64,000 bases of DNA from Hyphomicrobiales bacterium (GTDB lineage: Bacteria > Pseudomonadota > Alphaproteobacteria > Rhizobiales > JAJFHC01): the NCBI GenBank assembly GCA_021775835.1, contig JAJFHC010000161.1:12575-76574 (forward strand), given 5' to 3'. A program made the translations under genes and the position numbers. Below are positions 1 to 64,000 of this stretch, piece after piece; positions within the stretch are counted from its first letter, which is position 1, and the number at the start of each line of letters is the position of its first letter. The notes beneath the pieces are model-generated. The model searched no databases, had not been told where the DNA came from, and was given only the letters and a program-made list of their open reading frames with translations.

Positions 1-905
1 TTGACTGGATCGGCTTTCTGGCCCTGTCGGCGGGAGTGGCCGCACTGCAGTTGCTGTTTGACCGTGGCGAGCGTAACGGCTGGTTCGATAGCATGGAGAC
101 GATTGTTGAAGCCTGTGTCGTGGTGCTCGGCTTCTATCTTTTCATTGTCCACAGCCTGACCGGAAAACGGCCGTTCCTCGACTTGCGGATTTTGCGCGAC
201 AGAAATTATTCGGTCGGCTTGTTGCTGGTCTTCGCCTTCGGCATGTTGAACTTTGTGCCCATGGTTCTGTTTCCGCCGTTGTTGCAGGAGCTTCGAGGGT
301 ACCCGCAGTCGGTGATCGGACTGCTGATGGGCGCGCGCGGGGTGGGGACCTTCGTCGGCTTCACGCTCATGGCTTTCGCCGGACGGGTCGATCCGCGTAT
401 TCCGATGTCGATGGGGTTCCTCCTGCAGGCCTATGCCGGCTGGGAGATGGCCCAGTTCGACATCAACCTGACAACGCACGATGTGGCCTGGACGAGTGCG
501 GTACAGGGGTTGGGTGTTGGCCTTGCCTGGGTGCCCGTCAGTGTGGTGACATTCTCGACACTCAAGCCGGTTCACATCCCCGAGGCCACGGCAATTTTCC
601 AGTTGCTGCGCAACGTCGCCTCGAGTGCGTTCATATCCATATCCGTTGCCGTCGTCATTCACACAAGCAAAATCAATCATGCCGATGTGGCCAGCGGACT
701 TTCGGTCTGGGCAGATGGATTGCGTTTCCTGTCCGCCACAAGAGTGTGGGACGTCACCACGACATCAGGATTGGCGGGCCTCGAGACCGAGCTGCAGAAA
801 CAGAGCCTGATGATCGGCTACCTCAATGCATTCCAGCTGTTTGCCTGGATATCGCTCGCCGCCATACCTCTTGTCCTGCTGGTCAAGCCGGTGAAGAGGC
901 ATTGA
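1..905 (+). CDS. MFS drug efflux transporter, DHA2 family (3' part)
   Basis: This is the C-terminal part of a major facilitator pump. The frame is open from the left edge (it reads DWIGFLALSAG before the first internal GTG at 36), so the true start lies outside the window. The visible part has about seven hydrophobic segments. The GERNGWFDS stretch followed by FLDLRILRDRNY is typical of the loop in the second half of EmrB/QacA-type (14-TM, DHA2) proteins. Proteins of this family export drugs or other amphiphiles across the inner membrane using the proton gradient, often with an EmrA-type adaptor, which cannot be seen here. The family call is firm; the substrate is unknown. Confidence 0.85.
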   Translation, partial: DWIGFLALSAGVAALQLLFDRGERNGWFDSMETIVEACVVVLGFYLFIVHSLTGKRPFLDLRILRDRNYSVGLLLVFAFGMLNFVPMVLFPPLLQELRGYPQSVIGLLMGARGVGTFVGFTLMAFAGRVDPRIPMSMGFLLQAYAGWEMAQFDINLTTHDVAWTSAVQGLGVGLAWVPVSVVTFSTLKPVHIPEATAIFQLLRNVASSAFISISVAVVIHTSKINHADVASGLSVWADGLRFLSATRVWDVTTTSGLAGLETELQKQSLMIGYLNAFQLFAWISLAAIPLVLLVKPVKRH

Positions 906-912
906 TGCTCTC

Positions 913-940
913 GGGGTAACGGTGATTACACTGTTACCCC
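913..940. terminator. Intergenic hairpin between convergent genes
   Basis: GGGGTAAC at 913-920 pairs perfectly with GTTACCCC at 933-940, and two further inner pairs (one G-T) extend the stem around an 8-base loop. It sits between the convergent MFS and chemoreceptor genes and could terminate both. There is no clear T tract on either side, so termination is inferred from position and stem strength. Confidence 0.45.
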
Positions 941-990
941 TGGTTGCCGTAGTTGTTCAGGGCATGGCCCCTGGATTCAGCCAGTTGTCT

Positions 991-3045
991 TCAGGCCGAG
1001 CGAACCTGAGCGACAAATCTCTCGACTTCCGTTTTCAAGTGTATGGACTGATCGCTGAGTTCGTTTGCCTTGGCACTGACTTCTCCTGATGCGGCGCCGG
1101 CCTCCTGAGAGGCTTCCGTGACGGTGACGATGTTCTCCGTAACGCTGGCTGTTCCGGTTGCCGCTTCCTGGACGCTGCGTGCAATTTCCTGGGTAACCGC
1201 ACCTTGCTCTTCCATCGCGGTTGCGATTGCCGTGGACGCTTCGTCGACCTGCCCGATTATCATGCTGATGGCTTCCATGGAAGACGCCGCGTTTTTGGTG
1301 GCGTCCTGGATTTCCTGGATCTGCTGGCTGATCTCTTCGGTTGCGCTGCCGGTCTGGCTGGCCAGATCCTTGACTTCGCTTGCCACCACTGCAAACCCCT
1401 TGCCCATTTCACCAGCGCGTGCCGCTTCAATCGTAGCGTTGAGAGCCAGCAGATTTGTTTGCGCGGCGATATCGGAAATCATGCCGACAACGGCACCTAT
1501 TTTGTCCGCCGTGACAGCCAGATCGCCCATTTGCTCACCGGTTCGGTTGGCTTCTTCGACAGCCTGCCTGGAGGCTTGGGCTGCTTCAACCACGCGCTGG
1601 TTGATCTCGCCGATGGACGCTGACAGTTCCTCGGTGGCAACCGCCACAGTCTGGACATTGGTTGCGGCCTCTTCCGATGCTGCAGAAACGGTCATGGCCT
1701 GATTGCTGGTCTGCTCTGAGATGCCCGCCATTGCCTGAGCAGTCGTCTGCAACTCCGTTGAGGCGCCTGCTACGGTTTCGACGATACCGCCGACAGATGC
1801 GTCGAAATCATCGGCCATCTTCGTCATCGTGGCCTTCTTTTCCGCTTCGATCCGCTGTTCGGTCTCTTCCTGCTGACGTTCGAGAGCCACTCTTTCCAGT
1901 GCATTGTCCTTGAACACGTGCACAGACTTGACCATCTCACCGATCTCATTTGAGCGTGCTGGCGGTAGTTCGACGTCGAGATCGCCTTCCGCCAGGCGTG
2001 TCATCGCGGTGATGATCTGCTGGAAGGTCACGTTGATGTTTCTGATAATGAAGAAGCAGAGCACGAACACCACCAGGAGCGACGCCAGGATTTCTGCAAT
2101 TGCGGTCCACTCGGCAGTAATCGCAGAGGCTTCATACGCAGCAAGTTTTGCAATCAGGTCTGAGCTGAGTGAGTCTTCGATTTGTTTCAGTCCATTGATC
2201 TTCTTTGTGATCGTGTCGAACCATAGTTTACCTGTGACGCCCTGGAACTCGCCCCACATGCCGCTCGCAATGGCAATGTCTCGCATGCGCTGGACCTCTT
2301 TGGCCGCCGCACCAGACAGGACACCATCGAAGGTTGCCTTCTGCTTGTCGGTGGCATAATTGAGGAACATCGTGTTGTAGGTGTTCTGGGCCGAGATCAA
2401 CTGCTTGAATTTATCCATTGCCTGCGGGGAGAATTTGCCTGCCGCAAAACCGTTGGCACCGACGGCGCGCTCGATGCCGGCCCGTTCCTTGCCCTGAAGA
2501 AAGTTTGCATAACCGACAATGCGCAGAACAATCGTTGGGTCCTGCGATAGTGTGGCCATGGATTCGATGAGTTTGAGATTCTGGCCGTTGAGACTGGTGT
2601 AAAATCCAATCGCATCTTTGCCAGAAATCGACAATGCATCGACCTTACCGCGAATGCCATCCAGCTTTCCCAAAGTTGTCATCACGCTCCGGAAAGCCTC
2701 GTCGAAGTCTGCGCCATAGTCAGCCGCATTGAAGCCCGTCACGAACGCGCTAAGTTCATCGCGTTTTTTGTTGGTTGCATCACGCTGCGTGGCCAGTTCA
2801 GAGGCGAACTTTTCGCCTTTGCTGCCAACGAAAACCGCAGTCGCCCCGCGCTCCTTCTGTTGTTCGTGGACTAAGTTACTCATTTTGACGGCGAGGGTGG
2901 TCAGCGTCGACAGTGTTGCGGCCTCTTGCGTCCTTTCGAATTCCCTGAGGACGATCTGTGACGCAAAAAATACAGTCGTTAGGATCGGGATACACGCCAC
3001 GATCAGAATCCACCGGGAGATCTTCATGTTCAGAAGAAAGTTCAT
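991..3045 (-). CDS. Methyl-accepting chemotaxis protein with NIT sensor domain
   Basis: Inner-membrane chemoreceptor of 684 residues. After an N-terminal TM segment (about 7-30) comes a periplasmic NIT (nitrate/nitrite-sensing type) domain with the [12 protein letters not shown] motif near residue 65. A second TM lies near 310-335, followed by a HAMP domain and a long cytoplasmic signalling helix bundle whose hairpin tip reads [20 protein letters not shown]. The ATG at 3045 is preferred over an upstream start because GGAGGG lies 6 bases before it. NIT domains are known or predicted to bind nitrate or nitrite; the actual ligand is not shown. No che genes are nearby, so it would signal through a distant chemosensory system. 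Confidence 0.93.
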
Positions 3046-3198
3046 TTTGGCCCTCCAGCCGTATAGTGCCCAACAACGCAAAACCGCCGGCCAAAACCAG
3101 GCCGCATTTTCGGTGAGAAGTACCGGGTATCATGGTAAATGGAGGGTTAAGGGCTGAACGAGGATGTGGTGCCTGACGGATAGGATTGGAACACACGA

Positions 3199-3555
3199 AT
3201 GGACGGACTGGAACCTCAAGCCCTAAGCTCGGGAAGGATTGGCGCGCGCCTTTTGCTGTTGTCCCCACTGGACAACACTCTCGTGGCGACAGGAGATATC
3301 GGAGCCGGAGAAACCGTCGATATTGACGGTGGGGTTTTCACGACGTCCACGCAGATAAGCCGTGGTCACAAAGTTGCCCGCCGGGAAATCGCTGTGGGAG
3401 ACAAGATCTACAAGTACGGCGCACCGATCGGATCGGCGACCGCCGGCATCGCGCCCGGTGAACACGTCCACACCCACAACATCAAGTCCGACTACACACC
3501 CACATACACGCTGGAGGCCGCCCGCGCCGAACACGAGCGGGAAGGAACAAAGTAA
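3199..3555 (+). CDS. SAF-domain small subunit of a UxaA-family dehydratase/lyase
   Basis: A 118-residue protein matching the SAF domain found at the N-terminus of altronate dehydratases, including the PGEHVHTHNI motif near residue 87. In UxaA proper this domain is fused to the catalytic part. Here it is a separate gene whose stop overlaps the ATG of the next gene (TAATG), so the two are translationally coupled subunits. A split arrangement is also known for (2R)-sulfolactate sulfo-lyase (SuyA/SuyB) and for other sugar-acid dehydratases, so the substrate is open. The ribosome site is weak (AGGATTGGA upstream). Confidence 0.85.
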   Translation: MDGLEPQALSSGRIGARLLLLSPLDNTLVATGDIGAGETVDIDGGVFTTSTQISRGHKVARREIAVGDKIYKYGAPIGSATAGIAPGEHVHTHNIKSDYTPTYTLEAARAEHEREGTK

Positions 3556-4742
3556 TGCGTGGTTTTCTCAGAAGCGACGGGCGCAAGGGTATCCGCAACA
3601 TTATTGTCGTAGCCTATTTGGTCGAATGCGCCCATCACGTGGCCCGCGAAATCACCATCCCGTTCCGCGACAGGGAAACCCACTTGATCGGGTTTCCAGG
3701 GTGCTATCCCAATGAATATGCGCAAGGCATCATGGAGCGCCTGTGCACTCATCCCAACGTGGGCGCCGTGTTGCTGGTGTCACTCGGTTGTGAGAGTTTC
3801 AACAAGTTCCAGTTGGAGAAAATTGTCCGTGACAGCGGCCGTCCGGTCGAAACCATCACCATCCAGCACAGGGGCGGTACGCGCGGTTCGATAGAACTGG
3901 GCCGGAACTGGGTCGAAAGCCAACTCGGCGCACTTTCCGCCATGCCGACGGTGCCCTTGTCCCGCGACGAACTTGTCATCGGCACGATCTGTGGCGGTTC
4001 CGATGGCACAAGCGGGCTGACGGGAAATCCGGCAGTGGGCCGTGCATTCGACCGGCTTGTCGCCGATGGCGCCGCGTGTATTTTCGAGGAAACCGGAGAA
4101 CTCATAGGCTGCGAGGAAATCATGGCCGACCGTGCGTCGACACCCGAACTGGCGGATGAGTTGCGGGCGGCGGTCCACAAGGCTGCACGTTATTACGACA
4201 CCCTCGGGTTTGGCAGCTTCGCCGCCGGCAATGCCGATGGCGGCCTGTCGACAATCGAAGAGAAGTCCATGGGCGCCTACGCCAAGTCAGGCGCCTCGGA
4301 GATCGCCGGCCTGATCAAGCCCGGCGACATACCGCCCAGGGGCGGACTCTATCTGATGGACGTTGTGCCGGACGGTGAGGTGCGTTTTGGATTTCCCAAC
4401 ATCGCCGACAATGCCGAAATCGTCGAGATGATCGCATCGGGGTGTCACATGACCCTGTTCGTCACCGGCCGCGGGTCCGTGGTCGGCTCCGCGATCTCGC
4501 CGGTCATCAAAGTCTGTGCAAACCCAGACGCCTATCGCCGTCTCGCCGAGGACATGGACATAGACGCAGGACGCATTCTGGAAGGTGAGGGCGATCTCGA
4601 CCAGGTGGGGGCTGAAATCGTTGATCTCGTCGACGCGGTCGCCGGCGGCGCCCAGACCAAGTCCGAAGCACTCGGGCACATGGAATTCATTCTCACCTAC
4701 AAGTCTTTCGAACCAATCGGCCCATCCTGTTTGCCTGGTTAG
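3555..4742 (+). CDS. UxaA-family dehydratase/lyase, large catalytic subunit
   Basis: A 395-residue protein resembling the C-terminal catalytic domain of D-altronate/D-galactarate dehydratases. Its length fits the stand-alone large subunit (SuyB-like or split UxaA). Family features include GCYPNEYAQ, the IGTICGGSDGTSGLTGNPAVG region around residue 140 and the late GRGSVVGSAISPVIK segment. Members carry out metal-dependent beta-elimination on hydroxy acids. The gene starts within the stop of the SAF gene, and its TAG overlaps the stop of the convergent PhyH gene by four bases. Sugar-acid dehydration or sulfolactate lysis are both possible; the sequence alone does not decide. Confidence 0.85.
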   Translation: MRGFLRSDGRKGIRNIIVVAYLVECAHHVAREITIPFRDRETHLIGFPGCYPNEYAQGIMERLCTHPNVGAVLLVSLGCESFNKFQLEKIVRDSGRPVETITIQHRGGTRGSIELGRNWVESQLGALSAMPTVPLSRDELVIGTICGGSDGTSGLTGNPAVGRAFDRLVADGAACIFEETGELIGCEEIMADRASTPELADELRAAVHKAARYYDTLGFGSFAAGNADGGLSTIEEKSMGAYAKSGASEIAGLIKPGDIPPRGGLYLMDVVPDGEVRFGFPNIADNAEIVEMIASGCHMTLFVTGRGSVVGSAISPVIKVCANPDAYRRLAEDMDIDAGRILEGEGDLDQVGAEIVDLVDAVAGGAQTKSEALGHMEFILTYKSFEPIGPSCLPG

Positions 4743-5623
4743 GCAGCATTTACCTTTGTCGTTTCGTGTTTCGCCTGCTGGTCGAAGAACGAAGCGGTCG
4801 TCGGTTTCTGGGGCAGTTCGATCTGGTAGGGAACCGAGCGCACCATGTTGGTCTTCTCCCCGCGCACGACCAGGCCTTCGTATTCGGTCGGCATCGGGTT
4901 GGCCGAGTAAGGGATCGCGTCTTCCGCGGAATAGACACAGATGAAGAGCGTTCTGGACCCTTGTGAAAGGTTCGGTGCAGATCCGTGCAGCAGTCTCGTA
5001 TGCATGAGGCAGACAGAGCCGGCAGACCCCTTGCACAACACCGCCTTCGACTGGCAATCGTCTGCGATCTCGTCGGTGACCGACCCTGTGAACACACCAT
5101 TGTGCCACAGGCCGTGCAGGTCGCCCTTGTGCGACCCCGGAACAACCTCCAGTGGTCCGTTTTCTTCCGTTACGTCATCGACCATGAGCAGGGCGGTCAC
5201 AACATCGTCGTTGGAATGAGGCGTGAACGGAAAATCCTGGTGCCACTTCACCGCGGTTCCGCCGCCGGGAAGTTTGGAATTGATTTTTGAATGATGAAAT
5301 TTGACGTTTGGACCGATCAGGTCGGCCACACTATCCGTCATCCGGCTTGACGCCATGGTGGCGTAATAGGATTTCGACACCTCAACCGGCGCATTGACCC
5401 GTCGCAATCCAGGCTTTTCAGCGCTATGCCCGGGTTCCAGGTCATAACGCGGACGCCCGTCCAAGGTATCGCCATAGGCCTGCCCGTGATGCCGGCTCTC
5501 CTCCACCCAGTTGGTGAAATCGGTCTGCAACGCTTTCAGGGTTTCCCCGTCAACGGCGTTTTCCACAACGAGAAACCCGTCGCGCCAGAATTGTTCCTGC
5601 TGTTCCTTGCTCAATGCAGCCAT
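4739..5623 (-). CDS. Phytanoyl-CoA dioxygenase (PhyH) family protein
   Basis: Predicted Fe(II)/2-oxoglutarate oxygenase of 294 residues. It opens with the usual PhyH pattern (EQFWRDGFLVVENAVDGETL). The iron ligands are seen as WHQDFPF (H and D, near residue 130), with a distal His in the RLLHGSAPN segment and an Arg shortly after for the co-substrate. Start ATG 5623 follows a strong GGGAGGA; the frame extends further upstream but without an equal signal. Family members hydroxylate or demethylate small molecules such as acyl-CoAs, ectoine or phosphonates. It is divergent from a LysR gene that probably controls it. Confidence 0.88.
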   Translation of the reverse strand: MAALSKEQQEQFWRDGFLVVENAVDGETLKALQTDFTNWVEESRHHGQAYGDTLDGRPRYDLEPGHSAEKPGLRRVNAPVEVSKSYYATMASSRMTDSVADLIGPNVKFHHSKINSKLPGGGTAVKWHQDFPFTPHSNDDVVTALLMVDDVTEENGPLEVVPGSHKGDLHGLWHNGVFTGSVTDEIADDCQSKAVLCKGSAGSVCLMHTRLLHGSAPNLSQGSRTLFICVYSAEDAIPYSANPMPTEYEGLVVRGEKTNMVRSVPYQIELPQKPTTASFFDQQAKHETTKVNAA

Positions 5624-5729
5624 GATGAATGTCCTCCCGATAGGATGCCTGCGACGCCATTGATGTCTTGATAGCGGATCCGTGTTATCGTGAAAATCTG
5701 TTTTATATGATCTTTGAGATAAGAAAACT

Positions 5730-6650
5730 ATGGTTCGATTTACACTCAGGCAATGCACCTACTTTCTCGCTGTGGTGGATTGTGGCGGTATCGCCCAGGC
5801 AGCCCGGGCCTTGAACATTTCCCAACCCGCCGTATCGCAGGCACTGGACAAACTCGAGGGTGCCTACGGGTTGAAACTTCTTGTCAGGCATCATGCGCGC
5901 GGCACGGAGCCCACGCCGCAGGGGCGGGCCTTTGCGGAGTCGGCACGGGTTCTGGTCGATAACGCAACACGGGTCGAGCATGACGCCATGTCGATCGCGT
6001 CCCATCTTGCGGGTAGAATCCGGTTTGGATGTTTCCACACCATCGCGCCGTTCTACATGACCCAGATCGTGAAGTCGTATGGCGCCGTGTTCCCGGGGAT
6101 CCGGATAAAGCCGATGGAACTTCTCCAGGACGACATCGTTTCCCGAATTCTATCCGGCGAACTCGATCTGGCGCTCACCTATGACATGAGCCTCGAGAAC
6201 GACCAGCTTGCTCTGCGCACGGCCGCGAGCCTGAAGCCTTTCATACTGCTGAACAGCGATCATCCCATGGCATCCAGATCCTCCATCAGTCTGAAGGAGA
6301 TGGCCCTCGAACCGTTCGTGCTGTTCGATGGACCGGGAAGTCAGGACTATTTCAGGCAAGTCCTGTCAGACCAAGGGATCAATCCAACGCTCGGCTTCCA
6401 GTCGAGTTCCATGGAGTCGGTCCGCTGTGCCGTGGCAAACGGTCTGGGGTTTTCCCTGAGTGTCATGCGGCCGGCTCATGCGGAAACTTACGATGGCGGC
6501 CAGGTGACATCAGTCCCGATTGCCGACGAGCCCGATCCACTTCCACTGGTCGTCGTCACAAGGAAACAGAGCGAGCCGTCGGAACTGATCGACCGCTTTG
6601 CGGAGTTCTGCCTAACGGAAGTGCAGGCCAGGGAAGCCGACTCAGTATGA
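5730..6650 (+). CDS. LysR-family transcriptional regulator
   Basis: A 306-residue LTTR with an N-terminal winged helix-turn-helix (TYFLAVVDCGGIAQAARALN, then SQPAVSQALDKLE at about 30-45) and a periplasmic-binding-type effector domain from about residue 90. It is divergent from the PhyH dioxygenase at 4739-5623 with 106 bases between the starts. That gap contains CGGATCCG at 5675-5682 flanked by GATA and TATC, a weak operator candidate. Control of the PhyH gene, and possibly of the UxaA pair beyond, is inferred from position only. Confidence 0.93.
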   Translation: MVRFTLRQCTYFLAVVDCGGIAQAARALNISQPAVSQALDKLEGAYGLKLLVRHHARGTEPTPQGRAFAESARVLVDNATRVEHDAMSIASHLAGRIRFGCFHTIAPFYMTQIVKSYGAVFPGIRIKPMELLQDDIVSRILSGELDLALTYDMSLENDQLALRTAASLKPFILLNSDHPMASRSSISLKEMALEPFVLFDGPGSQDYFRQVLSDQGINPTLGFQSSSMESVRCAVANGLGFSLSVMRPAHAETYDGGQVTSVPIADEPDPLPLVVVTRKQSEPSELIDRFAEFCLTEVQAREADSV

Positions 6651-6657
6651 ATTGGCC

Positions 6658-6981
6658 TTACCCTTTGTAAAGCTCGCTACGGATCCCGTGATAGCCGTCC
6701 CAGGCGAACCAGTAACTCACATGACCGGGCAGTCGCTCCAGCTTAGTGCCGTCAGGGCCGGTCAGGGCCTCCTCGGTGATAGTCCAGGCCCCGCCCGGAC
6801 CTGTAACCTGGCCAGGAGCGTCGCTGGCTGTGAACTCCAGACCTTTGCGGTCGTAGGCCCTGACAGTTCTGGTGTCGGCATTGCCGATCAGCACCACATT
6901 GCGGTTTCCGACCCGGTCATTGATGTGCGTTTCAAAAAGAATGCCGGAACCGCTCTCACTGCTTTGTGTTGTGAAGTGAAG
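6658..6981 (-). pseudogene. C-terminal remnant of a DUF3179 protein
   Basis: The minus-strand frame between the stops at 6982-6984 and 6658-6660 reads NDRVGNRNVVLIGN, then VRAYDRKGLEF, and near the end LPGHVSYWFAWDGYH. These resemble the conserved end of DUF3179 proteins, which are normally about 300-400 residues. Only about 107 codons remain, there is no ATG at the 5' end, and the hairpin at 6983-7013 sits exactly where the rest of the gene should continue. I read this as a truncated, non-functional gene. A short protein from the internal GTG at 6897 (79 codons) cannot be excluded but would lack most of the domain. Confidence 0.6.
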
Positions 6982-6982
6982 T

Positions 6983-7013
6983 CACGGCCCGGAAGACATC
7001 CAACCGGGCCGTG
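6983..7013. terminator. Strong GC hairpin downstream of the SPW gene
   Basis: CACGGCCCGG at 6983-6992 and CCGGGCCGTG at 7004-7013 form a perfect 10-bp stem with an 11-base loop, 6 bases beyond the stop of the minus-strand SPW gene. There is no long T run, but the position fits transcription termination of that gene. Confidence 0.55.
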
Positions 7014-7019
7014 GTTCAA

Positions 7020-7388
7020 TCAGGCATAGGCTGCCGCAGGTTCCGGTTTATGCAAGCTGACGACGAACAGCACGGCCGCGCCGTTGGCCCAGTAGTACCA
7101 GGCATCGATACCGTTGAAGCCAAGCAGGCCGGGTGCCATGAGGAAAATGACGCCGACAGCAAAGTCCACCGCCAGGTGGAACGAATAGGGAAGCACGCGT
7201 AGCACGCCCAGGTGGTGATCGGTCAGGAAGGTCAGGACAAAAGCCGCGGCGCCTGTGCCGACAGCCAACCACAAAGCCAAGGTGTGGGAGGTCCCGAGGT
7301 TGAGGACGAACGGCATGATCATGAGAGCCACGGCAACGGGATAATCAAGAAAGGCGTGTATCTTGCGGGTAACAAATCGAGGATCCAT
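7020..7388 (-). CDS. SPW repeat membrane protein
   Basis: A 122-residue membrane protein with four hydrophobic helices, including an SPW-family-type ALWLAVGTGAA segment and a second similar one near DAWYYWANGAAVLFVV. Start ATG 7388 follows AAAGGAG. A much longer frame runs upstream to 8195 but lies antisense to the phosphoesterase gene and has no domain there. SPW proteins are small integral membrane proteins with no well-established function. Confidence 0.85.
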   Translation of the reverse strand: MDPRFVTRKIHAFLDYPVAVALMIMPFVLNLGTSHTLALWLAVGTGAAAFVLTFLTDHHLGVLRVLPYSFHLAVDFAVGVIFLMAPGLLGFNGIDAWYYWANGAAVLFVVSLHKPEPAAAYA

Positions 7389-7610
7389 GGAAAAGACTCC
7401 TTTTGGGGGGTGAGCGAATTGGACATCGTCGAAAGTACATGTCGACTGAGGAACAATGTGCGTCCACATCTGTGTGTTTTCCATGCTGGAAAATTCAAAA
7501 AACTTGATCGATCGTACAAAATCACGTGTGAACAAGTTGAAGCATTGCCCTGCTGTTTCCGCTGCGGTCTCCCGATTGCCAACGGTCGGGTAATCTCTTA
7601 TTGAGTCCCC

Positions 7611-8369
7611 ATGGCAGAACCAGCACCTAGAAAATTTGCAGCGATCAGCGACATCCACGGTAACAGTGATGCGCTTCTGGCTGTTCTCGACGATATCGAT
7701 CGGCTCGGAATTACCGAGATTGTCAATCTCGGCGACCACCTGAGCGGCCCGCTTGCTGCGGCGAAAACCGCGAACATCCTGATGAACCGGGAGATGGTCT
7801 GCATCCGCGGCAATCATGACCGTTGGCTGGTAGAGAAGGACCCCGGCCAGATGGGGGCTTCGGACAAAGTTGCTTATGACCAGTTGAACAGTGTTCATCT
7901 GGACTGGTTGCGCAGTCTGCCGGCCACGGGGGTTCACGCCGGTGACGTGTTTCTGTGCCACGGCACGCCGGACAGCGACACGACCTATTGGATGGAACAG
8001 GTCAACGCTGACGCAACCGTTCATGTGAAACCGATTGACGACATCGAGGCGGCCGCCACAGGCGTCGACTTTCCCATCATCCTGTGTGGCCATACCCATC
8101 TGCCGAGGGCCGTACGCCTGCGCGATGGCAGGTTGCTTGTTAACCCAGGGAGCGTTGGGTGCCCCGGATACGATGACGACAAACCGGTGTACCACGTGAT
8201 GCAGACGGGGACGCCCGATGCCTGTTACGCGATTCTGGACAAAAGGGATGGGGCATGGAACGTGACCTTTCGGTTCGTTCCCTATGACAGCCGTGCCATG
8301 GTCGCGGCAGCGGAAGGCGAGGGGCGGAGCGAGTGGGCCAGTGCCCTGGCCACCGGTTGGGTGCGCTGA
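7611..8369 (+). CDS. Metallophosphoesterase
   Basis: A 252-residue cytoplasmic calcineurin-like phosphoesterase with all metal-binding motifs in order: SDIHGN near residue 12, GDH near 43, GNHDR near 67 and CGHTHLPRA near 162. Its length and motif spacing match the YfcE/DevT-like group that hydrolyses phosphodiesters or phosphomonoesters with two metals. It stands alone, with 222 bases to the divergent SPW gene. The substrate is unknown. Confidence 0.9.
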   Translation: MAEPAPRKFAAISDIHGNSDALLAVLDDIDRLGITEIVNLGDHLSGPLAAAKTANILMNREMVCIRGNHDRWLVEKDPGQMGASDKVAYDQLNSVHLDWLRSLPATGVHAGDVFLCHGTPDSDTTYWMEQVNADATVHVKPIDDIEAAATGVDFPIILCGHTHLPRAVRLRDGRLLVNPGSVGCPGYDDDKPVYHVMQTGTPDACYAILDKRDGAWNVTFRFVPYDSRAMVAAAEGEGRSEWASALATGWVR

Positions 8370-8433
8370 CGGTCGAATCTGTTACGAGTTTCATTTATTG
8401 CGTGAATGTAGCATGCAGTGAAATATTACGAAT

Positions 8434-8451
8434 AATATCCTCAGAGATATT
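8434..8451. repeat. 18-bp inverted repeat upstream of the leader promoter
   Basis: AATATC-CTCAGA-GATATT is a perfect 6-6-6 dyad ending 21 bases before the predicted -35 box. Its position suits an activator or repressor site for the downstream leader and pump transcript. Confidence 0.35.
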
Positions 8452-8472
8452 GAGTGTAATTTCGCGAAGCTG

Positions 8473-8501
8473 TTGACACTTGGCTATGCCGCCCGTAGTG
8501 T
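8473..8501 (+). promoter_or_regulatory. Predicted sigma-70 promoter for leader and efflux gene
   Basis: A perfect TTGACA (8473-8478) and TAGTGT (8496-8501) are separated by 17 bases. It lies just upstream of a Shine-Dalgarno/short-ORF/terminator array that precedes the Bcr/CflA pump. The -10 is a moderate match. Confidence 0.55.
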
Positions 8502-8527
8502 CCGCAGCGCAAAAGGAGACTTCAGGC

Positions 8528-8575
8528 ATGAATTCATCTGTCGTCATCGTGGGAGAATGGTGCATGGACCGGTAA
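8528..8575 (+). CDS. Predicted 15-residue leader peptide
   Basis: A short frame, MNSSVVIVGEWCMDR followed by TAA, begins 10 bases after an excellent AAAAGGAG (8511-8518). It sits between a good promoter and a factor-independent terminator, and the last third of its coding RNA can pair with the RNA just before that terminator. This is the classic layout of a ribosome-sensing leader. It lacks runs of one amino acid, so I infer sensing of translation inhibition or elongation rate rather than of one amino acid. It could instead be part of a small RNA. Confidence 0.5.
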   Translation: MNSSVVIVGEWCMDR

Positions 8576-8627
8576 CCGACACCAAAACGTTTTCCCATGC
8601 GCCTCCGACACGATCGGGGGTTTTTTT
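8552..8627 (+). terminator. Candidate attenuator: antiterminator versus terminator stem
   Basis: Terminator: CCTCCGA (8602-8608) pairs with TCGGGGG (8614-8620) around loop CACGA, followed by seven T (8621-8627). Competing stem: GGTGCATGG (8559-8567, inside the leader peptide codons) pairs with CCATGCGCC (8595-8603). Three further pairs, 8552-8554 with 8604-8606, follow across a 4-base bulge. The second structure uses five of the seven bases of the terminator's left arm. The next gene starts 57 bases after the T run. Confidence 0.55.
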
Positions 8628-8684
8628 GTGCTGTTTTTCCAGATTTCGCAGACTCAGTTACACCATGACACCCAGCAGGTTCTG

Positions 8685-9896
8685 ATGTTTTCCGCCGCCA
8701 CGACACCGCCGAAACTGTCCACCCTGGTTCTGTTGTCAGGGCTCTCCGTCCTGTCTCTCAACATGTTTCTGCCGTCGCTGTCCAACATCGCGGAAACCTT
8801 TCAGGCCGATTATGCGCTGGTCGCCCTGTCGATTGCCGGCTACCTGGTGATCACGGCAGTGCTGATGCTGGTCATGGGGCCGCTGTCAGACCGGTTTGGC
8901 AGGCGGCCGGTCATTCTGGCCGGACTGATTGTCTTCATTGTCGCGTCCCTGGGGTGTGCTTTGGCGCCCAACATCTGGGTCTTCCTCGCCTTCCGGATGT
9001 TTCAGGGCACGATGATCGCGGGAGCTCTTTCGCCAGCCGTGATCCGGGATATGGTGCCGCCGAAGGAAGCCGCCAGCAAGATCGGCTACGTTGCCATGGC
9101 GATGGCGGTCGCCCCGATGCTGGGACCGATGGTCGGCGGGGGGCTGGACGAGTTGTTTGGTTGGCGGGCGAGTTTCGCAACCTTCATTGTCCTGGGCGTG
9201 GTTGTTCTGATCCTGTGTTGGGCGGATCTGGGCGAGACAAACAAGACACCGTCCGAGACGTTTACGAAACAGTTCCGGACCTATCCGGAACTGCTGCGGT
9301 CACGACGGTTCTGGGGGTATGCGCTGTGCATGGCGTTTTCAACCGGCGCGTTCTACGCCTTCCTGAGCGGTTCGCCTCTGGTTGCAAAATCTTCGCTGGA
9401 TCTGTCCACGGCGACGCTGGGCTTCTATATGGGCACCATCACCGGTGGCTTTGGGTTGGGCAGTTTCCTCTCCGGGCGCTACGCCAGGCGGTTCGAACTC
9501 ACCACGATGGTCATTGCGGGAAGGCTCGTCGCCTGTGCGGGCCTGACGGTCGGATTGATTGTCGTCCTCACCGGCCACATCAACGAACTGACATTGTTTG
9601 GGTCGACAATCTTTGTGGGACTCGGCAACGGGTTGACCATGCCGAGTGCCAATTCCGGCGCCATGTCCGTGCGTCCGAAACTCGCCGGCAGCGCCGCTGG
9701 CCTGTCCGGCGCCCTGACGGTCGGCGGCGGTGCGGTTCTGACTTCGATCACCGGTGCGGTGGTAACGGAAACAACCGGCGCTTATGCGCTTCTGGGCATG
9801 ATGCTGTTCTCGTCTTTTGCGGCACTGTTGGCAGGGCTTTATGTGTTGTGGGTTGACAAGAGAACCGGGACAGAACGTGCTGCTGGTCCGGATTGA
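8685..9896 (+). CDS. Bcr/CflA-type MFS multidrug efflux transporter
   Basis: Twelve-TM major facilitator of 403 residues. The opening (LSGLSVLSLNMFLPSLSN), the motif-A loop GPLSDRFGRRPVIL near residue 66 and the overall length match Bcr/CflA (DHA1) pumps that export bicyclomycin, chloramphenicol, sulfonamides or cysteine-like compounds. I chose ATG 8685 because it opens the conserved first helix. The upstream in-frame TTG at 8628 would lie directly after the terminator T run. The ribosome site (AGCAGG) is weak. Expression is probably set by the leader at 8473-8627. Confidence 0.9.
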   Translation: MFSAATTPPKLSTLVLLSGLSVLSLNMFLPSLSNIAETFQADYALVALSIAGYLVITAVLMLVMGPLSDRFGRRPVILAGLIVFIVASLGCALAPNIWVFLAFRMFQGTMIAGALSPAVIRDMVPPKEAASKIGYVAMAMAVAPMLGPMVGGGLDELFGWRASFATFIVLGVVVLILCWADLGETNKTPSETFTKQFRTYPELLRSRRFWGYALCMAFSTGAFYAFLSGSPLVAKSSLDLSTATLGFYMGTITGGFGLGSFLSGRYARRFELTTMVIAGRLVACAGLTVGLIVVLTGHINELTLFGSTIFVGLGNGLTMPSANSGAMSVRPKLAGSAAGLSGALTVGGGAVLTSITGAVVTETTGAYALLGMMLFSSFAALLAGLYVLWVDKRTGTERAAGPD

Positions 9897-10038
9897 GGGA
9901 AATGCGCCCGGCAACTGGCTTTTCTCCAACCAGGGCAGCTAGAGTGAGTGCTGGGACAAACCCGTCGCCGCAGCAGCGGCTCCATTGAGTTGTGGAAGTG
10001 TGGCCCGAGGCGCAGAGTTGAATGAAAGACGATCGAGC

Positions 10039-10989
10039 ATGTTGAACGCAATGCAGGTGGAGGCCTTTGAACGGGACGGCTTCCTGGTGATTGAAGACGT
10101 GTTCGAGCGCCCAGTTCTCGAGGCCGTCAGGGCAGAATATGCCAGTCTTCTGGATGATCTCTACAATGGTTGGCTGGCAGAGGGGCGATTGCCCCAATCT
10201 CCCGATGGTCTCGATTTCTTCGAGAAACTGAAAATCGCCTATCAGGCAGGCTGCGACTGGTTTCAGCCGTTTGATATTTCGCTGCCGGGCGACCGCATTC
10301 ATGCCGATACGCCCATGCACTTTGGGCCTGCAGTATTCGATTTCGTAACCGACCCGCGCCTGCTGGATATCGTGGAAAGTCTGATAGGGCCGGAAATCAC
10401 GTCCAACCCGATCCAGCATGTCCGCATCAAACCCCCGGCCGCAAACCTGAACGACGACGAAATTCGCGCCCACATCACATCGACCGACTGGCATCAGGAC
10501 CGCGCCGTGGCCCTGGAGGAGGCCGACGGAACCAGTATGGTCACGGTGTGGTGCGCCATCACCGACGCGACTGCCGAGAATGGTTGCCTGCAGGTCATTC
10601 CGCGCGGTCATGGCGAGGGCATGAAGCTTCATTGTCCGCGCACTCAGCTTGCCATTGCGGACAACTAGGTCGACACGGACAGGGCGCGGCCGCTGCCCGT
10701 CAAGGCTGGTGGCGTGGTCCTGTTTCATCCCCTCACGCCGCATGCCTCGCTGATCAACCGTACGAATGGCTTCCGCTGGTCATTTGATCTCCGGTTCAAT
10801 GACACCGGCCAGCCGACCGGACGGGCGCATTTTCCGGAGTTCGTGGCCCGCAGCCGCGCCAATCCCGAAAACGTTCTGACATCGTGCGACGAGTGGCGGG
10901 CGATGTGGGAAGCGGCCCGCACGCGCCTGGCCGCAAACCCTCATGTGGACATTCACCGCTGGAGTCCGGACGCGCCTGCCTGCGCCTGA
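10039..10989 (+). pseudogene. Phytanoyl-CoA dioxygenase gene interrupted by in-frame amber codon
   Basis: A PhyH-family frame (AFERDGFLVIEDVFERPVL at the start, WHQD iron ligands near residue 155) reaches TAG at 10666-10668 (codon 210). It then continues in the same frame for 107 more codons with clearly homologous content: VVLFHPLTPHAS with the distal His, then FRWSFDLRFN with the likely 2-oxoglutarate Arg. The whole is 316 codons, normal for the family. Stopping at the TAG would remove the second iron His. The options are a nonsense mutation in a decaying gene, a sequencing error, or readthrough. The reading frame after the stop is otherwise intact, which suggests the event is recent. Confidence 0.75.
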
Positions 10990-11008
10990 AACACGGGGCA
11001 TGGCTACC

Positions 11009-11746
11009 TTACATGGCGTTCAGATCGCAACACACCGGGATCATCGGGACCGACGCGCTGTTGGGCAGCGACAGAACCATGCTGACAATGGCGGCAACCG
11101 ACTCCGGCTGAGTCATCTCCATTCCCGATTTCATGTCGTCCATCGACATGTCGGTCGCCACGGGCCCGGGGCAGATCGCGGTGGTGCGCACTCCGTCTTC
11201 CCAGAACTCGTGCCGGGCTGCGTGGGTCAGCGCCATGTTGGCGTGCTTGGAAATGTTGTAGTCGGCGCTGCCCGGCCGATAGAGCAAACCTGAGCGCGAA
11301 TTGATATTGACGATGCGTCCTGTGCCACAGGCACGCAGATGGGGCAGGGCGGCAATCGTCAGGCGATAGGGACCCTTCAAGTTGACCTCAAGCACCTCAT
11401 CGAGACGTGCCTCGTCATAGGCGTCGAAGTCGTGCAGGCGCAGGATGCCGGCATTGTTGATCAGAGCGTCGAGACGGCCGAACCGCTCGACCGTCCGATC
11501 GACCCAGGACCGTGCCGTACCGGCATCCTGTGCATCGTATTGGCATTGGAGAATGCGCTCATTGTCAACAGCATCAATACTGCTGACGGCTTCTGCCAAG
11601 GCCTGCAGGTTCCGCGCGCCCAGGCTGAGGGTGTAGCCATCGGCGTAAAGCCTGCGGGCAAACTCAAGCCCCATGCCGCGGCCTGCTCCTGAGATCATGA
11701 CAACCCGGCCCCCGGCCGGCAGCAAAGCTTGGTTAGCCGTTGACAT
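11009..11746 (-). CDS. SDR-family NAD(P)-dependent oxidoreductase
   Basis: Classical short-chain dehydrogenase of 245 residues. The nucleotide-binding motif SGAGRGMG is near residue 18, NNAG near 88, the catalytic Ser in NINSRSG near 138 and the YNISK active-site Tyr/Lys near 152. Start ATG 11746 has GGAGG 4 bases upstream, better than the ATG four codons before it. It reversibly oxidises an alcohol or reduces a ketone with NAD(P); the substrate is unknown. It faces the broken PhyH gene convergently and follows the amidinotransferase gene (42-base gap), so the latter two may be co-transcribed. Confidence 0.92.
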   Translation of the reverse strand: MSTANQALLPAGGRVVMISGAGRGMGLEFARRLYADGYTLSLGARNLQALAEAVSSIDAVDNERILQCQYDAQDAGTARSWVDRTVERFGRLDALINNAGILRLHDFDAYDEARLDEVLEVNLKGPYRLTIAALPHLRACGTGRIVNINSRSGLLYRPGSADYNISKHANMALTHAARHEFWEDGVRTTAICPGPVATDMSMDDMKSGMEMTQPESVAAIVSMVLSLPNSASVPMIPVCCDLNAM

Positions 11747-11788
11747 ATCGTCCTCCAAAGATGGGTATCGGTTGGCCCGCCGGTTCGT

Positions 11789-12817
11789 TCAAAGGCGGAT
11801 GAAGGGCTGGTGGCAGCAGCGGAATGAACCGCCCATGCAGTAGACCGCGTCATAGGGCATGCGGATCACCTCGAACTTGCGCTCTCGCAACTGACTGGCC
11901 ACGGCATCATGCGGTTCACCTTCCGGCATTACCACGGTCTGGTCGTTGATCGTCAGGTTGTTGCAGCCCATATGGACCTTGGTCACGTCAAATGGCACGT
12001 CGATCAGGTCCCAATCCTTCATGCAGTCGGGCACACCGTCGGGCAGACACTCCAGAGACGCGACGGCGACTCCTTCGCGCGGAGTCAGCATGACGCAGTC
12101 CAGATGGGAGAAGCGCTTGTCGATCGCGACCATTTCAACGTCATAGTCAGGACCCAGCATGTGCTGCAGCCAGCGCGCGCCCTCGGGGTTGGAGCAGTTG
12201 CCGGAATGACCCACCAGCACCTTTTGCCCAAGCACAAGAATGTCGCCGCCTTCCAGGTACCCCCAGCCGGGCTTGCCTTCGTTGTCGTCGTCCGCGCCGC
12301 TGTCGGGTTGCGCAAAATATCGCGCGCCGCGCTCCATGGTGGCTGCCAGGATGTGACGGATGGCAAAGCGCTGGCGTCGATGGAACAAGGACCGCGGTGC
12401 CAGTTCGATGACATTGTTGCCGATGGTGACGAACGGGTCGCGCAGCCAGCCGGTCAGCACGCCATGGTTTTCGCCGCGCGGGAACTTCATGTTGTCGTCG
12501 CTGATGCGCTCGGGCAAGTGAACCTTGATGCCGCTGCCTTCTAGAAAATCAACGGCCCCCTTTATCTGCGAACGCCAGCGCGCGTGGTACTCCGGATCAG
12601 CCTTGGCAACGTCTTCTTCTTGGTGATCGAACCAGAACTGGCGAAAATCACCGGAGGGGCGCACGTCCGCATCCTGCAGGAACTTCGGGAACACGAACTG
12701 GTCATAACCACCGTAGACGCATTCCTTCAGTTCACCCCATTCGCAGCGCACGAAGATGGGGTCGCTCACCGGTGATTCTACATTTGTCTGGGGTGTGCCT
12801 TGGGGTTTGTCCAGCAT
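11789..12817 (-). CDS. Amidinotransferase / arginine-deiminase superfamily enzyme
   Basis: A 342-residue guanidino-modifying enzyme. Superfamily marks are WGYLEGGDIL near residue 188 (acidic substrate-binding residue), FSHLDCVMLTP near 236 (catalytic His-Asp) and GGSFRCCHQP close to the C-terminus (nucleophilic Cys). The family includes arginine deiminase, glycine amidinotransferase and dimethylarginine hydrolase. The length and the C-terminal RCCHQP form are closest to bacterial amidinotransferases, but I cannot tell transfer from hydrolysis. GAGGAGAG precedes ATG 12817. The SDR gene follows on the same strand. Confidence 0.85.
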   Translation of the reverse strand: MLDKPQGTPQTNVESPVSDPIFVRCEWGELKECVYGGYDQFVFPKFLQDADVRPSGDFRQFWFDHQEEDVAKADPEYHARWRSQIKGAVDFLEGSGIKVHLPERISDDNMKFPRGENHGVLTGWLRDPFVTIGNNVIELAPRSLFHRRQRFAIRHILAATMERGARYFAQPDSGADDDNEGKPGWGYLEGGDILVLGQKVLVGHSGNCSNPEGARWLQHMLGPDYDVEMVAIDKRFSHLDCVMLTPREGVAVASLECLPDGVPDCMKDWDLIDVPFDVTKVHMGCNNLTINDQTVVMPEGEPHDAVASQLRERKFEVIRMPYDAVYCMGGSFRCCHQPFIRL

Positions 12818-12954
12818 GATGTCTCTCCTCTGAAGACGTCACGATAGTCCCTGCGGCAGACAACCTCAACCACAGTGGCAGTGTTCACGAAGCGCTCCGT
12901 TCCGTCAGGGCCTGCCCCGTATGAGAAAACGGGCGACACGGCGTTGCTGCATCG

Positions 12955-13695
12955 TCACCCTGAAACCGTTCGGATAACAATGTAGACGCCCAACACGAAA
13001 AGGGAACACAGGAACACCTTCTTGAACATGGACTCCGACAGTTTTTTCCGGAAGGCCTGGCCGAGCATCATGCCAGCGAGGGCAGGGGCTATCGCGATAA
13101 CTGAGTAGGTACCGAGCGCAGAGGTCAAAAGACCCTGGGTGCCGAGCGACAACAGCAACATCACGGTCGCGATGAAAAACCAGACACCCATGGTCTGGAT
13201 CAGAACGTCGCGCTGTAGGCCGAGACTCTGGAAATACAGGACAGACGGCACGACGAACGTGCCGGTTAGGCCCGTCAGCACGCCGGTGACGGCGCCCACA
13301 AGCGGGTTCAACCAGCGTTCGTTCGTCCCGGGCGGCGGCAGGGCCGATACCATCAGTGTCACGAGGGAATAGACACACAAGGCAAGCCCCAGAACGAGCA
13401 CTGGGATGGTCGGGTCAGCGATGGTCAGGAGGCGGGCCGACAGGAAGATCATGACAGCGCCGGCCAGCAGGAACCACCCCATTCGCCTGATGATGATGTG
13501 CAGATGTCCGCCGCCAAAGGCCTGCCAGGCATTGGTGACCAGCGATGGGGCCAGCATGATGGCGATCGCTTCCGTATGGCCAAGCAATGCGGTGACGACA
13601 GCCAGGGCGACCGTCGGCAATCCAAACCCGACAATACCCTTGACCGCTCCGGCGAGCAGAAATGTGACGCCGATAATGATGAGTGTGCTGTCCAC
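12955..13695 (-). CDS. TSUP-family (TauE/SafE) anion exporter
   Basis: An integral membrane protein of 246 residues from GTG 13695, with about eight TM helices in two related halves. Both halves contain the TSUP glycine pattern (AGAVKGIVGFGLP near residue 14; GAVTGVLTGLTG near 140). Upstream ATGs in the same frame would add a non-hydrophobic arginine-rich extension without a ribosome site, so I use the GTG (GGAAAG upstream). Family members are linked to export of sulfite, sulfoacetate or other organic anions; the substrate here is unknown. Confidence 0.85.
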   Translation of the reverse strand: MDSTLIIIGVTFLLAGAVKGIVGFGLPTVALAVVTALLGHTEAIAIMLAPSLVTNAWQAFGGGHLHIIIRRMGWFLLAGAVMIFLSARLLTIADPTIPVLVLGLALCVYSLVTLMVSALPPPGTNERWLNPLVGAVTGVLTGLTGTFVVPSVLYFQSLGLQRDVLIQTMGVWFFIATVMLLLSLGTQGLLTSALGTYSVIAIAPALAGMMLGQAFRKKLSESMFKKVFLCSLFVLGVYIVIRTVSG

Positions 13696-13994
13696 GGTCC
13701 ACTTTCCGGTGTTGTCCGCAGACTTCCGCCTGCTCCAGATCAGGATGAATTTTGGTTGAATCAACCATAATTCATGAAACCTGATCGCTCGCAATATTCT
13801 GGAGCGGGATGCGGGCGGAAAACCGCACACACTTTTCCTCATCCCGCTCTGGTCGCGGATCGCGGCCGGGCACAATACCGCCATTCCTGGTCGCCCTCTC
13901 AACGGACGACGCGTCACCCGACTCCATGGTGCAATGATCAGTTGGCTTGCGCAACGTCAACAGTGTACAAGCCAACACAGTTGATGGAGGAAAA
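13696..13994. other. Intergenic region between TSUP and DUF1737 genes
   Basis: About 300 bases with no convincing gene. It holds the divergent promoters and the palindromic element at 13802-13849; nothing else is recognisable. Confidence 0.6.
13802..13849. repeat. RIME/REP-like palindromic intergenic element
   Basis: GAGCGGGATG (13802-13811) and CATCCCGCTC (13840-13849) are perfect 10-bp arms. Inside them is a second small hairpin, GCGGAAAACCGC. The same combination (outer GAGCGGGATG arms, inner GCGG-AAAA-CCGC, TTTTCCTC before the right arm) is one I remember as a common small intergenic repeat in Hyphomicrobiales. I see only this copy in the window. Confidence 0.55.
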
Positions 13995-14201
13995 ATGAAG
14001 ATTTACCGTTACCTTACAGGCAATGATGACGATGCATTCTGTCATCGCGTGACCGAGGCGCTCAACAGCGGCTGGGACCTCTACGGACATCCGACCCTGA
14101 CATACAATCAGGAGCGCGGCGACGTGATCTGTGGGCAGGCCGTGACGAAACACGTGTCAGGACAGGAATACAGTTCACAGACCAAACTTTCGGAAGCCTG
14201 A
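13995..14201 (+). CDS. DUF1737 domain protein
   Basis: A 68-residue cytoplasmic protein with the DUF1737 pattern: MKIYRYLTGNDDDAFC at the start, LNSGWDLYGHPTLTY in the middle and GDVICGQAVTK near the end. GGAGG lies 7 bases before ATG 13995. The function of the family is not known; it is usually a single-domain protein of this size. Confidence 0.85.
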   Translation: MKIYRYLTGNDDDAFCHRVTEALNSGWDLYGHPTLTYNQERGDVICGQAVTKHVSGQEYSSQTKLSEA

Positions 14202-14229
14202 TATCCACGCGCTCTTTCCTTATTCTGCC

Positions 14230-15411
14230 CTAGCCGGTGCCGATCTCTCTAACCGCGGCAATCAGCCGTTCAACTTCGTCGTCGTCGTTGTAGTAGTGGA
14301 CCGACGCGCGCACTAGAGGCGTCAGGGAACGGGCCATGCTGTCCAGAAGTGTGCTCGACGGATCGGAAATCGACACGTTGATCTTGTGCGCTGCCAGTGA
14401 TGCCTTGACGTTTTCAGGCGAAACGCCGGTCACTGAAAACGAAACAATGCCACACTGAATTTTACCGACATCGTGGACCACGACATTCTCAATGCCGCGA
14501 AGGCCCTGGCGCAAGCGTGCAGAAAGCATCTGAACCCGTGCCCAGATATTGTCGAGACCCCATTCCATGGCATAGTCGACCGCCGCTCCCAATCCGAGTC
14601 TCAGGCCGTAGTTGTTTTCCCAGTTCTCGAACCGGCGCGCATCCGGCCGCAGCTTGTATCTGTCAGCAGCGACCCAGTCGGCTGAAAAGTGATCGATCAT
14701 GGGCGGATGCATGTTTTCGATCAGGTCGCGCCGGACATAGAGAAAGCCGGTGCCCCGGGGACCGCGTAGATACTTGCGTCCCGTGGCCGACAGAATATCG
14801 CACCCCAGTTCTTCCACATCGATCGGCATTTGACCGACAGCCTGGCAGGCATCGAGCAGATAGGTGATGCCGTGTCTCCTGGCGACGGCGCCGATTTTGG
14901 CAGCCGGGTTGACCAGGCCACCATTGGTCGGAATGTGGGTAACGGATATCAGCTTGACCCGCTCGTCGATCATCTCCTCCAGTGCTTCCACACAGGTTTC
15001 GCCATGCTCGTTGTTGGGGATAACGTCAATCACCGCACCGGTGCGTCCGGCCACATGCAGGTAGGCCACGAAGTTGGCGGCATACTCCGCCTGCGCCGTC
15101 AGAATTCTGTCACCCGGTTCGAACTTGAGAGAATAGAATGCCATGTCCCAGGCGACCGTGGCATTTTCCACCAGCGCAATTTCATCAGCGCCGGCACCGA
15201 TCAGGCTGGCTATGGAGTCGTAGACCCTTTGAAGGCTCGACGCCTCATGAGCCGCGGCTTCATAGCCGCCCATATGGGCTTCCAGACCGAGGTAGCGAAC
15301 CTGACTGTCATGGACACTGTCCGGCATGAGAGCCGAACCGGCATTATTGAAATGGAGGACGTCGGCAACGCCTCTGGTTTCGCGGCGCGCCCGCTCGATG
15401 TCGATGCTCAC
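14230..15411 (-). CDS. Class V aminotransferase-fold PLP enzyme
   Basis: A 393-residue PLP-dependent enzyme of the cysteine desulfurase/isopenicillin-N-epimerase fold. HFNNAGSALMP opens the domain, DACQAVGQMPIDV carries the cofactor-binding Asp near residue 190, and SATGRKYLRGPRG contains the Schiff-base Lys near 215. I prefer GTG 15411 (AAGGGGT upstream) over ATGs at 15462 and 15480, which only add a non-conserved extension. Possible reactions are C-S lyase, desulfurase or epimerase. No iron-sulfur assembly genes lie nearby, so a biosynthetic cysteine desulfurase is unlikely. Confidence 0.85.
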   Translation of the reverse strand: MSIDIERARRETRGVADVLHFNNAGSALMPDSVHDSQVRYLGLEAHMGGYEAAAHEASSLQRVYDSIASLIGAGADEIALVENATVAWDMAFYSLKFEPGDRILTAQAEYAANFVAYLHVAGRTGAVIDVIPNNEHGETCVEALEEMIDERVKLISVTHIPTNGGLVNPAAKIGAVARRHGITYLLDACQAVGQMPIDVEELGCDILSATGRKYLRGPRGTGFLYVRRDLIENMHPPMIDHFSADWVAADRYKLRPDARRFENWENNYGLRLGLGAAVDYAMEWGLDNIWARVQMLSARLRQGLRGIENVVVHDVGKIQCGIVSFSVTGVSPENVKASLAAHKINVSISDPSSTLLDSMARSLTPLVRASVHYYNDDDEVERLIAAVREIGTG

Positions 15412-15501
15412 AATTGTTACCCCTTGCGGTAGGTAATGGGAATTTCGAGCGGACTTTTGCATAGGCCCGAATTCTTTCAAAGTGTTTTGGCTATGTTGGC
15501 G

Positions 15502-16050
15502 TCACTCGGGTTCCGGATCTTCGATAATCCCGTTTATGCTGAACCACCGTAACGTTGCCTTCCGCATGGAAAACTGACAACCCGATTCGGTCATCCGGTA
15601 CTCGTCTCGATGTTCTTCAATCAGGGTAACCGCGCCTTCGTCCTTCATGCTCCCGCCAACGATGTGAAGCTTGATGGTGAGGTAGCTTGTGCCCCTCGCC
15701 GTGTTGTTCGAGGTTGGCTTGATGCGGATATTCGACGTCACATGCAGGAAACGCGTATGCGTTCTGTTGTCAGAGTAATGCTCCAGGGGTGCCTTTCGCC
15801 CGACACTGGATCGATGTCCCAGATTGTCGTCAATCAGGCTCACATCGGCATCTTCTGTGAACAGGTTTGCAAAGTCCTGTGCTGATTGAGACAAGTCGGA
15901 GCCCGGGTGGTCGAGATACCAGGCATAGTCATTCACGGTTTGTGTGCAACTTTCGACAATGGAAGACTGCGCTGCATTGGCGGTCGTGACCGTAGATGCG
16001 GATACGGAATAAACCAGAGCGGCAATCCAGTACTGTTTTAGCCGGGGCAT
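15502..16050 (-). CDS. Secreted SnoaL-like (NTF2-fold) protein
   Basis: A 182-residue protein with a signal peptide (cleavage probably after TTANA near residue 26), then an NTF2/SnoaL-type domain with FANLFTEDADVSLID and a late LIEEHRDEYRMTESG strand. Two cysteines in the mature part (near 35 and 158) could form a disulfide. SnoaL-like domains include polyketide cyclases and dehydratases but many are uncharacterised. It ends 90 bases before the start of the class V enzyme gene on the same strand and may be co-transcribed with it. Confidence 0.75.
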   Translation of the reverse strand: MPRLKQYWIAALVYSVSASTVTTANAAQSSIVESCTQTVNDYAWYLDHPGSDLSQSAQDFANLFTEDADVSLIDDNLGHRSSVGRKAPLEHYSDNRTHTRFLHVTSNIRIKPTSNNTARGTSYLTIKLHIVGGSMKDEGAVTLIEEHRDEYRMTESGCQFSMRKATLRWFSINGIIEDPEPE

Positions 16051-16458
16051 TTGACGATCCTCTCTTCAATATTTGGAAGCCGGGTTGACCGATTTCGTGA
16101 CAGTTCCAACAATGTCTGAATGGAATGGTGCTTGTCGTACTCTCTGAACAGGATTTAGCGGACTGTAGCGAAGAGAACTGGCTTTGCCGATCTGCTGTAT
16201 CGGGCCGTTGACCTGAATTGATTGTGTAAAGAATTACTCATTGCAAATCTCCTGACCGGGAATCGTAGGACCATCAAAGGTCTTGAATCGCCATAAAGGA
16301 CCAGACAGCGGCTGTTTTTTCATGTTTTTGAGAAAACCTTGCTGCGTCGCCATAAGTTTTCCACAGTTTGGTCATACTTGACTTCTCGGGAGCGAGTCAT
16401 TGCGCTATGATTCGCATATTGTTTACCAGCCGCTGGGGGGCGGAGGGGAAATTGGGGC
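16051..16458. other. 408-bp intergenic region between divergent genes
   Basis: AT-richer than its surroundings and without a plausible coding frame. It must contain the promoters of the SnoaL-like gene (minus) and the barrel gene (plus). TTGACT at 16378 and TATGAT at 16406 are separated by 22 bases, too far for a standard promoter. No repeat or RNA gene was recognised. Confidence 0.5.
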
Positions 16459-17670
16459 ATGTCCAGTAGGGAACGTTGTCTGTTTCGTGTTGTCGCAGTA
16501 TCGTGCGGAACGTTGTTTTTGAGTGTTTACCAGGCGCCATCGGCGTCATCGTCGGAATGGAACGTTGACTGGTCGGATACCGGTCAGGCGGAGGAGGAGC
16601 CGGAGCAACGCTCTTTGCTTGGTGTTCTCCACAATACGTTCGGCGCAGGACGGGACAAGACAGTCCCGGACAATTCTACCGATCATCAGCAGTTGACCAG
16701 CGACCCGGCCACACCGAGCCGCGGCATGTCATTGTCGATCGGTTCCTATTTTGGCGAACCCACCAGCGATCAAACCCACTATGAACGCCGGTCGTTTACC
16801 TCATCCGGCGAGCAGCACCACGAATTGGATCTCGATCGTCCTGGTGGTACCTGGACGTTCATCGACCTGCCCATGGACAAGGTGAAAAGTATTCACTCAA
16901 TCCAGTTCGGTGGCTTCTCGGTTGGCGGTTTGGGCCTTGGCAATCAATCAGAAAGCAGTTCGATTGGTGTTGAAGTTGAGAAAACAACCACGGAAGAAGT
17001 GAGAAACGCGTGCGGTGTTTTGGTTAAACAATCTACAACCCAGCTCGTGACGGAACAGCAGAACTTCTCGGAAGCCAGCAATTCCGGTGAAAACCTGGGT
17101 GGTTTGGAATTCAACGTCGTCTTTGATGATCCCCTGTCTCATAAGGTGATGTCGGGCCTGAAGACTTTTGCCGGCGCCCGGTTTATTAATGTGGGCAATG
17201 ACTATTCCGGTTCCACGAGCAGCGCGTTTGCCGAGTCGGGCGATGGGTCCGCCGACACGTTGGCGTCGTCGGTGACCAACCGTCTGGTCGGCGCGCAATT
17301 TGGCGTTTCCGGCCGTAAACGCATGGGCAAGAACGTCATTCTCTCCGGACGACTGGCCTTCGGTGCGTTCGCAAATTTCATCGACCGCGACAGCAATTTC
17401 TCGACCACAGGGACGTCGGCAAGTTCGTTCAACAACAACGGATCCGACAACGGCTTCGCTCAAATGGTGGAATTTTCACCCACGATGCATGTACGTCTCC
17501 AGGAGAAGATGTATCTGTCATTTGGCGGAACCGTGATGTGGTTGAACGGCATCAGTCAGGTGACGCAGGACGCTTCGTCCGCCTTGCGCAACGGCGATGG
17601 TGGTATTCAGGACGATGATTCTTATCTCTTCTACGGTGCCAAGGCGACGTTCAACTGGAAGTTCAACTGA
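16459..17670 (+). CDS. Secreted protein with predicted outer-membrane beta-barrel
   Basis: A 403-residue orphan. It has a signal peptide (cleavage near SASSSEW, about residue 33) and an acidic linker, then alternating polar/hydrophobic strands rich in Gly, Ser and Asn. It finishes with FYGAKATFNWKFN, which has the aromatic-rich last strand typical of barrel proteins inserted by Bam. Two cysteine codons in the precursor (near 7 and 17) fall in the signal region and one at about 185 in the mature part. GGAGGGG lies 10 bases before ATG 16459. I recognise no named family; porin-like or autotransporter-barrel-like is an inference. Confidence 0.6.
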   Translation: MSSRERCLFRVVAVSCGTLFLSVYQAPSASSSEWNVDWSDTGQAEEEPEQRSLLGVLHNTFGAGRDKTVPDNSTDHQQLTSDPATPSRGMSLSIGSYFGEPTSDQTHYERRSFTSSGEQHHELDLDRPGGTWTFIDLPMDKVKSIHSIQFGGFSVGGLGLGNQSESSSIGVEVEKTTTEEVRNACGVLVKQSTTQLVTEQQNFSEASNSGENLGGLEFNVVFDDPLSHKVMSGLKTFAGARFINVGNDYSGSTSSAFAESGDGSADTLASSVTNRLVGAQFGVSGRKRMGKNVILSGRLAFGAFANFIDRDSNFSTTGTSASSFNNNGSDNGFAQMVEFSPTMHVRLQEKMYLSFGGTVMWLNGISQVTQDASSALRNGDGGIQDDDSYLFYGAKATFNWKFN

Positions 17671-17825
17671 GCGGCCGAGCCCTTTGAGAAGACTCAGGTA
17701 AACTCTCTTGCCGCTGGTTCTGTGGCTGGGCGGGTATGTGCTCACCGTCACATTGCTGGACGAGTGGGGGCGATTGACCGTACCATTGGGTTCCGTCAAT
17801 CAACGCCGCAGGTACGCCAAACTCC

Positions 17826-18602
17826 ATGTCAAAACTGAAATCAAACACGTTCAAGCACGCCATCGGTTCCGGACGCCGTCAGGTTGGCATCTGGAACAGC
17901 TTGTGCAGCAATATTGCCGCTGAAGCGATTGCCGCTTCCGGTTACGACTGGGCCTTGCTCGACATGGAACACTCGGCAAGCGATTTGCGTACGGTTCTCA
18001 GCCAGTTGCAGGCTTACGAGGACGGCCCGACGGTTCCGATCGTGAGGCCGATCTGGAACGATCCGGTGATCGTGAAGTCGCTGCTCGATATGGGTGCGCC
18101 GGGTCTGCTATTTCCCATGATTCAGTCGGTTGAAGAGGCCCAGGCAGCCGTCTCTGCGACCCGTTATCCACCGCATGGCAAGCGTGGCGTATCGATGTCC
18201 CAGCGGGGCAATCGCTTCGGACGGATAAAAGACTACTTCGAACGGGTCGAGGAAGAGACCTGCGTCATCGTACAGATTGAAACCGAAGAAGCCCTGTCCC
18301 GTGTCGGTGAGATCGCCCAGGTCGACGGTGTCGACGGCGTTTTTTTTGGGCCCGCAGATCTGGCCGCCGACATGGGGATGCTTGGGCAGATCGCAAGCCA
18401 GGAATTGTGGGCCAGGATTTCGGAAGGTGCCCGGACCGCCCGAAAGGCCGGTGCCCCCGCGGGAACGCTGGTTGGCGATCCCGGCAAGGCTCTGGAATTG
18501 CTGGGCGCTGACTTTGCGTTTGTTGCCTGCAGTTCCGATGTGAACCTGATGGTCAAGAGTGCTGACGCACAGCTGGCAGCAATCAGGGAAGGACTTGGCT
18601 GA
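17826..18602 (+). CDS. HpcH/HpaI-family aldolase
   Basis: A class II metal-dependent aldolase of 258 residues. Family marks are GIWNSL near residue 21, DWALLDMEHS near 41, QIETEEAL near 152 (metal-binding Glu) and GVFFGPADLAADMG near 172 (metal-binding Asp). Members cleave 4-hydroxy-2-oxo acids to pyruvate and an aldehyde (HpaI, 2-keto-3-deoxy-rhamnonate aldolase, GarL). It could act on sugar-acid products such as those made by the UxaA-type enzyme at 3.5 kb, but the two are not adjacent. The MBL gene follows after 82 bases. Confidence 0.92.
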   Translation: MSKLKSNTFKHAIGSGRRQVGIWNSLCSNIAAEAIAASGYDWALLDMEHSASDLRTVLSQLQAYEDGPTVPIVRPIWNDPVIVKSLLDMGAPGLLFPMIQSVEEAQAAVSATRYPPHGKRGVSMSQRGNRFGRIKDYFERVEEETCVIVQIETEEALSRVGEIAQVDGVDGVFFGPADLAADMGMLGQIASQELWARISEGARTARKAGAPAGTLVGDPGKALELLGADFAFVACSSDVNLMVKSADAQLAAIREGLG

Positions 18603-18684
18603 AACGGCGTTCGGCAGATCACGCTTCAACGGTCTGGTAGGAGCTAGGGCCAAGGGGCAGGGGTGGTACGAGGAAGGAAGACCT

Positions 18685-19497
18685 ATGAAGTTCCAGCGAT
18701 TGGCCGTCGGCTTCACCCTGTTTCTGGGAATTGCGCTTGCCTCCCTGGCATCCGCGTCCCAGGCTGCCGCCAGCCGATGCCTGGCACTGGCGAACCGTGA
18801 TGTTCCCGTTGTTCCTGCAGCCGTAAACAGTGTCGCTCTTCAGCCTGGTGAGGTTGGCCTGACATTTGTGGGGCATTCCACTTTCCGGATCGAAAGCCCT
18901 GCAGGCGTTGTGGTCGCGACCGACTTCGCCGGTCTAGCAGGAGACGGTCCGGTGCCGGATGTGGTCACCATGAACCATGCCCACGAGACACACTTCACCA
19001 ATGTGCCGGACCCGGCAATCAAGCATGTATTGCGCGGCTGGGGCGATGGCGGCAAGCCGGCCGACCACAATCTGACAGTCAAGGATGTGTTTATCCGCAA
19101 CGTTCCGACGAATATTCGTCATTGGTCAGGCGCGACTGAGCGCGACGGCAATTCGGTTTTCATTATCGAGGTGTCGGGCCTCTGCATCGGACATCTAGGC
19201 CACCTCCATCATCAACTGACACCGCAACACATCGGCTGGATCGGTCGGCTCGACGTGGTGCTTGTGCCGGTGGACGGTACCTACACGCTCGACCACAGTG
19301 CGATGATCCAGGTCGTCAAGGATCTGCGTGCCAGTATCGTCATTCCCATGCACTTCTTCGGACCGTCCACATTGGCGGAATTCATAGCGAAACTGGGCAA
19401 AGAACTCGACGTGGAGATTTCCGACAAGCCTTCCGTTGTGATTTCAGAAGCCACCCTGCCGGCCAGGCCAAAGGTTCTCGTCCTGCCAGGATTTTGA
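18685..19497 (+). CDS. Secreted MBL-fold metallohydrolase
   Basis: A 270-residue protein with a signal peptide (ASQAAA, near residue 28) and a UlaG-like metallo-beta-lactamase-fold domain: FVGHSTFRIES near 55, NHAHETH near 93, HLGHLHH near 168, then PVDGTYTLD and PMHFFG near the end. The metal site is not canonical HxHxDH: an HETH-type motif replaces it, so activity is uncertain. Start ATG 18685 has GGAAGG upstream. It is exported, which differs from cytoplasmic UlaG. Confidence 0.82.
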   Translation: MKFQRLAVGFTLFLGIALASLASASQAAASRCLALANRDVPVVPAAVNSVALQPGEVGLTFVGHSTFRIESPAGVVVATDFAGLAGDGPVPDVVTMNHAHETHFTNVPDPAIKHVLRGWGDGGKPADHNLTVKDVFIRNVPTNIRHWSGATERDGNSVFIIEVSGLCIGHLGHLHHQLTPQHIGWIGRLDVVLVPVDGTYTLDHSAMIQVVKDLRASIVIPMHFFGPSTLAEFIAKLGKELDVEISDKPSVVISEATLPARPKVLVLPGF

Positions 19498-19517
19498 TCC
19501 GGACGGCCAAAACGAAT

Positions 19518-20501
19518 TTATGCCATCGCCACCACGACCTGCCGGTCACCGGTGAACGGTTTTCTGCCGTGCAGCGTCAGGACGTTGTCGAGGATCATGA
19601 TGTCGCCGGCCTGCCAGGGAAACTTGATTTCGCAGGCCCTGGAAACCTCGCGAACATGCTGCAGGTCGGCAACATCGATTTCCTGGCCATCGCCAAACGT
19701 GACATGGCTACCGACAGTCTCGTCGCCGGCCGTCGGGTCAATCGTGCGGGTCGTTTCGCGGCCCGATACGAAGTCTTTCACACTTGCAATGTCTCGATGC
19801 CACTGATCGGCCTGATTGTGCCAGCACATCTGCCCGGTGACGGTGTGTTTGAGGACAGCGGGACGGGTGGTGGCCGTCTTGATGCCGAGTTCAGTCCAGG
19901 AATACGGTGTGTTCGAGGCCTTCAGGTTGTTCTCCACGGTGGATCTGTCCGTTGTCTCAAAAGTTTCCTGCCAGGACTTGCCGGGACCGGCCGCGTCGTC
20001 TGCGTCCCACAGGTGCTGGAGATAGGTAACGCCCCTGTTTTCGAACCTGTCGCGCACATCCGCGTTCAGCCTGCGATAGATTTCGCGCCCGTCGGCAATA
20101 TGTGTTTCGCCGCCGGTTTGTGCCGGCAGCAGGCAACCGAAATAGACGCGGTTTGGCGACCAGGCTGCATAGGACAGCTCATTGTGCAGGAGAACTTCTT
20201 CGGCTGACGGGTATTCGGTGGCGTTGTAGACCTGATCGGCCAGGCCGTGACGCGGGGAATCGCCGCCCACATAGTTGCGAAGGTCAGGACTGACGGTCGC
20301 ACAGACCGAACGGAACCCAGCGACTGTGCTGACCGGGAAGCCTCTTAGCACAACGGCACCGGCGCGATGCACAAGATCTTCGAGAACGGCTGCGTTTGCA
20401 CCGATCTTGTCTATCAGGGCCTGCTCGCGGTTTGCCTCGTCTTCGTCTGCGTGAATGACCAGAGGCATCGGTTTGCCGTTTATCAGCGGAACAGCGTGCA
20501 T
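19518..20501 (-). CDS. TauD/TfdA-family Fe(II)/2OG oxygenase (HxE type)
   Basis: A 327-residue oxygenase. The first iron motif is LLHNELSY, i.e. H-x-E as in clavaminate synthase-like enzymes rather than the common HxD. The distal His is in LTLHGRKPF and the 2-oxoglutarate Arg in TGDRQVVVAM at the C-terminus. ATG 20501 is placed four bases after the stop of the class II aldolase gene (AGGA upstream), so the two form an operon; longer versions of the frame overlap that gene. Hydroxylation of an amino-acid-like substrate is likely for this subgroup, but the substrate is unknown. Confidence 0.87.
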   Translation of the reverse strand: MHAVPLINGKPMPLVIHADEDEANREQALIDKIGANAAVLEDLVHRAGAVVLRGFPVSTVAGFRSVCATVSPDLRNYVGGDSPRHGLADQVYNATEYPSAEEVLLHNELSYAAWSPNRVYFGCLLPAQTGGETHIADGREIYRRLNADVRDRFENRGVTYLQHLWDADDAAGPGKSWQETFETTDRSTVENNLKASNTPYSWTELGIKTATTRPAVLKHTVTGQMCWHNQADQWHRDIASVKDFVSGRETTRTIDPTAGDETVGSHVTFGDGQEIDVADLQHVREVSRACEIKFPWQAGDIMILDNVLTLHGRKPFTGDRQVVVAMA

Positions 20502-20505
20502 AAGG

Positions 20506-21237
20506 TCAGGTCCTGTATTCCGGTTGACTGCGATCCAGCTGCCGTCTGATCGCGGCAAAATGGCCTGAAGTTTGCTCATCGACGGCCTGAAACGCAGGTG
20601 CCATCCGGTCGGCATCGGTTTCGTCGATGACCTTGAGCGGCAATCCCGACGACAGGGCGATGTTCTGATAACGCGCTGCGGTCTCCAGGTAGTAAAAATC
20701 GTCGAAGGCCTGGGCAACGTTGGGTCCGGTCACCGTAATCCCGTGGTGGGCCATCAGCATGATCGGATGGTTGCCCAGGGCATGCGCGATCCGTCCGCCT
20801 TCATCTTCATCCAGGGCGACGCCGCCGAAATCATCGTCGTAGGCAATCCGGCGGTGAAACCGCAGACAGTCCTGATGACAGTTCTGTAGCCGCCCGCCTT
20901 GCGTGCACATGATGGCCGTGGAGTAGGGCGGGTGGGCATGCATCACGCACCGCGCGCTTGGCACCCGCTCGTGGATTGCGCTGTGAATGAAGAACGCAGT
21001 CGCTTCGACCATTCCGTCACCGTCCAGGATCTGGCCGTCGCCGTCCATCAGGAGCAGCGAAGACGCTGTCGCCTCCGACCAGTGATCGCCCTGACGGTTC
21101 ACCAATATGCCTGCAGGTGCGGATCCGTCTTCATCGACAGCCAGACTGAAATGATTGCAGATACCCGATTGCCAGCCAAGATGCGCGGCCCATCTGAGGG
21201 CAGCAGCCAGCTCTTCGCGTTGTTCCCGATGGTTCAT
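20506..21237 (-). CDS. Class II aldolase/adducin family protein
   Basis: A 243-residue zinc aldolase-fold protein. Zinc ligands are seen in VMHAHPPYST near residue 100 and AHHGITVTGPN near 165, with SGICNHFSLAV near 23 as the phosphate/substrate-binding region. ATG 21237 follows GGAGGGGGAG. Members cleave sugar phosphates (fuculose-, ribulose-type) or decarboxylate, but many bacterial paralogs are uncharacterised. It is distantly similar to the aldolase at 29778-30539. It lies directly downstream of zur and upstream of the TauD gene. Confidence 0.88.
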   Translation of the reverse strand: MNHREQREELAAALRWAAHLGWQSGICNHFSLAVDEDGSAPAGILVNRQGDHWSEATASSLLLMDGDGQILDGDGMVEATAFFIHSAIHERVPSARCVMHAHPPYSTAIMCTQGGRLQNCHQDCLRFHRRIAYDDDFGGVALDEDEGGRIAHALGNHPIMLMAHHGITVTGPNVAQAFDDFYYLETAARYQNIALSSGLPLKVIDETDADRMAPAFQAVDEQTSGHFAAIRRQLDRSQPEYRT

Positions 21238-21253
21238 TCTCTCCCCCTCCAAA

Positions 21254-21670
21254 TCAATCTGCGTGCTTTGCGACCACGGCACACCGGGCACAAAGTCCGC
21301 TGATCTCGATTGTTGTCTGTTCCGGTTTGAATTTTCGCGTTTCGCTCCACGACGTCAAGCGGTTCGTTACCACATCGTCGGCAAACTCTTCCACATGATC
21401 ACAGGCGCGGCAGATGGCAAAGGAAATCACGCCGGCATCGTGGCAGTTGGAGTGACTGCAGGCGACGAACGCATTGACGCTTTCAAGCCGGTGAACCAGC
21501 CCATAGTCGCGCAACTTCTCGAGCGCGCGATAGACCTGGAGCGGCGCCCGGAAACCATCGTCCCTCAGTCGGTCGAGTATCGTGTAAGCGCTCAACGGGA
21601 TCTGGGCTTGCGTCAGGGTATCGAAGACAAGGTTCTGGTTCTTGGTCAGGGGCGGTGCTTGGGTTGCCAT
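21254..21670 (-). CDS. zur: Zinc uptake regulator, Fur family
   Basis: A 138-residue Fur-type repressor. The N-terminal winged helix contains SAYTILDRLRDDGFRAPLQV near residue 27. Metal-site residues include CSHSNCHD near 71, ICRACDH near 86 and the CARC near the C-terminus, the two CxxC-type pairs forming the structural zinc site. Its ATG overlaps the znuB stop (ATGA), so it is co-expressed with the transporter it should repress when zinc is plentiful. The location in the znu operon makes Zur far more likely than Fur or PerR. Confidence 0.92.
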   Translation of the reverse strand: MATQAPPLTKNQNLVFDTLTQAQIPLSAYTILDRLRDDGFRAPLQVYRALEKLRDYGLVHRLESVNAFVACSHSNCHDAGVISFAICRACDHVEEFADDVVTNRLTSWSETRKFKPEQTTIEISGLCARCAVVAKHAD

Positions 21671-22491
21671 CAGGGCCTCCTCGTTTCGAGATCAGGTCGG
21701 CGCAGGATCCGGGCCAAAGGCAGCAGGCTTGCAACGAACAGCCCTAGTGCCGCCACGACGATCGACGGACCCGAAGGGGTGTCGAATTGCAGTGAGCCGG
21801 TGAGGCCCCCGAGCACCGCCAGGGTGCCCAACCCGATGGCGAAAAGCGCCATCTGTTCCGGTGTTGCGGCGAAACGCCGGGCGGTGGCGGCAGGAATGAT
21901 CAGCAGCGACGTGATCAGCAGGATGCCGACGATCTTCATGGCGATGGCAATGACGCCGGCCATCAGCAACATGAACACGACACGGGCACGATCAGGCTTG
22001 AGACCCTCGGCCTGCGCCAGGTCGACGCTCAGGGTTGCTGCAAGCAATGGCCGCCATAGCCATACGACCAGGCCAAGGATGACAGCGCCGCCCGAATAGA
22101 TCACGCCGATATCGGCAACAGAGACAGATAAAATGTCGCCAAACAGAAATGCCATGAGGTCGATCCTCACCCACGTCATGAAGGCAAGCAGGACCAGTCC
22201 GAGGGCGAGCGTTGAGTGAGACAGGATGCCAAGCAGGGCATCTGTGGATAACGAGCCCCGCTTGTCCAGAAAGATCAGTGTGAGCGAAACCACGGCGGAG
22301 ACTGCAAACACACCGGCCATCATATTGATGTCAAACAGCACGGCGATGGCAACGCCCAGCAGAGCCGAATGTGCCATCGTGTCGCCGAAATAAGCCATGC
22401 GCCGCCACACGACGAAGCAGCCCAAGGGTCCGGCAATGGCGGCGATGCCGATGCCGGCGATTATGGCGCGGGTAAAAAAGTCATCCAGCAT
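21670..22491 (-). CDS. znuB: Zinc ABC transporter permease ZnuB
   Basis: Integral membrane permease of 273 residues with eight or nine TM helices, of the ABC-3 family (FVVWRRMAYFGDTMAHSALLG near residue 25; IVGILLITSLLIIPAATAR near 180). ATG 22491 lies within the last codons of znuC (11-base overlap) with GGAG upstream. A longer frame upstream overlaps the His-rich end of znuC and is not credible. With ZnuA and ZnuC it imports Zn2+ across the inner membrane. Confidence 0.93.
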   Translation of the reverse strand: MLDDFFTRAIIAGIGIAAIAGPLGCFVVWRRMAYFGDTMAHSALLGVAIAVLFDINMMAGVFAVSAVVSLTLIFLDKRGSLSTDALLGILSHSTLALGLVLLAFMTWVRIDLMAFLFGDILSVSVADIGVIYSGGAVILGLVVWLWRPLLAATLSVDLAQAEGLKPDRARVVFMLLMAGVIAIAMKIVGILLITSLLIIPAATARRFAATPEQMALFAIGLGTLAVLGGLTGSLQFDTPSGPSIVVAALGLFVASLLPLARILRRPDLETRRP

Positions 22492-23374
22492 GACGTTCTC
22501 CAGTCTGATCCGGGAGGTCGCCTTCAGCACTTTTCCCATGGCCATGATCGTGACCATGATCGTCGTCGTGATGATGGCCGTCGCCCGGGTGGCAATGATC
22601 GGTAACCGAACCGTCGAGGTGGCGGACCCGGCCATCGGGCAGATGAGTATGGTCGTGATGATGCCGGTAGACAGCTAGCGTCTCTGCGGCACGGGTCCCG
22701 AACAACTGAACGTATTCAGGGCTCGTTGCGACGGTGTCGGGCGTGCCCCGGCAGCAGACATGCCCGTTGAGGCAAACCACCGTGTCGGTCTGGGCCATGA
22801 CCACATGAAGGTCGTGGGATATGAGCAAAATACCGCAACCGGTCTCGTTCCGGATCTTCACGATCAGATCGTAGAGCGCAACTTCGCCGGCGAAGTCGAC
22901 GCCCTGCACCGGTTCGTCCAGAACCAGCAGGTCGGGCTTGCCGATCATGGCGCGGGCGAGCAGGGCCCGCTGGAACTCGCCTCCCGACAGGTTCTGGACT
23001 TCCGAGCCGGCGAGTGCGGTAATCCCCACCGCGTCCAGAGCGATGTCGATTTCGGCGTTGCTATACGGTCGTGTGATGGTCATCAAGCGCCGAACGGTGA
23101 GAGGCAGGGTCCAGTCGACCGCCAGCTTTTGCGGCACATATCCAATCGAAAGGTTTTCGGATCTGTGCACCCGGCCTTCGTCGACAGGCAGGAGGCCGAT
23201 AGCGGCCTTGGCCGTGGTACTCTTGCCGGACCCGTTGGGCCCGATCAGCGTCACGATTTCACCAGGTGAAACACTCAGGTCGATCCCACGCACGAGCCAT
23301 CGCCCCGAACGCTGCACGCCAACCCCCGAAAGACTCATGAGAGCTTTAGTGTCGGGTGTCTGTTCTGATGCCAT
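22481..23374 (-). CDS. znuC: Zinc ABC transporter ATPase ZnuC with His-rich tail
   Basis: A 297-residue ATPase: Walker A GPNGSGKST near residue 44, signature LSGGEFQRALLARAM near 128, Walker B LLVLDEP near 150 and the switch His in LISHDLHVV near 185. The C-terminus is unusually His/Asp rich (HHHDHTH, then a second run after residue 270), plausibly a zinc buffer or sensor. ATG 23374 follows GGAGG. It is the first gene of the znuCB-zur operon, divergent from znuA. Confidence 0.93.
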   Translation of the reverse strand: MASEQTPDTKALMSLSGVGVQRSGRWLVRGIDLSVSPGEIVTLIGPNGSGKSTTAKAAIGLLPVDEGRVHRSENLSIGYVPQKLAVDWTLPLTVRRLMTITRPYSNAEIDIALDAVGITALAGSEVQNLSGGEFQRALLARAMIGKPDLLVLDEPVQGVDFAGEVALYDLIVKIRNETGCGILLISHDLHVVMAQTDTVVCLNGHVCCRGTPDTVATSPEYVQLFGTRAAETLAVYRHHHDHTHLPDGRVRHLDGSVTDHCHPGDGHHHDDDHGHDHGHGKSAEGDLPDQTGERHAG

Positions 23375-23453
23375 TTTGCCTCCGGAATGCCGCTGGTTTG
23401 CGTCCCGCGGGATCAAAGGGCGTCAATAACCCTTGTCTGCGCTTATTGCATAC

Positions 23454-23485
23454 GTTATAGCATTACGCAATGTAATGAAATTACA
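23454..23485. promoter_or_regulatory. Candidate Zur operators between znuC and znuA
   Basis: In the 158-base divergent gap, TGTAAT-GAA-ATTACA (23471-23485) is a perfect dyad. Just before it GTTATAGCATTAC (23454-23466) is an imperfect one, and ATAACAT follows. AT-rich GTTATA/ATAAC-type dyads are the usual Zur-box form in alphaproteobacteria, and the position suits joint control of both arms. Confidence 0.6.
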
Positions 23486-23532
23486 TAACATATGTCCAGG
23501 TTGCGTACCGTCTTTGCCAAAGGAGAAGCCCG

Positions 23533-24516
23533 ATGAAAGCTGTTCGAAGTGTTCTGATGACCGTCCTGCTGATGCTCACGGGCGGATTGGTCTTTGTCGT
23601 GAACGTTGCGGCGGCATCCGACGTGAACAGAGTGGTGGTATCGATCAAGCCAATTCAGTCATTGGTCGCTGCCGTCATGAAGGGGGTTGGCGAGCCGCAT
23701 CTGATCGTGAAAGGGAACGCATCTCCTCACACTTATGTCATGAAACCATCCGATGCCCGGGCCCTTGAGAGCGCGCGCGTAGTGTTCTGGGTTGGGCCCG
23801 AGCTCGAACGTTTTCTGGAAAAACCGATAGTGACATTGGCGGGAGAGGCCAAGATCGTTTCGCTGGTGGAAGTCGGCGGTCTGGAGAAACTGAAGTTTCG
23901 GGAAGGTGGTCCCTTTGAGGACCATGGGGAAGAAGAGCACGAAGCTCACGACGCCCACGAGGAGCACGAGGAGCACGAGGAGCATGAAGCAGGCGAGACC
24001 GACATGCACATCTGGCTCGACCCAGCCAATGCCAAGGTCATGGTGTCGGCGATTGCCGAAGCCTTGTCCGAGACAGACGACGGTAATGCCTCGAAATACC
24101 GGGACAATGCCGCGGTGCTGACCAGAAAACTTGATGCCCTGATTGCTGAACTGGGCCGGGAACTTACCGCTGTCCGTGACCGCCCTTTTATCGTGTTCCA
24201 CGACGGTTACCAGTATTTCGAGAAGCGCTTCGGTCTGAAGGCGGCCGGGTCCATAACCGTGAATCCGGACGTCATGCCCGGCGCCCGGCGGGTTTCGGAG
24301 ATGCGCGACAAGGTTTCGCGTCTTGGTGCGACGTGTGTTTTTGCCGAACCGCAGTTTGAGTCGAAACTCGTGCGCGTGGTAACCCAAGGGACATCCGCCA
24401 ACGCAGGTACTCTCGATCCCATGGGTGCAGCTCTCCAAGACGGCCCGGAACTCTATTTCGAGCTCATGCGGGCCATGACCCGAGCAATCAGAAACTGCCT
24501 TTCCAAGCCGGGTTGA
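23533..24516 (+). CDS. znuA: Periplasmic zinc-binding protein ZnuA
   Basis: A 327-residue cluster A-I solute-binding protein with a signal peptide (about 1-28). Zinc ligands are in ASPHTYVMKPSD (His near 66), DMHIWLDP (His near 159) and the HDGYQYF segment (His near 223). A His/Glu-rich loop between residues 131 and 151 contains GAGGAGCAC-type short tandem repeats in the DNA and is typical of zinc-specific, rather than manganese-specific, members. It is divergent from znuCB-zur and probably shares its operator. Confidence 0.93.
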   Translation: MKAVRSVLMTVLLMLTGGLVFVVNVAAASDVNRVVVSIKPIQSLVAAVMKGVGEPHLIVKGNASPHTYVMKPSDARALESARVVFWVGPELERFLEKPIVTLAGEAKIVSLVEVGGLEKLKFREGGPFEDHGEEEHEAHDAHEEHEEHEEHEAGETDMHIWLDPANAKVMVSAIAEALSETDDGNASKYRDNAAVLTRKLDALIAELGRELTAVRDRPFIVFHDGYQYFEKRFGLKAAGSITVNPDVMPGARRVSEMRDKVSRLGATCVFAEPQFESKLVRVVTQGTSANAGTLDPMGAALQDGPELYFELMRAMTRAIRNCLSKPG

Positions 24517-24557
24517 GGCCGACCGGCTCTTGGCCCTGTCAGAAACACGACTGAAAG

Positions 24558-25337
24558 TTAAGGCGTCTCAAGCGATGTCGTGCGGATCATGCGGCGGCGC
24601 TGACCGGAGAAATCGTTGATCGGATAGTGCAGCGTGAAGCGGTTGTCCCACAGGACCACGCCGCCCGGTTGCCAGCGAAAGCGGCAGGTGAATTCGTGCC
24701 TTTCCATGTGATCGAAAAGGTAGTGCAGCATGGGCTCGCTTTCCTCTTCGCTCATGTCCTCGAAACGGTTGGCGAACATCCGGTTGAGATAGAGCGCCTC
24801 GCGGCCGGTTTGCGGATGCCGGTGAACAACCGGCCAGACGGCAGAGAATTCCGGATCCTCGCGGTGCTCGTACCAGTGATAGGCATGGTTTGCCCGAAGG
24901 CCACGAAGAACCTGTTTGAAACCCTCAGACAGCGTATCAAAGGCGGCGATCGTGCTGGCAAACCCCGTGTCCCCGCCAACCTCAGGCACGTCGAGCCCGT
25001 GCAGTATCGAAACATAGCCCCGCGGTGACATCCAGGTGACGTCGGCGTGCCAGCTTTGTCCGCCGAACATGACCGCGTCGTTCACGTCGCGAAGCAGTTC
25101 CAGGACATCGGGACAGTCATCAAAGCCGTTGTTGACGATGGGATGGAGAAAGGGTGGCCCAAAGCGGCCGCCCAGCGCGCTCAACTGGAAACGATCGAGA
25201 TCCTGTCCCGGGACATAGAGGACCAGATGCCGGTCAAGAGCCGTCTTGAGCGCCGTGAAGTCGGTCCCGCTCAGGCGGGCAAGTTCGATCTCAGTGACGG
25301 TCGCTCCGAGGGCGCCGGTAACGGGTGACACGTTCAT
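24558..25337 (-). CDS. TauD/TfdA-family Fe(II)/2OG dioxygenase
   Basis: A 259-residue oxygenase close to taurine dioxygenase in length and layout: SPVTGALGATVTEIELARL at the start, the iron pair in WHADVTW near 96, the distal His in FTLHYPIND near 238 and the 2-oxoglutarate Arg in RRRMIRTT at the end. TauD releases sulfite from taurine; relatives act on other sulfonates or aryloxy acids. It is the last gene on the minus strand of the DddQ-region run, after the Cys-rich secreted protein, though co-transcription is uncertain (64-base gap, weak ribosome site). Confidence 0.9.
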   Translation of the reverse strand: MNVSPVTGALGATVTEIELARLSGTDFTALKTALDRHLVLYVPGQDLDRFQLSALGGRFGPPFLHPIVNNGFDDCPDVLELLRDVNDAVMFGGQSWHADVTWMSPRGYVSILHGLDVPEVGGDTGFASTIAAFDTLSEGFKQVLRGLRANHAYHWYEHREDPEFSAVWPVVHRHPQTGREALYLNRMFANRFEDMSEEESEPMLHYLFDHMERHEFTCRFRWQPGGVVLWDNRFTLHYPINDFSGQRRRMIRTTSLETP

Positions 25338-25401
25338 GCCCTAGACCAGTTTTCTTGCTGTGAAAGGTGCCAAATTGCCCCTCTTTGCTGCCGACGGAAA
25401 G

Positions 25402-26484
25402 TCATTTCAGAACAAACGCCGCCGGTCCATGCGGATGCAAGCATCCCATGACCACCTTCTTTGCAACCGCGCATTCCAGGCGTGCTTGGAGTTCGTGTTT
25501 CAGGCACTCGGCGCGGTAGATCCAGTGGAAGGATTTCTGGACGTTATCGCAGTCGCACGCCACAGCGCGGCACATCTTGCTGTTGATGGCGTATTTCATC
25601 TCCCGCCAGATGTCGCTGCAGTACTTGCCAAGCTCGGGGATGGTCTTGCACCAGCCTAGCATGACGTCCTTGAAGGTTTCCGTGCCAAAAGGCCCCCGGC
25701 TGAAGAGCGTGATCATGTCGTTCTCCACCTGGGCGAACGCGGCGGCGTCGAACGTGCCGCTTCGAATGGCAGCGGTCACGATATCCATCGCCCGACTGGA
25801 TCCGTCGAACAGGTCTGCGGTCCACTGGATCTGATCGCGCACAAGCGGAACGATTGGCGCATAAGGCATGATGGAAGAGGGAAAAAGGTCCAAAAAGGCA
25901 TCGCGTTGCGCCTTGATCGCCTCCTTCGACAGCGCCGTAGCCGACGCGCCGCCCTTCACGGACTGGCCGATCCCGATCAGAGATTTCAGCAGGATCTGCG
26001 CACGGGCACCTGCGCTTGAGTCGCCCAGCATGTCGTTCAGGATGTCGCTCATACCCGGCAGGCCGTTTTTCTTGGCGGTCTCCTCCAGCTTAAGAAGGGC
26101 TTCCCCCAGCCTGACCGTTGCGTCCACATCATAAGCGCCCATGTCGAAGGCCTCATTGATCTCCAGCAGCAGGGGCCCAAGAGCCTCGGCATAGGCGACC
26201 GAAGACGTCAGTGCTCCAGGCGCGGTCAAACCCGCCCCAAGGTTGTTGACGGCGTGACCCGACCCACGCGCCAGCGCTTCAGACCGAATGACATAGGACA
26301 CGAACCGGCCTTCCTCGGTGCCGGACGCCCGGGCGGCTGCCGCCATGTCGCGATGTGCAGCGGCATTGGCCTTCTGGCTGCGTGCCTCCTGAATTCTGGT
26401 TGCTGCGGCATCGTACGCCTCGTTGAATGCAAAGGCGGGTCCAGCGAATACGAGACCCAGGCCAACAACAAGCAGTCTCAACAT
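25402..26484 (-). CDS. Secreted protein with Cys-rich C-terminus, unknown family
   Basis: A 360-residue protein I do not recognise. It has a clear signal peptide (cleavage near GPAFA, residue 19) and an Ala-rich mostly helical body. The last 80 residues contain eight cysteines (WCK, YCS, MCR, ACDC, ECL, ECA, GCL), enough for four disulfides in the periplasm or outside. ATG 26484 has AAAGGAT upstream. The frame overlies a long antisense open frame that has no domain. It lies 153 bases after HMG-CoA lyase on the same strand and could belong to that transcript, but its link to the catabolic genes is unclear. Confidence 0.65.
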   Translation of the reverse strand: MLRLLVVGLGLVFAGPAFAFNEAYDAAATRIQEARSQKANAAAHRDMAAAARASGTEEGRFVSYVIRSEALARGSGHAVNNLGAGLTAPGALTSSVAYAEALGPLLLEINEAFDMGAYDVDATVRLGEALLKLEETAKKNGLPGMSDILNDMLGDSSAGARAQILLKSLIGIGQSVKGGASATALSKEAIKAQRDAFLDLFPSSIMPYAPIVPLVRDQIQWTADLFDGSSRAMDIVTAAIRSGTFDAAAFAQVENDMITLFSRGPFGTETFKDVMLGWCKTIPELGKYCSDIWREMKYAINSKMCRAVACDCDNVQKSFHWIYRAECLKHELQARLECAVAKKVVMGCLHPHGPAAFVLK

Positions 26485-26637
26485 CCCCGTTATCCTTTGC
26501 GCAGGCACAACATCAAACGGATATTCATTGAAGTGGCCGTTGTTGTCAGCAACTTTTCCCTGTTGGCGAAGCCACCACTGACAATGTTGGCGAAGTCATC
26601 ACCGACAATCTCAACGCCGCTCAGCGACCAGTCCGAT

Positions 26638-27579
26638 CTATCTCCTGGCCACCACCGGTTCAAACCCCTTTGGCACGCCGGCCTTGACGAAGGCGCCATG
26701 GGTAGGTTCGCCGTCGAGATGGCGTTCCATGACTTTGCGCGCAGAGATCAGCTTGTCCAGGTCGATGCCGGTCCGCAAACCCATCGCCTCGAACATGAAG
26801 ACCAGATCCTCTGTCACCACATTGCCGCTGGCGCCTGGCGCAAACGGACACCCGCCCAGGCCGCCGAGGCATCCGTCGAATTCACGAACACCGGTCTCGA
26901 GGGCAGCATAGGCATTGGCCAGTCCCAGCCCGCGCGTGTCGTGAAAGTGGGCACCGACGTCGAGACCGCCGGCGATCGACTGCACTGTCTTGAATATTTC
27001 CACGACCTGCCGTGGATTGCCGTAGCCCACTGTGTCGGAGATTCCAATTCGGTCCGCGCCGGCAGAAACATAGGCTTCCGTCAGGCGGTAGACCGATGCC
27101 GGGTCGACTGTTCCGGCAATAGTGCATCCAAAACAGGTCGCAAGGCCACCGTTGAGCATGACATTGGCATAGGCAGGGTCGGAATTCCTGAGTGCCACGA
27201 TATTCGCGAACTCGTCAAGCGACTGTTGGTGGGTCTTGCGAACATTGCTGAGATTGTGTGCCTCGGACGCGGACATGACGAAGTTGAGTTGATCGACACC
27301 GGCCTTGAATGCGTTCTCCGCACCTTTAAGATTTGGCGCCAGTGCCGACACCGTGAACCCGCCCATCTGCTTCGCGGCTCGTACCACGTCGCCACTGTCG
27401 GCCAGTTGCGGGAGCAGGCCTGGTGGAACGAAGGATCCGGCCTGGATCTTGGCGACACCGGCTTCCTTCAGTGCGGCAATCCATTCGATCTTGGCCGCAG
27501 TCGGCATGATCACGGAAGTGGCCTGAAGTCCGTCCCGGGGACCAACTTCGTGAACAAGAACATCGATGTCGTCGTTCAT
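26638..27579 (-). CDS. Hydroxymethylglutaryl-CoA lyase
   Basis: A TIM-barrel lyase of 313 residues. HEVGPRDGLQ near residue 10 holds the metal Asp, HFHDTRGLGLANAYAAL near 210 the metal His pair, and GLGGCPFAPGASGNV near 240 is the HMG-CoA lyase signature with the catalytic Cys. It splits HMG-CoA to acetyl-CoA and acetoacetate; close relatives act on other 3-hydroxy-3-methyl acyl-CoAs. It begins 12 bases after the enoyl-CoA hydratase gene, and the pair recalls the end of leucine breakdown, though here it is in a DddQ-type operon. Confidence 0.92.
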   Translation of the reverse strand: MNDDIDVLVHEVGPRDGLQATSVIMPTAAKIEWIAALKEAGVAKIQAGSFVPPGLLPQLADSGDVVRAAKQMGGFTVSALAPNLKGAENAFKAGVDQLNFVMSASEAHNLSNVRKTHQQSLDEFANIVALRNSDPAYANVMLNGGLATCFGCTIAGTVDPASVYRLTEAYVSAGADRIGISDTVGYGNPRQVVEIFKTVQSIAGGLDVGAHFHDTRGLGLANAYAALETGVREFDGCLGGLGGCPFAPGASGNVVTEDLVFMFEAMGLRTGIDLDKLISARKVMERHLDGEPTHGAFVKAGVPKGFEPVVARR

Positions 27580-27591
27580 GGGTTGGATCTC

Positions 27592-28386
27592 CTAACGTCC
27601 CTTGAATTCCGGTTTGCGTTTTTCATTGAACGCGCGCACGCCTTCGGTCCGGTCCTCGGTGTTGATGAGGCGGTTGTAGGCCTCAAGTTCGAATTGATAG
27701 CCGGTGTACCAGTCGAGTTGATCTGCGGCAGACACGGCCCGTTTCGCCCGCATGATCGACAGGGGTGCGTTCGCCGCGATCTTTCGTGCCGTTGCGAGCG
27801 TCTCGTCGATAAGGGTGTCGGGAGGGCATAGCTTGTTGACGAGCCCCCATTCGAGAGCCTGTTCAGCGGTGAACGCCTCGCCAGTCAGGATGATCTCCTT
27901 GGCCCGCCGCTCGCCGACAGCGTTGGGAAGGTTTTGCGTTCCCATGCCACCTGGCATGATGCCAAGGGTTGTCTCGGTCAACGCGAACCGAGCTTCGGTT
28001 GAGGCATAGATGAAGTCGCAGTTGAGGGCAGTCTCGCAACCGCCGCCATAGGCCACCCCGTTGACCGCTGCAATGATCGGCACAGGACAGGCCCGCATGG
28101 CGTGAACGCCCTGTTCGAAGATGGCATGCTGGCGCTGCCAGTCGTCTTCGCTCATTGAGTTGCGCTCTTTCAGGTCGCCACCGGCACTGAAGGCCTTGTC
28201 GCCGCGGCCGGTGAGAATAACGCAGCGGATGCCTTCCGGATCGACGTAGAGTGCACGCATGATTTCTGTTTGCTCAAGGCCCATCTGGGTGTTGCGCGCA
28301 TTGCGGACATGCGTGCGATCGAACATGACCAACAGAATGTGTTCGTCGATTCGTTCCACATGAAGCGTTTCGAAATCCGTACGCAT
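27592..28386 (-). CDS. Enoyl-CoA hydratase/isomerase family protein
   Basis: A 264-residue crotonase. The oxyanion-hole segments are FSAGGDLKERN near residue 68 and AYGGGCETALNCD near 110, with TLGIMPGGMGTQNLPNAVG near 140. It hydrates trans-2-enoyl-CoA or a branched analogue such as methylglutaconyl-CoA or acryloyl-CoA. ATG 28386 is used; a TTG two codons earlier has slightly better spacing to GGGAG and is possible. It sits between the DddQ-like genes and HMG-CoA lyase. If acrylate from DMSP is activated by the CaiB enzyme, hydration to 3-hydroxypropionyl-CoA is one possible role. Confidence 0.9.
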   Translation of the reverse strand: MRTDFETLHVERIDEHILLVMFDRTHVRNARNTQMGLEQTEIMRALYVDPEGIRCVILTGRGDKAFSAGGDLKERNSMSEDDWQRQHAIFEQGVHAMRACPVPIIAAVNGVAYGGGCETALNCDFIYASTEARFALTETTLGIMPGGMGTQNLPNAVGERRAKEIILTGEAFTAEQALEWGLVNKLCPPDTLIDETLATARKIAANAPLSIMRAKRAVSAADQLDWYTGYQFELEAYNRLINTEDRTEGVRAFNEKRKPEFKGR

Positions 28387-28408
28387 GCTCAAGGCACTCC
28401 CTTACAAA

Positions 28409-29023
28409 TCAAACAAAACTAGGTTTCTCCCGCAGGTCGCCGTTCTGCCAGAGGTAGGCGATGACCAGCGGTTCATCCGACGTGTGAAACCCATGACTGA
28501 CCTGGGGGGCATGATAAAGCACGTCGCCCGCCCTCCGGACTGCCGGTTCCGTGTCTCCAAGGCTGCACAACGCACATCCGGCGAGAAGCGCATAGATTTC
28601 CTCCGCCACGTGGCGATGAGGCGGATACTTGAGATGCGGTCCGTACACAGCGATCCCGGCACGCACACGCGTGCTGACAAAAGGGCCGTGATTGCCGATG
28701 ATCTCGGCGTAAGCGTAATTGGACAGCATGTCATCGCCCACCGCGCTGTCCGCGCTGGTGTAACTCTGTTCCCATCTGAGTGACGCCCGGTGGCGCACGA
28801 AGAGCGCCGTCAAATCCGCCGTCTCGGCATTGGCCAAGCCAAGCGCCTGCTCGAGCGTGTCGGAAGCGTTGAGATGTACGGGCATCGTGCCCGACCAGTC
28901 CTGGCCCCAATCGGCAATGGCGGCGCGAAATCGCTGCACGTCGGGGTCGGGATGCGCCTCGACAAACGCGACGAGGGCATCCAGCAGGACTCGGTCGGTG
29001 GTTTCTTCTGTTCGAAGGCTCAT
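28409..29023 (-). CDS. dddQ: DddQ-like cupin DMSP lyase, copy 1
   Basis: A 204-residue single-domain cupin. The region KYPPHRHVAEEIY carries Tyr133, His136, His138, Glu142 and Tyr144, and the distal His is near 177. The spacing Y-x2-H-x-H-x3-E-x-Y equals Tyr120/His123/His125/Glu129/Tyr131 of characterised DddQ, as I remember it. The preceding WEQSYTSAD and NYAYAEIIG segments also fit the DMSP lyase (DLL) superfamily. Such enzymes split DMSP into DMS and acrylate. It is adjacent to a close paralog; tandem dddQ copies are known in Roseovarius nubinhibens. Cupin-DLL relatives with weak or no DMSP activity exist, so the substrate needs proof. Confidence 0.75.
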   Translation of the reverse strand: MSLRTEETTDRVLLDALVAFVEAHPDPDVQRFRAAIADWGQDWSGTMPVHLNASDTLEQALGLANAETADLTALFVRHRASLRWEQSYTSADSAVGDDMLSNYAYAEIIGNHGPFVSTRVRAGIAVYGPHLKYPPHRHVAEEIYALLAGCALCSLGDTEPAVRRAGDVLYHAPQVSHGFHTSDEPLVIAYLWQNGDLREKPSFV

Positions 29024-29035
29024 GCTGTTTCCGGA

Positions 29036-29653
29036 TCAAACGAAAGTTGATTTTTCCCGCAGGTCGCCGCTCTGCCAAAGATAGAAGATGACCAGAGGGT
29101 CGTCTGTCATGCGGAAGCCGTGCGTCAGCATTGACGGCACATGAATCACATTGCCGGTGTTGCGTACTTCCGGATCCGCATCGTCGCCCAGACGGAATTC
29201 AGCTGAACCGGCGAGGATCACATAAATCTCCTCGGCTTGATGGCGGTGCGGCGGATAGTCGACATTCGGGCCAAACACCCCGACGCCGGCACGAACCCGG
29301 TCGCTGACAAACGGTCCGCGTTTGCCGATGATCTCGGCGTAGCCATAGTTGGCCAGCATGTCATCGCCGACAGCCTTGTCCGCGCTGGTGTAGCTCTGCT
29401 CCCAGTACCGAGTGGCGCGCTCGCGCACGTATGCCTCCATCAATGCCCTGGTCCCGGAACTGGTTTGTGGCAGCGACTGCTCAAGGATATCCGATGCCGC
29501 CAGATGGGCGGGTGATACGCCGGACCAGTCCTTTCCCCAATTGGCGACAGGTTCCCGAAATCCGTCAATCCTGGTGTCGGGGTGGGCCGCGACGTAGGTC
29601 AATGTCGCATCCAGCAGGGCCTGGTCGGCCGCCTTGTCTATCCCTGCAGTCAT
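29036..29653 (-). CDS. dddQ: DddQ-like cupin DMSP lyase, copy 2
   Basis: A 205-residue paralog of the preceding gene (same WEQSYTSAD, YAEIIG and YPPHRHxAEEIY blocks, same GDLREK-x-x-FV ending). It has the complete set Tyr133, His136, His138, Glu142, Tyr144 and a distal His near 178. I chose ATG 29653 because its N-terminus then lines up with copy 1 and GGAAG lies 8 bases upstream; in-frame ATGs at 29668, 29680 and 29686 are possible. Only 12 bases separate it from copy 1, indicating duplication within an operon. The copies are clearly diverged, so both have probably been kept by selection. Confidence 0.75.
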   Translation of the reverse strand: MTAGIDKAADQALLDATLTYVAAHPDTRIDGFREPVANWGKDWSGVSPAHLAASDILEQSLPQTSSGTRALMEAYVRERATRYWEQSYTSADKAVGDDMLANYGYAEIIGKRGPFVSDRVRAGVGVFGPNVDYPPHRHQAEEIYVILAGSAEFRLGDDADPEVRNTGNVIHVPSMLTHGFRMTDDPLVIFYLWQSGDLREKSTFV

Positions 29654-29777
29654 GGCATTAACTTCCATTGTAAGTTCCATTGTCATCCGTGTGCAGATCT
29701 CATTTCAGCCGCCTGCTCAGTATCGTCCATCCGCTCATGGATCCAAACACGCGGCCAGTCCGCAACTCACCCACCCG

Positions 29778-30539
29778 TCAGGTCTTGTAATGGGGAGCGA
29801 TTCGGTCCAGCCGCCGCAGAAGGGCCGGCCATTCGTTTTCTCCCGGCGCCGAACCGTGATTGACGAGCCTGGCGTTCTCCGCCGCAATCTCGTCGGGGAG
29901 CGTGCGGAAGGGTTTGCCCATGGCGTGAAGCTGAGTGACGATGCGGCATTGGTAGATCAACCAGTACATCCGCATGAAGGCTTCCGGCACGGTTGACCCA
30001 ACTGTTGTCAGCCCGTGATTGCGCATGATCATGTTGTTCTTGGTGCCAAGACATTGGGCAATGTAGGCCCGCTCGTCTATGTCGTGGGAGAACCCGTCAT
30101 AGTCGTAGTAGACGAGATCGTTGCTGAAGTAGGCCGATGTGCCGCAGATTTCCGGCAGGCCATCCTCAAGGCACGCAATCGCGACAGCTTCAGGCGTATG
30201 AGTATGCACAACGCAGCCAACATCCGGCCGCGCATCGTAGACCGCGCCGTGTATGACGAAACCGGCCGGTGCAACCTCACTGTCTTGAGTGAGTTCGTTT
30301 CCGGTCACGTCTACTTTTGCCAGGTTTGACGCCGTGGCCTCGTCGTACATAAGTCCGTGCCGGTTCATGAGGAAGCTGTTGTCAGCAGCGGGGACGCGCG
30401 CCGAAATGTGGTTCCACACAAGCATCGTCCAGCCGAAATGTTCGGCAAGTTGCAGGGCAGCGGCGAGCTGGGTTCGCTGGTCCCATTCCGCATCGGAACA
30501 TTCAGTTGGGCGCGACGATGGCAGTGATTGAACGCTCAT
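29778..30539 (-). CDS. Class II aldolase/adducin family protein
   Basis: A 253-residue zinc-aldolase-fold protein with ligand motifs VVHTHTPEAVA near residue 110 and MRNHGLTTVGST near 175, and MLVWNHISARV near 40. The start overlaps the stop of the CaiB gene (ATGA), so they are translationally coupled. Proteins of this group cleave or decarboxylate hydroxy acids; no substrate can be assigned. Its position between a CoA-transferase and the two DddQ-like genes ties it to the same catabolic pathway. Confidence 0.88.
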   Translation of the reverse strand: MSVQSLPSSRPTECSDAEWDQRTQLAAALQLAEHFGWTMLVWNHISARVPAADNSFLMNRHGLMYDEATASNLAKVDVTGNELTQDSEVAPAGFVIHGAVYDARPDVGCVVHTHTPEAVAIACLEDGLPEICGTSAYFSNDLVYYDYDGFSHDIDERAYIAQCLGTKNNMIMRNHGLTTVGSTVPEAFMRMYWLIYQCRIVTQLHAMGKPFRTLPDEIAAENARLVNHGSAPGENEWPALLRRLDRIAPHYKT

Positions 30540-31789
30540 GATGGTGTCTCCCCGTTGTCGCTGGTTTCCCGGTTGACGATCACACCGGCCTCAAACAGTC
30601 GGGATATCTGTTCTGTGGTCAACCCTGCTTCCCTCAGAACTTCCGCACTGTGTTCCCCCAGCATGGGGGCTGGCGTCGGCGTCCGGCGTTGACCGCCGGT
30701 AAACCGGTTGGCCGGTCGCATATGCCTGACGACGCCTTCCTTCGGATAGTTCATGGTTTCGAACAGGCCGACCTCGCCCAGGTGAGGATCATCCAGAAGA
30801 TCGTCCAGACTGTTGAAGGCAAAGGCCGGGATGTCCATCTTGCCAAATATCCCGATCCATTCGGTGGTTGTTCTGGATTCCAGCGACCCGTTTCTGATCT
30901 TGAAAAACTCGCTGACATTCTCGAGTCTCGCCGGCACGGTTGCAAACTTCGGGTCCGCCGCCAGTTCGGGCCTGCCGATAGCGTCGAAAAACGCATGGGC
31001 CTGCCGATCCGTATTTGCAGAGATGCAGATGTAGCCATCCTTTGTGCGGATGGGGCGGGCATTGGGGTCGAGAATGCGAGCGTCCCCGGCTTCGCCGCGC
31101 GGCGGCTCAAAGGCCTTCTGTCCAAAATGTTCCTGGAGGACGAAGCTTGCCACGTTCTCAAACATGGGGACCTCGACGGACTGTCCCTGGCCGGTCAGGT
31201 CACGGGCCCGCAACGCGAGCAGGATCATCTGGACAGCGATCAGGGCGACAAGGTGGTCGGCGACGACCATGGGAACAAACTGTGGCGCGCCGGTCTGGCG
31301 CTCGAAGCACGCCGCAATTCCGGCACCTCCCTGAATGATCGTGTCGTAGGCTGGTTTGTCGAAGTAGCGGCCGTCGCGGCCAAAGCCCATCATCATGCAG
31401 TGCACGACCTTTGGATTGATCCTGATGGCGTCTTCGAAGGTCAAACCCAGTTTCGCGAGCGCTGTGCTGCGCATATTGACCACGATAACATCCGCACTCT
31501 CGATCATGGCCCGGACTGCGGCCTGTCCTTCAGGTTTCTTCAGGTCTATGGCCAGGGACCGCTTGTTCCTGTTCATCTGCAGGAATTTTGGCGACAGCTC
31601 GCCGGAACGCGAGGCCCCGCCCATGCGCCGCAGAATATCGCCGTCCGGTGCCTCAATCTTGATGACCTCCGCGCCGTAGTCCGCGAGGAACTGTGTCGCG
31701 ACCGGGCCGACCACCACGGAAGTGAAGTCGAGAACCTTTACGCCGCTGAGCGGACCGTCTGTCAGGAGAGGGGCCTGATCGTCAATCAT
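30536..31789 (-). CDS. CaiB/BaiF (class III) CoA-transferase
   Basis: A 417-residue CoA-transferase. LSGVKVLDFTSVVVGP opens the fold, KPEGQAAVRAMIESADV follows near 80, and the catalytic Asp is in KPAYDTIIQGGAG near 155. Members move CoA between carboxylic acids through a glutamyl- or aspartyl-anhydride. It is the promoter-proximal gene of the minus-strand operon that runs through the DddQ-like genes to HMG-CoA lyase, and is divergent from a LysR gene. Activation of acrylate, of DMSP itself (DddD uses a CaiB-type domain) or of another acid is possible. Confidence 0.92.
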   Translation of the reverse strand: MIDDQAPLLTDGPLSGVKVLDFTSVVVGPVATQFLADYGAEVIKIEAPDGDILRRMGGASRSGELSPKFLQMNRNKRSLAIDLKKPEGQAAVRAMIESADVIVVNMRSTALAKLGLTFEDAIRINPKVVHCMMMGFGRDGRYFDKPAYDTIIQGGAGIAACFERQTGAPQFVPMVVADHLVALIAVQMILLALRARDLTGQGQSVEVPMFENVASFVLQEHFGQKAFEPPRGEAGDARILDPNARPIRTKDGYICISANTDRQAHAFFDAIGRPELAADPKFATVPARLENVSEFFKIRNGSLESRTTTEWIGIFGKMDIPAFAFNSLDDLLDDPHLGEVGLFETMNYPKEGVVRHMRPANRFTGGQRRTPTPAPMLGEHSAEVLREAGLTTEQISRLFEAGVIVNRETSDNGETPS

Positions 31790-31845
31790 TGTCAGCTGCC
31801 ATTCCTGCCGTTTTTCCAGTCGTACAGAGTATGAATGAGGAAATA

Positions 31846-31875
31846 ATAGGCAACAAACGAATATATATGGCCTAT
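31846..31875. promoter_or_regulatory. Inverted repeat in the LysR/CaiB divergent gap
   Basis: ATAGGC (31846-31851) and GCCTAT (31870-31875) are 6-bp arms separated by 18 AT-rich bases, in the 141-base gap between the LysR start and the CaiB start. The span suits a two-half-site LTTR target, but the arms are short. Confidence 0.35.
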
Positions 31876-31930
31876 AACTGCGTATGGCGCATCAATTGGC
31901 CGGAACTGAGAAGTGGATCAGGAAAACGAT

Positions 31931-32839
31931 ATGGAACATCTGGACGTTCTTGGGCTCCAGGCCTTTGTCAGTGTTGCCGAGCAGGGAAGTTTTCGGCTTG
32001 CGTCAGCGCGGCTGAACCTCTCGGCCACGGCGGTCAGCAGGCGCGTGCAGAAACTGGAGGAAAATCTGGGTTGTCTTCTGCTCAGCAGAACCACCCGGAG
32101 CGTCACCCTGACGCCGGTCGGGGCGGAGTTTCTCCCACGCGCGCAGGAACTGTTGAACGGGATGGAAGGGGCCTTCGAGGAGTTGCGCACCAAGGGCCGC
32201 TTCGGCGAAGGGGCGCTGACCATCGGCTGTCTTCCGACCATTGCATCATACTATTTCCCGGCAATTCTGACCAAGTTCACCGAACAGGCACCGAACCCGG
32301 TCCGGATATTTGATCTGTCGGCAACGGACATTCTGGAATATGTCCGAACCGGAAAAGTCGATTTTGCAATTTCCTTCATTGGAGCCGACTTTCACGACCT
32401 GACGATTACACCGCTCTACACCGAACCCATGGTCGCCGTTACCGCGCCGGGAAACACACTTGCCGACAAGACCGCGCTCAACTGGCGGGATCTGGCCGGT
32501 CAAAGGCTGATCTCGATCGGATCCCTGAGTGGAACACGACGCTTGATTGATTCATCTCTCCAGGCCCATTCAATCGAGCTCGACTGGTCGTACGAAGTGC
32601 AGCACCTCTCAACAGCAATCAACTTCGCCAAAGCCGGCCTCGGCATAGCGGTGCTGCCGAGGATCGCGACGGAGCTGGTTCACCCTCACATGATCGCACT
32701 GGATCTTCTCGAGCCCACTGTCGTGCGCAGAATCGGCATGATAAGGCGAAATGATTTTGCCCTGCCACCGGCCGCAAAGGCGCTGCACGATATCATTATC
32801 CACCATTTGCGTGAGGCGACACGGAATGTTGCCGCTTGA
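31931..32839 (+). CDS. LysR-family transcriptional regulator
   Basis: A 302-residue LTTR. The DNA-binding helix-turn-helix is within residues 3-60 (AFVSVAEQGSFRLASARLN, then SATAVSRRVQKLE), and the effector-binding domain starts near 90. ATG 31931 has AGGAAAA upstream; a GTG six codons earlier is less likely. It is divergent from the CaiB-aldolase-DddQ operon and is its most likely regulator. The inducer could be DMSP or acrylate, as for other ddd loci, but that is inference. Confidence 0.92.
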   Translation: MEHLDVLGLQAFVSVAEQGSFRLASARLNLSATAVSRRVQKLEENLGCLLLSRTTRSVTLTPVGAEFLPRAQELLNGMEGAFEELRTKGRFGEGALTIGCLPTIASYYFPAILTKFTEQAPNPVRIFDLSATDILEYVRTGKVDFAISFIGADFHDLTITPLYTEPMVAVTAPGNTLADKTALNWRDLAGQRLISIGSLSGTRRLIDSSLQAHSIELDWSYEVQHLSTAINFAKAGLGIAVLPRIATELVHPHMIALDLLEPTVVRRIGMIRRNDFALPPAAKALHDIIIHHLREATRNVAA

Positions 32840-32940
32840 GCAATCCTGGGATTGCATTCATGAGCGACACGCAGGATTAGTCCGGTTATTTGCACTTGTA
32901 GAATGCCCGTCCCACAGCCGATACTTTGGCCGAGGCTGCC

Positions 32941-34908
32941 ATGACCACAGAAACATCAATCCAGTTCCCGCACCTGTTCACGCCGATAGAACTTGGCGGC
33001 AAGATCATTCGAAACCGTATCGTCTCCACGGGTCACCACACCTATCTGTCGGACTTTGCGCCTGACGAAAACCTGATCGCCTACCATGAAGCCCGCGCTC
33101 GGGGTGGTGCTGGCCTTATCATCGTGGAAATTGCCGGTGTCCATCACACGGCGACCTTTTCGGACGGCCTCCTGATGGCGACCTCACGCGATTGCATTCC
33201 CGGCTATCGGGCGCTGGTGGAGGCCTGCCATAAACACGGCGCGTGCGTTTTTGCCCAGCTCTTCCATCCCGGCCGGGAGATCCGGATGACCCGTGATGGC
33301 TTTCAGGCGATAGCATATGCGCCGTCCGAGGTGCCCAACGAACGCTTCCATATCATGCCCCGGAAAATGTCGGCGGACATGGTTCGCGAAATCGTCGAAG
33401 GCCATGCCAGGGCAGCGGAGTACCTCGCCGAGTCAGGTATCGATGGTCTGGAGATCGTGGCAAGCCACGGCTATCTGCACGCGCAGTTTCTGAATCCGGC
33501 AACCAACCAGCGCGACGATGAGTATGGCGGCACGTTTGACGGCCGACTCAGATTTGTCCGGGAGACCATCCAAAGTATCCGTTCAAGGGTCGGCAACATG
33601 GCGCTGGGCATGCGCATTTCGGGAGACGAACTCGATCCGGCAGGATTGAGCGCCGACCTGGTATTGAAAATCTGCACGGCACTGCAGGATGACGGTCTGC
33701 TCGACTATTTCAATGTCACCGCCGGCACGTCGGCGTCGCTCGGTGGCTCGGTCCATGTGGTCCCGCCCATGGGCCTCGCAGCCGGATACACCGTCCCCTT
33801 TGGGGCTGCCGTCAAGAAAGTCACGGACAAGCCGGTTATCGTCACGGGCCGGATCAACCAGCCCCAGGTCGCCGAAGGCATCCTGGCGGCGGGAGATGCC
33901 GATCTGTGCGGCATGACCAGGGCTATGATTTGCGATCCGCGTATGCCGGAGAAAGCCAGGGCGAACAGGGTTGACGATATCCGGGCCTGCATTGGCTGCA
34001 ATCAGGCCTGTATCGGCCGGGCTCAGCGCAGCCATGGGGTTTCCTGCATTCAACATCCAGAATCGGGTCGTGAAGTAAGATTTGGCACGCGCCCGGTTGC
34101 CGCCGCGAAGAAGACCGTCATGGTGATCGGTGGTGGTCCCGGTGGCATGAAGGCGGCATCCGTTGCCGCGGAACGAGGTCACGAGGTCTTGCTCTTTGAA
34201 GCCGCGGTTCAGTTGGGCGGCCAGGCGCGTTTGGCTTGTCGGTTGCCCGGCAGGGAAGAGTTTGGCGGAATCATCACAAATTTTGAACGCGAGATGACGC
34301 TGGCAGGCGTTACCGTGAAGACTGGAACGGTGGTTGATCTGGCGCTGGTCGAACAGGTTCGTCCCGATGCAATAGTCCTCGCAACCGGTGCGCAACCATA
34401 TGTGCCGCACATCGAGGGTGCCCAGGAAGCTCATGTGGTCACGGCCTGGGATGTGATCGAAGGACGTGCCAATGTCGGAGCGTCGGTCGTCATTGCAGAC
34501 TGGAAGTGCGACTGGATCGGCATCGGTCTTGCCGAAATGCTCGCAGTCCAGGGTTGCCGTGTACGGCTCTGCATCAACGGTGCCGAGCCTGGTGAATCCA
34601 TACAGAACTGGACCCGTTACCACTATCTTGGTCACCTCTATAAACTTGGCGTGGAGTTCCATCCACATGTCAGGGTGTTCGGCGCGGATGCCGACACGGC
34701 CTATTTCCAGAACACGATCACTGATGAACCGGTCATTCTGGAGGACACGGATACCCTCGTTCTGTCACTTGGGCACCTTTCCGAGCGAGGCCTCGAAGAC
34801 GACCTTCACGGCCGGGAGTTCGAAGTTCACTCAATCGGCGATTGCGTTACGCCGCGCACAGCCGAGGAGGCGGTCTATGAAGGGTTGCAGGTCGGGTGCC
34901 TGCTCTGA
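32941..34908 (+). CDS. Old-yellow-enzyme/FAD fusion: trimethylamine dehydrogenase or dienoyl-CoA reductase type
   Basis: A 655-residue iron-sulfur flavoprotein. An FMN TIM barrel occupies about 1-345 (LFTPIELGGKIIRNRIV at the start; GYLHAQFLNPATNQRDDEYGG near 180). A [4Fe-4S] motif CIGCNQACIG plus a Cys 12 residues later lies near 350-375. An FAD/NAD-type domain begins at VMVIGGGPGGMKAA near 395. Its length fits trimethylamine/dimethylamine/histamine dehydrogenase and 2,4-dienoyl-CoA reductase equally. Next to a GcvT/DmdA-like demethylase, removal of N- or S-methyl groups is attractive; beside acyl-CoA genes, enoyl reduction is too. GAGG precedes ATG 32941. Confidence 0.87.
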   Translation: MTTETSIQFPHLFTPIELGGKIIRNRIVSTGHHTYLSDFAPDENLIAYHEARARGGAGLIIVEIAGVHHTATFSDGLLMATSRDCIPGYRALVEACHKHGACVFAQLFHPGREIRMTRDGFQAIAYAPSEVPNERFHIMPRKMSADMVREIVEGHARAAEYLAESGIDGLEIVASHGYLHAQFLNPATNQRDDEYGGTFDGRLRFVRETIQSIRSRVGNMALGMRISGDELDPAGLSADLVLKICTALQDDGLLDYFNVTAGTSASLGGSVHVVPPMGLAAGYTVPFGAAVKKVTDKPVIVTGRINQPQVAEGILAAGDADLCGMTRAMICDPRMPEKARANRVDDIRACIGCNQACIGRAQRSHGVSCIQHPESGREVRFGTRPVAAAKKTVMVIGGGPGGMKAASVAAERGHEVLLFEAAVQLGGQARLACRLPGREEFGGIITNFEREMTLAGVTVKTGTVVDLALVEQVRPDAIVLATGAQPYVPHIEGAQEAHVVTAWDVIEGRANVGASVVIADWKCDWIGIGLAEMLAVQGCRVRLCINGAEPGESIQNWTRYHYLGHLYKLGVEFHPHVRVFGADADTAYFQNTITDEPVILEDTDTLVLSLGHLSERGLEDDLHGREFEVHSIGDCVTPRTAEEAVYEGLQVGCLL

Positions 34909-35077
34909 CGGGACTAAGCTGACGCAAGAACGGCAAGAGTGTACCCGTCCGATAGCAACACAAAGTGGACGTCCGCGTTGAGGTCCACCCGCGTTGAGGC
35001 CAACTAGCAATGGCCTCTGGACTTCACGATTGGCGCTGCCGTACTTTGACAACCAGTGCGGCGGAGGACCACAGACC

Positions 35078-35710
35078 ATGGATGCCCTGATTATCCTGAT
35101 AAGCGTGTTTGCCATCTTTATCCCGGCCTTGATGCTGCCGGGTCCCGATTTTGTGGCGGTGGTCCGCTCGTCCATGGCCCACGGGGCGATGGCCGGGTTC
35201 CAGACGACACTCGGTGTTTCCCTTGGACTGGGGTTCTACGCGAGCCTGAGTCTGCTTGGACTGTCGGCCATTCTGGTTGAATACCAGTGGCTGGCGTGGA
35301 CCGTACGGATCCTGGGCGGCGGCTATCTCGCCTTTCTGGGGATCCGGCTGATCCTGACGAAACCTCAGCCGATCGATGTCTCGGCGGCTTCCGGAAAACC
35401 GCGCGGCAATGCATTTGTGTTCGGGTTCCTTGTGACACTTACAAATCCCAAGGCCGTGGTTCTGTTCACAAGCGTATTTGCAACCGCCGTGACGGAGACA
35501 ACGCCCGTGTGGCTGATGGGCGTGATGATCGCCCTGGTCACTGCAAGTTCATTGATCTGGTATTCGATAGTTGCCGTGTTTATGTCCTCGACACCCGTCA
35601 TCGCCCGGTTTCGAAACGCCCAACATTGGATCGAACGCGCTGCAGGCGTCTGTTTTGTAGTGATCGGTGGAAAGATACTGGCGGACAGCCGAAACCCCCT
35701 GACACCGTAA
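35078..35710 (+). CDS. LysE/RhtB-family exporter
   Basis: A 210-residue inner-membrane protein with six TM helices and the family opening IPALMLPGPDFVAVVRSSM plus GFQTTLGVSLGLGFY. GGAGG lies 10 bases before ATG 35078. Such proteins export amino acids or related small zwitterions. It lies between the flavoprotein and the DmdA-like gene, 76 bases before the latter, and may export a product or excess intermediate of their pathway. Confidence 0.9.
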   Translation: MDALIILISVFAIFIPALMLPGPDFVAVVRSSMAHGAMAGFQTTLGVSLGLGFYASLSLLGLSAILVEYQWLAWTVRILGGGYLAFLGIRLILTKPQPIDVSAASGKPRGNAFVFGFLVTLTNPKAVVLFTSVFATAVTETTPVWLMGVMIALVTASSLIWYSIVAVFMSSTPVIARFRNAQHWIERAAGVCFVVIGGKILADSRNPLTP

Positions 35711-35786
35711 TTCTTGTGACAGCCGTCCCAATATGATTTATGCGACACGGCAGACGAGAACGACGGTTGGGTGAGGGGACCTGCTC

Positions 35787-36956
35787 ATGAATTTAAAGAC
35801 TGAGAAGAGTGCGTCGGCGGATGCGTTGGGCTTTGGTACGCAGATCCGCAAATCGCCCTATTTCGACGCCACCGTGCGCTGGGGTGCAAAAGGATTTTCC
35901 GTCTACAACCACATGTATATCCCGCGCGACTTCGGTGATCCGGTCGGAAATTTCTGGAGCCTGGTCAATGACGCGATCCTGTGCGACGTGGCGGTCGAGC
36001 GCCAGGTCGAGATTACCGGACCCGATGCTGCCCGGTTTGTCCAGATGCTGACGCCGCGCAACCTGTCCAAACTTGCTGTCGGTCAATGCAAGTACATCCT
36101 CATCACCAGCGCCCAGGGTGGCATCATCAACGATCCCGTCCTGTTGCGTCTCGGGGAAGACCAATTCTGGATATCGTTGGCCGACAGTGATGTTCTGCTG
36201 TGGGCCAAGGGCGTTGCCGTCAACGCCGGCTTGAACGTCGCCATCCGGGAACCGGACGTGTCGCCGCTGCAACTTCAGGGCCCACGGTCAGGGGAAATCA
36301 TGAAGGCCGTGTTCGGCGAGGTCATCGAAGACCTGCGCTACTTCTGGCTTACTGCAGTCGACCTTGACGGCATACCGCTGATCATCTCGCGCACAGGCTG
36401 GTCCAGCGAACTGGGTTACGAAATTTACCTGCGCGACGGCGCCCGCGGTGACGATCTGTGGGAACATTTGATGGCGGTCGGCGGACCATTGGGGCTGGTT
36501 CCCGGTCACACATCATCGATCCGCCGGATCGAAGGCGGCATGCTGTCCTACCACGCGGACATGGATATCGACACCAACCCGTTCGAATTGGGGCTCGACC
36601 GGCTGGTCGATCTGGAAATGGAGGCAGACTTCATCGGCAAACAAGCCCTGGCCGACATCAAGCGCCAGGGTGTGCAGCGGTTGCAGGTCGGCATCGAGAT
36701 CGGCGGCCCGCCCCTTGCCGCGCCCAACACCGTTCCGTGGCCCATTATCCAGGGGACCGACCGGATCGGTCACGTCACCTCGGCAATCTACTCCCCCCGA
36801 CTGGAGCGTAACATTGCTTTAGCCATGGTCGCTGTCGGGCACAGTGCTGTCGGCACAGAAGCCGAACTTGTGACGGCTTCGGGAAGCAGGCACGCCAAGG
36901 TCGTGCCCAAACCATTTTATGATCCGAAGAAACAACTGGCGTCGGCCAAAATCTGA
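35787..36956 (+). CDS. DmdA-like tetrahydrofolate-dependent demethylase (GcvT family)
   Basis: A 389-residue GcvT-fold protein. Motifs shared, as I remember it, with SAR11 DMSP demethylase DmdA include a YNHM near residue 41, VERQVEI near 72, LTPRNLSKLAVGQCKYI near 88, FWISLADSDVLLWAKG near 130, EPDVSPLQLQGPRS near 155 and SRTGWSSELGYEIYL near 203. DmdA moves a methyl group from DMSP to THF, giving methylmercaptopropionate. Many GcvT relatives instead act on dimethylglycine or other methylated amines, so orthology is not certain. GAGGGG precedes ATG 35787. Proximity to DddQ-like genes strengthens a DMSP link. Confidence 0.75.
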   Translation: MNLKTEKSASADALGFGTQIRKSPYFDATVRWGAKGFSVYNHMYIPRDFGDPVGNFWSLVNDAILCDVAVERQVEITGPDAARFVQMLTPRNLSKLAVGQCKYILITSAQGGIINDPVLLRLGEDQFWISLADSDVLLWAKGVAVNAGLNVAIREPDVSPLQLQGPRSGEIMKAVFGEVIEDLRYFWLTAVDLDGIPLIISRTGWSSELGYEIYLRDGARGDDLWEHLMAVGGPLGLVPGHTSSIRRIEGGMLSYHADMDIDTNPFELGLDRLVDLEMEADFIGKQALADIKRQGVQRLQVGIEIGGPPLAAPNTVPWPIIQGTDRIGHVTSAIYSPRLERNIALAMVAVGHSAVGTEAELVTASGSRHAKVVPKPFYDPKKQLASAKI

Positions 36957-37001
36957 CCTTGGCATTACGGTGGCGGGCGCGAGTAACACTCTTCTGCCTG
37001 G

Positions 37002-37304
37002 TCACAGATCAATCAACCGCTGCCCGCTGGCGAACACTTGCGTCCATGTCAGAATGCGCACCGACTTGCGCAGGCCGGTTGGCCAGAACGGATCCTCCTC
37101 GACGAGGCCGCATACCAGGCTTTCGTCGCCAGCCTCAACAACCCAGAGGCCGCCGGCACCTGTTCCGTCGGACTCCCTCAAAGGTCCGGCAGATTCCACA
37201 TGCGCGGCGTGACGCTCCAGAAATGCCAGATGATCCGGCATATGTTTCGCTCTCACATCATCACCGGTGTCCGGATTGTCCTCGAACAGAACGACAAATT
37301 TCAT
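37002..37304 (-). CDS. YciI-family protein
   Basis: A 100-residue ferredoxin-fold protein with the YciI pattern: MKFVVLFEDNP, RAKHMPDHLAFLERHA near 20 and a His-Asp type pair. ATG 37304 has GAGGAGA upstream; the frame extends to 37385 without a ribosome site. YciI-like proteins are putative hydrolases or dehalogenase-like enzymes, mostly of unknown role. It is divergent from a LysR gene. Confidence 0.85.
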   Translation of the reverse strand: MKFVVLFEDNPDTGDDVRAKHMPDHLAFLERHAAHVESAGPLRESDGTGAGGLWVVEAGDESLVCGLVEEDPFWPTGLRKSVRILTWTQVFASGQRLIDL

Positions 37305-37376
37305 GATCAATCTCCTCGTTTCATGACGCTTGAGGGAGTCATAGAGCGGCAAGAATGCCGGTTGAAGGAGAATGAA

Positions 37377-37402
37377 TGCAGACATAATCTGCAGAAATGC
37401 AG
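37377..37402. promoter_or_regulatory. Palindromes over the LysR start, probable autoregulatory operator
   Basis: TGCAGA-CATAA-TCTGCA (37377-37393) is a perfect 17-bp dyad. CTGCA-GAAA-TGCAG (37389-37402) is a second, overlapping dyad that covers the ATG at 37397. Binding there would block both transcription and translation initiation of the LysR gene. Confidence 0.5.
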
Positions 37403-38320
37403 TCTAAAAACTGGAATGACCTGCGATTCGTACTGGCCCTGAAACGCGGCCAAAGCCTGGCCGCCGCCGCGCGCCTGCTGGACGTCGACGATACCACTGT
37501 GTCGCGCAGGCTCAATGCGCTTCAGCAAGCAACCGGCACCCGGTTGTTCGAGCGCCGTGCAGATGGCGTTTTACACCTGACACCCGACGGGGAGGCGGCG
37601 GCGCACCATGCCGAAGCCATGGAACATCAGATGGATCTTCTGACCGAGACGCTTGGGTCCGACAGGGAAGGAGTTGCCGGTGTGGTACGCCTGACGTCTG
37701 TCCCGATCGTGATCAACCGTCTGCTGACACCACGGATTGGCGGTCTGCTTGAGGCCCACCCTGATCTGGAGGTTGAACTCATCCCAGACAGCCGCGACTT
37801 CAGCCTGACCCGTCGTGAGGCCGACCTGGCGATCCGTCTCGCGCGGCCGGCCACCGGAGGAAGCGCAGTCAAGGCGCGGCGGATCGGGCATCTTGAATAC
37901 GGGGTCTATGCGTCGCACGAAGTGCTGGCGGACGACGTGAGCCACCTGCCGTGGATTACCTATGAAGACGCGATGGCGCACATACCCCAGGCCAGATGGG
38001 TGGCAAGAACAGCGAGGGGTCGTGGCGATGCCGTCTCCGGTGTGCGGGTCCACGATGCTGAGACCGCCTTCGAGGCCGCCGTTGCCGGCCTCGGCCGGGC
38101 AGTGCTCCCCAGTCTGGTTGCTGATCAGGACGAGCGCCTTTGCCGCGCAACGCCCGCGAGCGAAATACCGCCGCTGTCACGGGAACTGTGGTTGCTGGCC
38201 CATGCCGACCAGCTTGAACTGCGCCGGATCGCTGCGGTGATTGCATGGATCGAGACTACGGTATCAGGACCACAGGGCGAAGACCAATCTTGCCATAATC
38301 AACCGCGAGCCAGCCGTTGA
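37397..38320 (+). CDS. LysR-family transcriptional regulator
   Basis: A 307-residue LTTR. The helix-turn-helix is at about 15-50 (GQSLAAAARLLDVDDTTVSRRLNALQ is split by the turn), and the effector domain runs from about 95. It is divergent from the YciI-like gene, which it may control. The start has almost no Shine-Dalgarno and is overlapped by palindromes. The last 65 bases overlap the 3' end of the convergent HELLH/S74 gene. Confidence 0.9.
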   Translation: MQSKNWNDLRFVLALKRGQSLAAAARLLDVDDTTVSRRLNALQQATGTRLFERRADGVLHLTPDGEAAAHHAEAMEHQMDLLTETLGSDREGVAGVVRLTSVPIVINRLLTPRIGGLLEAHPDLEVELIPDSRDFSLTRREADLAIRLARPATGGSAVKARRIGHLEYGVYASHEVLADDVSHLPWITYEDAMAHIPQARWVARTARGRGDAVSGVRVHDAETAFEAAVAGLGRAVLPSLVADQDERLCRATPASEIPPLSRELWLLAHADQLELRRIAAVIAWIETTVSGPQGEDQSCHNQPRASR

Positions 38321-39905
38321 CAGGCACGATCGCTTTCGGATGGATCAACGCGACCTCCTGTGCCATGACGCCGATCCACTCAGGACCACCCCATACGTAA
38401 CGATAGCGGTAAAGGTTGAGGCCGTTTTCATGCTTGCCAACTTTTGTCACATCTTTCTTGAGGCGCCGGTCCGAGGTGAACACGCCCGGCGGCAACTCAA
38501 CCCCAAAGCCGATGAAGAGACGTCCGTCAACATGGCTGCGAATCTTTCCTTCGTAGTCGAAACCCAGTGCGGATGTCCCGTTGACCTTTGTCGACGGCGT
38601 GTAATCCAGTGCCCCGCCAATGCGCGCGAAGTAGCGCAGTGGCCCGGAGGTTTCAATCGGTATGTCGACATCGGCGCCGACCGTAAAGCCGAGCTTGGTC
38701 TCTTTCTTGGTGAATCGTTCACGGCCCCTGGGCCCGGACTCGTCGGTTTCCAGCGTCACTTTGTTGAACTGAAGTCTCGGCCCGAAAAAAAGTGTCACAG
38801 CAGCGTCGCAAAACAAGGCGCCGTTTGCGCAAAGAGCCGGATTGCCCAGAGTAGCGCCAAGGTTCTGTAACTGGATGCCGGCATAGGCGAACACGAATGC
38901 GAGTTGATCCTGAAACACGAAAGTATCGAAACCTGGCGTTGGTGTGTGGCGTTCAAAAGTCGCCACCTTCTTGCGGCCTTCGGGAAACACTTTCGCCCAA
39001 CCGCCGCCGACCAGGCTCACCCCATTGCCGAGATCGGCCAACGGCACACGCACATCGGCACCGATAGAAATTTCCTCGGTATTACTAGAAGCCGACAGCG
39101 AATTGCCGAATGTTGGCTCGACCTGGCTGGTCGGACCGAGCAACGAGAGATTCAGATCCAGAGCAAGCTTGTTCGGAGAGGCAAATGCAAAGGCCGTATT
39201 CTGCGAAGGTTCGGCCGGTAGGCTCGATGTTTTTTTGTCCCCCTTGCCTCTGCCCTTTGCCGCGCGATTGGCCCGCTTCAGGGCCGCGAAGAAGTCGTCA
39301 ACGAATTTCTTGTAGATATCGATATCGTCCGGCGGATGCCGGCGGGCTTTGTTGGTTGCATGAAGCAGTTCGTGAACCAGTATTTTGATGCCGGTGCTTC
39401 GGGGATCGATGTCATAAAACTTGCCGTCGAGGCCCAGTCTTGCCATCTTTTTGCACCTGATGGCGATAATCGTGGTCCCACCCTTTTTCGGGTTGCCCTT
39501 TTTGTCAAAGTCGCCGTGGGTTTCCGCTGGCCCAAGCCCTATGTTGATCTTCAGTTTCTTGGCTTCCGCGCTCTTGTGGCAGATGATTCGGATCTTCTGG
39601 CCGCTATCAAAAAGGGCCTTGGCGCCCGCATGGGTCTTGCCGAGCTCCTTCAGCCCTTTGTTGAAGTCGTCCTCGATGCGCTTTTGTTCCCGCTTCCAGC
39701 CGCGCCCGTTATTCTTGAAAGCCTTTTGCAGGTCCTTGGACAAAACAACAGTCACTTTGGCCAGGGCCGGCGTTGATCCCGCGGCAATCGCAAAGCTCAG
39801 GGCCACCGCCGAAATAACGACACATCTCTTGGCAACGTCAAAAAAAGAGCAACGCAGGACACGACGATGACAATGAGGTTGGCCATTGGTAAAATTGCGA
39901 GTCAT
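38256..39905 (-). CDS. Secreted HELLH-domain / beta-strand / S74 chaperone fusion
   Basis: A 549-residue exported protein with an unusual domain order. A signal peptide with a long basic n-region ends near residue 49 (STPALA). Next comes a Lys-rich domain with a zinc-protease-like HELLH at 178-182 (preceded by KILV, followed by ATNKARRH). A central region of about 250 residues is rich in beta-strand-like Gly/aromatic alternation. From about 475 there is an intramolecular chaperone domain of the phage tail-spike (peptidase S74) type: SDRRLKKDV, YRYRYVWGG, IGVMAQEV. S74 domains usually trimerise the protein and then cut themselves off. Proteolytic activity of the HELLH part is not established. 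ATG 39905 has GGGGGGA upstream. Confidence 0.75.
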   Translation of the reverse strand: MTRNFTNGQPHCHRRVLRCSFFDVAKRCVVISAVALSFAIAAGSTPALAKVTVVLSKDLQKAFKNNGRGWKREQKRIEDDFNKGLKELGKTHAGAKALFDSGQKIRIICHKSAEAKKLKINIGLGPAETHGDFDKKGNPKKGGTTIIAIRCKKMARLGLDGKFYDIDPRSTGIKILVHELLHATNKARRHPPDDIDIYKKFVDDFFAALKRANRAAKGRGKGDKKTSSLPAEPSQNTAFAFASPNKLALDLNLSLLGPTSQVEPTFGNSLSASSNTEEISIGADVRVPLADLGNGVSLVGGGWAKVFPEGRKKVATFERHTPTPGFDTFVFQDQLAFVFAYAGIQLQNLGATLGNPALCANGALFCDAAVTLFFGPRLQFNKVTLETDESGPRGRERFTKKETKLGFTVGADVDIPIETSGPLRYFARIGGALDYTPSTKVNGTSALGFDYEGKIRSHVDGRLFIGFGVELPPGVFTSDRRLKKDVTKVGKHENGLNLYRYRYVWGGPEWIGVMAQEVALIHPKAIVPVNGWLAVDYGKIGLRPVVLIP

Positions 39906-40374
39906 GAATCCCCCCCGTAGCGGGATTAGACCCGCAATGCGCATCATTCCGGAAAGCGAGGTTCTTTGATCGACCTTTGCAGGACGATCTTACAGTCTGC
40001 GCAGACAGAGTCGATGCATATAATAGACTTTGGGGATAACTGCTCCGGAATCGATGGGCGAGGCGGCCGGGTCGTCCTACCTCCGGGCGCCGGTTGTCAG
40101 TCCGGTTGGATTTGAAACATTGCAAGAGTTTCTGCCCGGGCGTGTCAGTCATCCCCGCCAGCCGCAGTCGATTCCACTTTGCTCACGGGTATCACTCATC
40201 ATGCCGGGATGAAGAACAATCTGCAGTTGAACATACTACGACAGCGGCTTGTTAGGGGATTCGAAATAGTGATCGCGGCCTGCTGTGGTCGTGAACTTCC
40301 TTCTTTGTCTATCCACACAGTCGTGGTTCTATGGTGCCCAGGCATGTTGGTCGGACGACAGGAGGTACGGTGCC
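39906..40374. other. 469-bp intergenic region between divergent genes
   Basis: No credible coding frame. A TATAAT occurs at 40019-40024 but without a matching -35 at normal spacing. The region must carry the promoters of the HELLH/S74 gene and the dioxygenase gene. No RNA gene recognised. Confidence 0.5.
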
Positions 40375-41613
40375 ATGGCTCAGGCCAATCCGGAACGCAT
40401 CAGTCCCCAATACATCACAAAGGTGATTACGCACGATCAGGCCAGCCGCATCGTCCATGTCACATGGTATGACGGCCACATCAGTCGATTCCCTTTTATC
40501 TGGCTCAGGCATTTCACGTTCCTGCCGTCGCTGGGGCGGCCCGACCAGTCAGACGACGACTGGTGCCAATTGCCCGAAGATCCCGGCGAAGCCGTTCTTG
40601 GGTCTGTTACGTCGAGCCCGTCGTCGATTGAAATCCACTGGTCCCACGACGACAGCACAACCCGGCACGATCTCGCCTGGCTGCGTGACAATTGCCCTTC
40701 TGCGAAAGCCCGCCGCGCCCGTCAACCGACACCGAACCTGTGGACAGGAGCCGATGCCCGCGACTTCAACTGGTTCGAATCCACTGACCTGGATGATCCG
40801 GTCACCCGGTTTGAGTTGTTCCAGCAGGTGCGCGATTACGGGTTGGCCCTGGTACGCAATGTGCCCGTCGAGCCGGGATCTGTTATGAAGCTTGCACGCC
40901 ATTTCGGACCTGTACGAGAGACCCACCATGGCAGTCTTTTCGATATCCGGTCGTTGCCCCAGGACCGCCAGGGGGCGAGGGTTGGAATCGGCGCCACTGC
41001 GTCCAACTCCCAGGCGCCCCACACGGATGAGGGTTTTCGTCATGCGACCCTCGGCATTATGCTGTTTCACTGCCTCAAGCCCGATCCTTCGGGCGGCGGC
41101 GCGTCGATGTTCTGCGATGGTGTCGCCGCTGCCGAAGCCTTGCGCCACAGCGATCGTGACGCATTCGAGTTCCTGACGTCGACGCCGTTGGTATGGGCCG
41201 CCGAGCGCAACCCGGAAGAACGGTTCCGCACCCGGGCGCTGGCGATTGCCACGGACACAAGCGGTGTCGTCAGGGGCGTGCGTGTGGCTGACCGCACATT
41301 GCCGCCGGTGGACCTGGAGGAAGATCTGATCGAGCCGGCCTATCGGGCATTGCGCTCGTTCTTCACCGAGCTATACGCGCCAAGTCGGATGTTTGAACGG
41401 GTTCTTGCCCCAGGTGATATGGCCATTTTCGACAATCAGCGCGTGCTCCATGCCAGGCGGGCATTCGACGCGCAAGCCGGCGAGCGCCATATCCAGCAGG
41501 TTTCGATCGAACGCGACGAATTCCACAACCGATTCAGACAACTGGCCGAGCAGGTGGGACGCTATGATTTGTCAAACTGGGAGCCGGATGCGGGCGCTTT
41601 GTGCCAGGGTTAG
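40375..41613 (+). CDS. Gamma-butyrobetaine/trimethyllysine-type Fe(II)/2OG dioxygenase
   Basis: A 412-residue oxygenase with the two-domain layout of gamma-butyrobetaine hydroxylase. There is a small N-terminal beta domain (DGHISRFPFIWLRHF near 33, LRDNCPSA near 103) and a TauD-type catalytic domain with the iron pair in PHTDEGFRH (His216, Asp218). The distal His is in RVLHARRAF near 395-400 and an Arg follows about ten residues later. The reference reaction hydroxylates gamma-butyrobetaine to carnitine. Other quaternary-amine substrates are possible and would fit the methylated-osmolyte theme of the region. GGAGG precedes ATG 40375. Confidence 0.85.
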   Translation: MAQANPERISPQYITKVITHDQASRIVHVTWYDGHISRFPFIWLRHFTFLPSLGRPDQSDDDWCQLPEDPGEAVLGSVTSSPSSIEIHWSHDDSTTRHDLAWLRDNCPSAKARRARQPTPNLWTGADARDFNWFESTDLDDPVTRFELFQQVRDYGLALVRNVPVEPGSVMKLARHFGPVRETHHGSLFDIRSLPQDRQGARVGIGATASNSQAPHTDEGFRHATLGIMLFHCLKPDPSGGGASMFCDGVAAAEALRHSDRDAFEFLTSTPLVWAAERNPEERFRTRALAIATDTSGVVRGVRVADRTLPPVDLEEDLIEPAYRALRSFFTELYAPSRMFERVLAPGDMAIFDNQRVLHARRAFDAQAGERHIQQVSIERDEFHNRFRQLAEQVGRYDLSNWEPDAGALCQG

Positions 41614-41702
41614 AGACCTTCGTTTGTGTTCGCACTGATTCGCAGGCGTTCGACTCTGGCAATCCCGACAGGATTTCCCACAGATGCATCCTGAAGAGTG
41701 AG

Positions 41703-41753
41703 CCGGCGGCGAAACGCTCATACGCAAGACAAACTATCGAGCGCCGCCGCCGG
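41703..41753. terminator. GC-rich hairpin after the dioxygenase gene
   Basis: CCGGCGGCG (41703-41711) and CGCCGCCGG (41745-41753) form a perfect 9-bp stem around a 33-base loop, 90 bases after the stop codon. No T tract follows. It may slow or end transcription, or act as a 3' stabiliser. Confidence 0.3.
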
Positions 41754-41855
41754 AGGGAGAATTCGCCCTGTTTGTATTCAGGTTGACCTCTGGCTACCGA
41801 AAACTGCCCGAAGCGGTGCGAACACCGATACCTAACACGGGAAACTTCCGGCAGG

Positions 41856-41871
41856 AGTGATCTGGATCACA
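41856..41871. promoter_or_regulatory. CRP-type (cAMP receptor protein) binding site
   Basis: AGTGATCTGGATCACA differs from the CRP consensus TGTGATCTAGATCACA at two positions, one in each 8-base half, and keeps a 6-bp perfect dyad GTGATC-TG-GATCAC. It lies 220 bases upstream of the coiled-coil gene that leads into the adenylate cyclase gene, so cAMP feedback on its own cyclase is likely. FNR/FixK boxes (TTGAT-N4-ATCAA) fit less well. Confidence 0.6.
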
Positions 41872-42090
41872 GGGGGTGCGTAGAAATAGGACTAGATCTG
41901 TCTTGCGACTGCAATCTCTGGAGGCCCCTACGATTGCCCGACTTCAATCAATCCTGGCAAGACGGAAAGAGGCTCACCTTGTTATGCCCATGTCGTTAAG
42001 AATAGCTTGGATCAAACATGGACAGATAGCTGCAATGCGACCTATTGTTCTCGCAACACTATTCGTGGGCGATGTATCTTTGGGGGGTGC

Positions 42091-42636
42091 ATGAGGCAGT
42101 ATACGGATTCCGATGAGCTTCTTACGGCCCAGAGTGAAATCCAGAATCTGAAAGACACAATTGTTGCTTTGCGGACAAGGCTGGAGTCGTTACAATTCGA
42201 AGCTCAGGAAAAAGCTCAAAAGGCAGTGGCCAACAGCCACGATGAGGTCAAGCAACTGCGCGAAACCGCCCAGGCATTGCGCGACGAGTTGGACAATCTG
42301 AACCACGAAAAAGGCCGTGCGGTGCAGGAGGCCATGGCTGGGCATCGCGACGAAGTGGTTCAACTGACCCAGACAGCCCAGGCTCTGCGCGATGAACTGG
42401 ACAACCTGAGTCACGAGAAGAATACGGCAGTACAGGAGGTTCTGCAGCAAAGTCGTCAGGAGATCACCCAGTTGAAGCAGACGGCGCAGGCGCTGCGCGA
42501 TGAACTGGATAGCGTGAAGTTCACCTATGACGGCAAGATTGAAGAATTACAACGTGCAGCGCGCGACGACAGCCGGCAACTGCAGGCAACGATTGCGGCG
42601 CTGAGAGATGAGCTGGAGACGATAAGTGGCAAGTGA
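42091..42636 (+). CDS. Coiled-coil protein of five 36-residue repeats
   Basis: A 181-residue protein without signal peptide or TM segment. After 11 residues it is made of five consecutive 36-residue repeats, the last shortened to 26, whose best-conserved core is TAQALRDELDNL. All repeats predict continuous helix. It shares 11 bases with the following cyclase gene, so the two are translationally coupled and probably interact. GGGGGGTG lies directly before ATG 42091. I know no named family; a partner or scaffold for the cyclase is an inference. Confidence 0.7.
   Translation: MRQYTDSDELLTAQSEIQNLKDTIVALRTRLESLQFEAQEKAQKAVANSHDEVKQLRETAQALRDELDNLNHEKGRAVQEAMAGHRDEVVQLTQTAQALRDELDNLSHEKNTAVQEVLQQSRQEITQLKQTAQALRDELDSVKFTYDGKIEELQRAARDDSRQLQATIAALRDELETISGK
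42124..42633 (+). repeat. 108-bp tandem coding repeats
   Basis: Five in-phase units encode the 36-residue repeats: 42124-42231, 42232-42339, 42340-42447, 42448-42555 and a partial 42556-42633. Units two to four are closest at the protein level; the first and last are more diverged. Confidence 0.75.
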
Positions 42637-44923
42637 CGTGCTGGAGACACGGCCCAGGGTTAAAGTGGACGGTCTGGCTGCAACCCGGAAGCGTTTGCGC
42701 AAGGCGGAAATGCTGCTTGAAGTCTCGCGCAAGATTGCGTCCTTCGACAGCCTTGACGATGCGTTAGGCGCGCTGGTTTCCCTGATTTCACAAGAACTGA
42801 ATGCAGAGCGCAGCAGCTTGTTCCTGAACGATCCGCTGACAGGGGAACTCTATTCCCGCATCGCTCAGCACACCATGTCCCGTGAAATCCGCATGCTCAA
42901 CAACGCCGGTATTGCAGGCGCGGTGTTTGAAAGCGGCGCGGGTGAAATCATCCCCGATCCTTATGCCGATCCGAGGTTCAACTCTACGGTTGACGAGCAG
43001 ACCGGATTCAAGACCCGGTCGATTGTCTGCGCACCGGTCAAGACGGTGAACGGCGAGGTGATCGGCGTTACCCAAGCGCTTAATCGGAAAAAGGGCGATT
43101 TCGATCAGGACGACCTGGAGTTACTGGAGGCGATCACCACCCAGGCCGCTGTCACGCTTCAGAGCAAGCAGTTCATGGAGCGGATGGAAAAGAACCGCGC
43201 CACGGAAATCGAATTCCTCAATGTGGTCTCCGACGTCACCTCCGAACTGGAACTGGGCAGCCTTCTGACCAAGGTCATGGGTGAGGCGACCCGCATGCTG
43301 AATGCCGACCGCTCGACCCTGTTCCTCAACGACGAGAAGACCAGCGAACTGTTCTCCCGTGTCGCCATGGGCGACGCTCTGGGCGAGATCAGGTTGCCCA
43401 ATCATCTGGGCATTGCCGGTGCGGTCTTCACCTCCGGCAAGACCGTCAACATCCCGTATGCCTATGCCGATCTACGGTTCAACCCGGCCTTCGACAAGCA
43501 AACCGGGTTCTTCACCCGCTCGATCCTGTGCGTTCCGGTGACCAACAAGGACGGCAAGATGATTGGCGTCACCCAAGTGCTGAACAAGCGCGGCGGGGCG
43601 TTTACCGACGACGACGAGACCAGGCTCAAGGCGTTCACGGCCCAGGTCTCGATCGCACTCGAAAACGCCAAGCTGTTCGAAGATGTCCAGACCATGAAGA
43701 ATTACAACGAGAGCATGCTGGAAAGCATGTCGAACGGTGTGATCACCATGGATGAAGACGGCAATATCGTGACCTGCAATGGTGCCGGCCTGCGCATCAT
43801 GAAGGTTGAGGCTGAAGACATTATCGGCAAGCCAGTGCTCGAATTCTTCGCCGACAAGAATGACTGGTTGCCTGAGCGGATCAAGAAGGTCGAGGAACGC
43901 GGCGAGGCTGACGTGCTGATGGATGCCGAGCTGGAATTCGGAGACGGCGCCATCTCGGCCAACATCAACGTGCTGCCGCTTCTGGGCGAGAAGGAAAAGA
44001 AGCTTGGCGCCATGGTGATGATCGAGGACATTTCCTCGGAAAAACGCATGAAGTCGACCATGTCGCGCTACATCGATCCGGGCATTGCCGATCAGCTTCT
44101 CGGCGGTGACGAGGCGGACAATTTCCTTGGCGGCAAGAGCAGCGAAATCACGGTTCTGTTTTCCGATGTGCGCAGCTTCACCACCCTGACCGAGTCGCTG
44201 GGTGCCCAGGGCACCGTGGAGATGTTGAACGAGTATTTCACCATCATGGTGGATATCATCACCCGTGAGGGCGGCATGCTCGACAAGTTCATCGGCGATG
44301 CCATCATGGCGGGCTTCGGCATTCCGATTTCACACGACGACAACGAGGACCGTGCCGTGCGCGCTGCCATCGCCATGATCACCGAGCTCTGGCAGTGGAA
44401 CGAAATCCGCGTTGCGGATGGCAAGCTTGCCATCGATCACGGCGTCGGTCTCAACACCGGTACGGTGGTGTCCGGCAACATCGGCTCGCCCAAGCGCATG
44501 GACTACACCATGATCGGCGACGGCGTGAACCTCGCCGCCCGGCTTGAATCCGCCTGCAAGCAATACTCAGCCCACGTCCTTATCAGCGAATTCACCAAGG
44601 CGAAGCTGAAGGGCACGTACCGGATGCGTGACGTTGACATGGTGGTGGTCAAGGGCAAGACCGAGCCGGTCAAGATCTTCGAGGTGCTCGATTACCACAC
44701 GCCCGAAACCTTCCCCAACCTGATGGACAGTGTCGGCTATTTCAACGAAGCCATTGTGCAATACCGCACCGGTGCGTGGGATAATGCCATGAAGAAGTTC
44801 AACGAGGCCATGGCCGCGAACCCGAGTGACCTGCTTGCCCAGACCTATGTCGAGCGCTGCGAGGTCCTCAAGGCCGACCCGCCGGCGGAGTGGGACGGTG
44901 TGTGGGTGATGACGTCGAAGTAA
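42626..44923 (+). CDS. Class III adenylate cyclase with GAF-GAF-PAS sensor region
   Basis: A 765-residue cytoplasmic protein. GAF 1 is at about 35-180 and GAF 2 at about 205-350, with parallel RSSLFLND / RSTLFLND and GVTQALN / GVTQVLN blocks. A PAS domain lies at about 365-460. The cyclase catalytic domain is at about 485-660: metal Asp in VLFSDVRSFT, Lys in LDKFIGDAIM, MDYTMIGDGVN and NLAARLE. A short TPR-like tail ends the protein. The Lys/Asp purine-specifying residues indicate ATP rather than GTP. GAF domains may bind cyclic nucleotides or small ligands. It starts at GTG 42626 inside the coiled-coil gene (GGAG upstream). Confidence 0.9.
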   Translation: MASDVLETRPRVKVDGLAATRKRLRKAEMLLEVSRKIASFDSLDDALGALVSLISQELNAERSSLFLNDPLTGELYSRIAQHTMSREIRMLNNAGIAGAVFESGAGEIIPDPYADPRFNSTVDEQTGFKTRSIVCAPVKTVNGEVIGVTQALNRKKGDFDQDDLELLEAITTQAAVTLQSKQFMERMEKNRATEIEFLNVVSDVTSELELGSLLTKVMGEATRMLNADRSTLFLNDEKTSELFSRVAMGDALGEIRLPNHLGIAGAVFTSGKTVNIPYAYADLRFNPAFDKQTGFFTRSILCVPVTNKDGKMIGVTQVLNKRGGAFTDDDETRLKAFTAQVSIALENAKLFEDVQTMKNYNESMLESMSNGVITMDEDGNIVTCNGAGLRIMKVEAEDIIGKPVLEFFADKNDWLPERIKKVEERGEADVLMDAELEFGDGAISANINVLPLLGEKEKKLGAMVMIEDISSEKRMKSTMSRYIDPGIADQLLGGDEADNFLGGKSSEITVLFSDVRSFTTLTESLGAQGTVEMLNEYFTIMVDIITREGGMLDKFIGDAIMAGFGIPISHDDNEDRAVRAAIAMITELWQWNEIRVADGKLAIDHGVGLNTGTVVSGNIGSPKRMDYTMIGDGVNLAARLESACKQYSAHVLISEFTKAKLKGTYRMRDVDMVVVKGKTEPVKIFEVLDYHTPETFPNLMDSVGYFNEAIVQYRTGAWDNAMKKFNEAMAANPSDLLAQTYVERCEVLKADPPAEWDGVWVMTSK

Positions 44924-45069
44924 AAGGCGGTACACGTCGGCCGATTGTCTGCTCTACGAAACGAATTCCATCGTGATCGTTTTCATTACGAAATATTGTC
45001 GATCGTCTTTAACTCATCGACGGGCCATTCGGTCTATCAGGCGTGTGGTATGAATGATGTGTAGACGGA

Positions 45070-46635
45070 TCAATCAGTGTTTTTCGGTTGCGTTGCCACG
45101 ACCGCATGGGCCGCGAGACTCCGACCGGCCTCTTGCATGGTCAAGTAGGTCTGATCCGCGCCGGCCTCCGTGATCCTGTCGACATGGTCCGCATAGAGCG
45201 CATGGCTGACGATGGGACCGGTGAACCCTCGCGCCCGAAGCGTTCGCGCGGCAATCAGTTTGGCTTCGATATCGTCCATTGCCAGAAGCGCAGCTTCTAT
45301 CGCTCCAAGTTCCACATTGTTCCAGAAGTTACTGTCTTCTGCGTCCGCGAAGATGACGTTTCGCCCTGCATCTGCATGGGCTTGGGCCTTGTAGGTATCC
45401 GCATCGAGTCCCACGGGCCGTTTGCCATCCTCGATCAGTGCTTCATAAGCGGCCGAGCCCGTGCGCCCCATGCCGAAAATCAGAACATTGGCGTCCCCGA
45501 GGTCTTTGGGTTGTTCGTCAGGATGGCGTGTCTGGCGTTCAAACGGCTGCAACTTCTCCTCGAACCGTTCAAACAGCGGGTGGGCGAAGCGGTTGAGCGG
45601 TGCGGCAATCACAAACGAGACAGAAACCGCAATTGCAAGCGGCACAAGGAAGCTTTCCGCGGCAGGAATGCCGGCTGCGACGATCAAGCCGAATTCGCTG
45701 TAGGCGGTCAGCGACAGGGCCGCGAGGAAGGAAGTTCGCGCCCGCAGCCGGAAGGCGACAAGCAGGAAGAAGAACAAGATCCCCTTTAACGGCAGCAGGA
45801 CGCCGAGAACGATCGCGAAAACCAGCGCATCCCAGTCTGGCAATCCCGACATGCCAATCGACAGGAAGAAGCCGATCAGGAACACTTCCTTGAGCGCCCA
45901 AAGCGAATCTGACAGCTCGCTTGCGCGTGGGTGATTGGACAGCAGCAACCCCATGACAAGCGCGCCGATCTCGCCCTTAAGTCCGACCAATTCAAAACCG
46001 ACGCCGCCGATGACAAGGCTCAGCAACATGCCGGTCAATACGAGCACCTCGTCATGGCCCACGAAATCCAGCATCTTGAACAGGACCGGCCGAAGCAGCG
46101 GCGTCGCAAATATCAGAAGCGCCCACGGTCCAGGCAGTTTGCCTGCGAAAATGGCCAGAACCACAAGGGCAATGATGTCCTGAACAATAAGGATTCCGAT
46201 TGCGGTACGGCCGTGGAAATTGCCAAGCTCGCGCTTGGCTTCAAGCATCTTGGCCGCAAGGACCGTTGAGGAGAACGCAAGCGCAATCCCGACGAGCAGG
46301 GCAATCGTCCAGTCTTCGGTAAACAGCAGACGTGTGATCGGCGTGAAGATCACAATTGAAAGGACAAACTGCAATATCGTGCCACCGACAACATGCGGCT
46401 CGCCGATCTGCTTGAGTTTTAGCTTGAGACCGATGGTGAACAAAAGCAACAAGACGCCGATATTGGCGAGATATTCAAGGATTGGCCCGGTACTGGAGGG
46501 CATGCCGAAGCCCGGCCCGACGGCATTGATGAAGAATCCGGCAGCCAGAAAGCCGACAAGAGGCGGCAGGCCGATTTGTCGTGCTCCAATCCCGAAGATG
46601 AACGCCGCACTCACTGCAAAGAATTCGAACACCAT
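45070..46635 (-). CDS. Kef-type monovalent cation:proton antiporter
   Basis: A 521-residue CPA2 protein. Twelve to thirteen TM helices fill about 1-375 (IGLPPLVGFLAAGFFINAVGP near 21, GIALAFSSTVLAAKM near 120). A cytoplasmic Rossmann/RCK domain begins at ANVLIFGMGRTGSAAYEAL near 400 and ends near 505. Kef and YbaL-like systems export K+ or Na+ in exchange for protons and are gated by the nucleotide-binding domain. No KefF/KefG ancillary gene is present. It is convergent with the adenylate cyclase gene. Confidence 0.92.
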   Translation of the reverse strand: MVFEFFAVSAAFIFGIGARQIGLPPLVGFLAAGFFINAVGPGFGMPSSTGPILEYLANIGVLLLLFTIGLKLKLKQIGEPHVVGGTILQFVLSIVIFTPITRLLFTEDWTIALLVGIALAFSSTVLAAKMLEAKRELGNFHGRTAIGILIVQDIIALVVLAIFAGKLPGPWALLIFATPLLRPVLFKMLDFVGHDEVLVLTGMLLSLVIGGVGFELVGLKGEIGALVMGLLLSNHPRASELSDSLWALKEVFLIGFFLSIGMSGLPDWDALVFAIVLGVLLPLKGILFFFLLVAFRLRARTSFLAALSLTAYSEFGLIVAAGIPAAESFLVPLAIAVSVSFVIAAPLNRFAHPLFERFEEKLQPFERQTRHPDEQPKDLGDANVLIFGMGRTGSAAYEALIEDGKRPVGLDADTYKAQAHADAGRNVIFADAEDSNFWNNVELGAIEAALLAMDDIEAKLIAARTLRARGFTGPIVSHALYADHVDRITEAGADQTYLTMQEAGRSLAAHAVVATQPKNTD

Positions 46636-46995
46636 TCTAGCCTCTCCCGCTCGCGGCTGCCGTCACAAATTGGCTGACCTCCGGACTATGGCACATCGTC
46701 ATATGCCAGAATACCTTCGGGCTTCAGATGATATCAATGCTTCGGGGCAAAAACGCGAAGAACACCCGTGATCGAAAGAGCGGCGGTTTTGAATTCAGCA
46801 ACTGTCGCGCGGGTTTGTTGTCGCCAGAGCAGGATTTTTCGTGGTTTGGCCGATTCGGAGGATTTTAGTCAACTGCGCGTGCCGGCCCGCCTGCTTGCGG
46901 CACGAAAGCTCCGTCAACCTCGACAGTCTGGCCTTCCGTGATGCATGATGCGCTCCTTGTGGGGCGCAACCGCCGAATGATAGAGGAACCGAACC
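46636..46995. other. 360-bp intergenic region between divergent genes
   Basis: Contains no full gene. On the minus strand, 46868-46945 reads ITEGQTVEVDGAFVPQ and then a stop, which resembles the last strand of an SDR oxidoreductase and may be a remnant; no other part of such a gene remains. The rest presumably holds the promoters of the antiporter and OsmC genes. Confidence 0.4.
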
Positions 46996-47517
46996 ATGTC
47001 CGAATCCGTCACCACCACCCTGAACGACGTCAACATCGGCAATGTCGCCAGCCTGGCGGAAAAGATCCAGCAGGAACCCGATGTTGCCGCGACCAAGTGG
47101 AATGCCGAAGTCAAGTGGAAGGGCGGGTTTCGGTCGGAAGCTCATATCCGGGACTTTGCATCCGCCAGGTCCGATGAGCCCGATCAACTGGGCGGCACCA
47201 ACACCGGACCCAACCCGGTCGAACAGGTTCTTGGCGCCCTGGGCAATTGTCTCGCCGTCGGCTATGCCGCCAACGCGACGGTTGCTGGAATCACCATCCG
47301 TGATCTGGTCATCAACGTTGAAGGCGATCTCGATCTTCACACGTTTCTCGGTTTGACCGATGGCAACGCGGGCTTTGGAAACATTTCCGTCAAGGTGAAG
47401 CTCGACAGCGACGCCACTCCCGAGGCGCTCCAGGCCTTGCATGAGAAGGTGATCAGCACGTCCCCGGTCGGACACACACTCAATCGAACGGTGCCGGTCG
47501 ACATTCAGCTCGCCTGA
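46996..47517 (+). CDS. OsmC-family peroxide-detoxifying protein
   Basis: A 173-residue OsmC/Ohr-fold protein. FRSEAHIRDFASARSDEP near residue 42 holds the first active-site region. The single cysteine in the PVEQVLGALGNCLAVGYA helix near 90 is the only Cys seen, so the usual redox pair is incomplete. Such proteins reduce organic hydroperoxides; single-Cys members may bind or transfer rather than reduce. GAGGAACC precedes ATG 46996. Confidence 0.87.
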   Translation: MSESVTTTLNDVNIGNVASLAEKIQQEPDVAATKWNAEVKWKGGFRSEAHIRDFASARSDEPDQLGGTNTGPNPVEQVLGALGNCLAVGYAANATVAGITIRDLVINVEGDLDLHTFLGLTDGNAGFGNISVKVKLDSDATPEALQALHEKVISTSPVGHTLNRTVPVDIQLA

Positions 47518-47573
47518 CAATCCCAATCACGCGAAGCGGCAAGTCCGAGACTCAGCTCGTCTGTTTCGCAATG

Positions 47574-47825
47574 TCAGCGCAAGCTGGAGAGGTTGGCGAT
47601 CAGCATGTCGTTCTTCTTGCGGATGGCGGTGGCGATCTTGTGAGCCATGTCCTGTTCCGCCTCGCTGTGATAGATGCAGGCGTCGACCGCCCGGTGCTGC
47701 CCCTCTAGCATGCCTCGGATAATTGCGGCTTCGATGACCTTGGCGACCTTCTCGGTCTGTTCGGCGGAGATCACTCCCTGCAATTCCGCGACTGCGTCGT
47801 CGACGATGGATTTCAGTTTTTCCAT
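47574..47825 (-). CDS. Small helical protein, unknown
   Basis: An 83-residue protein with two predicted amphipathic helices and no motif I can name (MEKLKSIVDDAVAELQGVI at the start, MAHKIATAIRKKNDML near 60). AGAGAGACAGG lies upstream of ATG 47825. The frame is compact, has normal codon use and no overlapping alternative of better quality, so I treat it as a real small gene. It is convergent with OsmC. Confidence 0.6.
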   Translation of the reverse strand: MEKLKSIVDDAVAELQGVISAEQTEKVAKVIEAAIIRGMLEGQHRAVDACIYHSEAEQDMAHKIATAIRKKNDMLIANLSSLR

Positions 47826-47969
47826 GGTGCTGGTACCTGTCTCTCTTGCGTTGTTTGAAATGACTGGGCGGTGTCTTGCCTGGCTACATTACCCCAGTTT
47901 CCCGTGGCGATTGAATGCCAATTGCCCTTGCTATCAAAACAGTGACCGCAGTGTTGTCTCGAATGGTCT

Positions 47970-48353
47970 TCAAGGCAACGGTTGCGGGTTGCCGTCTTCA
48001 TCGATCGAGACGAACGTAAATGTGCCCTCGGTCACCTTGACGCGCTCGCCGAGCCTGCCGCGCAGCGCCCACGCCTCGATGTGAATTGCCATGGACGTCC
48101 GTCCTGTCTTCTCGATCTGCGAATAGACGCAGAGGACATCGCCGACATTGACCGGGCGTATGAAGCTCATGGCATCGACTGCAACGGTCGCCACCCGGCC
48201 CCGGGCGCGTTGCCCCGCCGCGATGCCGCCGGCAATGTCCATCTGCGACAGCACCCAACCACCGAAAATATCGCCACTGGGATTGGCATCGCTCGGCATG
48301 GCAAGCGTTCGGGTCGTCAGTTCACCTTCCGGCGCGTCGAGAGTATCGTTCAT
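47970..48353 (-). CDS. YciA-type acyl-CoA thioesterase
   Basis: A 127-residue hot-dog-fold thioesterase. ANPSGDIFGGWVLSQMDIAGG near residue 23 contains the catalytic Asp and the long helix, and VNVGDVLCVYSQIEKTGRTSM near 69 the beta strands. YciA-like enzymes hydrolyse a wide range of acyl-CoAs in the cytoplasm and help membrane homeostasis. It has the normal family length. Confidence 0.92.
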   Translation of the reverse strand: MNDTLDAPEGELTTRTLAMPSDANPSGDIFGGWVLSQMDIAGGIAAGQRARGRVATVAVDAMSFIRPVNVGDVLCVYSQIEKTGRTSMAIHIEAWALRGRLGERVKVTEGTFTFVSIDEDGNPQPLP

Positions 48354-48445
48354 GGTGGGCTCAGTTCATTCCTGTTGCGCATGCGTCTAGCTGCGAGTTT
48401 CGACTCGCGCTGTCAAAGCAGGTTATATCCATCGATGACGCGGAT

Positions 48446-48691
48446 ATGTCAAAAGGAGATGCGGGTGTGAGCGCAACGTTGACCGGCAGACCTATGCAGA
48501 ATCTTCCACGGTTCATGGATTTCGACGTGGTCCTGGACCTTGAAGGTTTCGACGCAGATATTGCCATCCTCGACATCCCCTATGGCGATCCCTACACGAT
48601 CGATGAGGTCAGTAACGATCAGTCGAATGCCCCGACGGCAGTCCGGCGGGCCAGCATAAAAGCACCACGTCAATCACGGCATCGCGCCTGA
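48446..48691 (+). pseudogene. N-terminal remnant of a ureohydrolase (agmatinase/arginase family)
   Basis: The frame reads DADIAILDIPYGDPYTIDEV and then NDQSNAPTAVRRAS. This resembles the conserved opening of agmatinase/arginase/formiminoglutamase-family proteins, in which a substrate-independent GxPxDxGTxNRPGxRxGP-type block precedes the metal sites. A stop comes 14 codons later, and none of the metal-binding DAHxD, SxDxDxxDP motifs follow. The remaining 81 codons cannot form an active enzyme of about 300 residues. I interpret it as a truncated gene, possibly cut by a deletion that also brought the BLUF gene close. Confidence 0.5.
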
Positions 48692-48752
48692 TGTTCAACC
48701 TGATGAGTGCCGCAGCCCGGGCCGGTTACTTCGACAGGTAGACCCGCAAGCC

Positions 48753-49199
48753 TCAAGCCGCAGCCTCGGTCTCATCGATCAGTTCCCGGAGCACGTTCGA
48801 CAGAACACACGACACAAGGGTTTCTGGCCTCTTGAAGGCGTTCAAAAGGTCGTCCAGGCCATGGAAGCCAAACTGGCCACCGAGCGCTTTCGCGTTCCGG
48901 TCGGAGAGACTGCCATAGGCCATCGGCCATTCCTGAAATCCCCGGGTCTGCTGCCGGTTCTCATACAGCATCTGGAAATTCTCGTGGCGCCGGTCTCTCC
49001 TGATGCTCCGGCTGACCAGCGACTTTACCTGGTCTTCTTCACCTTCAAGAAACTGAACGAACTGGCCTTTTCCGTAGAGTAGAATTCCGGATATACCGGC
49101 CCGGTGGTTCCTGATGCGCGACAGGGTCAGGAGAGCCGCCAGGTCACTTTCACTCATGGGACGGGAGGCCGTGGAAGAGTAAATCATCTGATAGATCAT
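48753..49199 (-). CDS. BLUF-domain blue-light photoreceptor
   Basis: A 148-residue protein almost entirely made of one BLUF domain (about 2-95). The flavin-site Tyr is in QMIYSSTA near residue 6, the Asn/Arg pair in RIRNHRAGISGILLY near 30, Gln in GQFVQFLEG near 47 and Trp in FQEWPMAYG near 92. A short helical tail (residues 105-148) is typical of single-domain BLUF proteins such as PixD or BlrB, which work by light-dependent binding to a partner. No partner is next to it. GAGGA precedes ATG 49199. Confidence 0.9.
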   Translation of the reverse strand: MIYQMIYSSTASRPMSESDLAALLTLSRIRNHRAGISGILLYGKGQFVQFLEGEEDQVKSLVSRSIRRDRRHENFQMLYENRQQTRGFQEWPMAYGSLSDRNAKALGGQFGFHGLDDLLNAFKRPETLVSCVLSNVLRELIDETEAAA

Positions 49200-49419
49200 T
49201 GCGGCAACATCCTCACTGTTAGAGTCGTGTTCCGGATATTTTTCCAGATTGACCTCTTGGTTAACAATGAGCCGTTAAGATCCAGTTTCGCAGTTCGAGA
49301 CAATCCCGTATAAACGGCACTAAGATTGCCTTGCCAATTTGGCTGACCCGGTTGACACGCTCACCCTCAACCCCATAAGCCACCTCTCAAAACCATGCCT
49401 GAAAGTGCGGTGTGTCCTT

Positions 49420-50550
49420 ATGCGTGACTTTGCCCTTGAGACCTATTTTTCCCGCTGGGAGTTCAACGCCCGCTATCACATGACGGCCTCCGATCTGGAA
49501 AGCCTTAGCCTGCCCGAGCTTCTGGCCCTGGCGACGCCCGAGGACCGGCAGGCCTACGAGACACTTTGGCTGGGCTACACCGAAACCTGGGGCATGCCCG
49601 CCTTGCGCGACGAAATCGCGGCGACCTACGACACGGCAAAACGGGAGGACGTTCTGTGTTTTGCCGGGGCCGAGGAGGGGGTCTATGTGGCCATGCGCGT
49701 GTTGCTTGAACCGGATGACCACGCCATCGTCATCGTGCCTAACTACCAGGCCGCCGAGACCGTGCCGCTCGATATCTGTGATGTGTCGGGCGTGGCGCTG
49801 AACGCCGAAGACAACTGGTCGCTCGATCTGGACGATGTTCGTGCCGCGCTGCGCCCCAATACCAAACTGATATCCATCAACTTTCCCAACAATCCGACAG
49901 GCGCCGTTCTGGAAAGATCTGTTTTCGACGGCCTTGTCGATCTGTGCCGCGAGCACGGTGTGTATCTGTTCAGCGATGAGGTCTACCGGCTGGTGGAACG
50001 CGACGGGACTATTCGCCTGCCTCAGGCAGCCGATGCCTACGAGCGCGGCTTGTCCCTGAATGTCATGTCGAAGGCTTACGGATTGCCGGGCCTGCGGATT
50101 GGCTGGATCATGACCCGTGACCGGACGGTGCTCGAGAAAATGGAGAAATACAAGCACTACCTGACCATATGCAATTCTGCCCCGAGCGAACACCTGGCTC
50201 TGATTGCCCTGAAGGCCCGCGACCGGATACTTGAGCGCAACCGCGCCCTGGTCAACGCGAACGCCGGCAAGCTGGAGACATTCTTTGCCGAGTTTCCCGA
50301 TCTGTTTGAATGGCGCCGACCGGACGGCGGTTGCGTCGGTTACCCCCGATACAAAGGGGCGGGCAGTGCCGACGCGTTTTGTGAAACCCTTGTCGAGAAA
50401 TCCGGCGTGTTGCTCCTGCCACCGAAGATCTATCATTCCGAGTTGATGCCGACACCGCAGGACCGTTTCCGCATCGGTTTCGGGCGTAAGGGGATCGACG
50501 AAGGGCTGGCAGCCTTTCGCGCCTACCTGCGGTCAAATCAGGAACTGTAG
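49420..50550 (+). CDS. Class I/II PLP-dependent aminotransferase
   Basis: A 376-residue fold-type I enzyme. NFPNNPTGAVL near residue 150, the Asp-x-x-Tyr in SDEVYRLVE near 183, the Schiff-base Lys in NVMSKAYGLPGLRIGW near 207 and a C-terminal RFRIGFGRK Arg motif near 350. The start is uncertain: ATG 49420 has no clear ribosome site and GTG 49405 is an alternative. It is co-transcribed with the DSD1-type gene 28 bases downstream. Transamination of a D- or hydroxy-amino acid product is a plausible joint role but not shown. Confidence 0.87.
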   Translation: MRDFALETYFSRWEFNARYHMTASDLESLSLPELLALATPEDRQAYETLWLGYTETWGMPALRDEIAATYDTAKREDVLCFAGAEEGVYVAMRVLLEPDDHAIVIVPNYQAAETVPLDICDVSGVALNAEDNWSLDLDDVRAALRPNTKLISINFPNNPTGAVLERSVFDGLVDLCREHGVYLFSDEVYRLVERDGTIRLPQAADAYERGLSLNVMSKAYGLPGLRIGWIMTRDRTVLEKMEKYKHYLTICNSAPSEHLALIALKARDRILERNRALVNANAGKLETFFAEFPDLFEWRRPDGGCVGYPRYKGAGSADAFCETLVEKSGVLLLPPKIYHSELMPTPQDRFRIGFGRKGIDEGLAAFRAYLRSNQEL

Positions 50551-50578
50551 CCCCGTCACACAACAGGAGACGCTGCCC

Positions 50579-51706
50579 ATGGATATCGCCGATCTGGAAA
50601 CCCCTTGCCTGTTGCTCGACCGCGGGCGGCTTGAAACCAACATCAAGACCATGGCGGACAGATTCAAAGCCCATGGAGTGGCCCTGCGGCCTCATCTGAA
50701 GACGCCAAAGTCGGTCGATGTGGCAAAGCGGCTCGCAGCCCACGGCGCAGACCGGTTTACCGTGTCGACCGTGAGGGAAGCGGAGTACTTCGCGAAAGCA
50801 GGTTTCGACGACCTCCTCTATGCCCTGTCCATCGTGCCCGACAAACTCGCCCGCGTGGCGGCCCTGAACCGGGCCGGCAGCGACATCGCCGTCTGTCTCG
50901 ATACAGTGGAAGGCGCCAATGCAGCCGCCGCCACCGCCGTCGAAGGTGCGCCGGTTCGCGTCTTTCTTGAAGTCGACGTCGACCGTCATCGCACGGGTCT
51001 CAGGCCTGACGAGCCGAGGCTTCTGGACATCGCAAAGATTGTTGATGCGGCCCCGCACCTGGAGCTCGCCGGTGTCTTTGCCCACGCCGGTGAAAGCTAT
51101 CACGCCCACTCGATCGACGAGATCCGCGATCATGCCCGCAACGAGCAGGCCCTGACCCGGCAAACCGCAGAAGTGCTCCGGCAAAACGGGTTTGACTGTC
51201 CAAACGTCAGTGTCGGTTCGACCCCGACCGCCACGTTCGGCGAAGGCTTTGACGGCATCACCGAGGCGCGCCCGGGCGTCTATGTTTTCCAGGACCTGTT
51301 CATGGTCAACCTGGGCGTATGTGCCTTCGAGGACATTGCAGCCAGCGTGTTGGCGACTGTGGTAACGCATCATCCCGCCACCAACAAACTGGTGATCGAT
51401 GCCGGCGGGCTTGCGCTTTCCAAGGACCAGATGACGGGATCCCAGGTCAATGATTGCGGGTACGGTCTTCTGACCGATGTGGACGGGTCGGCCATCGCCA
51501 ACCTCTTTGTGCCGGGTGTCAGCCAGGAACACGGCTATGTCACGACCCGCGACGGATCGGCTCTGGACTATTCAGCGTATCCGGTCGGCAGGAAACTCCG
51601 CATCCTGCCCAACCACGCCTGCATGACGGCAGCAGCCTACGATGTCTACCAAGTGATCGAGAACGGTGCTGTCACCGGTCAATGGGGCCGCGTCAACGGC
51701 TGGTAG
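50579..51706 (+). CDS. DSD1-family PLP enzyme (D-threonine aldolase / D-serine dehydratase type)
   Basis: A 375-residue fold-type III enzyme. The PLP lysine is in RPHLKTPKS near 42, the central barrel contains FLEVDVDRHRTG near 125, and the zinc-type His/Cys in LPNHACMTAA near 345 is typical of DSD1/D-threonine aldolase. The reactions known are cleavage of D-threonine or 3-hydroxy-D-aspartate and dehydration of D-serine. It follows the aminotransferase gene by 28 bases, and its 3' end overlaps the convergent LysR gene by 14 bases. AGGAGA precedes ATG 50579. Confidence 0.9.
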   Translation: MDIADLETPCLLLDRGRLETNIKTMADRFKAHGVALRPHLKTPKSVDVAKRLAAHGADRFTVSTVREAEYFAKAGFDDLLYALSIVPDKLARVAALNRAGSDIAVCLDTVEGANAAAATAVEGAPVRVFLEVDVDRHRTGLRPDEPRLLDIAKIVDAAPHLELAGVFAHAGESYHAHSIDEIRDHARNEQALTRQTAEVLRQNGFDCPNVSVGSTPTATFGEGFDGITEARPGVYVFQDLFMVNLGVCAFEDIAASVLATVVTHHPATNKLVIDAGGLALSKDQMTGSQVNDCGYGLLTDVDGSAIANLFVPGVSQEHGYVTTRDGSALDYSAYPVGRKLRILPNHACMTAAAYDVYQVIENGAVTGQWGRVNGW

Positions 51707-52565
51707 CGGGCATGAGTTCGCGCAGGGCATCCAGTTTCGAGGACGTGTAGTCTGTGCGCCACGTCAGCAATGTCTTGATCCTCGATAACCCGTCCGGCAG
51801 GGCGTAGCGCTGAAACTGTCCCTTGGTGGAGACCACATCGAGAACCGATTGCGGGATCACGGCATAGCCGGTTCCCGCCGAAACACAGGCGAGAATGGCC
51901 AGGTACGAACTGACCGCCATGATTGCGCCGGGAACGATGCCGGTCTCCAGCAACCAGCCCTCGAGATAACGCCGGTAGGCGCAGCCCGCCTCAAAAGCCA
52001 CCACCGTCTTGCCACTGATCTCGCTGGTATTTTCAAGCGGGGGATAAGAACTGGGCGCGACCAGGATCAGTTTCTCCTCGAACACGGGTTGGGTCCGCGC
52101 CCAGTCGAAAGCTAGCGGTTCGGCGATGAACGCCACATCGATATCAACATTCTGCAGGTCTTGGATAAGGCCGCCGGCGGTGTCTGTAGTCAGTTCGACG
52201 TCCACGCCCGGATAGAGCTCATGATAGCGTGACAGGATCTCCGGTAGGCGCGAGGCAGCCGTGCTTTCCATCGCGCCGATCCGAAAGACACCGCTGGGTT
52301 TGCCGATCTTCAGGGCTTCCGATGTCTCCATCGACAATTGCAGAAAGCGTTCCGAATAGGCCAGCAGCGTTTCACCGTCGGGTGTCAGTGTCAGGCCTCT
52401 GCCCTGACGCCGGAACAGCGGTTTTTCCAACTGCCGCTCCAACTGTTTGATCCGAGTGCTGATATTGGACTGTACCCGATTCAGCTTGACCGCCGCCCTG
52501 GAAACACTGCCCTCGACTGCGACCGTGCGGAATATCTCAAGCGCCTGGAGATTGAGGTTCTGCAT
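51693..52565 (-). CDS. LysR-family transcriptional regulator
   Basis: A 290-residue LTTR: helix-turn-helix in VEGSVSRAAVKLNRVQSNIS (about 15-35), linker helix and an effector domain from about 88. It is divergent from the YbfB-type MFS gene with a 127-base gap that holds a textbook LysR box (52588-52602). Control of the MFS gene and probably of itself is likely; control of the convergent aminotransferase operon is possible. Confidence 0.92.
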   Translation of the reverse strand: MQNLNLQALEIFRTVAVEGSVSRAAVKLNRVQSNISTRIKQLERQLEKPLFRRQGRGLTLTPDGETLLAYSERFLQLSMETSEALKIGKPSGVFRIGAMESTAASRLPEILSRYHELYPGVDVELTTDTAGGLIQDLQNVDIDVAFIAEPLAFDWARTQPVFEEKLILVAPSSYPPLENTSEISGKTVVAFEAGCAYRRYLEGWLLETGIVPGAIMAVSSYLAILACVSAGTGYAVIPQSVLDVVSTKGQFQRYALPDGLSRIKTLLTWRTDYTSSKLDALRELMPATSR

Positions 52566-52587
52566 TCAGTCTCTTTGTCGTAAATAC

Positions 52588-52614
52588 ATCTCGAAATGAG
52601 ATATGTAATATCTC
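52588..52614. promoter_or_regulatory. LysR box with overlapping second palindrome
   Basis: ATCTC-GAAAT-GAGAT (52588-52602) contains T-N11-A with perfect arms. GAGATAT-GTA-ATATCTC (52598-52614) is a second perfect 7-bp-arm palindrome sharing the GAGAT half. Position is between the divergent LysR and MFS genes, 23 bases from the LysR start. Confidence 0.7.
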
Positions 52615-52692
52615 CGAAATTCAGTTTTATTAATATATCATCAGCGTTATATCCTGTGCAAGTTCTGAACCCGAAAACACCAGGAGGATGAG

Positions 52693-53856
52693 GTGTTACC
52701 GAAAGCTCAAGCATTCCGGACCGCACTCTTAGGTCTGGCGTCCCTGGCCATTGCCATGGGAATTGGGCGCTTTGCCTTTACCCCGCTCCTGCCATTGATG
52801 CAGGCGGACGGCCTTGTGAGCATCGCCGACGGCGGTGTCCTGGCGTCGGTGCATTTCGTCGGATACTGGCTGGGTGCCATGTTTGCCGCCAGCCTGCCGA
52901 CCTCGTCCAGGGCGACTCTACGCTTCTCTCTCATCATGATTGGCGTCTGTACCCTGGGCATGGGTCTGACTGATAACTTTGCCATCTGGTTGTGCCTTCG
53001 TGGGCTGGCCGGTGTCTGCAGCGCATTCACCCTGGTCCTGATCAGCAACGGTCTCTTGAAATACCTTGCCAACAGCGGCCACGTCGGCAAGCAAGGCTGG
53101 GTATTCGCCGGCGTCGGGGCAGGGATCGTCCTTGCCGGGTTGGGCACCCTGGCGGCCATGGCAAGCCAGATCAGCAGTGCATCAAGCTGGCAGGCCTTTG
53201 GCGTGCTGTCGCTCGCCGCCGCCATCCTGGTCAGTCTCAACCTGGGGCCGGAACTGGACGATCTCAAGTGGGACGCCCAACAACCGACATCCCGACGCAG
53301 CCCGCTGATCTGGCCCCTCATAATCGCCTATGGTGCTGCCGGCATCGGCTACATCATTCCCGCAACCTACCTGCCGGTCATGGCACGCGACGTGATCTCC
53401 GAGCCATTGGTGTTTGGCTGGGCATGGCCGGTGTTCGGTGCTGCCGCGTTTTTCTCGACACTGCTCGCGGCCAGGCTTCAGAGCCGTTATTCAAACCGGC
53501 AGATCTGGATCGCGAGCCAGATTGTCATGGCGGTAGGCCTGTTGCTGCCGATCGTCTACGCGCACATTGCCACCATCGCTGCCGCCGGAATTTGTGTTGG
53601 TGGTACTTTCATGATTGTCACCATGATGGGCATCAAGGAAGCGCACCGTCTTGCACCGCCGCGGGACGCTGTACGTCACATCGCCGCCATGACAGCGGCG
53701 TTTGCCAGCGGCCAGATGATAGGACCTGTTCTGGCCAGCTTGCTTTTCGAGGCGACACAGAGCTTTTCGCCATCTCTGATCCTGACAAGCGCCGTCCTCA
53801 TCGCAACGGTGATACCGTTGACCCGAATGCGAAGTCCGGCCGATTCCCCGGGCTGA
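52693..53856 (+). CDS. YbfB/YjiJ-type MFS transporter
   Basis: A 387-residue, twelve-TM major facilitator of the YbfB family: IGRFAFTPLLPLMQADG near residue 24, LASVHFVGYWLGAM near 50, and the motif GAAGIGYIIPATYLPVMARD near 215 in the second half. GTG 52693 is preceded by a perfect AGGAGG at 52682-52687. Substrates of this family are poorly known. It is probably controlled by the divergent LysR protein. Confidence 0.88.
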   Translation: MLPKAQAFRTALLGLASLAIAMGIGRFAFTPLLPLMQADGLVSIADGGVLASVHFVGYWLGAMFAASLPTSSRATLRFSLIMIGVCTLGMGLTDNFAIWLCLRGLAGVCSAFTLVLISNGLLKYLANSGHVGKQGWVFAGVGAGIVLAGLGTLAAMASQISSASSWQAFGVLSLAAAILVSLNLGPELDDLKWDAQQPTSRRSPLIWPLIIAYGAAGIGYIIPATYLPVMARDVISEPLVFGWAWPVFGAAAFFSTLLAARLQSRYSNRQIWIASQIVMAVGLLLPIVYAHIATIAAAGICVGGTFMIVTMMGIKEAHRLAPPRDAVRHIAAMTAAFASGQMIGPVLASLLFEATQSFSPSLILTSAVLIATVIPLTRMRSPADSPG

Positions 53857-54019
53857 CGTTTCCCGAATGTAGTGCAGGGCTAGCGTTGAGGGGCCTTGCT
53901 GGCATTATAAAAACCACCTTTGATCCAGATGTGATAGTTGTGTAAATTGAAACGATGGTGGGGATAAGCTGGCATAGACTTGGCAACACCCAAAAACAGG
54001 AAAATTCGGGGACGGAACG

Positions 54020-54988
54020 ATGAGCAGATTTCTGTGTGTGTTGGTTTGTACGGTCTTTTTCGCGACTTTCAACATCATTGATACAAAGGCTGGGGATACT
54101 TCGGTACGGATCGGAACCGGGGGTAAGACGGGGGTCTACTTTCCAACCGGCGGAGCCATTTGCCGCCTGGTGAACCGGGGGACGAAGACACATGGTGTGA
54201 AATGTACCGTGGAGTCCACTGGTGGCTCTGTTTACAATCTGAAAGCCATTCGCGCCGGTGAACTCGATTTCGGGATTGCCCAGTCCGACTGGCAGTTCCA
54301 CAGCTACAAGGGATCATCGAAATTTGCCGAAGACGCGCCATTCGAAGAACTGCGTTCGGTGTTTTCTGTTCATCCCGAACCTTTCACCGTTGTCGCGCGA
54401 GCGGATTCAGGCATCAAATCTTTCGAAGATCTGAAAGGCAAACGCGTAAACATCGGTAATCCGGGTTCGGGGCAACGCGGCACGATGGATGTTTTGATGG
54501 CGGCAAAAGGCTGGACGACGAAGGATTTCGAACTCGTCACCGAGCTCAAGTCTACAAACCAGGCACGCGCTGTTTGTGACAACAAGATCGACGCCATGGT
54601 CTTCACCGTCGGCCATCCCAGTGGAGCGATCAAAGAAGCAACGACCCTTTGTGAAACCGTGCTGGTCGAAGTGAGTGGCGCGGTGATCGATGAATTGATC
54701 GCGAACAACCCGTATTACCGGTCAGCCACTGTGCCGGGCAAAATGTACAAAGGTAACGAAGCCGACACTAAGACGTTCGGCGTCGGCGCAACATTGGTAA
54801 CGTCCAGCAAGGTATCCGAGGATGTCGTTTACAATCTGGTCAAGTCCGTCTTCGGCAAGTTCAAGCGCTTCAAGAGATTGCATCCGGCTCTGGGAATCCT
54901 GAAGCAGGAAGAAATGATCAAGGACGGTCTGTCGGCTCCGCTTCACGATGGTGCTGCGAAGTTCTACAAAGAAATGGGATGGATGTAG
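54020..54988 (+). CDS. TAXI-family periplasmic solute-binding protein, copy 1
   Basis: A 322-residue TRAP-type (TAXI) solute-binding protein with signal peptide (about 1-24). The family pattern is TGGKTGVYFPTGGAICRLVN near 34, the long STGGSVYNLKAIRAGELDFGI near 66, and KGKRVNIGNPGSGQRGTM near 142. TAXI proteins normally deliver glutamate or other organic anions to a fused TRAP permease; none is nearby. It is clearly paralogous to the protein at 57521-58501 and converges on the ion-channel gene. Confidence 0.9.
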   Translation: MSRFLCVLVCTVFFATFNIIDTKAGDTSVRIGTGGKTGVYFPTGGAICRLVNRGTKTHGVKCTVESTGGSVYNLKAIRAGELDFGIAQSDWQFHSYKGSSKFAEDAPFEELRSVFSVHPEPFTVVARADSGIKSFEDLKGKRVNIGNPGSGQRGTMDVLMAAKGWTTKDFELVTELKSTNQARAVCDNKIDAMVFTVGHPSGAIKEATTLCETVLVEVSGAVIDELIANNPYYRSATVPGKMYKGNEADTKTFGVGATLVTSSKVSEDVVYNLVKSVFGKFKRFKRLHPALGILKQEEMIKDGLSAPLHDGAAKFYKEMGWM

Positions 54989-55006
54989 GATCAGGGCGTC
55001 GACACC

Positions 55007-55035
55007 GACGGTTCCATTCCGTTACCTATTTTTTT
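55007..55035 (+). terminator. Candidate terminator after TAXI copy 1
   Basis: GACGG (55007-55011) pairs with CCGTT (55019-55023, one G-T pair) around loop TTCCATT, followed after three bases by a T-rich run ending at 55035. The stem is short but it is placed 19 bases after the stop codon. Confidence 0.45.
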
Positions 55036-55108
55036 AAATGAAGCGGAACGTTAGGCTTGTATTCTGAGGATCAACGTCGCCGCCTTGTTCGGTGACGCTC
55101 TTGGCTCA

Positions 55109-57439
55109 TCACCCGGTAAGCAAGGCCCATTTGCCAAACAATACCGACCAGTCGATTGGCGGCAGATCCACCTGTGCCCAGATGAACATCATCACGCCTA
55201 CCACGGGCATAGGATAGATGCAGACGCCGAGTTGATTGATCCTCTTGGCAAATTTGGGCCGATCGTGCCTCAACAACCAGAAACTCGCGACGCTGATCAT
55301 AATGCCGAACCACATGATGATCTGGAGCGCAAAAAATATGTAGTCGATGGCCACTAGATAACCGATGTTCGGCAAATCGTTGGACAAGCGTGCCCGCAGC
55401 AATGACACGGTGACCAGAACCAGCACACCCCCGCTGAGCCGTGGCGGCAATTCCTCGACCGGGATCGCAAACAGCAGCATACCGATGACAAACAGGATCG
55501 ACATGGGCAGCAGGATCGTCGTGCTGTAACTGGCCAGGTGCCTCGAAATCTCCAGCCTCAGCATCATTCGTGAGAAATTGACTTCTGTCTCACCTTGAAA
55601 AAATCTCGTCTCGCCAAGTGTCGAGGCTGTTTTGATCAGATCCTGAAAGATCTCGGCATTCGTGATCTGCCAGCCCAGCGACGTCTTGAAGACGTCCTCT
55701 TCCTCGATCCGCTGCAACAACGTTACGTCAGGACCGGTCAGACGCATGCCGAGGCGGTCTGTTACAAACTTGACACTCTCGCTTGTCCTGTCCCTGTGGC
55801 GGACTTCAAGCACCACATGCTGTTTGTCAAACGGGTAGTCCTTGAACTGAAAGTCGCCATGAAATGTTCCGCGCACCTTGAAGGTCTTGATGGTCATGCC
55901 GTTGCGCTCGCGCGCCCAGATCGGATTTTTGAGATCGATCGGGTTGACGGCATTGCTGAATTCTATCTTTGAAAGGTCCAGGTCGCCGCGATAACGAAGC
56001 CACAGATAGAAATCCAGAGTGTAATTGCCGGTTGCCGTATTCAGGTTGCTCACTTCATTAAGGTCGATACCGAAATAGACGATTTGGGTCGCATGCATAT
56101 ACCCTTCTTTGAAGGGGATAATGGCTGCAGCTTCAAGCTTGTCGGAAAATTCCGGAACCATGACAGGGTTCGGCACCGGTTCCAGTTGGACTGGCGCGGA
56201 AATAAACTCGGCCAACTCGAAAATACCAACCGGAACGGTCTTGATGGCGTCGCCGGAACTGTTGAAATAGATTTTTCCGGTTATGCCGGAAAAAGCCTTC
56301 ACTCGTGAGTCGATGCTACTGAGAAACGCCCGGATTTTTTCTCTGTCTGCGGCGATATCGGTTCCCGACAATCCGGCCTTGGTGATGGCTTCGACGGCCA
56401 CACTTGCGGCATCGTAGTACAGGGCCATGGAAGAATCCGGCGAACGGCCATATTTTGTGCGAAAAGCATTTCTGAATTGAACCGCATTCTCGTTGGCGAC
56501 GTCCCAGATCATGGAAGTCGTTGCATAGATCTGATCGGTAAAGTCGCCAGGCGAAGTCTTCAGCACGGCATCCGGTTCAAATTTGTCGGGAAATTGCTGA
56601 TTGATCGCATCGGCACCGAAGACAGGGAGAGCAAAGCCCGAGTTGCGCATCTCGCGGACGAAGTGCGCGGCGTTGGTCGCGTTCATGGCAAGGAACACCA
56701 TGCCACTGTCCGGCAGCAGCGAGAGTTCGGACACAACGTCCGCCATGTTGAGGTCAATCTCCGGATCGTTCGGGTCCAGCTCGTATTTGTGCGCGATCTT
56801 GAGCGGCAACTCTTCAACCGAGGACACGAAGGCTTCCGAAAGTGATTTGCCGTACGCACTGGTCGTTGAGATCAGCGTGGCGGCCTTGAACTTCAGGATA
56901 CTGTTGATGTAGTTCGCAATAAAATCCGCCTGAAGGCGGTTGTTGTAAACCACCCTAAAATACCAGGGGTTGTTGACCGTGAGGGCGTTTGCCGTAGCCG
57001 TGCCGGAAATCGCGGGTATCTTGTGTTCATTGTAGACCGGAGCGGCCGCGATCGAGGCGCCACTGGTCCGGTGGCCGAGGACAAGCAAAACATTGCCGTC
57101 TTTGACAGCCTCGTTTGCCACTTTCTCTGCCGTCTTCGGATCGTTCGCATCGTCATAGATCGAAATTTTTATGAGCCTGCCGCCGATACCGCCGGCCGCA
57201 TTTGCCTGATCGGCTCGCAGTTGTGCTGCGTCAACCATGCTCTGGCCCAGAGGCGCATCGGCGCCGCTCATCGGACCTACGACTGCGATCACCCATGGGT
57301 CGAGGACGGCGGCTTTCGTTTTGTCGGAGTCTTGTGCGTGGGACGAGGTCGGAAACACTAGAAAAGCTGCGATCAGGATGACAGCAGCCTGCAAAAGAAA
57401 CCTCGACAGGATCGTCGCCGGAAAAACTCTATTCATCAT
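55109..57439 (-). CDS. Pentameric ligand-gated ion channel fused to a periplasmic-binding domain
   Basis: A 776-residue inner-membrane protein. Signal peptide 1-35; type-1 periplasmic-binding (Leu/Ile/Val-family) domain about 47-420; Cys-loop-type extracellular ligand domain about 430-635 with the Pro-loop FQFKDYPFDKQ at 530-540; four TM helices (about 640-659, 666-685, 692-715, 735-755). M2-M3 aligns without gaps to vertebrate glycine receptor: PPR (665-667) against PAR at -2' to 0', then LP (689-690), Tyr694 and AID (697-699) at the GlyR positions. The PPR motif suggests an anion pore, by analogy only. The start at 57439 has a weak ribosome site. TAXI copy 2 lies 81 bases upstream on the same strand. 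Confidence 0.88.
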   Translation of the reverse strand: MMNRVFPATILSRFLLQAAVILIAAFLVFPTSSHAQDSDKTKAAVLDPWVIAVVGPMSGADAPLGQSMVDAAQLRADQANAAGGIGGRLIKISIYDDANDPKTAEKVANEAVKDGNVLLVLGHRTSGASIAAAPVYNEHKIPAISGTATANALTVNNPWYFRVVYNNRLQADFIANYINSILKFKAATLISTTSAYGKSLSEAFVSSVEELPLKIAHKYELDPNDPEIDLNMADVVSELSLLPDSGMVFLAMNATNAAHFVREMRNSGFALPVFGADAINQQFPDKFEPDAVLKTSPGDFTDQIYATTSMIWDVANENAVQFRNAFRTKYGRSPDSSMALYYDAASVAVEAITKAGLSGTDIAADREKIRAFLSSIDSRVKAFSGITGKIYFNSSGDAIKTVPVGIFELAEFISAPVQLEPVPNPVMVPEFSDKLEAAAIIPFKEGYMHATQIVYFGIDLNEVSNLNTATGNYTLDFYLWLRYRGDLDLSKIEFSNAVNPIDLKNPIWARERNGMTIKTFKVRGTFHGDFQFKDYPFDKQHVVLEVRHRDRTSESVKFVTDRLGMRLTGPDVTLLQRIEEEDVFKTSLGWQITNAEIFQDLIKTASTLGETRFFQGETEVNFSRMMLRLEISRHLASYSTTILLPMSILFVIGMLLFAIPVEELPPRLSGGVLVLVTVSLLRARLSNDLPNIGYLVAIDYIFFALQIIMWFGIMISVASFWLLRHDRPKFAKRINQLGVCIYPMPVVGVMMFIWAQVDLPPIDWSVLFGKWALLTG

Positions 57440-57520
57440 TCTAGGGTGGTTCTCATAAAGTTTCCCGATCGAACAGACGCTCAGGCATTCTCGTTGGCGT
57501 ACTGTTGGATCCGAGGCCCG

Positions 57521-58501
57521 TTAGTTATGGAGTTTTTCAAAGAAAAATTTCGCACCGTCGTGCAATGGGGCCGGCATAATGTCCTTTTTCATCTCGTCCA
57601 GACTTAGGTTTGCCAGAGCCGGGTGCATGGTCTTGAATTTATCCAGGTTGCCAAACACACTCTTGAGAAAAAGCGTCAACAGCGAAGACGGAACTTGAGA
57701 TGTGGCCACCATCGTTGCATTCACGCCAAACGTTGGGATGTCTTTGTTTTCCTTGAAATATACACTCGTTGGAATCACAGCCTTACGATAGTAGTCGTTT
57801 TCTTCTATGAGCTTTTCGATGACCGGACCATCAACTTCCACCAGATTGGTACTGCACTTGTCAGTTGCTGATTTGATGGTTCCCGAAGGATGGCCCGCGA
57901 CGAACACAATGGCATCGACTTCGCCGTCGCAAAGGGCTTGGGCCTGCAGTTTCGAACCGAATTCGCGGGTGAGGGAGAAACTAAACCGTGTCCACCCGAA
58001 CGCCCGCATGACGATATCCATGGTTGCACGTTGTCCCGAACCCGGGTCTCCAAGGTTGACACGGCGGCCCAGGAGATCCTCAAATCGGGCAATCTTGGAG
58101 TTCGAGCGCGCCAGAACTGTGAAGGACTCGGAGTACAGTGCGAAAAGTGAACGAAGGTCCTTGTGGGGTTTGGCATCGGCAAAGACGTTCGTACCCTTCA
58201 AGGCATGGGACTGCCAATCGGACTGGACAATCGCAAAATTGATCGTTCCCGCACGGAGTTTTTTCAGATTATCGACTGATCCCTTCGTGCTCTCTACCGA
58301 ACAGCGATAGCCGTTTTTCTTATTTTCGGCGTTGAAGAGACGGCAAATTGATATGGCTACGGGGTAGTAAACACCTGTTGCACCGCCGCTGCCGATCACG
58401 ATATTCTTGTCATCTGCCTGAGCGCCGCTCAAAAGCAGAACCATCAATGCCACGCAAGCCGCTGCCTTCGTGTGAAACGCTTGGAAAATCATAAACGCCA
58501 A
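57521..58501 (-). CDS. TAXI-family periplasmic solute-binding protein, copy 2
   Basis: A 326-residue paralog of the TAXI protein at 54020 (shared GGATGVYYP, ICRLFN, VESTKGSVDNL, QSDWQSHALKG and NLGDPGSGQRATM blocks). The signal peptide ends near residue 29 (SGAQA). It is 81 bases upstream of the ion-channel gene on the same strand, so co-transcription is likely. Without a TRAP permease here, it could present its ligand to the channel's extracellular region. That is inference from position. Confidence 0.9.
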   Translation of the reverse strand: MAFMIFQAFHTKAAACVALMVLLLSGAQADDKNIVIGSGGATGVYYPVAISICRLFNAENKKNGYRCSVESTKGSVDNLKKLRAGTINFAIVQSDWQSHALKGTNVFADAKPHKDLRSLFALYSESFTVLARSNSKIARFEDLLGRRVNLGDPGSGQRATMDIVMRAFGWTRFSFSLTREFGSKLQAQALCDGEVDAIVFVAGHPSGTIKSATDKCSTNLVEVDGPVIEKLIEENDYYRKAVIPTSVYFKENKDIPTFGVNATMVATSQVPSSLLTLFLKSVFGNLDKFKTMHPALANLSLDEMKKDIMPAPLHDGAKFFFEKLHN

Positions 58502-59089
58502 CCCTCACGGAGTCCAAATGGACCGCCCCCGTCTTTGATCATCTCTATCTTCGGGTTCGCTTCCTCAATGTTTTTATGTAATTTTTGCGAACACGCTGAT
58601 GTGTGATCAGGTTTTATCGTAGCCACAGATCACGCAAATATAAAGCAAAAAGCGCCCATTGTGACTAACTCAGTCCACGGTTTACTCATTAGTGAGTGAG
58701 TTGTGGAGTGTCATTGGTAAGTGTGTGACTGTTTTGCGACGAATAGTACGGTGGATGAACAAATTGCGCGGCGGCATATCTGCTTGCCGGTGAATGTAAC
58801 AGATACGCTGTCCGACTCCTGTCGACCAAAGGGTCGCGTGCAGTTCCGCATTCAGTAGCATCGGGGCATGGGCATGTACTGGATGAAGTGGACGCTCACC
58901 TGCAGGGCCTGAATTTGACATAATGAGAAACCACGGGTCACACTGCACGCGGGGCCCCAATCATGCAGGGCAATTTGAGCGGAAGGCCGTTTAAAACAGC
59001 GGTGTTTGGTAGGTTCGCGTTTCCTGCAGCCTCCGTCTTTGGTTTAGCCTGCCGCGTCGATACCATCTGGAATTGTGGAGAATGATCTA
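58502..59089. other. 588-bp intergenic region between divergent SBP genes
   Basis: A frame at 58682-58960 on the minus strand (92 codons) has no domain, signal peptide or good ribosome site and I do not call it. ACTCA-TTAG-TGAGT (58684-58697) is a small perfect dyad, and TGTGATC (58602) and GATCACG (58628) are related half-sites 19 bases apart. The region is AT-rich near 58560-58650 and probably holds promoters for both genes. Confidence 0.45.
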
Positions 59090-59896
59090 ATGAATTGTTT
59101 TCAAATAAAAAAATCAACGATCCGACTGCTGACAATTTCAGTGTTGTTGCTGCTGGGAGCGAATTTGTCCATACCTGCATTCGCGCTGACGGCGGAAGAA
59201 GCAGCGAAGAAACTTGAGGGCATGACGTGGTATACGGAAGAGTATCCGCCCTATAACTTTGCCGGAGAAGATGGCGCTCCAACTGGAATGGCCGTCGATA
59301 TCCTTTTGGCAGCGTTCAAGAAGGCGGGCGTCGGTGTGGCCACATCCGACATCAAGATCGTTGCCTGGAACAGGAGCTACAAATATGTCCAGAGCAAGCC
59401 GGGGACGGCTCTGTTCAGCATGACGTATACGCCCGAGCGCGAAAAGATCATGAAATTTGTCGGCCCGGCCATTCCCCTGGCGATTTCCATAATCGCGCCG
59501 ATAGACAGCAAGATCGTTGCCAAGAAGGCCAAGGACTTGCGTAAACTCAAGATCGGTGTCGTGCGCAACGACATTGGCGATCAACTTGCCTCGAAACTGA
59601 CGCTGGAACCCGATGCAATCAAGAGGATAACGTCCGCCAAACAGCTGTATGCCCTGCTGAAGTCAGGCAAGGTCGATGTTGTCGTCTACGCCGTGGACGT
59701 GTTCAAGAACGTGATAAAGAAAGCCGGTGGCGATCCCAGTCAATATGAGGACGTTTTTGTCCTGAAGGAAGGGCAGTCCGGCTATGCATTTCATCAATCC
59801 ACAGACCCGGCCGTCCTGAAGCACCTGCAAGGGGCCATAGATGAACTGAAGGCTGACGGGACAATTGATAAGATTATTGCCGGGTACAACAATTAG
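59090..59896 (+). CDS. Family 3 (amino-acid type) periplasmic solute-binding protein
   Basis: A 268-residue extracellular solute-binding protein: signal peptide to about residue 31 (SIPAFA), TWYTEEYPPYNFAGEDG near 44, PTGMAVDILLAAFKKAG near 63 and the AFHQSTDP segment near 228. The fold is that of polar amino-acid ABC transporters and also of sensor-kinase and glutamate-receptor ligand domains. No ABC permease or ATPase gene is next to it. ATG 59090 (GGAG upstream) is preferred over the GTG at 59075. Confidence 0.87.
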   Translation: MNCFQIKKSTIRLLTISVLLLLGANLSIPAFALTAEEAAKKLEGMTWYTEEYPPYNFAGEDGAPTGMAVDILLAAFKKAGVGVATSDIKIVAWNRSYKYVQSKPGTALFSMTYTPEREKIMKFVGPAIPLAISIIAPIDSKIVAKKAKDLRKLKIGVVRNDIGDQLASKLTLEPDAIKRITSAKQLYALLKSGKVDVVVYAVDVFKNVIKKAGGDPSQYEDVFVLKEGQSGYAFHQSTDPAVLKHLQGAIDELKADGTIDKIIAGYNN

Positions 59897-59939
59897 CTGC
59901 CGAGGGGTGCGGGCGACCGTAAAGTCGCCCGCCTGAATC

Positions 59940-61580
59940 CTATTCCCGGCGCAGCTTCGACCAGATCTGCTTGTATGCGTCTGTCACGCTTGCCGGCAAT
60001 GGTGGCAATACCGCCAGTCGTTTCATGACATTCTTGGGCGGGTAAAGACCAGGATCGTTCAACAGGGCCGGTTCGATGTACGGCGCTGCCGGGACAATTG
60101 GATTGGCAAATTGCAGGAAATTGGTGTTGGCGGCGGCAATCTTCGGTTTCATCAGATAGTTGATCAGTTTGTAGGCGCCGTCGGCGTTGCGGGCATAACG
60201 GGGAACCACGAGGCGATCGAACCACAACAGGCTGCCGCTGGACGGCACGTGATAGGAGATTGTGCCGATGCCCGACTTCTGTGCGTTGTCGCGAGCCAGA
60301 AACATGTCGCCCGAGTAGCCAATGGCGACGCAGTATTTGCCCTTGGACATGTCGTCGATAATCCTGTCCGCGGCGACCGCGTTTATGTATCTCCCGACCT
60401 GCGACAACCGCTGGTCGACCTTGGCCAGAATTTCCGGCGTGATGTTGTTGAGGTCGCCTCCAAGGTAGGCAATCAGGAGCGGCATGATATCGCCGGCTTC
60501 GTCGACGACGGCCAGCCCGCATTGAGACAGTTTGGCAGCAAGTTTCGGATTCAGGAACAAATCCAGACTGCTGAAATCCAGTCCTCTGCTGATCTTGTCG
60601 ACCTTGGTCTGGTTGACGCCGATTCCGACAGTTCCCCACATGTAGGGCACCGAGTGTTTGTTTTCCGGATCGAGTATCGCCGTGTAGCGCATGACGATGG
60701 GATCGACATGGCGCAGATTTGGCAGTTTGCCTCGGTCGAGTGACGTCAGGGCGTCGCCGTCATCCACCAGTTGCTTCATGCCGCCATCTGTCTGGACCAT
60801 GACGTCGTACTCAGAGGATTTTGCCAACAGGAGTTCGGACGTTTCATCGGACGATTCAAACACCTCATGGACGACCTTGATGCTGGTTTCTTTTTCAAAC
60901 TGGGTGAGGACATTGGGGCTTATGTAGTCGGGCCAGTTCAGGACGCGAACAACGCTGCGGAGTTCCTTGCCTCGCATGGCGAGGCGTCGAAGGATGCCGT
61001 GCAAGGTGTTGCGAGTCAGCAGACCCGTGACCTTCAGGCCGTCGTCTTGCTGGAATATTTCGACAGCTGAAAACGTGGCAGGTCCAAAGACACCGTCGGT
61101 CGGACCGGACGCATAGCCAAGCTTGTTCAGGGCCGACTGGGCGCCCCGAACCTCCTTGGGATCGACCACCAGATCCTGGCCGGCGACATTGCCGGTGCCC
61201 CAGCCTTCCTTGATCCAGGCTGTCGTAAACAGCGAATGGATGACTTTTCTGGCCGTTACCTTGGGCTTGAGGTCGACCCGCCTGAAATGTTTCAGCAATG
61301 CCGCAATCGTTGGGTTGTCGAGTTCACGGCTCATCTCGGCGTCGTTGAGATAGCCAAGCCGGCGCAACAATCGCTGGATTGTCGCGATCTCATTGATTTC
61401 CAAAGCCTCCAGGCCGCCGAGGTTTTTCAGCTCCGAGAGGCTGCGGCCGTCCGCTGCGGGCTCGACCTCCACCGGATCGGCGGAGATCAATCCTTGTGCG
61501 GCAGCCGTGGCGCCGGTCAGCGTGAACGTGAAAAGCAGAACGAGGAGTGCAAATATGATGGGGAAAGGTTTTTTACTCAT
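59940..61580 (-). CDS. Peptidoglycan-binding / PotD-type solute-binding fusion
   Basis: A 546-residue exported protein. Signal peptide to about 28 (GATAAA). A helical domain at 30-125 is followed by a PG_binding_1 domain near 130-195 (RGAQSALNKLGYASGPTDGV, then FGPATFSAVEIFQ). From about 205 there is a spermidine/putrescine-type (PotD) solute-binding domain: VLNWPDYISPNVLTQFEKE, TDGGMKQLVDDGDA, YMWGTVGIGVNQTK, and a late Cys-Gly pair. Binding to the cell wall would fix the ligand sensor in the periplasm. Longer frames upstream lack a ribosome site. No polyamine permease is present. Confidence 0.82.
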   Translation of the reverse strand: MSKKPFPIIFALLVLLFTFTLTGATAAAQGLISADPVEVEPAADGRSLSELKNLGGLEALEINEIATIQRLLRRLGYLNDAEMSRELDNPTIAALLKHFRRVDLKPKVTARKVIHSLFTTAWIKEGWGTGNVAGQDLVVDPKEVRGAQSALNKLGYASGPTDGVFGPATFSAVEIFQQDDGLKVTGLLTRNTLHGILRRLAMRGKELRSVVRVLNWPDYISPNVLTQFEKETSIKVVHEVFESSDETSELLLAKSSEYDVMVQTDGGMKQLVDDGDALTSLDRGKLPNLRHVDPIVMRYTAILDPENKHSVPYMWGTVGIGVNQTKVDKISRGLDFSSLDLFLNPKLAAKLSQCGLAVVDEAGDIMPLLIAYLGGDLNNITPEILAKVDQRLSQVGRYINAVAADRIIDDMSKGKYCVAIGYSGDMFLARDNAQKSGIGTISYHVPSSGSLLWFDRLVVPRYARNADGAYKLINYLMKPKIAAANTNFLQFANPIVPAAPYIEPALLNDPGLYPPKNVMKRLAVLPPLPASVTDAYKQIWSKLRRE

Positions 61581-61808
61581 GACGGGACCAAGACCTGACG
61601 ATGTGACGCGCGAACTTGCGCAGGACAACGGCCCCTTCCGTCGTATCATCAGTCGGTCCCCCCAGCGAGAGGCCGTCAATTTAAATGCGAAACTTAGTGT
61701 AACACCTGCTCACAATTGCGGGAAGGGTTTTTACCCATTTTGATAGGGACGAGTACACGTGCAGATGAATCTGTCTGACCGGCTGGATCAACAAAGGCAA
61801 GAATTAGT

Positions 61809-62417
61809 CTAGCGATGGGACCAGTCATCCGGGTTCTCGGAATTGTTCGGCGACAGGCCAATCACGTCGCCGTCGATCGAGCATCCCAGACCCAGAACGG
61901 TTCGGTTCGCGTAGGAGAAATAGGCGGTGACCTGATTGATCTCCAGGATTTCGCCGTCATCAAATCCGGCATCGCGCAAGCCGCCGATCATCTCCTTCGA
62001 CACCGTATCGGGTGCCCGTGTGAGGGTTTCGGCATAGGCCAGGGCGAGCTTCTGTTTGCCGTCAAGTGGACAGGAATCGATATCGCCGGCCTCCATGGCT
62101 GTACGGATGTCCTGGGATCGCGCGTCATCAGACAACAGTCGTTTAAGGCCGGCGAAATGGTGTTCGACGCAATACCCGCATTTGTTGAGCATGCTGACCC
62201 AGACCCCGATGGTTTCCAAAAACCATTTCGGGATCGTGTTGCCGGTGTGATGGAGCACATATTTGTAGATCGCCATATGCCCTTCCATGGTGTGCGGCCT
62301 CAGGCTGTGCGACATCATGATGTTGTCCACATTGTTGTCAGGCCCCTTGACCCGGTCGTAGAGGGTCTTCAAGCGGCCCTGGGCATCTTCATAGGCGACG
62401 GTCTTGATCCAGGTCAT
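61809..62417 (-). CDS. AhpD-like carboxymuconolactone decarboxylase-family peroxidase
   Basis: A 202-residue all-helical protein. The redox motif is in MLNKCGYCVEHHFAGLKRL (CxxC-x2-H, near residue 77), as in AhpD and related uncharacterised peroxidase-related enzymes. It has normal length. Such proteins reduce peroxides through the CxxC pair with a thiol partner. No partner reductase gene is next to it. Confidence 0.9.
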   Translation of the reverse strand: MTWIKTVAYEDAQGRLKTLYDRVKGPDNNVDNIMMSHSLRPHTMEGHMAIYKYVLHHTGNTIPKWFLETIGVWVSMLNKCGYCVEHHFAGLKRLLSDDARSQDIRTAMEAGDIDSCPLDGKQKLALAYAETLTRAPDTVSKEMIGGLRDAGFDDGEILEINQVTAYFSYANRTVLGLGCSIDGDVIGLSPNNSENPDDWSHR

Positions 62418-62549
62418 GTGGGCTCCACGGTGGGGGGTGTGTTGTCAGGTTCACAATAGGCCATGACGTCCATCAGGACCACATTGTCAGGTTGCCTGAC
62501 CCTCAACAGACCCTAGACCGAAGGTCACAGTTGTGGAAATCTCTGCTCT

Positions 62550-63017
62550 ATGGATTTGACCGGCGACCCTTCAGCAAGACGATTCCGGCAACCGGCATGG
62601 TTGTTCATACTGTTGGGATTTGCCCTGGCGCCGGCGAGTATCGAACTGCCCTCGATGATTGTCCTCTCTGCCATCGACGGCCAGCCGTTTCTCGACCTGT
62701 TTGACCGCGACAGCGTACCGGTCGTCGTGCTCGGGCACGCTATTTCCCTCTTCTTTGGCGTCCCTATTTTTCTGGTGCTCGAGTGGCGGCGCAAAAGACG
62801 CCTGCGCCACTATTTCTGGAGCGGACTGGCCGTCGGCGGCGGTGTCATGCTCCTGCTGGCCAGTGCCATGCTGGGCGCCGCAGGTGGTGGCTTCGCCGCC
62901 GGGTTGATCGTCGTTGGAGGACTCTGCGGCATGGTGGTGTCTGCAGCATTCTGGTGGATCGTGTTCGGCGGTTCCACAAGGGCGGGCGATCAGGATGTGG
63001 CAGCTGTATTTGAGTGA
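62550..63017 (+). CDS. Small membrane protein, unknown
   Basis: A 155-residue protein with four predicted TM helices (about 16-36, 55-77, 88-107, 112-138) and a positively charged cytoplasmic loop RRKRRLRHY near 80. I do not recognise a family. The Shine-Dalgarno before ATG 62550 is weak. It is convergent with the next membrane protein gene. Confidence 0.65.
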   Translation: MDLTGDPSARRFRQPAWLFILLGFALAPASIELPSMIVLSAIDGQPFLDLFDRDSVPVVVLGHAISLFFGVPIFLVLEWRRKRRLRHYFWSGLAVGGGVMLLLASAMLGAAGGGFAAGLIVVGGLCGMVVSAAFWWIVFGGSTRAGDQDVAAVFE

Positions 63018-63045
63018 GATCCAGTCATCTTGCCGAACTTGCCCG

Positions 63046-63429
63046 TCAGTCGAACACGATCCTCTCGCGGACCGACTCTTCCTCCTGGCTCCAGAACAGA
63101 AGCACGGCCCACATCACGAGGCCGGCAAGAGGCACACTGATCAGCAGGCACCACCACCGCGACAGGCCGGCATCCTGGGCGCGGTGCACCGACCAGAGGA
63201 TAAACAGAACCCACAACCCGATTGACCCGACCAGGGCACCAAGCGCGACCAGTTCGTTGTTGGCCACAAAGAAAAAGCTTGCCGTCGTGATGAAGATCAT
63301 CGCGGAAAGGCTTCGCAAGGCATAGCCAAACCGCGCGAGCCGTTTCTGTCCGCTGGCAATCATGACCGGGAAAACGGCCGTGGCAAGGCTCGCCAGAACA
63401 ACAATCACCTGCCAGATATCGATCGACAC
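63046..63429 (-). CDS. DUF805-like small membrane protein
   Basis: A 127-residue protein with four hydrophobic segments. RAQDAGLSRWWCLLISVP near residue 83 resembles the R-x-H/Q-D-x-G-x-S-x-W-W loop of DUF805 proteins. The first half is less typical of that family, so the call is tentative. The function is unknown. Confidence 0.55.
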   Translation of the reverse strand: MSIDIWQVIVVLASLATAVFPVMIASGQKRLARFGYALRSLSAMIFITTASFFFVANNELVALGALVGSIGLWVLFILWSVHRAQDAGLSRWWCLLISVPLAGLVMWAVLLFWSQEEESVRERIVFD

Positions 63430-63661
63430 AGTTATTCCCCATGGTTTTCATGGCGTGCAAGCGGCACGTCGCCGGTCGTGTTCCCTCCATGCTCCGCTGT
63501 CGTGTTATTATGAGCCCGACTTGGTGGTGGATTTTAGGCGAAAAGGCGTCAATAAAATAATTGGCCCTGCGGTCCGGTCTTCAATTGGCTGTTTCCGTAA
63601 TCGACGGCCCGCTGCAGAATTTCAGCAGCTTTTGGATTGGCCGAAGTCGCTGGAGATTGAA

Positions 63662-64000
63662 ATGAAGAAACGCACCAAGGAACCCTGGATGGCCGCCGAC
63701 GATTACGGTCGAAGCCTCAAGCCGGGCATTGGAGTCAATCTGCTGGTTACCGACGTTGCCCGTGCTGTGGCGTACCAGACAGACGTTCTGGGTGCGGCTT
63801 CGGTCTATGACGACGAGGACTTTGCCGTCATGCGCTTTCACGACTCAGAGTGGATGCTCCATGCCGACCACACCTATCTGGACAACCCCATGACCGGTGT
63901 GATCAAGGATGTGGAAACCAGGGGGGCAGGCCTGGAGATTCGCCTTTACGGGTGCGATCCTGACGCGGCGGAATCGAGAGCCAGGGTATCCGATCACATC
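63662..64000 (+). CDS. VOC-family (glyoxalase-fold) protein, 5' part
   Basis: The frame starts at ATG 63662 with GGAG 7 bases upstream and runs off the right edge, so the 3' end is missing. The visible 113 residues begin MKKRTKEPWMAADDYGRSLK. They continue with the VOC pattern GVNLLVTDVARAVAYQTDVLG and the second strand set AVMRFHDSEWMLHADHT. Members include dioxygenases, glyoxalases and antibiotic-binding proteins; no more can be said from the fragment. Confidence 0.85.
   Translation, partial: MKKRTKEPWMAADDYGRSLKPGIGVNLLVTDVARAVAYQTDVLGAASVYDDEDFAVMRFHDSEWMLHADHTYLDNPMTGVIKDVETRGAGLEIRLYGCDPDAAESRARVSDHI

Follow-up and report, generated by a model that had tools for sequence, protein, structure and literature searches.

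Fusions of a type I periplasmic-binding domain (PBP-I) to bacterial pentameric ligand-gated ion channels (pLGICs) have been described before. Tasneem et al. (2004; PMC549065) reported PBP-I-fused ART-LGICs in two alphaproteobacteria, Magnetospirillum magnetotacticum and Bradyrhizobium japonicum, and that paper also notes stand-alone PBP-II genes near some channels and expects both ion selectivities. According to Jaiteh 2016 (PMC4795631), no biological role was then known for any pLGIC of unicellular organisms. The 64,000-nucleotide stretch of DNA analysed in the present study (the window) carries a gene of this fused type, and the suggestion in the preliminary description that the fusion itself might not be new is borne out by the 2004 report. 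A check of the genus Magnetospirillum gave matches in three of 13 genomes, two of them at ectodomain (ECD) positions only, in frames of 1011 and 1007 amino acids (the second, L038, has PF00924), and the third a weak, ECD-only match in a 407-amino-acid frame; the PBP–pLGIC reported for Magnetospirillum was not found among these 13 genomes.

Architecture and distribution of the fusion gene

The fusion gene (positions 55109..57439) and all of its parts given here lie on the minus strand, and from an ATG start it encodes a protein of 776 amino acids. The N-terminus resembles a signal peptide (residues 1–36; 57332..57439) as read by eye, with the cleavage site near ...SHAQ being a guess, and in the structural model this region forms a helix at residues 8–28 followed by a low-confidence stretch at residues 29–43. 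Next come a PBP-I clamshell domain of the LIVBP type at about residues 46–421 (56177..57304), a pLGIC ECD at about residues 424–633 (55541..56170), which contains the Pro-loop FQFKDYPFDKQ (residues 530–540; 55820..55852) and ends with the pre-M1 Arg633, and a membrane domain M1–M4 at residues 635–756 (55172..55537), delimited by DSSP of the model and by phmmer, with lower confidence in the M4 part.

The preliminary description had read this ORF as a PBP-I domain and a complete Cys-loop-type channel in one frame, and PF13458, phmmer and an AlphaFold2 model agree with it, although the Pfam part of the check succeeded only for the first domain. PF13458 matched residues 49–392 with an E value of 2.9e-48, which together with the clamshell fold identifies a LIVBP-type PBP-I domain. 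PF02932 gave a weak match to residues 644–719 (17.8 bits against a cut-off of 28.1), PF02931 was not listed at E 0.01 for the 776-amino-acid ORF, and the NCBIfam model LGIC_1 matched residues 516–744 with an E value of 6.8e-11, also scoring below its cut-off. As the short channel L091 is likewise missed by the curated Pfam cut-offs, the sub-threshold results for PF02931 and PF02932 were not taken as exclusion from the pLGICs, and the channel identity rests on phmmer against PDB sequences and on the AlphaFold2 model. With residues 425–776 as query, the best phmmer match was a chimeric GABAA receptor (6cdu, E 1.8e-11), and matches were also obtained to a GLIC–GLRA1 chimera (4x5t, E 8.8e-10) and to 2yks, a Cys-loop channel chain with the sequence of ELIC (E 2.7e-9). 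The single-chain model (pLDDT 83.5, pTM 0.76) consists of a clamshell, ECD β-strands in the order known from pLGICs, and membrane helices at residues 635–658, 664–688, 692–724, 728–741 and 744–756. Hallmarks of the pLGICs are present as YPFD (residues 535–538), the pre-M1 arginine R633 and the M2–M3 proline P690; there is no cysteine around residues 520–550 of the ORF, which thus lacks the Cys-loop cysteines of metazoan receptors. In structure searches with the model, the best 50 matches of each search were chains of the PBP type, from binding proteins or from the ligand domains of glutamate receptors, and the lack of a pLGIC among the matches listed is uninformative because the PBP domain fills them. 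These data confirm that the window ORF is a PBP-I domain joined to a complete Pro-loop channel with four transmembrane helices. Three promoter-like sites were found against a shuffle mean of 3.0; terminator-like sites numbered 14 against a shuffle mean of 4.6, and among those listed none lies inside the 81-bp gap upstream of the gene (57440–57520). Neither class of site was used as evidence.

A homologue search with the channel part, which admits only proteins of 0.55–1.75 times the query length so that short channels could not appear, gave 72 homologues with 34–94% identity over that part, making chance a very unlikely source of the channel likeness. A survey of homologues had been proposed at the outset as a check on whether two separate genes had here been joined by error, and this is not so: a PBP-I domain is precomputed in 70 of the 72, the other two being P0038 (447 amino acids) and P0045 (459 amino acids). 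We also scanned genome contigs with two peptide patterns and no length limit, obtaining 72 loci, the counts from which are not prevalences. A pLGIC membrane part was present in 14 of these loci (L001–L012, L016 and L060); in all 14 the frame that encodes it also gives a PBP match spanning no fewer than 250 columns, and the in-frame fusions span Alpha-, Gamma- and Deltaproteobacteria and a cyanobacterium. Fusions were found on contigs of whole-chromosome scale, namely L003 (CP018226, labelled ‘complete genome’) and P0034 (Sulfitobacter sp. SK012, a 4.79-Mb contig). An assembly or frame artefact is refuted by these observations and retains a negligible probability.

In a survey of 397 genomes from the order of the relative G001, the window-type fusion was found in three (G001, G043 and G046), while other members carry channels of 330–410 amino acids. 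A second PBP–pLGIC family matched in frames of 767–884 amino acids in 17 of the 397 genomes; PBP-I was present in both members checked (L090 and L106), and its PBP domain is distant from that of the window type (branch 2.15).

The pore motif and predicted ion selectivity

The sequence PAR at −2′ to 0′ goes with anion selectivity in animal receptors. PMC549065 and PMC4795631 are in line with this association. In the window protein the M2 stretch from −2′ to 21′ (PPRLSGGVLVLVTVSLLRARLSND) occupies residues 665–688 (55376..55447, minus strand), and alignment confirms the likeness to the glycine receptor that had been noticed from the sequence, with PPR at −2′ to 0′ against PAR, LPNIGY against LPKVSY, and AID against AID. 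The proposed gapless alignment of M2–M3 held only in part: the alignment with glycine and GABAA receptors is free of gaps across M1 and M2 and into the beginning of M3, but a one-residue gap follows in M3. The length of the M1–M2 linker was considered as a mark of anion channels and dropped, because many bacterial channels with an acid at −2′ are gapless there too.

All 72 homologues lack an acid at −2′ and −1′ and have arginine at 0′, the −2′ to 0′ variants being PPR (54), APR (8), VAR (6), AAR (2), PAR (1) and GPR (1). Even the distant members P0067–P0072, which read GPPFVAR, have no acid and keep R0′. Among the close homologues, Arg 15′ and Arg 17′ are invariant (65/65), Glu −4′ is kept in 64 of 65, and position 9′ is valine in 62 of 65; leucine is usual at 9′, at 75% in Jaiteh 2016 (PMC4795631). 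For comparison we examined by eye other aligned channels of the sampled order, drawn from 30 loci with L084 (internal stop) and L102 left out, and found D or E at −2′ or −1′ in 20 of 23, the exceptions being L104, L095 and L107; in this alignment L081 and L083 gave no membrane-part row, and L091 and L097 are gapped, so that their positions are less sure. The second PBP–pLGIC family (L090 and L106) has E at −2′ and no arginine at 0′, which indicates that the anion-type filter is a property of the clade that includes the window protein, together with more remote relatives, and not of all PBP–pLGICs. On this sequence evidence, anion selectivity of the window pore is a fair but unproven prediction. 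The anion-type pore motif in this PBP–pLGIC family looks new, and anion selectivity, if it holds, would make the protein the bacterial equivalent of an inhibitory receptor.

Neighbouring binding proteins and a shared ectodomain

The channel gene is flanked on both sides by genes for TAXI-type solute-binding proteins. One lies upstream on the same strand across the 81-bp gap (57521..58501, minus strand; TIGR02122, E 1.6e-81) and the other is convergent downstream (54020..54988, plus strand; TIGR02122, E 1.3e-102). A TAXI gene stands beside the fusion in all eight distinct close loci, from Alpha- and Gammaproteobacteria (L001–L007 and L109; L108 is on the same contig as L001), being upstream and co-directional in six (L006 has there an open stretch of 711 bp), convergent downstream in five and on both sides in three. 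A review states that TAXI-TRAPs always occur with a fused DctQM (PMC5812351). In the relatives G001 and G046, whose channel genes sit on contigs of 4.8 and 5.3 Mb, the channel-linked TAXI genes have no such adjoining DctM/DctQM permease: the nearest DctM is 169 kb away in G001 and 15 kb away in G046, whereas a DctM match begins no more than 2 kb from each of the ten other clear TAXI genes (PF16868 at E < 1e-30, a count that omits weaker matches). The draft genome G006 likewise has no DctM on the contig of its channel-linked TAXI gene, and a DctM lies within 3 kb of each of its two other TAXI genes. In the draft G043, both channel-linked TAXI genes are without DctM on the contig, as are two of the four others (C34 and C101), so that in this genome the lack of a permease may not set the channel-linked genes apart. 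Orphan binding proteins as putative partners look new for this PBP–pLGIC family.

A TAXI match at E 1e-5 was found beside none of the seven distant fusions (L008–L012, L016 and L060), some of whose flanks are short, nor beside any of five loci of the second family with proteins of 763–830 amino acids (L110, L111, L113, L114 and L116), and we conclude that the PBP–pLGIC architecture does not need TAXI. The available flanks of 58 ECD-only loci were also free of TAXI matches at this threshold. Another locus (L112:4922-7343) has a short pLGIC gene and, downstream of it in the same orientation, a gene for a TAXI binding protein.

Distant fusions have other receptor-like neighbours. In the deltaproteobacterial locus L010, a gene for a GluR0-like receptor (SBP_bac_3 with an inserted Ion_trans_2; L010:2372-3475) is directly upstream of the PBP–pLGIC gene, and in L060, also deltaproteobacterial, such a gene (L060:4833-5915) is the second gene upstream, with an Lcl_C-domain gene between; two unrelated neurotransmitter-receptor-like channels are thus near each other in both loci. 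A triple fusion with PBP-I, pLGIC and a PBP-II domain after M4 was found in the cyanobacterial locus L008 (L008:6558-10325) and in P0066, and L009 has other binding-protein genes nearby (NMT1 and OpuAC). Taken with the TAXI neighbours, these cases indicate that a second binding protein recurs with the PBP–pLGICs, be it in trans, in a neighbouring channel or in cis. In the window itself, four binding-protein genes surround the channel gene; the cluster includes an SBP_bac_3 protein (59075-59896, plus strand) and an SBP_bac_8 protein with an N-terminal peptidoglycan-binding domain, PF01471 (59940-61679, minus strand), which is perhaps wall-tethered, and both genes are syntenic in L001.

The same ECD also occurs on a different pore. 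In 55 of the 72 scanned loci (within L013–L070) it is attached to an MscS pore, a further three (L015, L071 and L072) being truncated. PBP is matched in every one of the 55; the match extends over 250 or more columns in 51 of them, and the four with a shorter PBP part (L025, L062, L066 and L070) are at a contig end or in a split frame; L013 and L069 also have a cyclic-nucleotide-binding domain. The MscS assignment was made with a profile, which replaced a regular expression that missed members and for which 36 MscS-type proteins from these very loci served as input; because this is partly circular, PF00924 was checked separately in 14 of the proteins and found in all of them. A search with the ECD of L021 returned 382 proteins, and of the 120 listed 119 have PF00924 and 113 also PBP-I, as counted by eye. 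Annotations of such relatives include ‘ABC transporter substrate-binding protein’, ‘potassium efflux system protein’ and ‘mechanosensitive ion channel’, among others, and the precomputed domains of PBP-I–ECD–MscS proteins leave the ectodomain blank. The assignment of this middle domain as a pLGIC ectodomain is supported by hhalign against the ectodomains of short bacterial pLGICs (97.9%, E 6e-13, over 129 columns, against 0.1–0.2% in four controls that used TAXI and SBP sequences) and by a model of L021 (pLDDT 82.3), in which the strand order closely matches that of the window model ECD.

The elements that couple the ECD to the pore follow the pore type. [YF]PxD and the pre-M1 arginine are kept in all 44 proteins with a pLGIC membrane part, whereas among 54 MscS types [YF]PxD is found in none, the proline alone in 11 and the aspartate in none, and the pre-M1 column holds arginine in two, with 31 proteins unaligned there. 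These sets include duplicates (e.g. L001 and L079 are one contig), and L024 and L029 were left out for weak extra channel-profile matches, Pfam showing MscS in both. In trees calculated under LG+G4, the MscS types form one side of a branch of the ECD tree (100/97, 26 of 51 rows), and their neighbours there, weakly supported (83/56), are the triple fusions P0066 and L008; in the PBP tree L013, L043 and L069 group with the pLGIC types, although one clade is not rejected (p-AU 0.414), so that the exchange to MscS may have taken place once or twice. Among the papers listed by searches of the open-licence PMC literature we recognised none on a PBP-I–ECD–MscS architecture or pore swap, and this sharing of the PBP-I–ECD unit looks new and is the most surprising part of the present analysis.

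We slightly favour the view that PBP-I–ECD is a portable ligand-sensing gate, set on an anion-type Cys-loop-type pore in the window and on a heptameric MscS pore in its relatives, both acting as ligand-triggered anion or osmolyte valves. MscS forms homoheptamers, and one member selects for anions (PMC5661003), from which we speculate that both pores could serve as ligand-triggered anion valves. If this is so, the MscS relatives would be ligand-gated mechanosensitive-type channels. The natural exchange of pores provides a control for identifying the residues of the ectodomain that link the ligand to the pore.

Proposed mechanism and comparison with known systems

The observed architecture, conservation, pore motif and gene linkage are, as a whole, best explained by a homopentameric, PBP-capped channel that is gated by an amino acid, has an anion-type pore and may be assisted by TAXI proteins, a reading to which we assign a probability of roughly 0.6. 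We infer that five identical subunits would form an inner-membrane channel, each with a periplasmic amino-acid-binding PBP-I clamshell on top of the Pro-loop ectodomain. Binding of an amino-acid-like solute to the clamshell, its delivery by the orphan TAXI proteins, or both, would change the PBP–ECD unit, and the ECD would relay this change through the Pro-loop and pre-M1 arginine to the M2–M3 loop, so opening the pore. Dependence of gating on two different ligands, as suggested in the preliminary description, is plausible. With a filter of the anion-channel type, formed by P−2′, P−1′ and R0′ with Arg 15′ and Arg 17′ higher up, opening would allow anions (Cl−, perhaps glutamate) to move and shift the membrane potential. 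A TAXI structure with bound glutamate or glutamine points, together with the GluR0-like neighbours, to glutamate or a related compound as the first candidate ligand, which is a lead and not a result.

This reading has to be weighed against others that dispute its separate parts. The pore might be cation-selective or non-selective despite PPR, its selectivity being set by Glu −4′ or the ectodomain vestibule; the near-invariance of Glu −4′, which might favour cations, would fit this, as would the statement in PMC4795631 that the motif is generally insufficient to set selectivity in prokaryotes and the lack of a characterised bacterial anion-selective pLGIC among the literature matches listed. 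Set against this are the consistent absence of an acid at −2′ and −1′ and the presence of R0′ in 72/72 homologues, down to the acid-free GPPFVAR of the distant members, when an acid is present in 20/23 other aligned channels of the sampled order, and we regard a pore of this kind as possible but doubtful. An unlikely view of the cap is that PBP-I is merely structural or modulatory, while the channel responds to pH or to a different ligand at the classical interface of the ECD. The retained pLGIC strand order of the modelled ECD is compatible with this, and in the accounts of DeCLIC (PMC9897478 and PMC12664993) the N-terminal domain is highly dynamic and affects gating kinetics.

The TAXI genes, for their part, might be passengers and not channel partners, left behind, for instance, when TRAP transporters were lost. 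Their absence from the flanks of 7/7 distant fusions and 5/5 second-family loci and the orphan-looking TAXI genes elsewhere in the draft G043 would agree with passengers, but passengers would hardly be expected beside the fusion in 8/8 close loci, on both sides in three, and free of a permease within 14 kb in G001 and G046 when 10/10 other clear TAXI genes there have one within 2 kb; in L112, moreover, a TAXI gene follows a short pLGIC. We therefore consider a passenger origin improbable and retain partnership as part of the preferred, TAXI-assisted reading. The amino-acid-type sensor, the permease-less TAXI neighbours, the GluR0-like neighbours at two loci and the exchange of pores together offer genomic handles on the role of pLGICs in bacteria.

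Compared with the glycine and GABA-A receptors, the window protein shares P-x-R at −2′ to 0′, LPxxxY and an alignment without gaps from M1 until M3 begins, but it lacks the Cys-loop cysteines and has a PBP cap, and its anion selectivity is a prediction. ELIC and GLIC are not known to have such an N-terminal cap. Like the window protein, ELIC, GLIC and DeCLIC are Cys-less Pro-loop receptors, and DeCLIC also has an N-terminal domain, which is however made of two jelly-roll lobes and is not a PBP; ELIC can be aligned with the window protein only if a gap of two residues is placed before M2. MscS channels share with it the PBP-I and ECD found on their pore in relatives such as L021, whereas the window protein has a Cys-loop-type pore. 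GluR0-type receptors resemble it in joining a binding-protein domain to an ion channel, but differ in that the domain is SBP_bac_3 (PBP-II) with an inserted Ion_trans_2 pore. In the ART-LGICs of Tasneem et al. (2004), PBP-I is also N-terminal to a complete pLGIC. PBP-I fusions to pLGICs are therefore known already, and what looks new is a clade with an anion-type filter and orphan TAXI neighbours.
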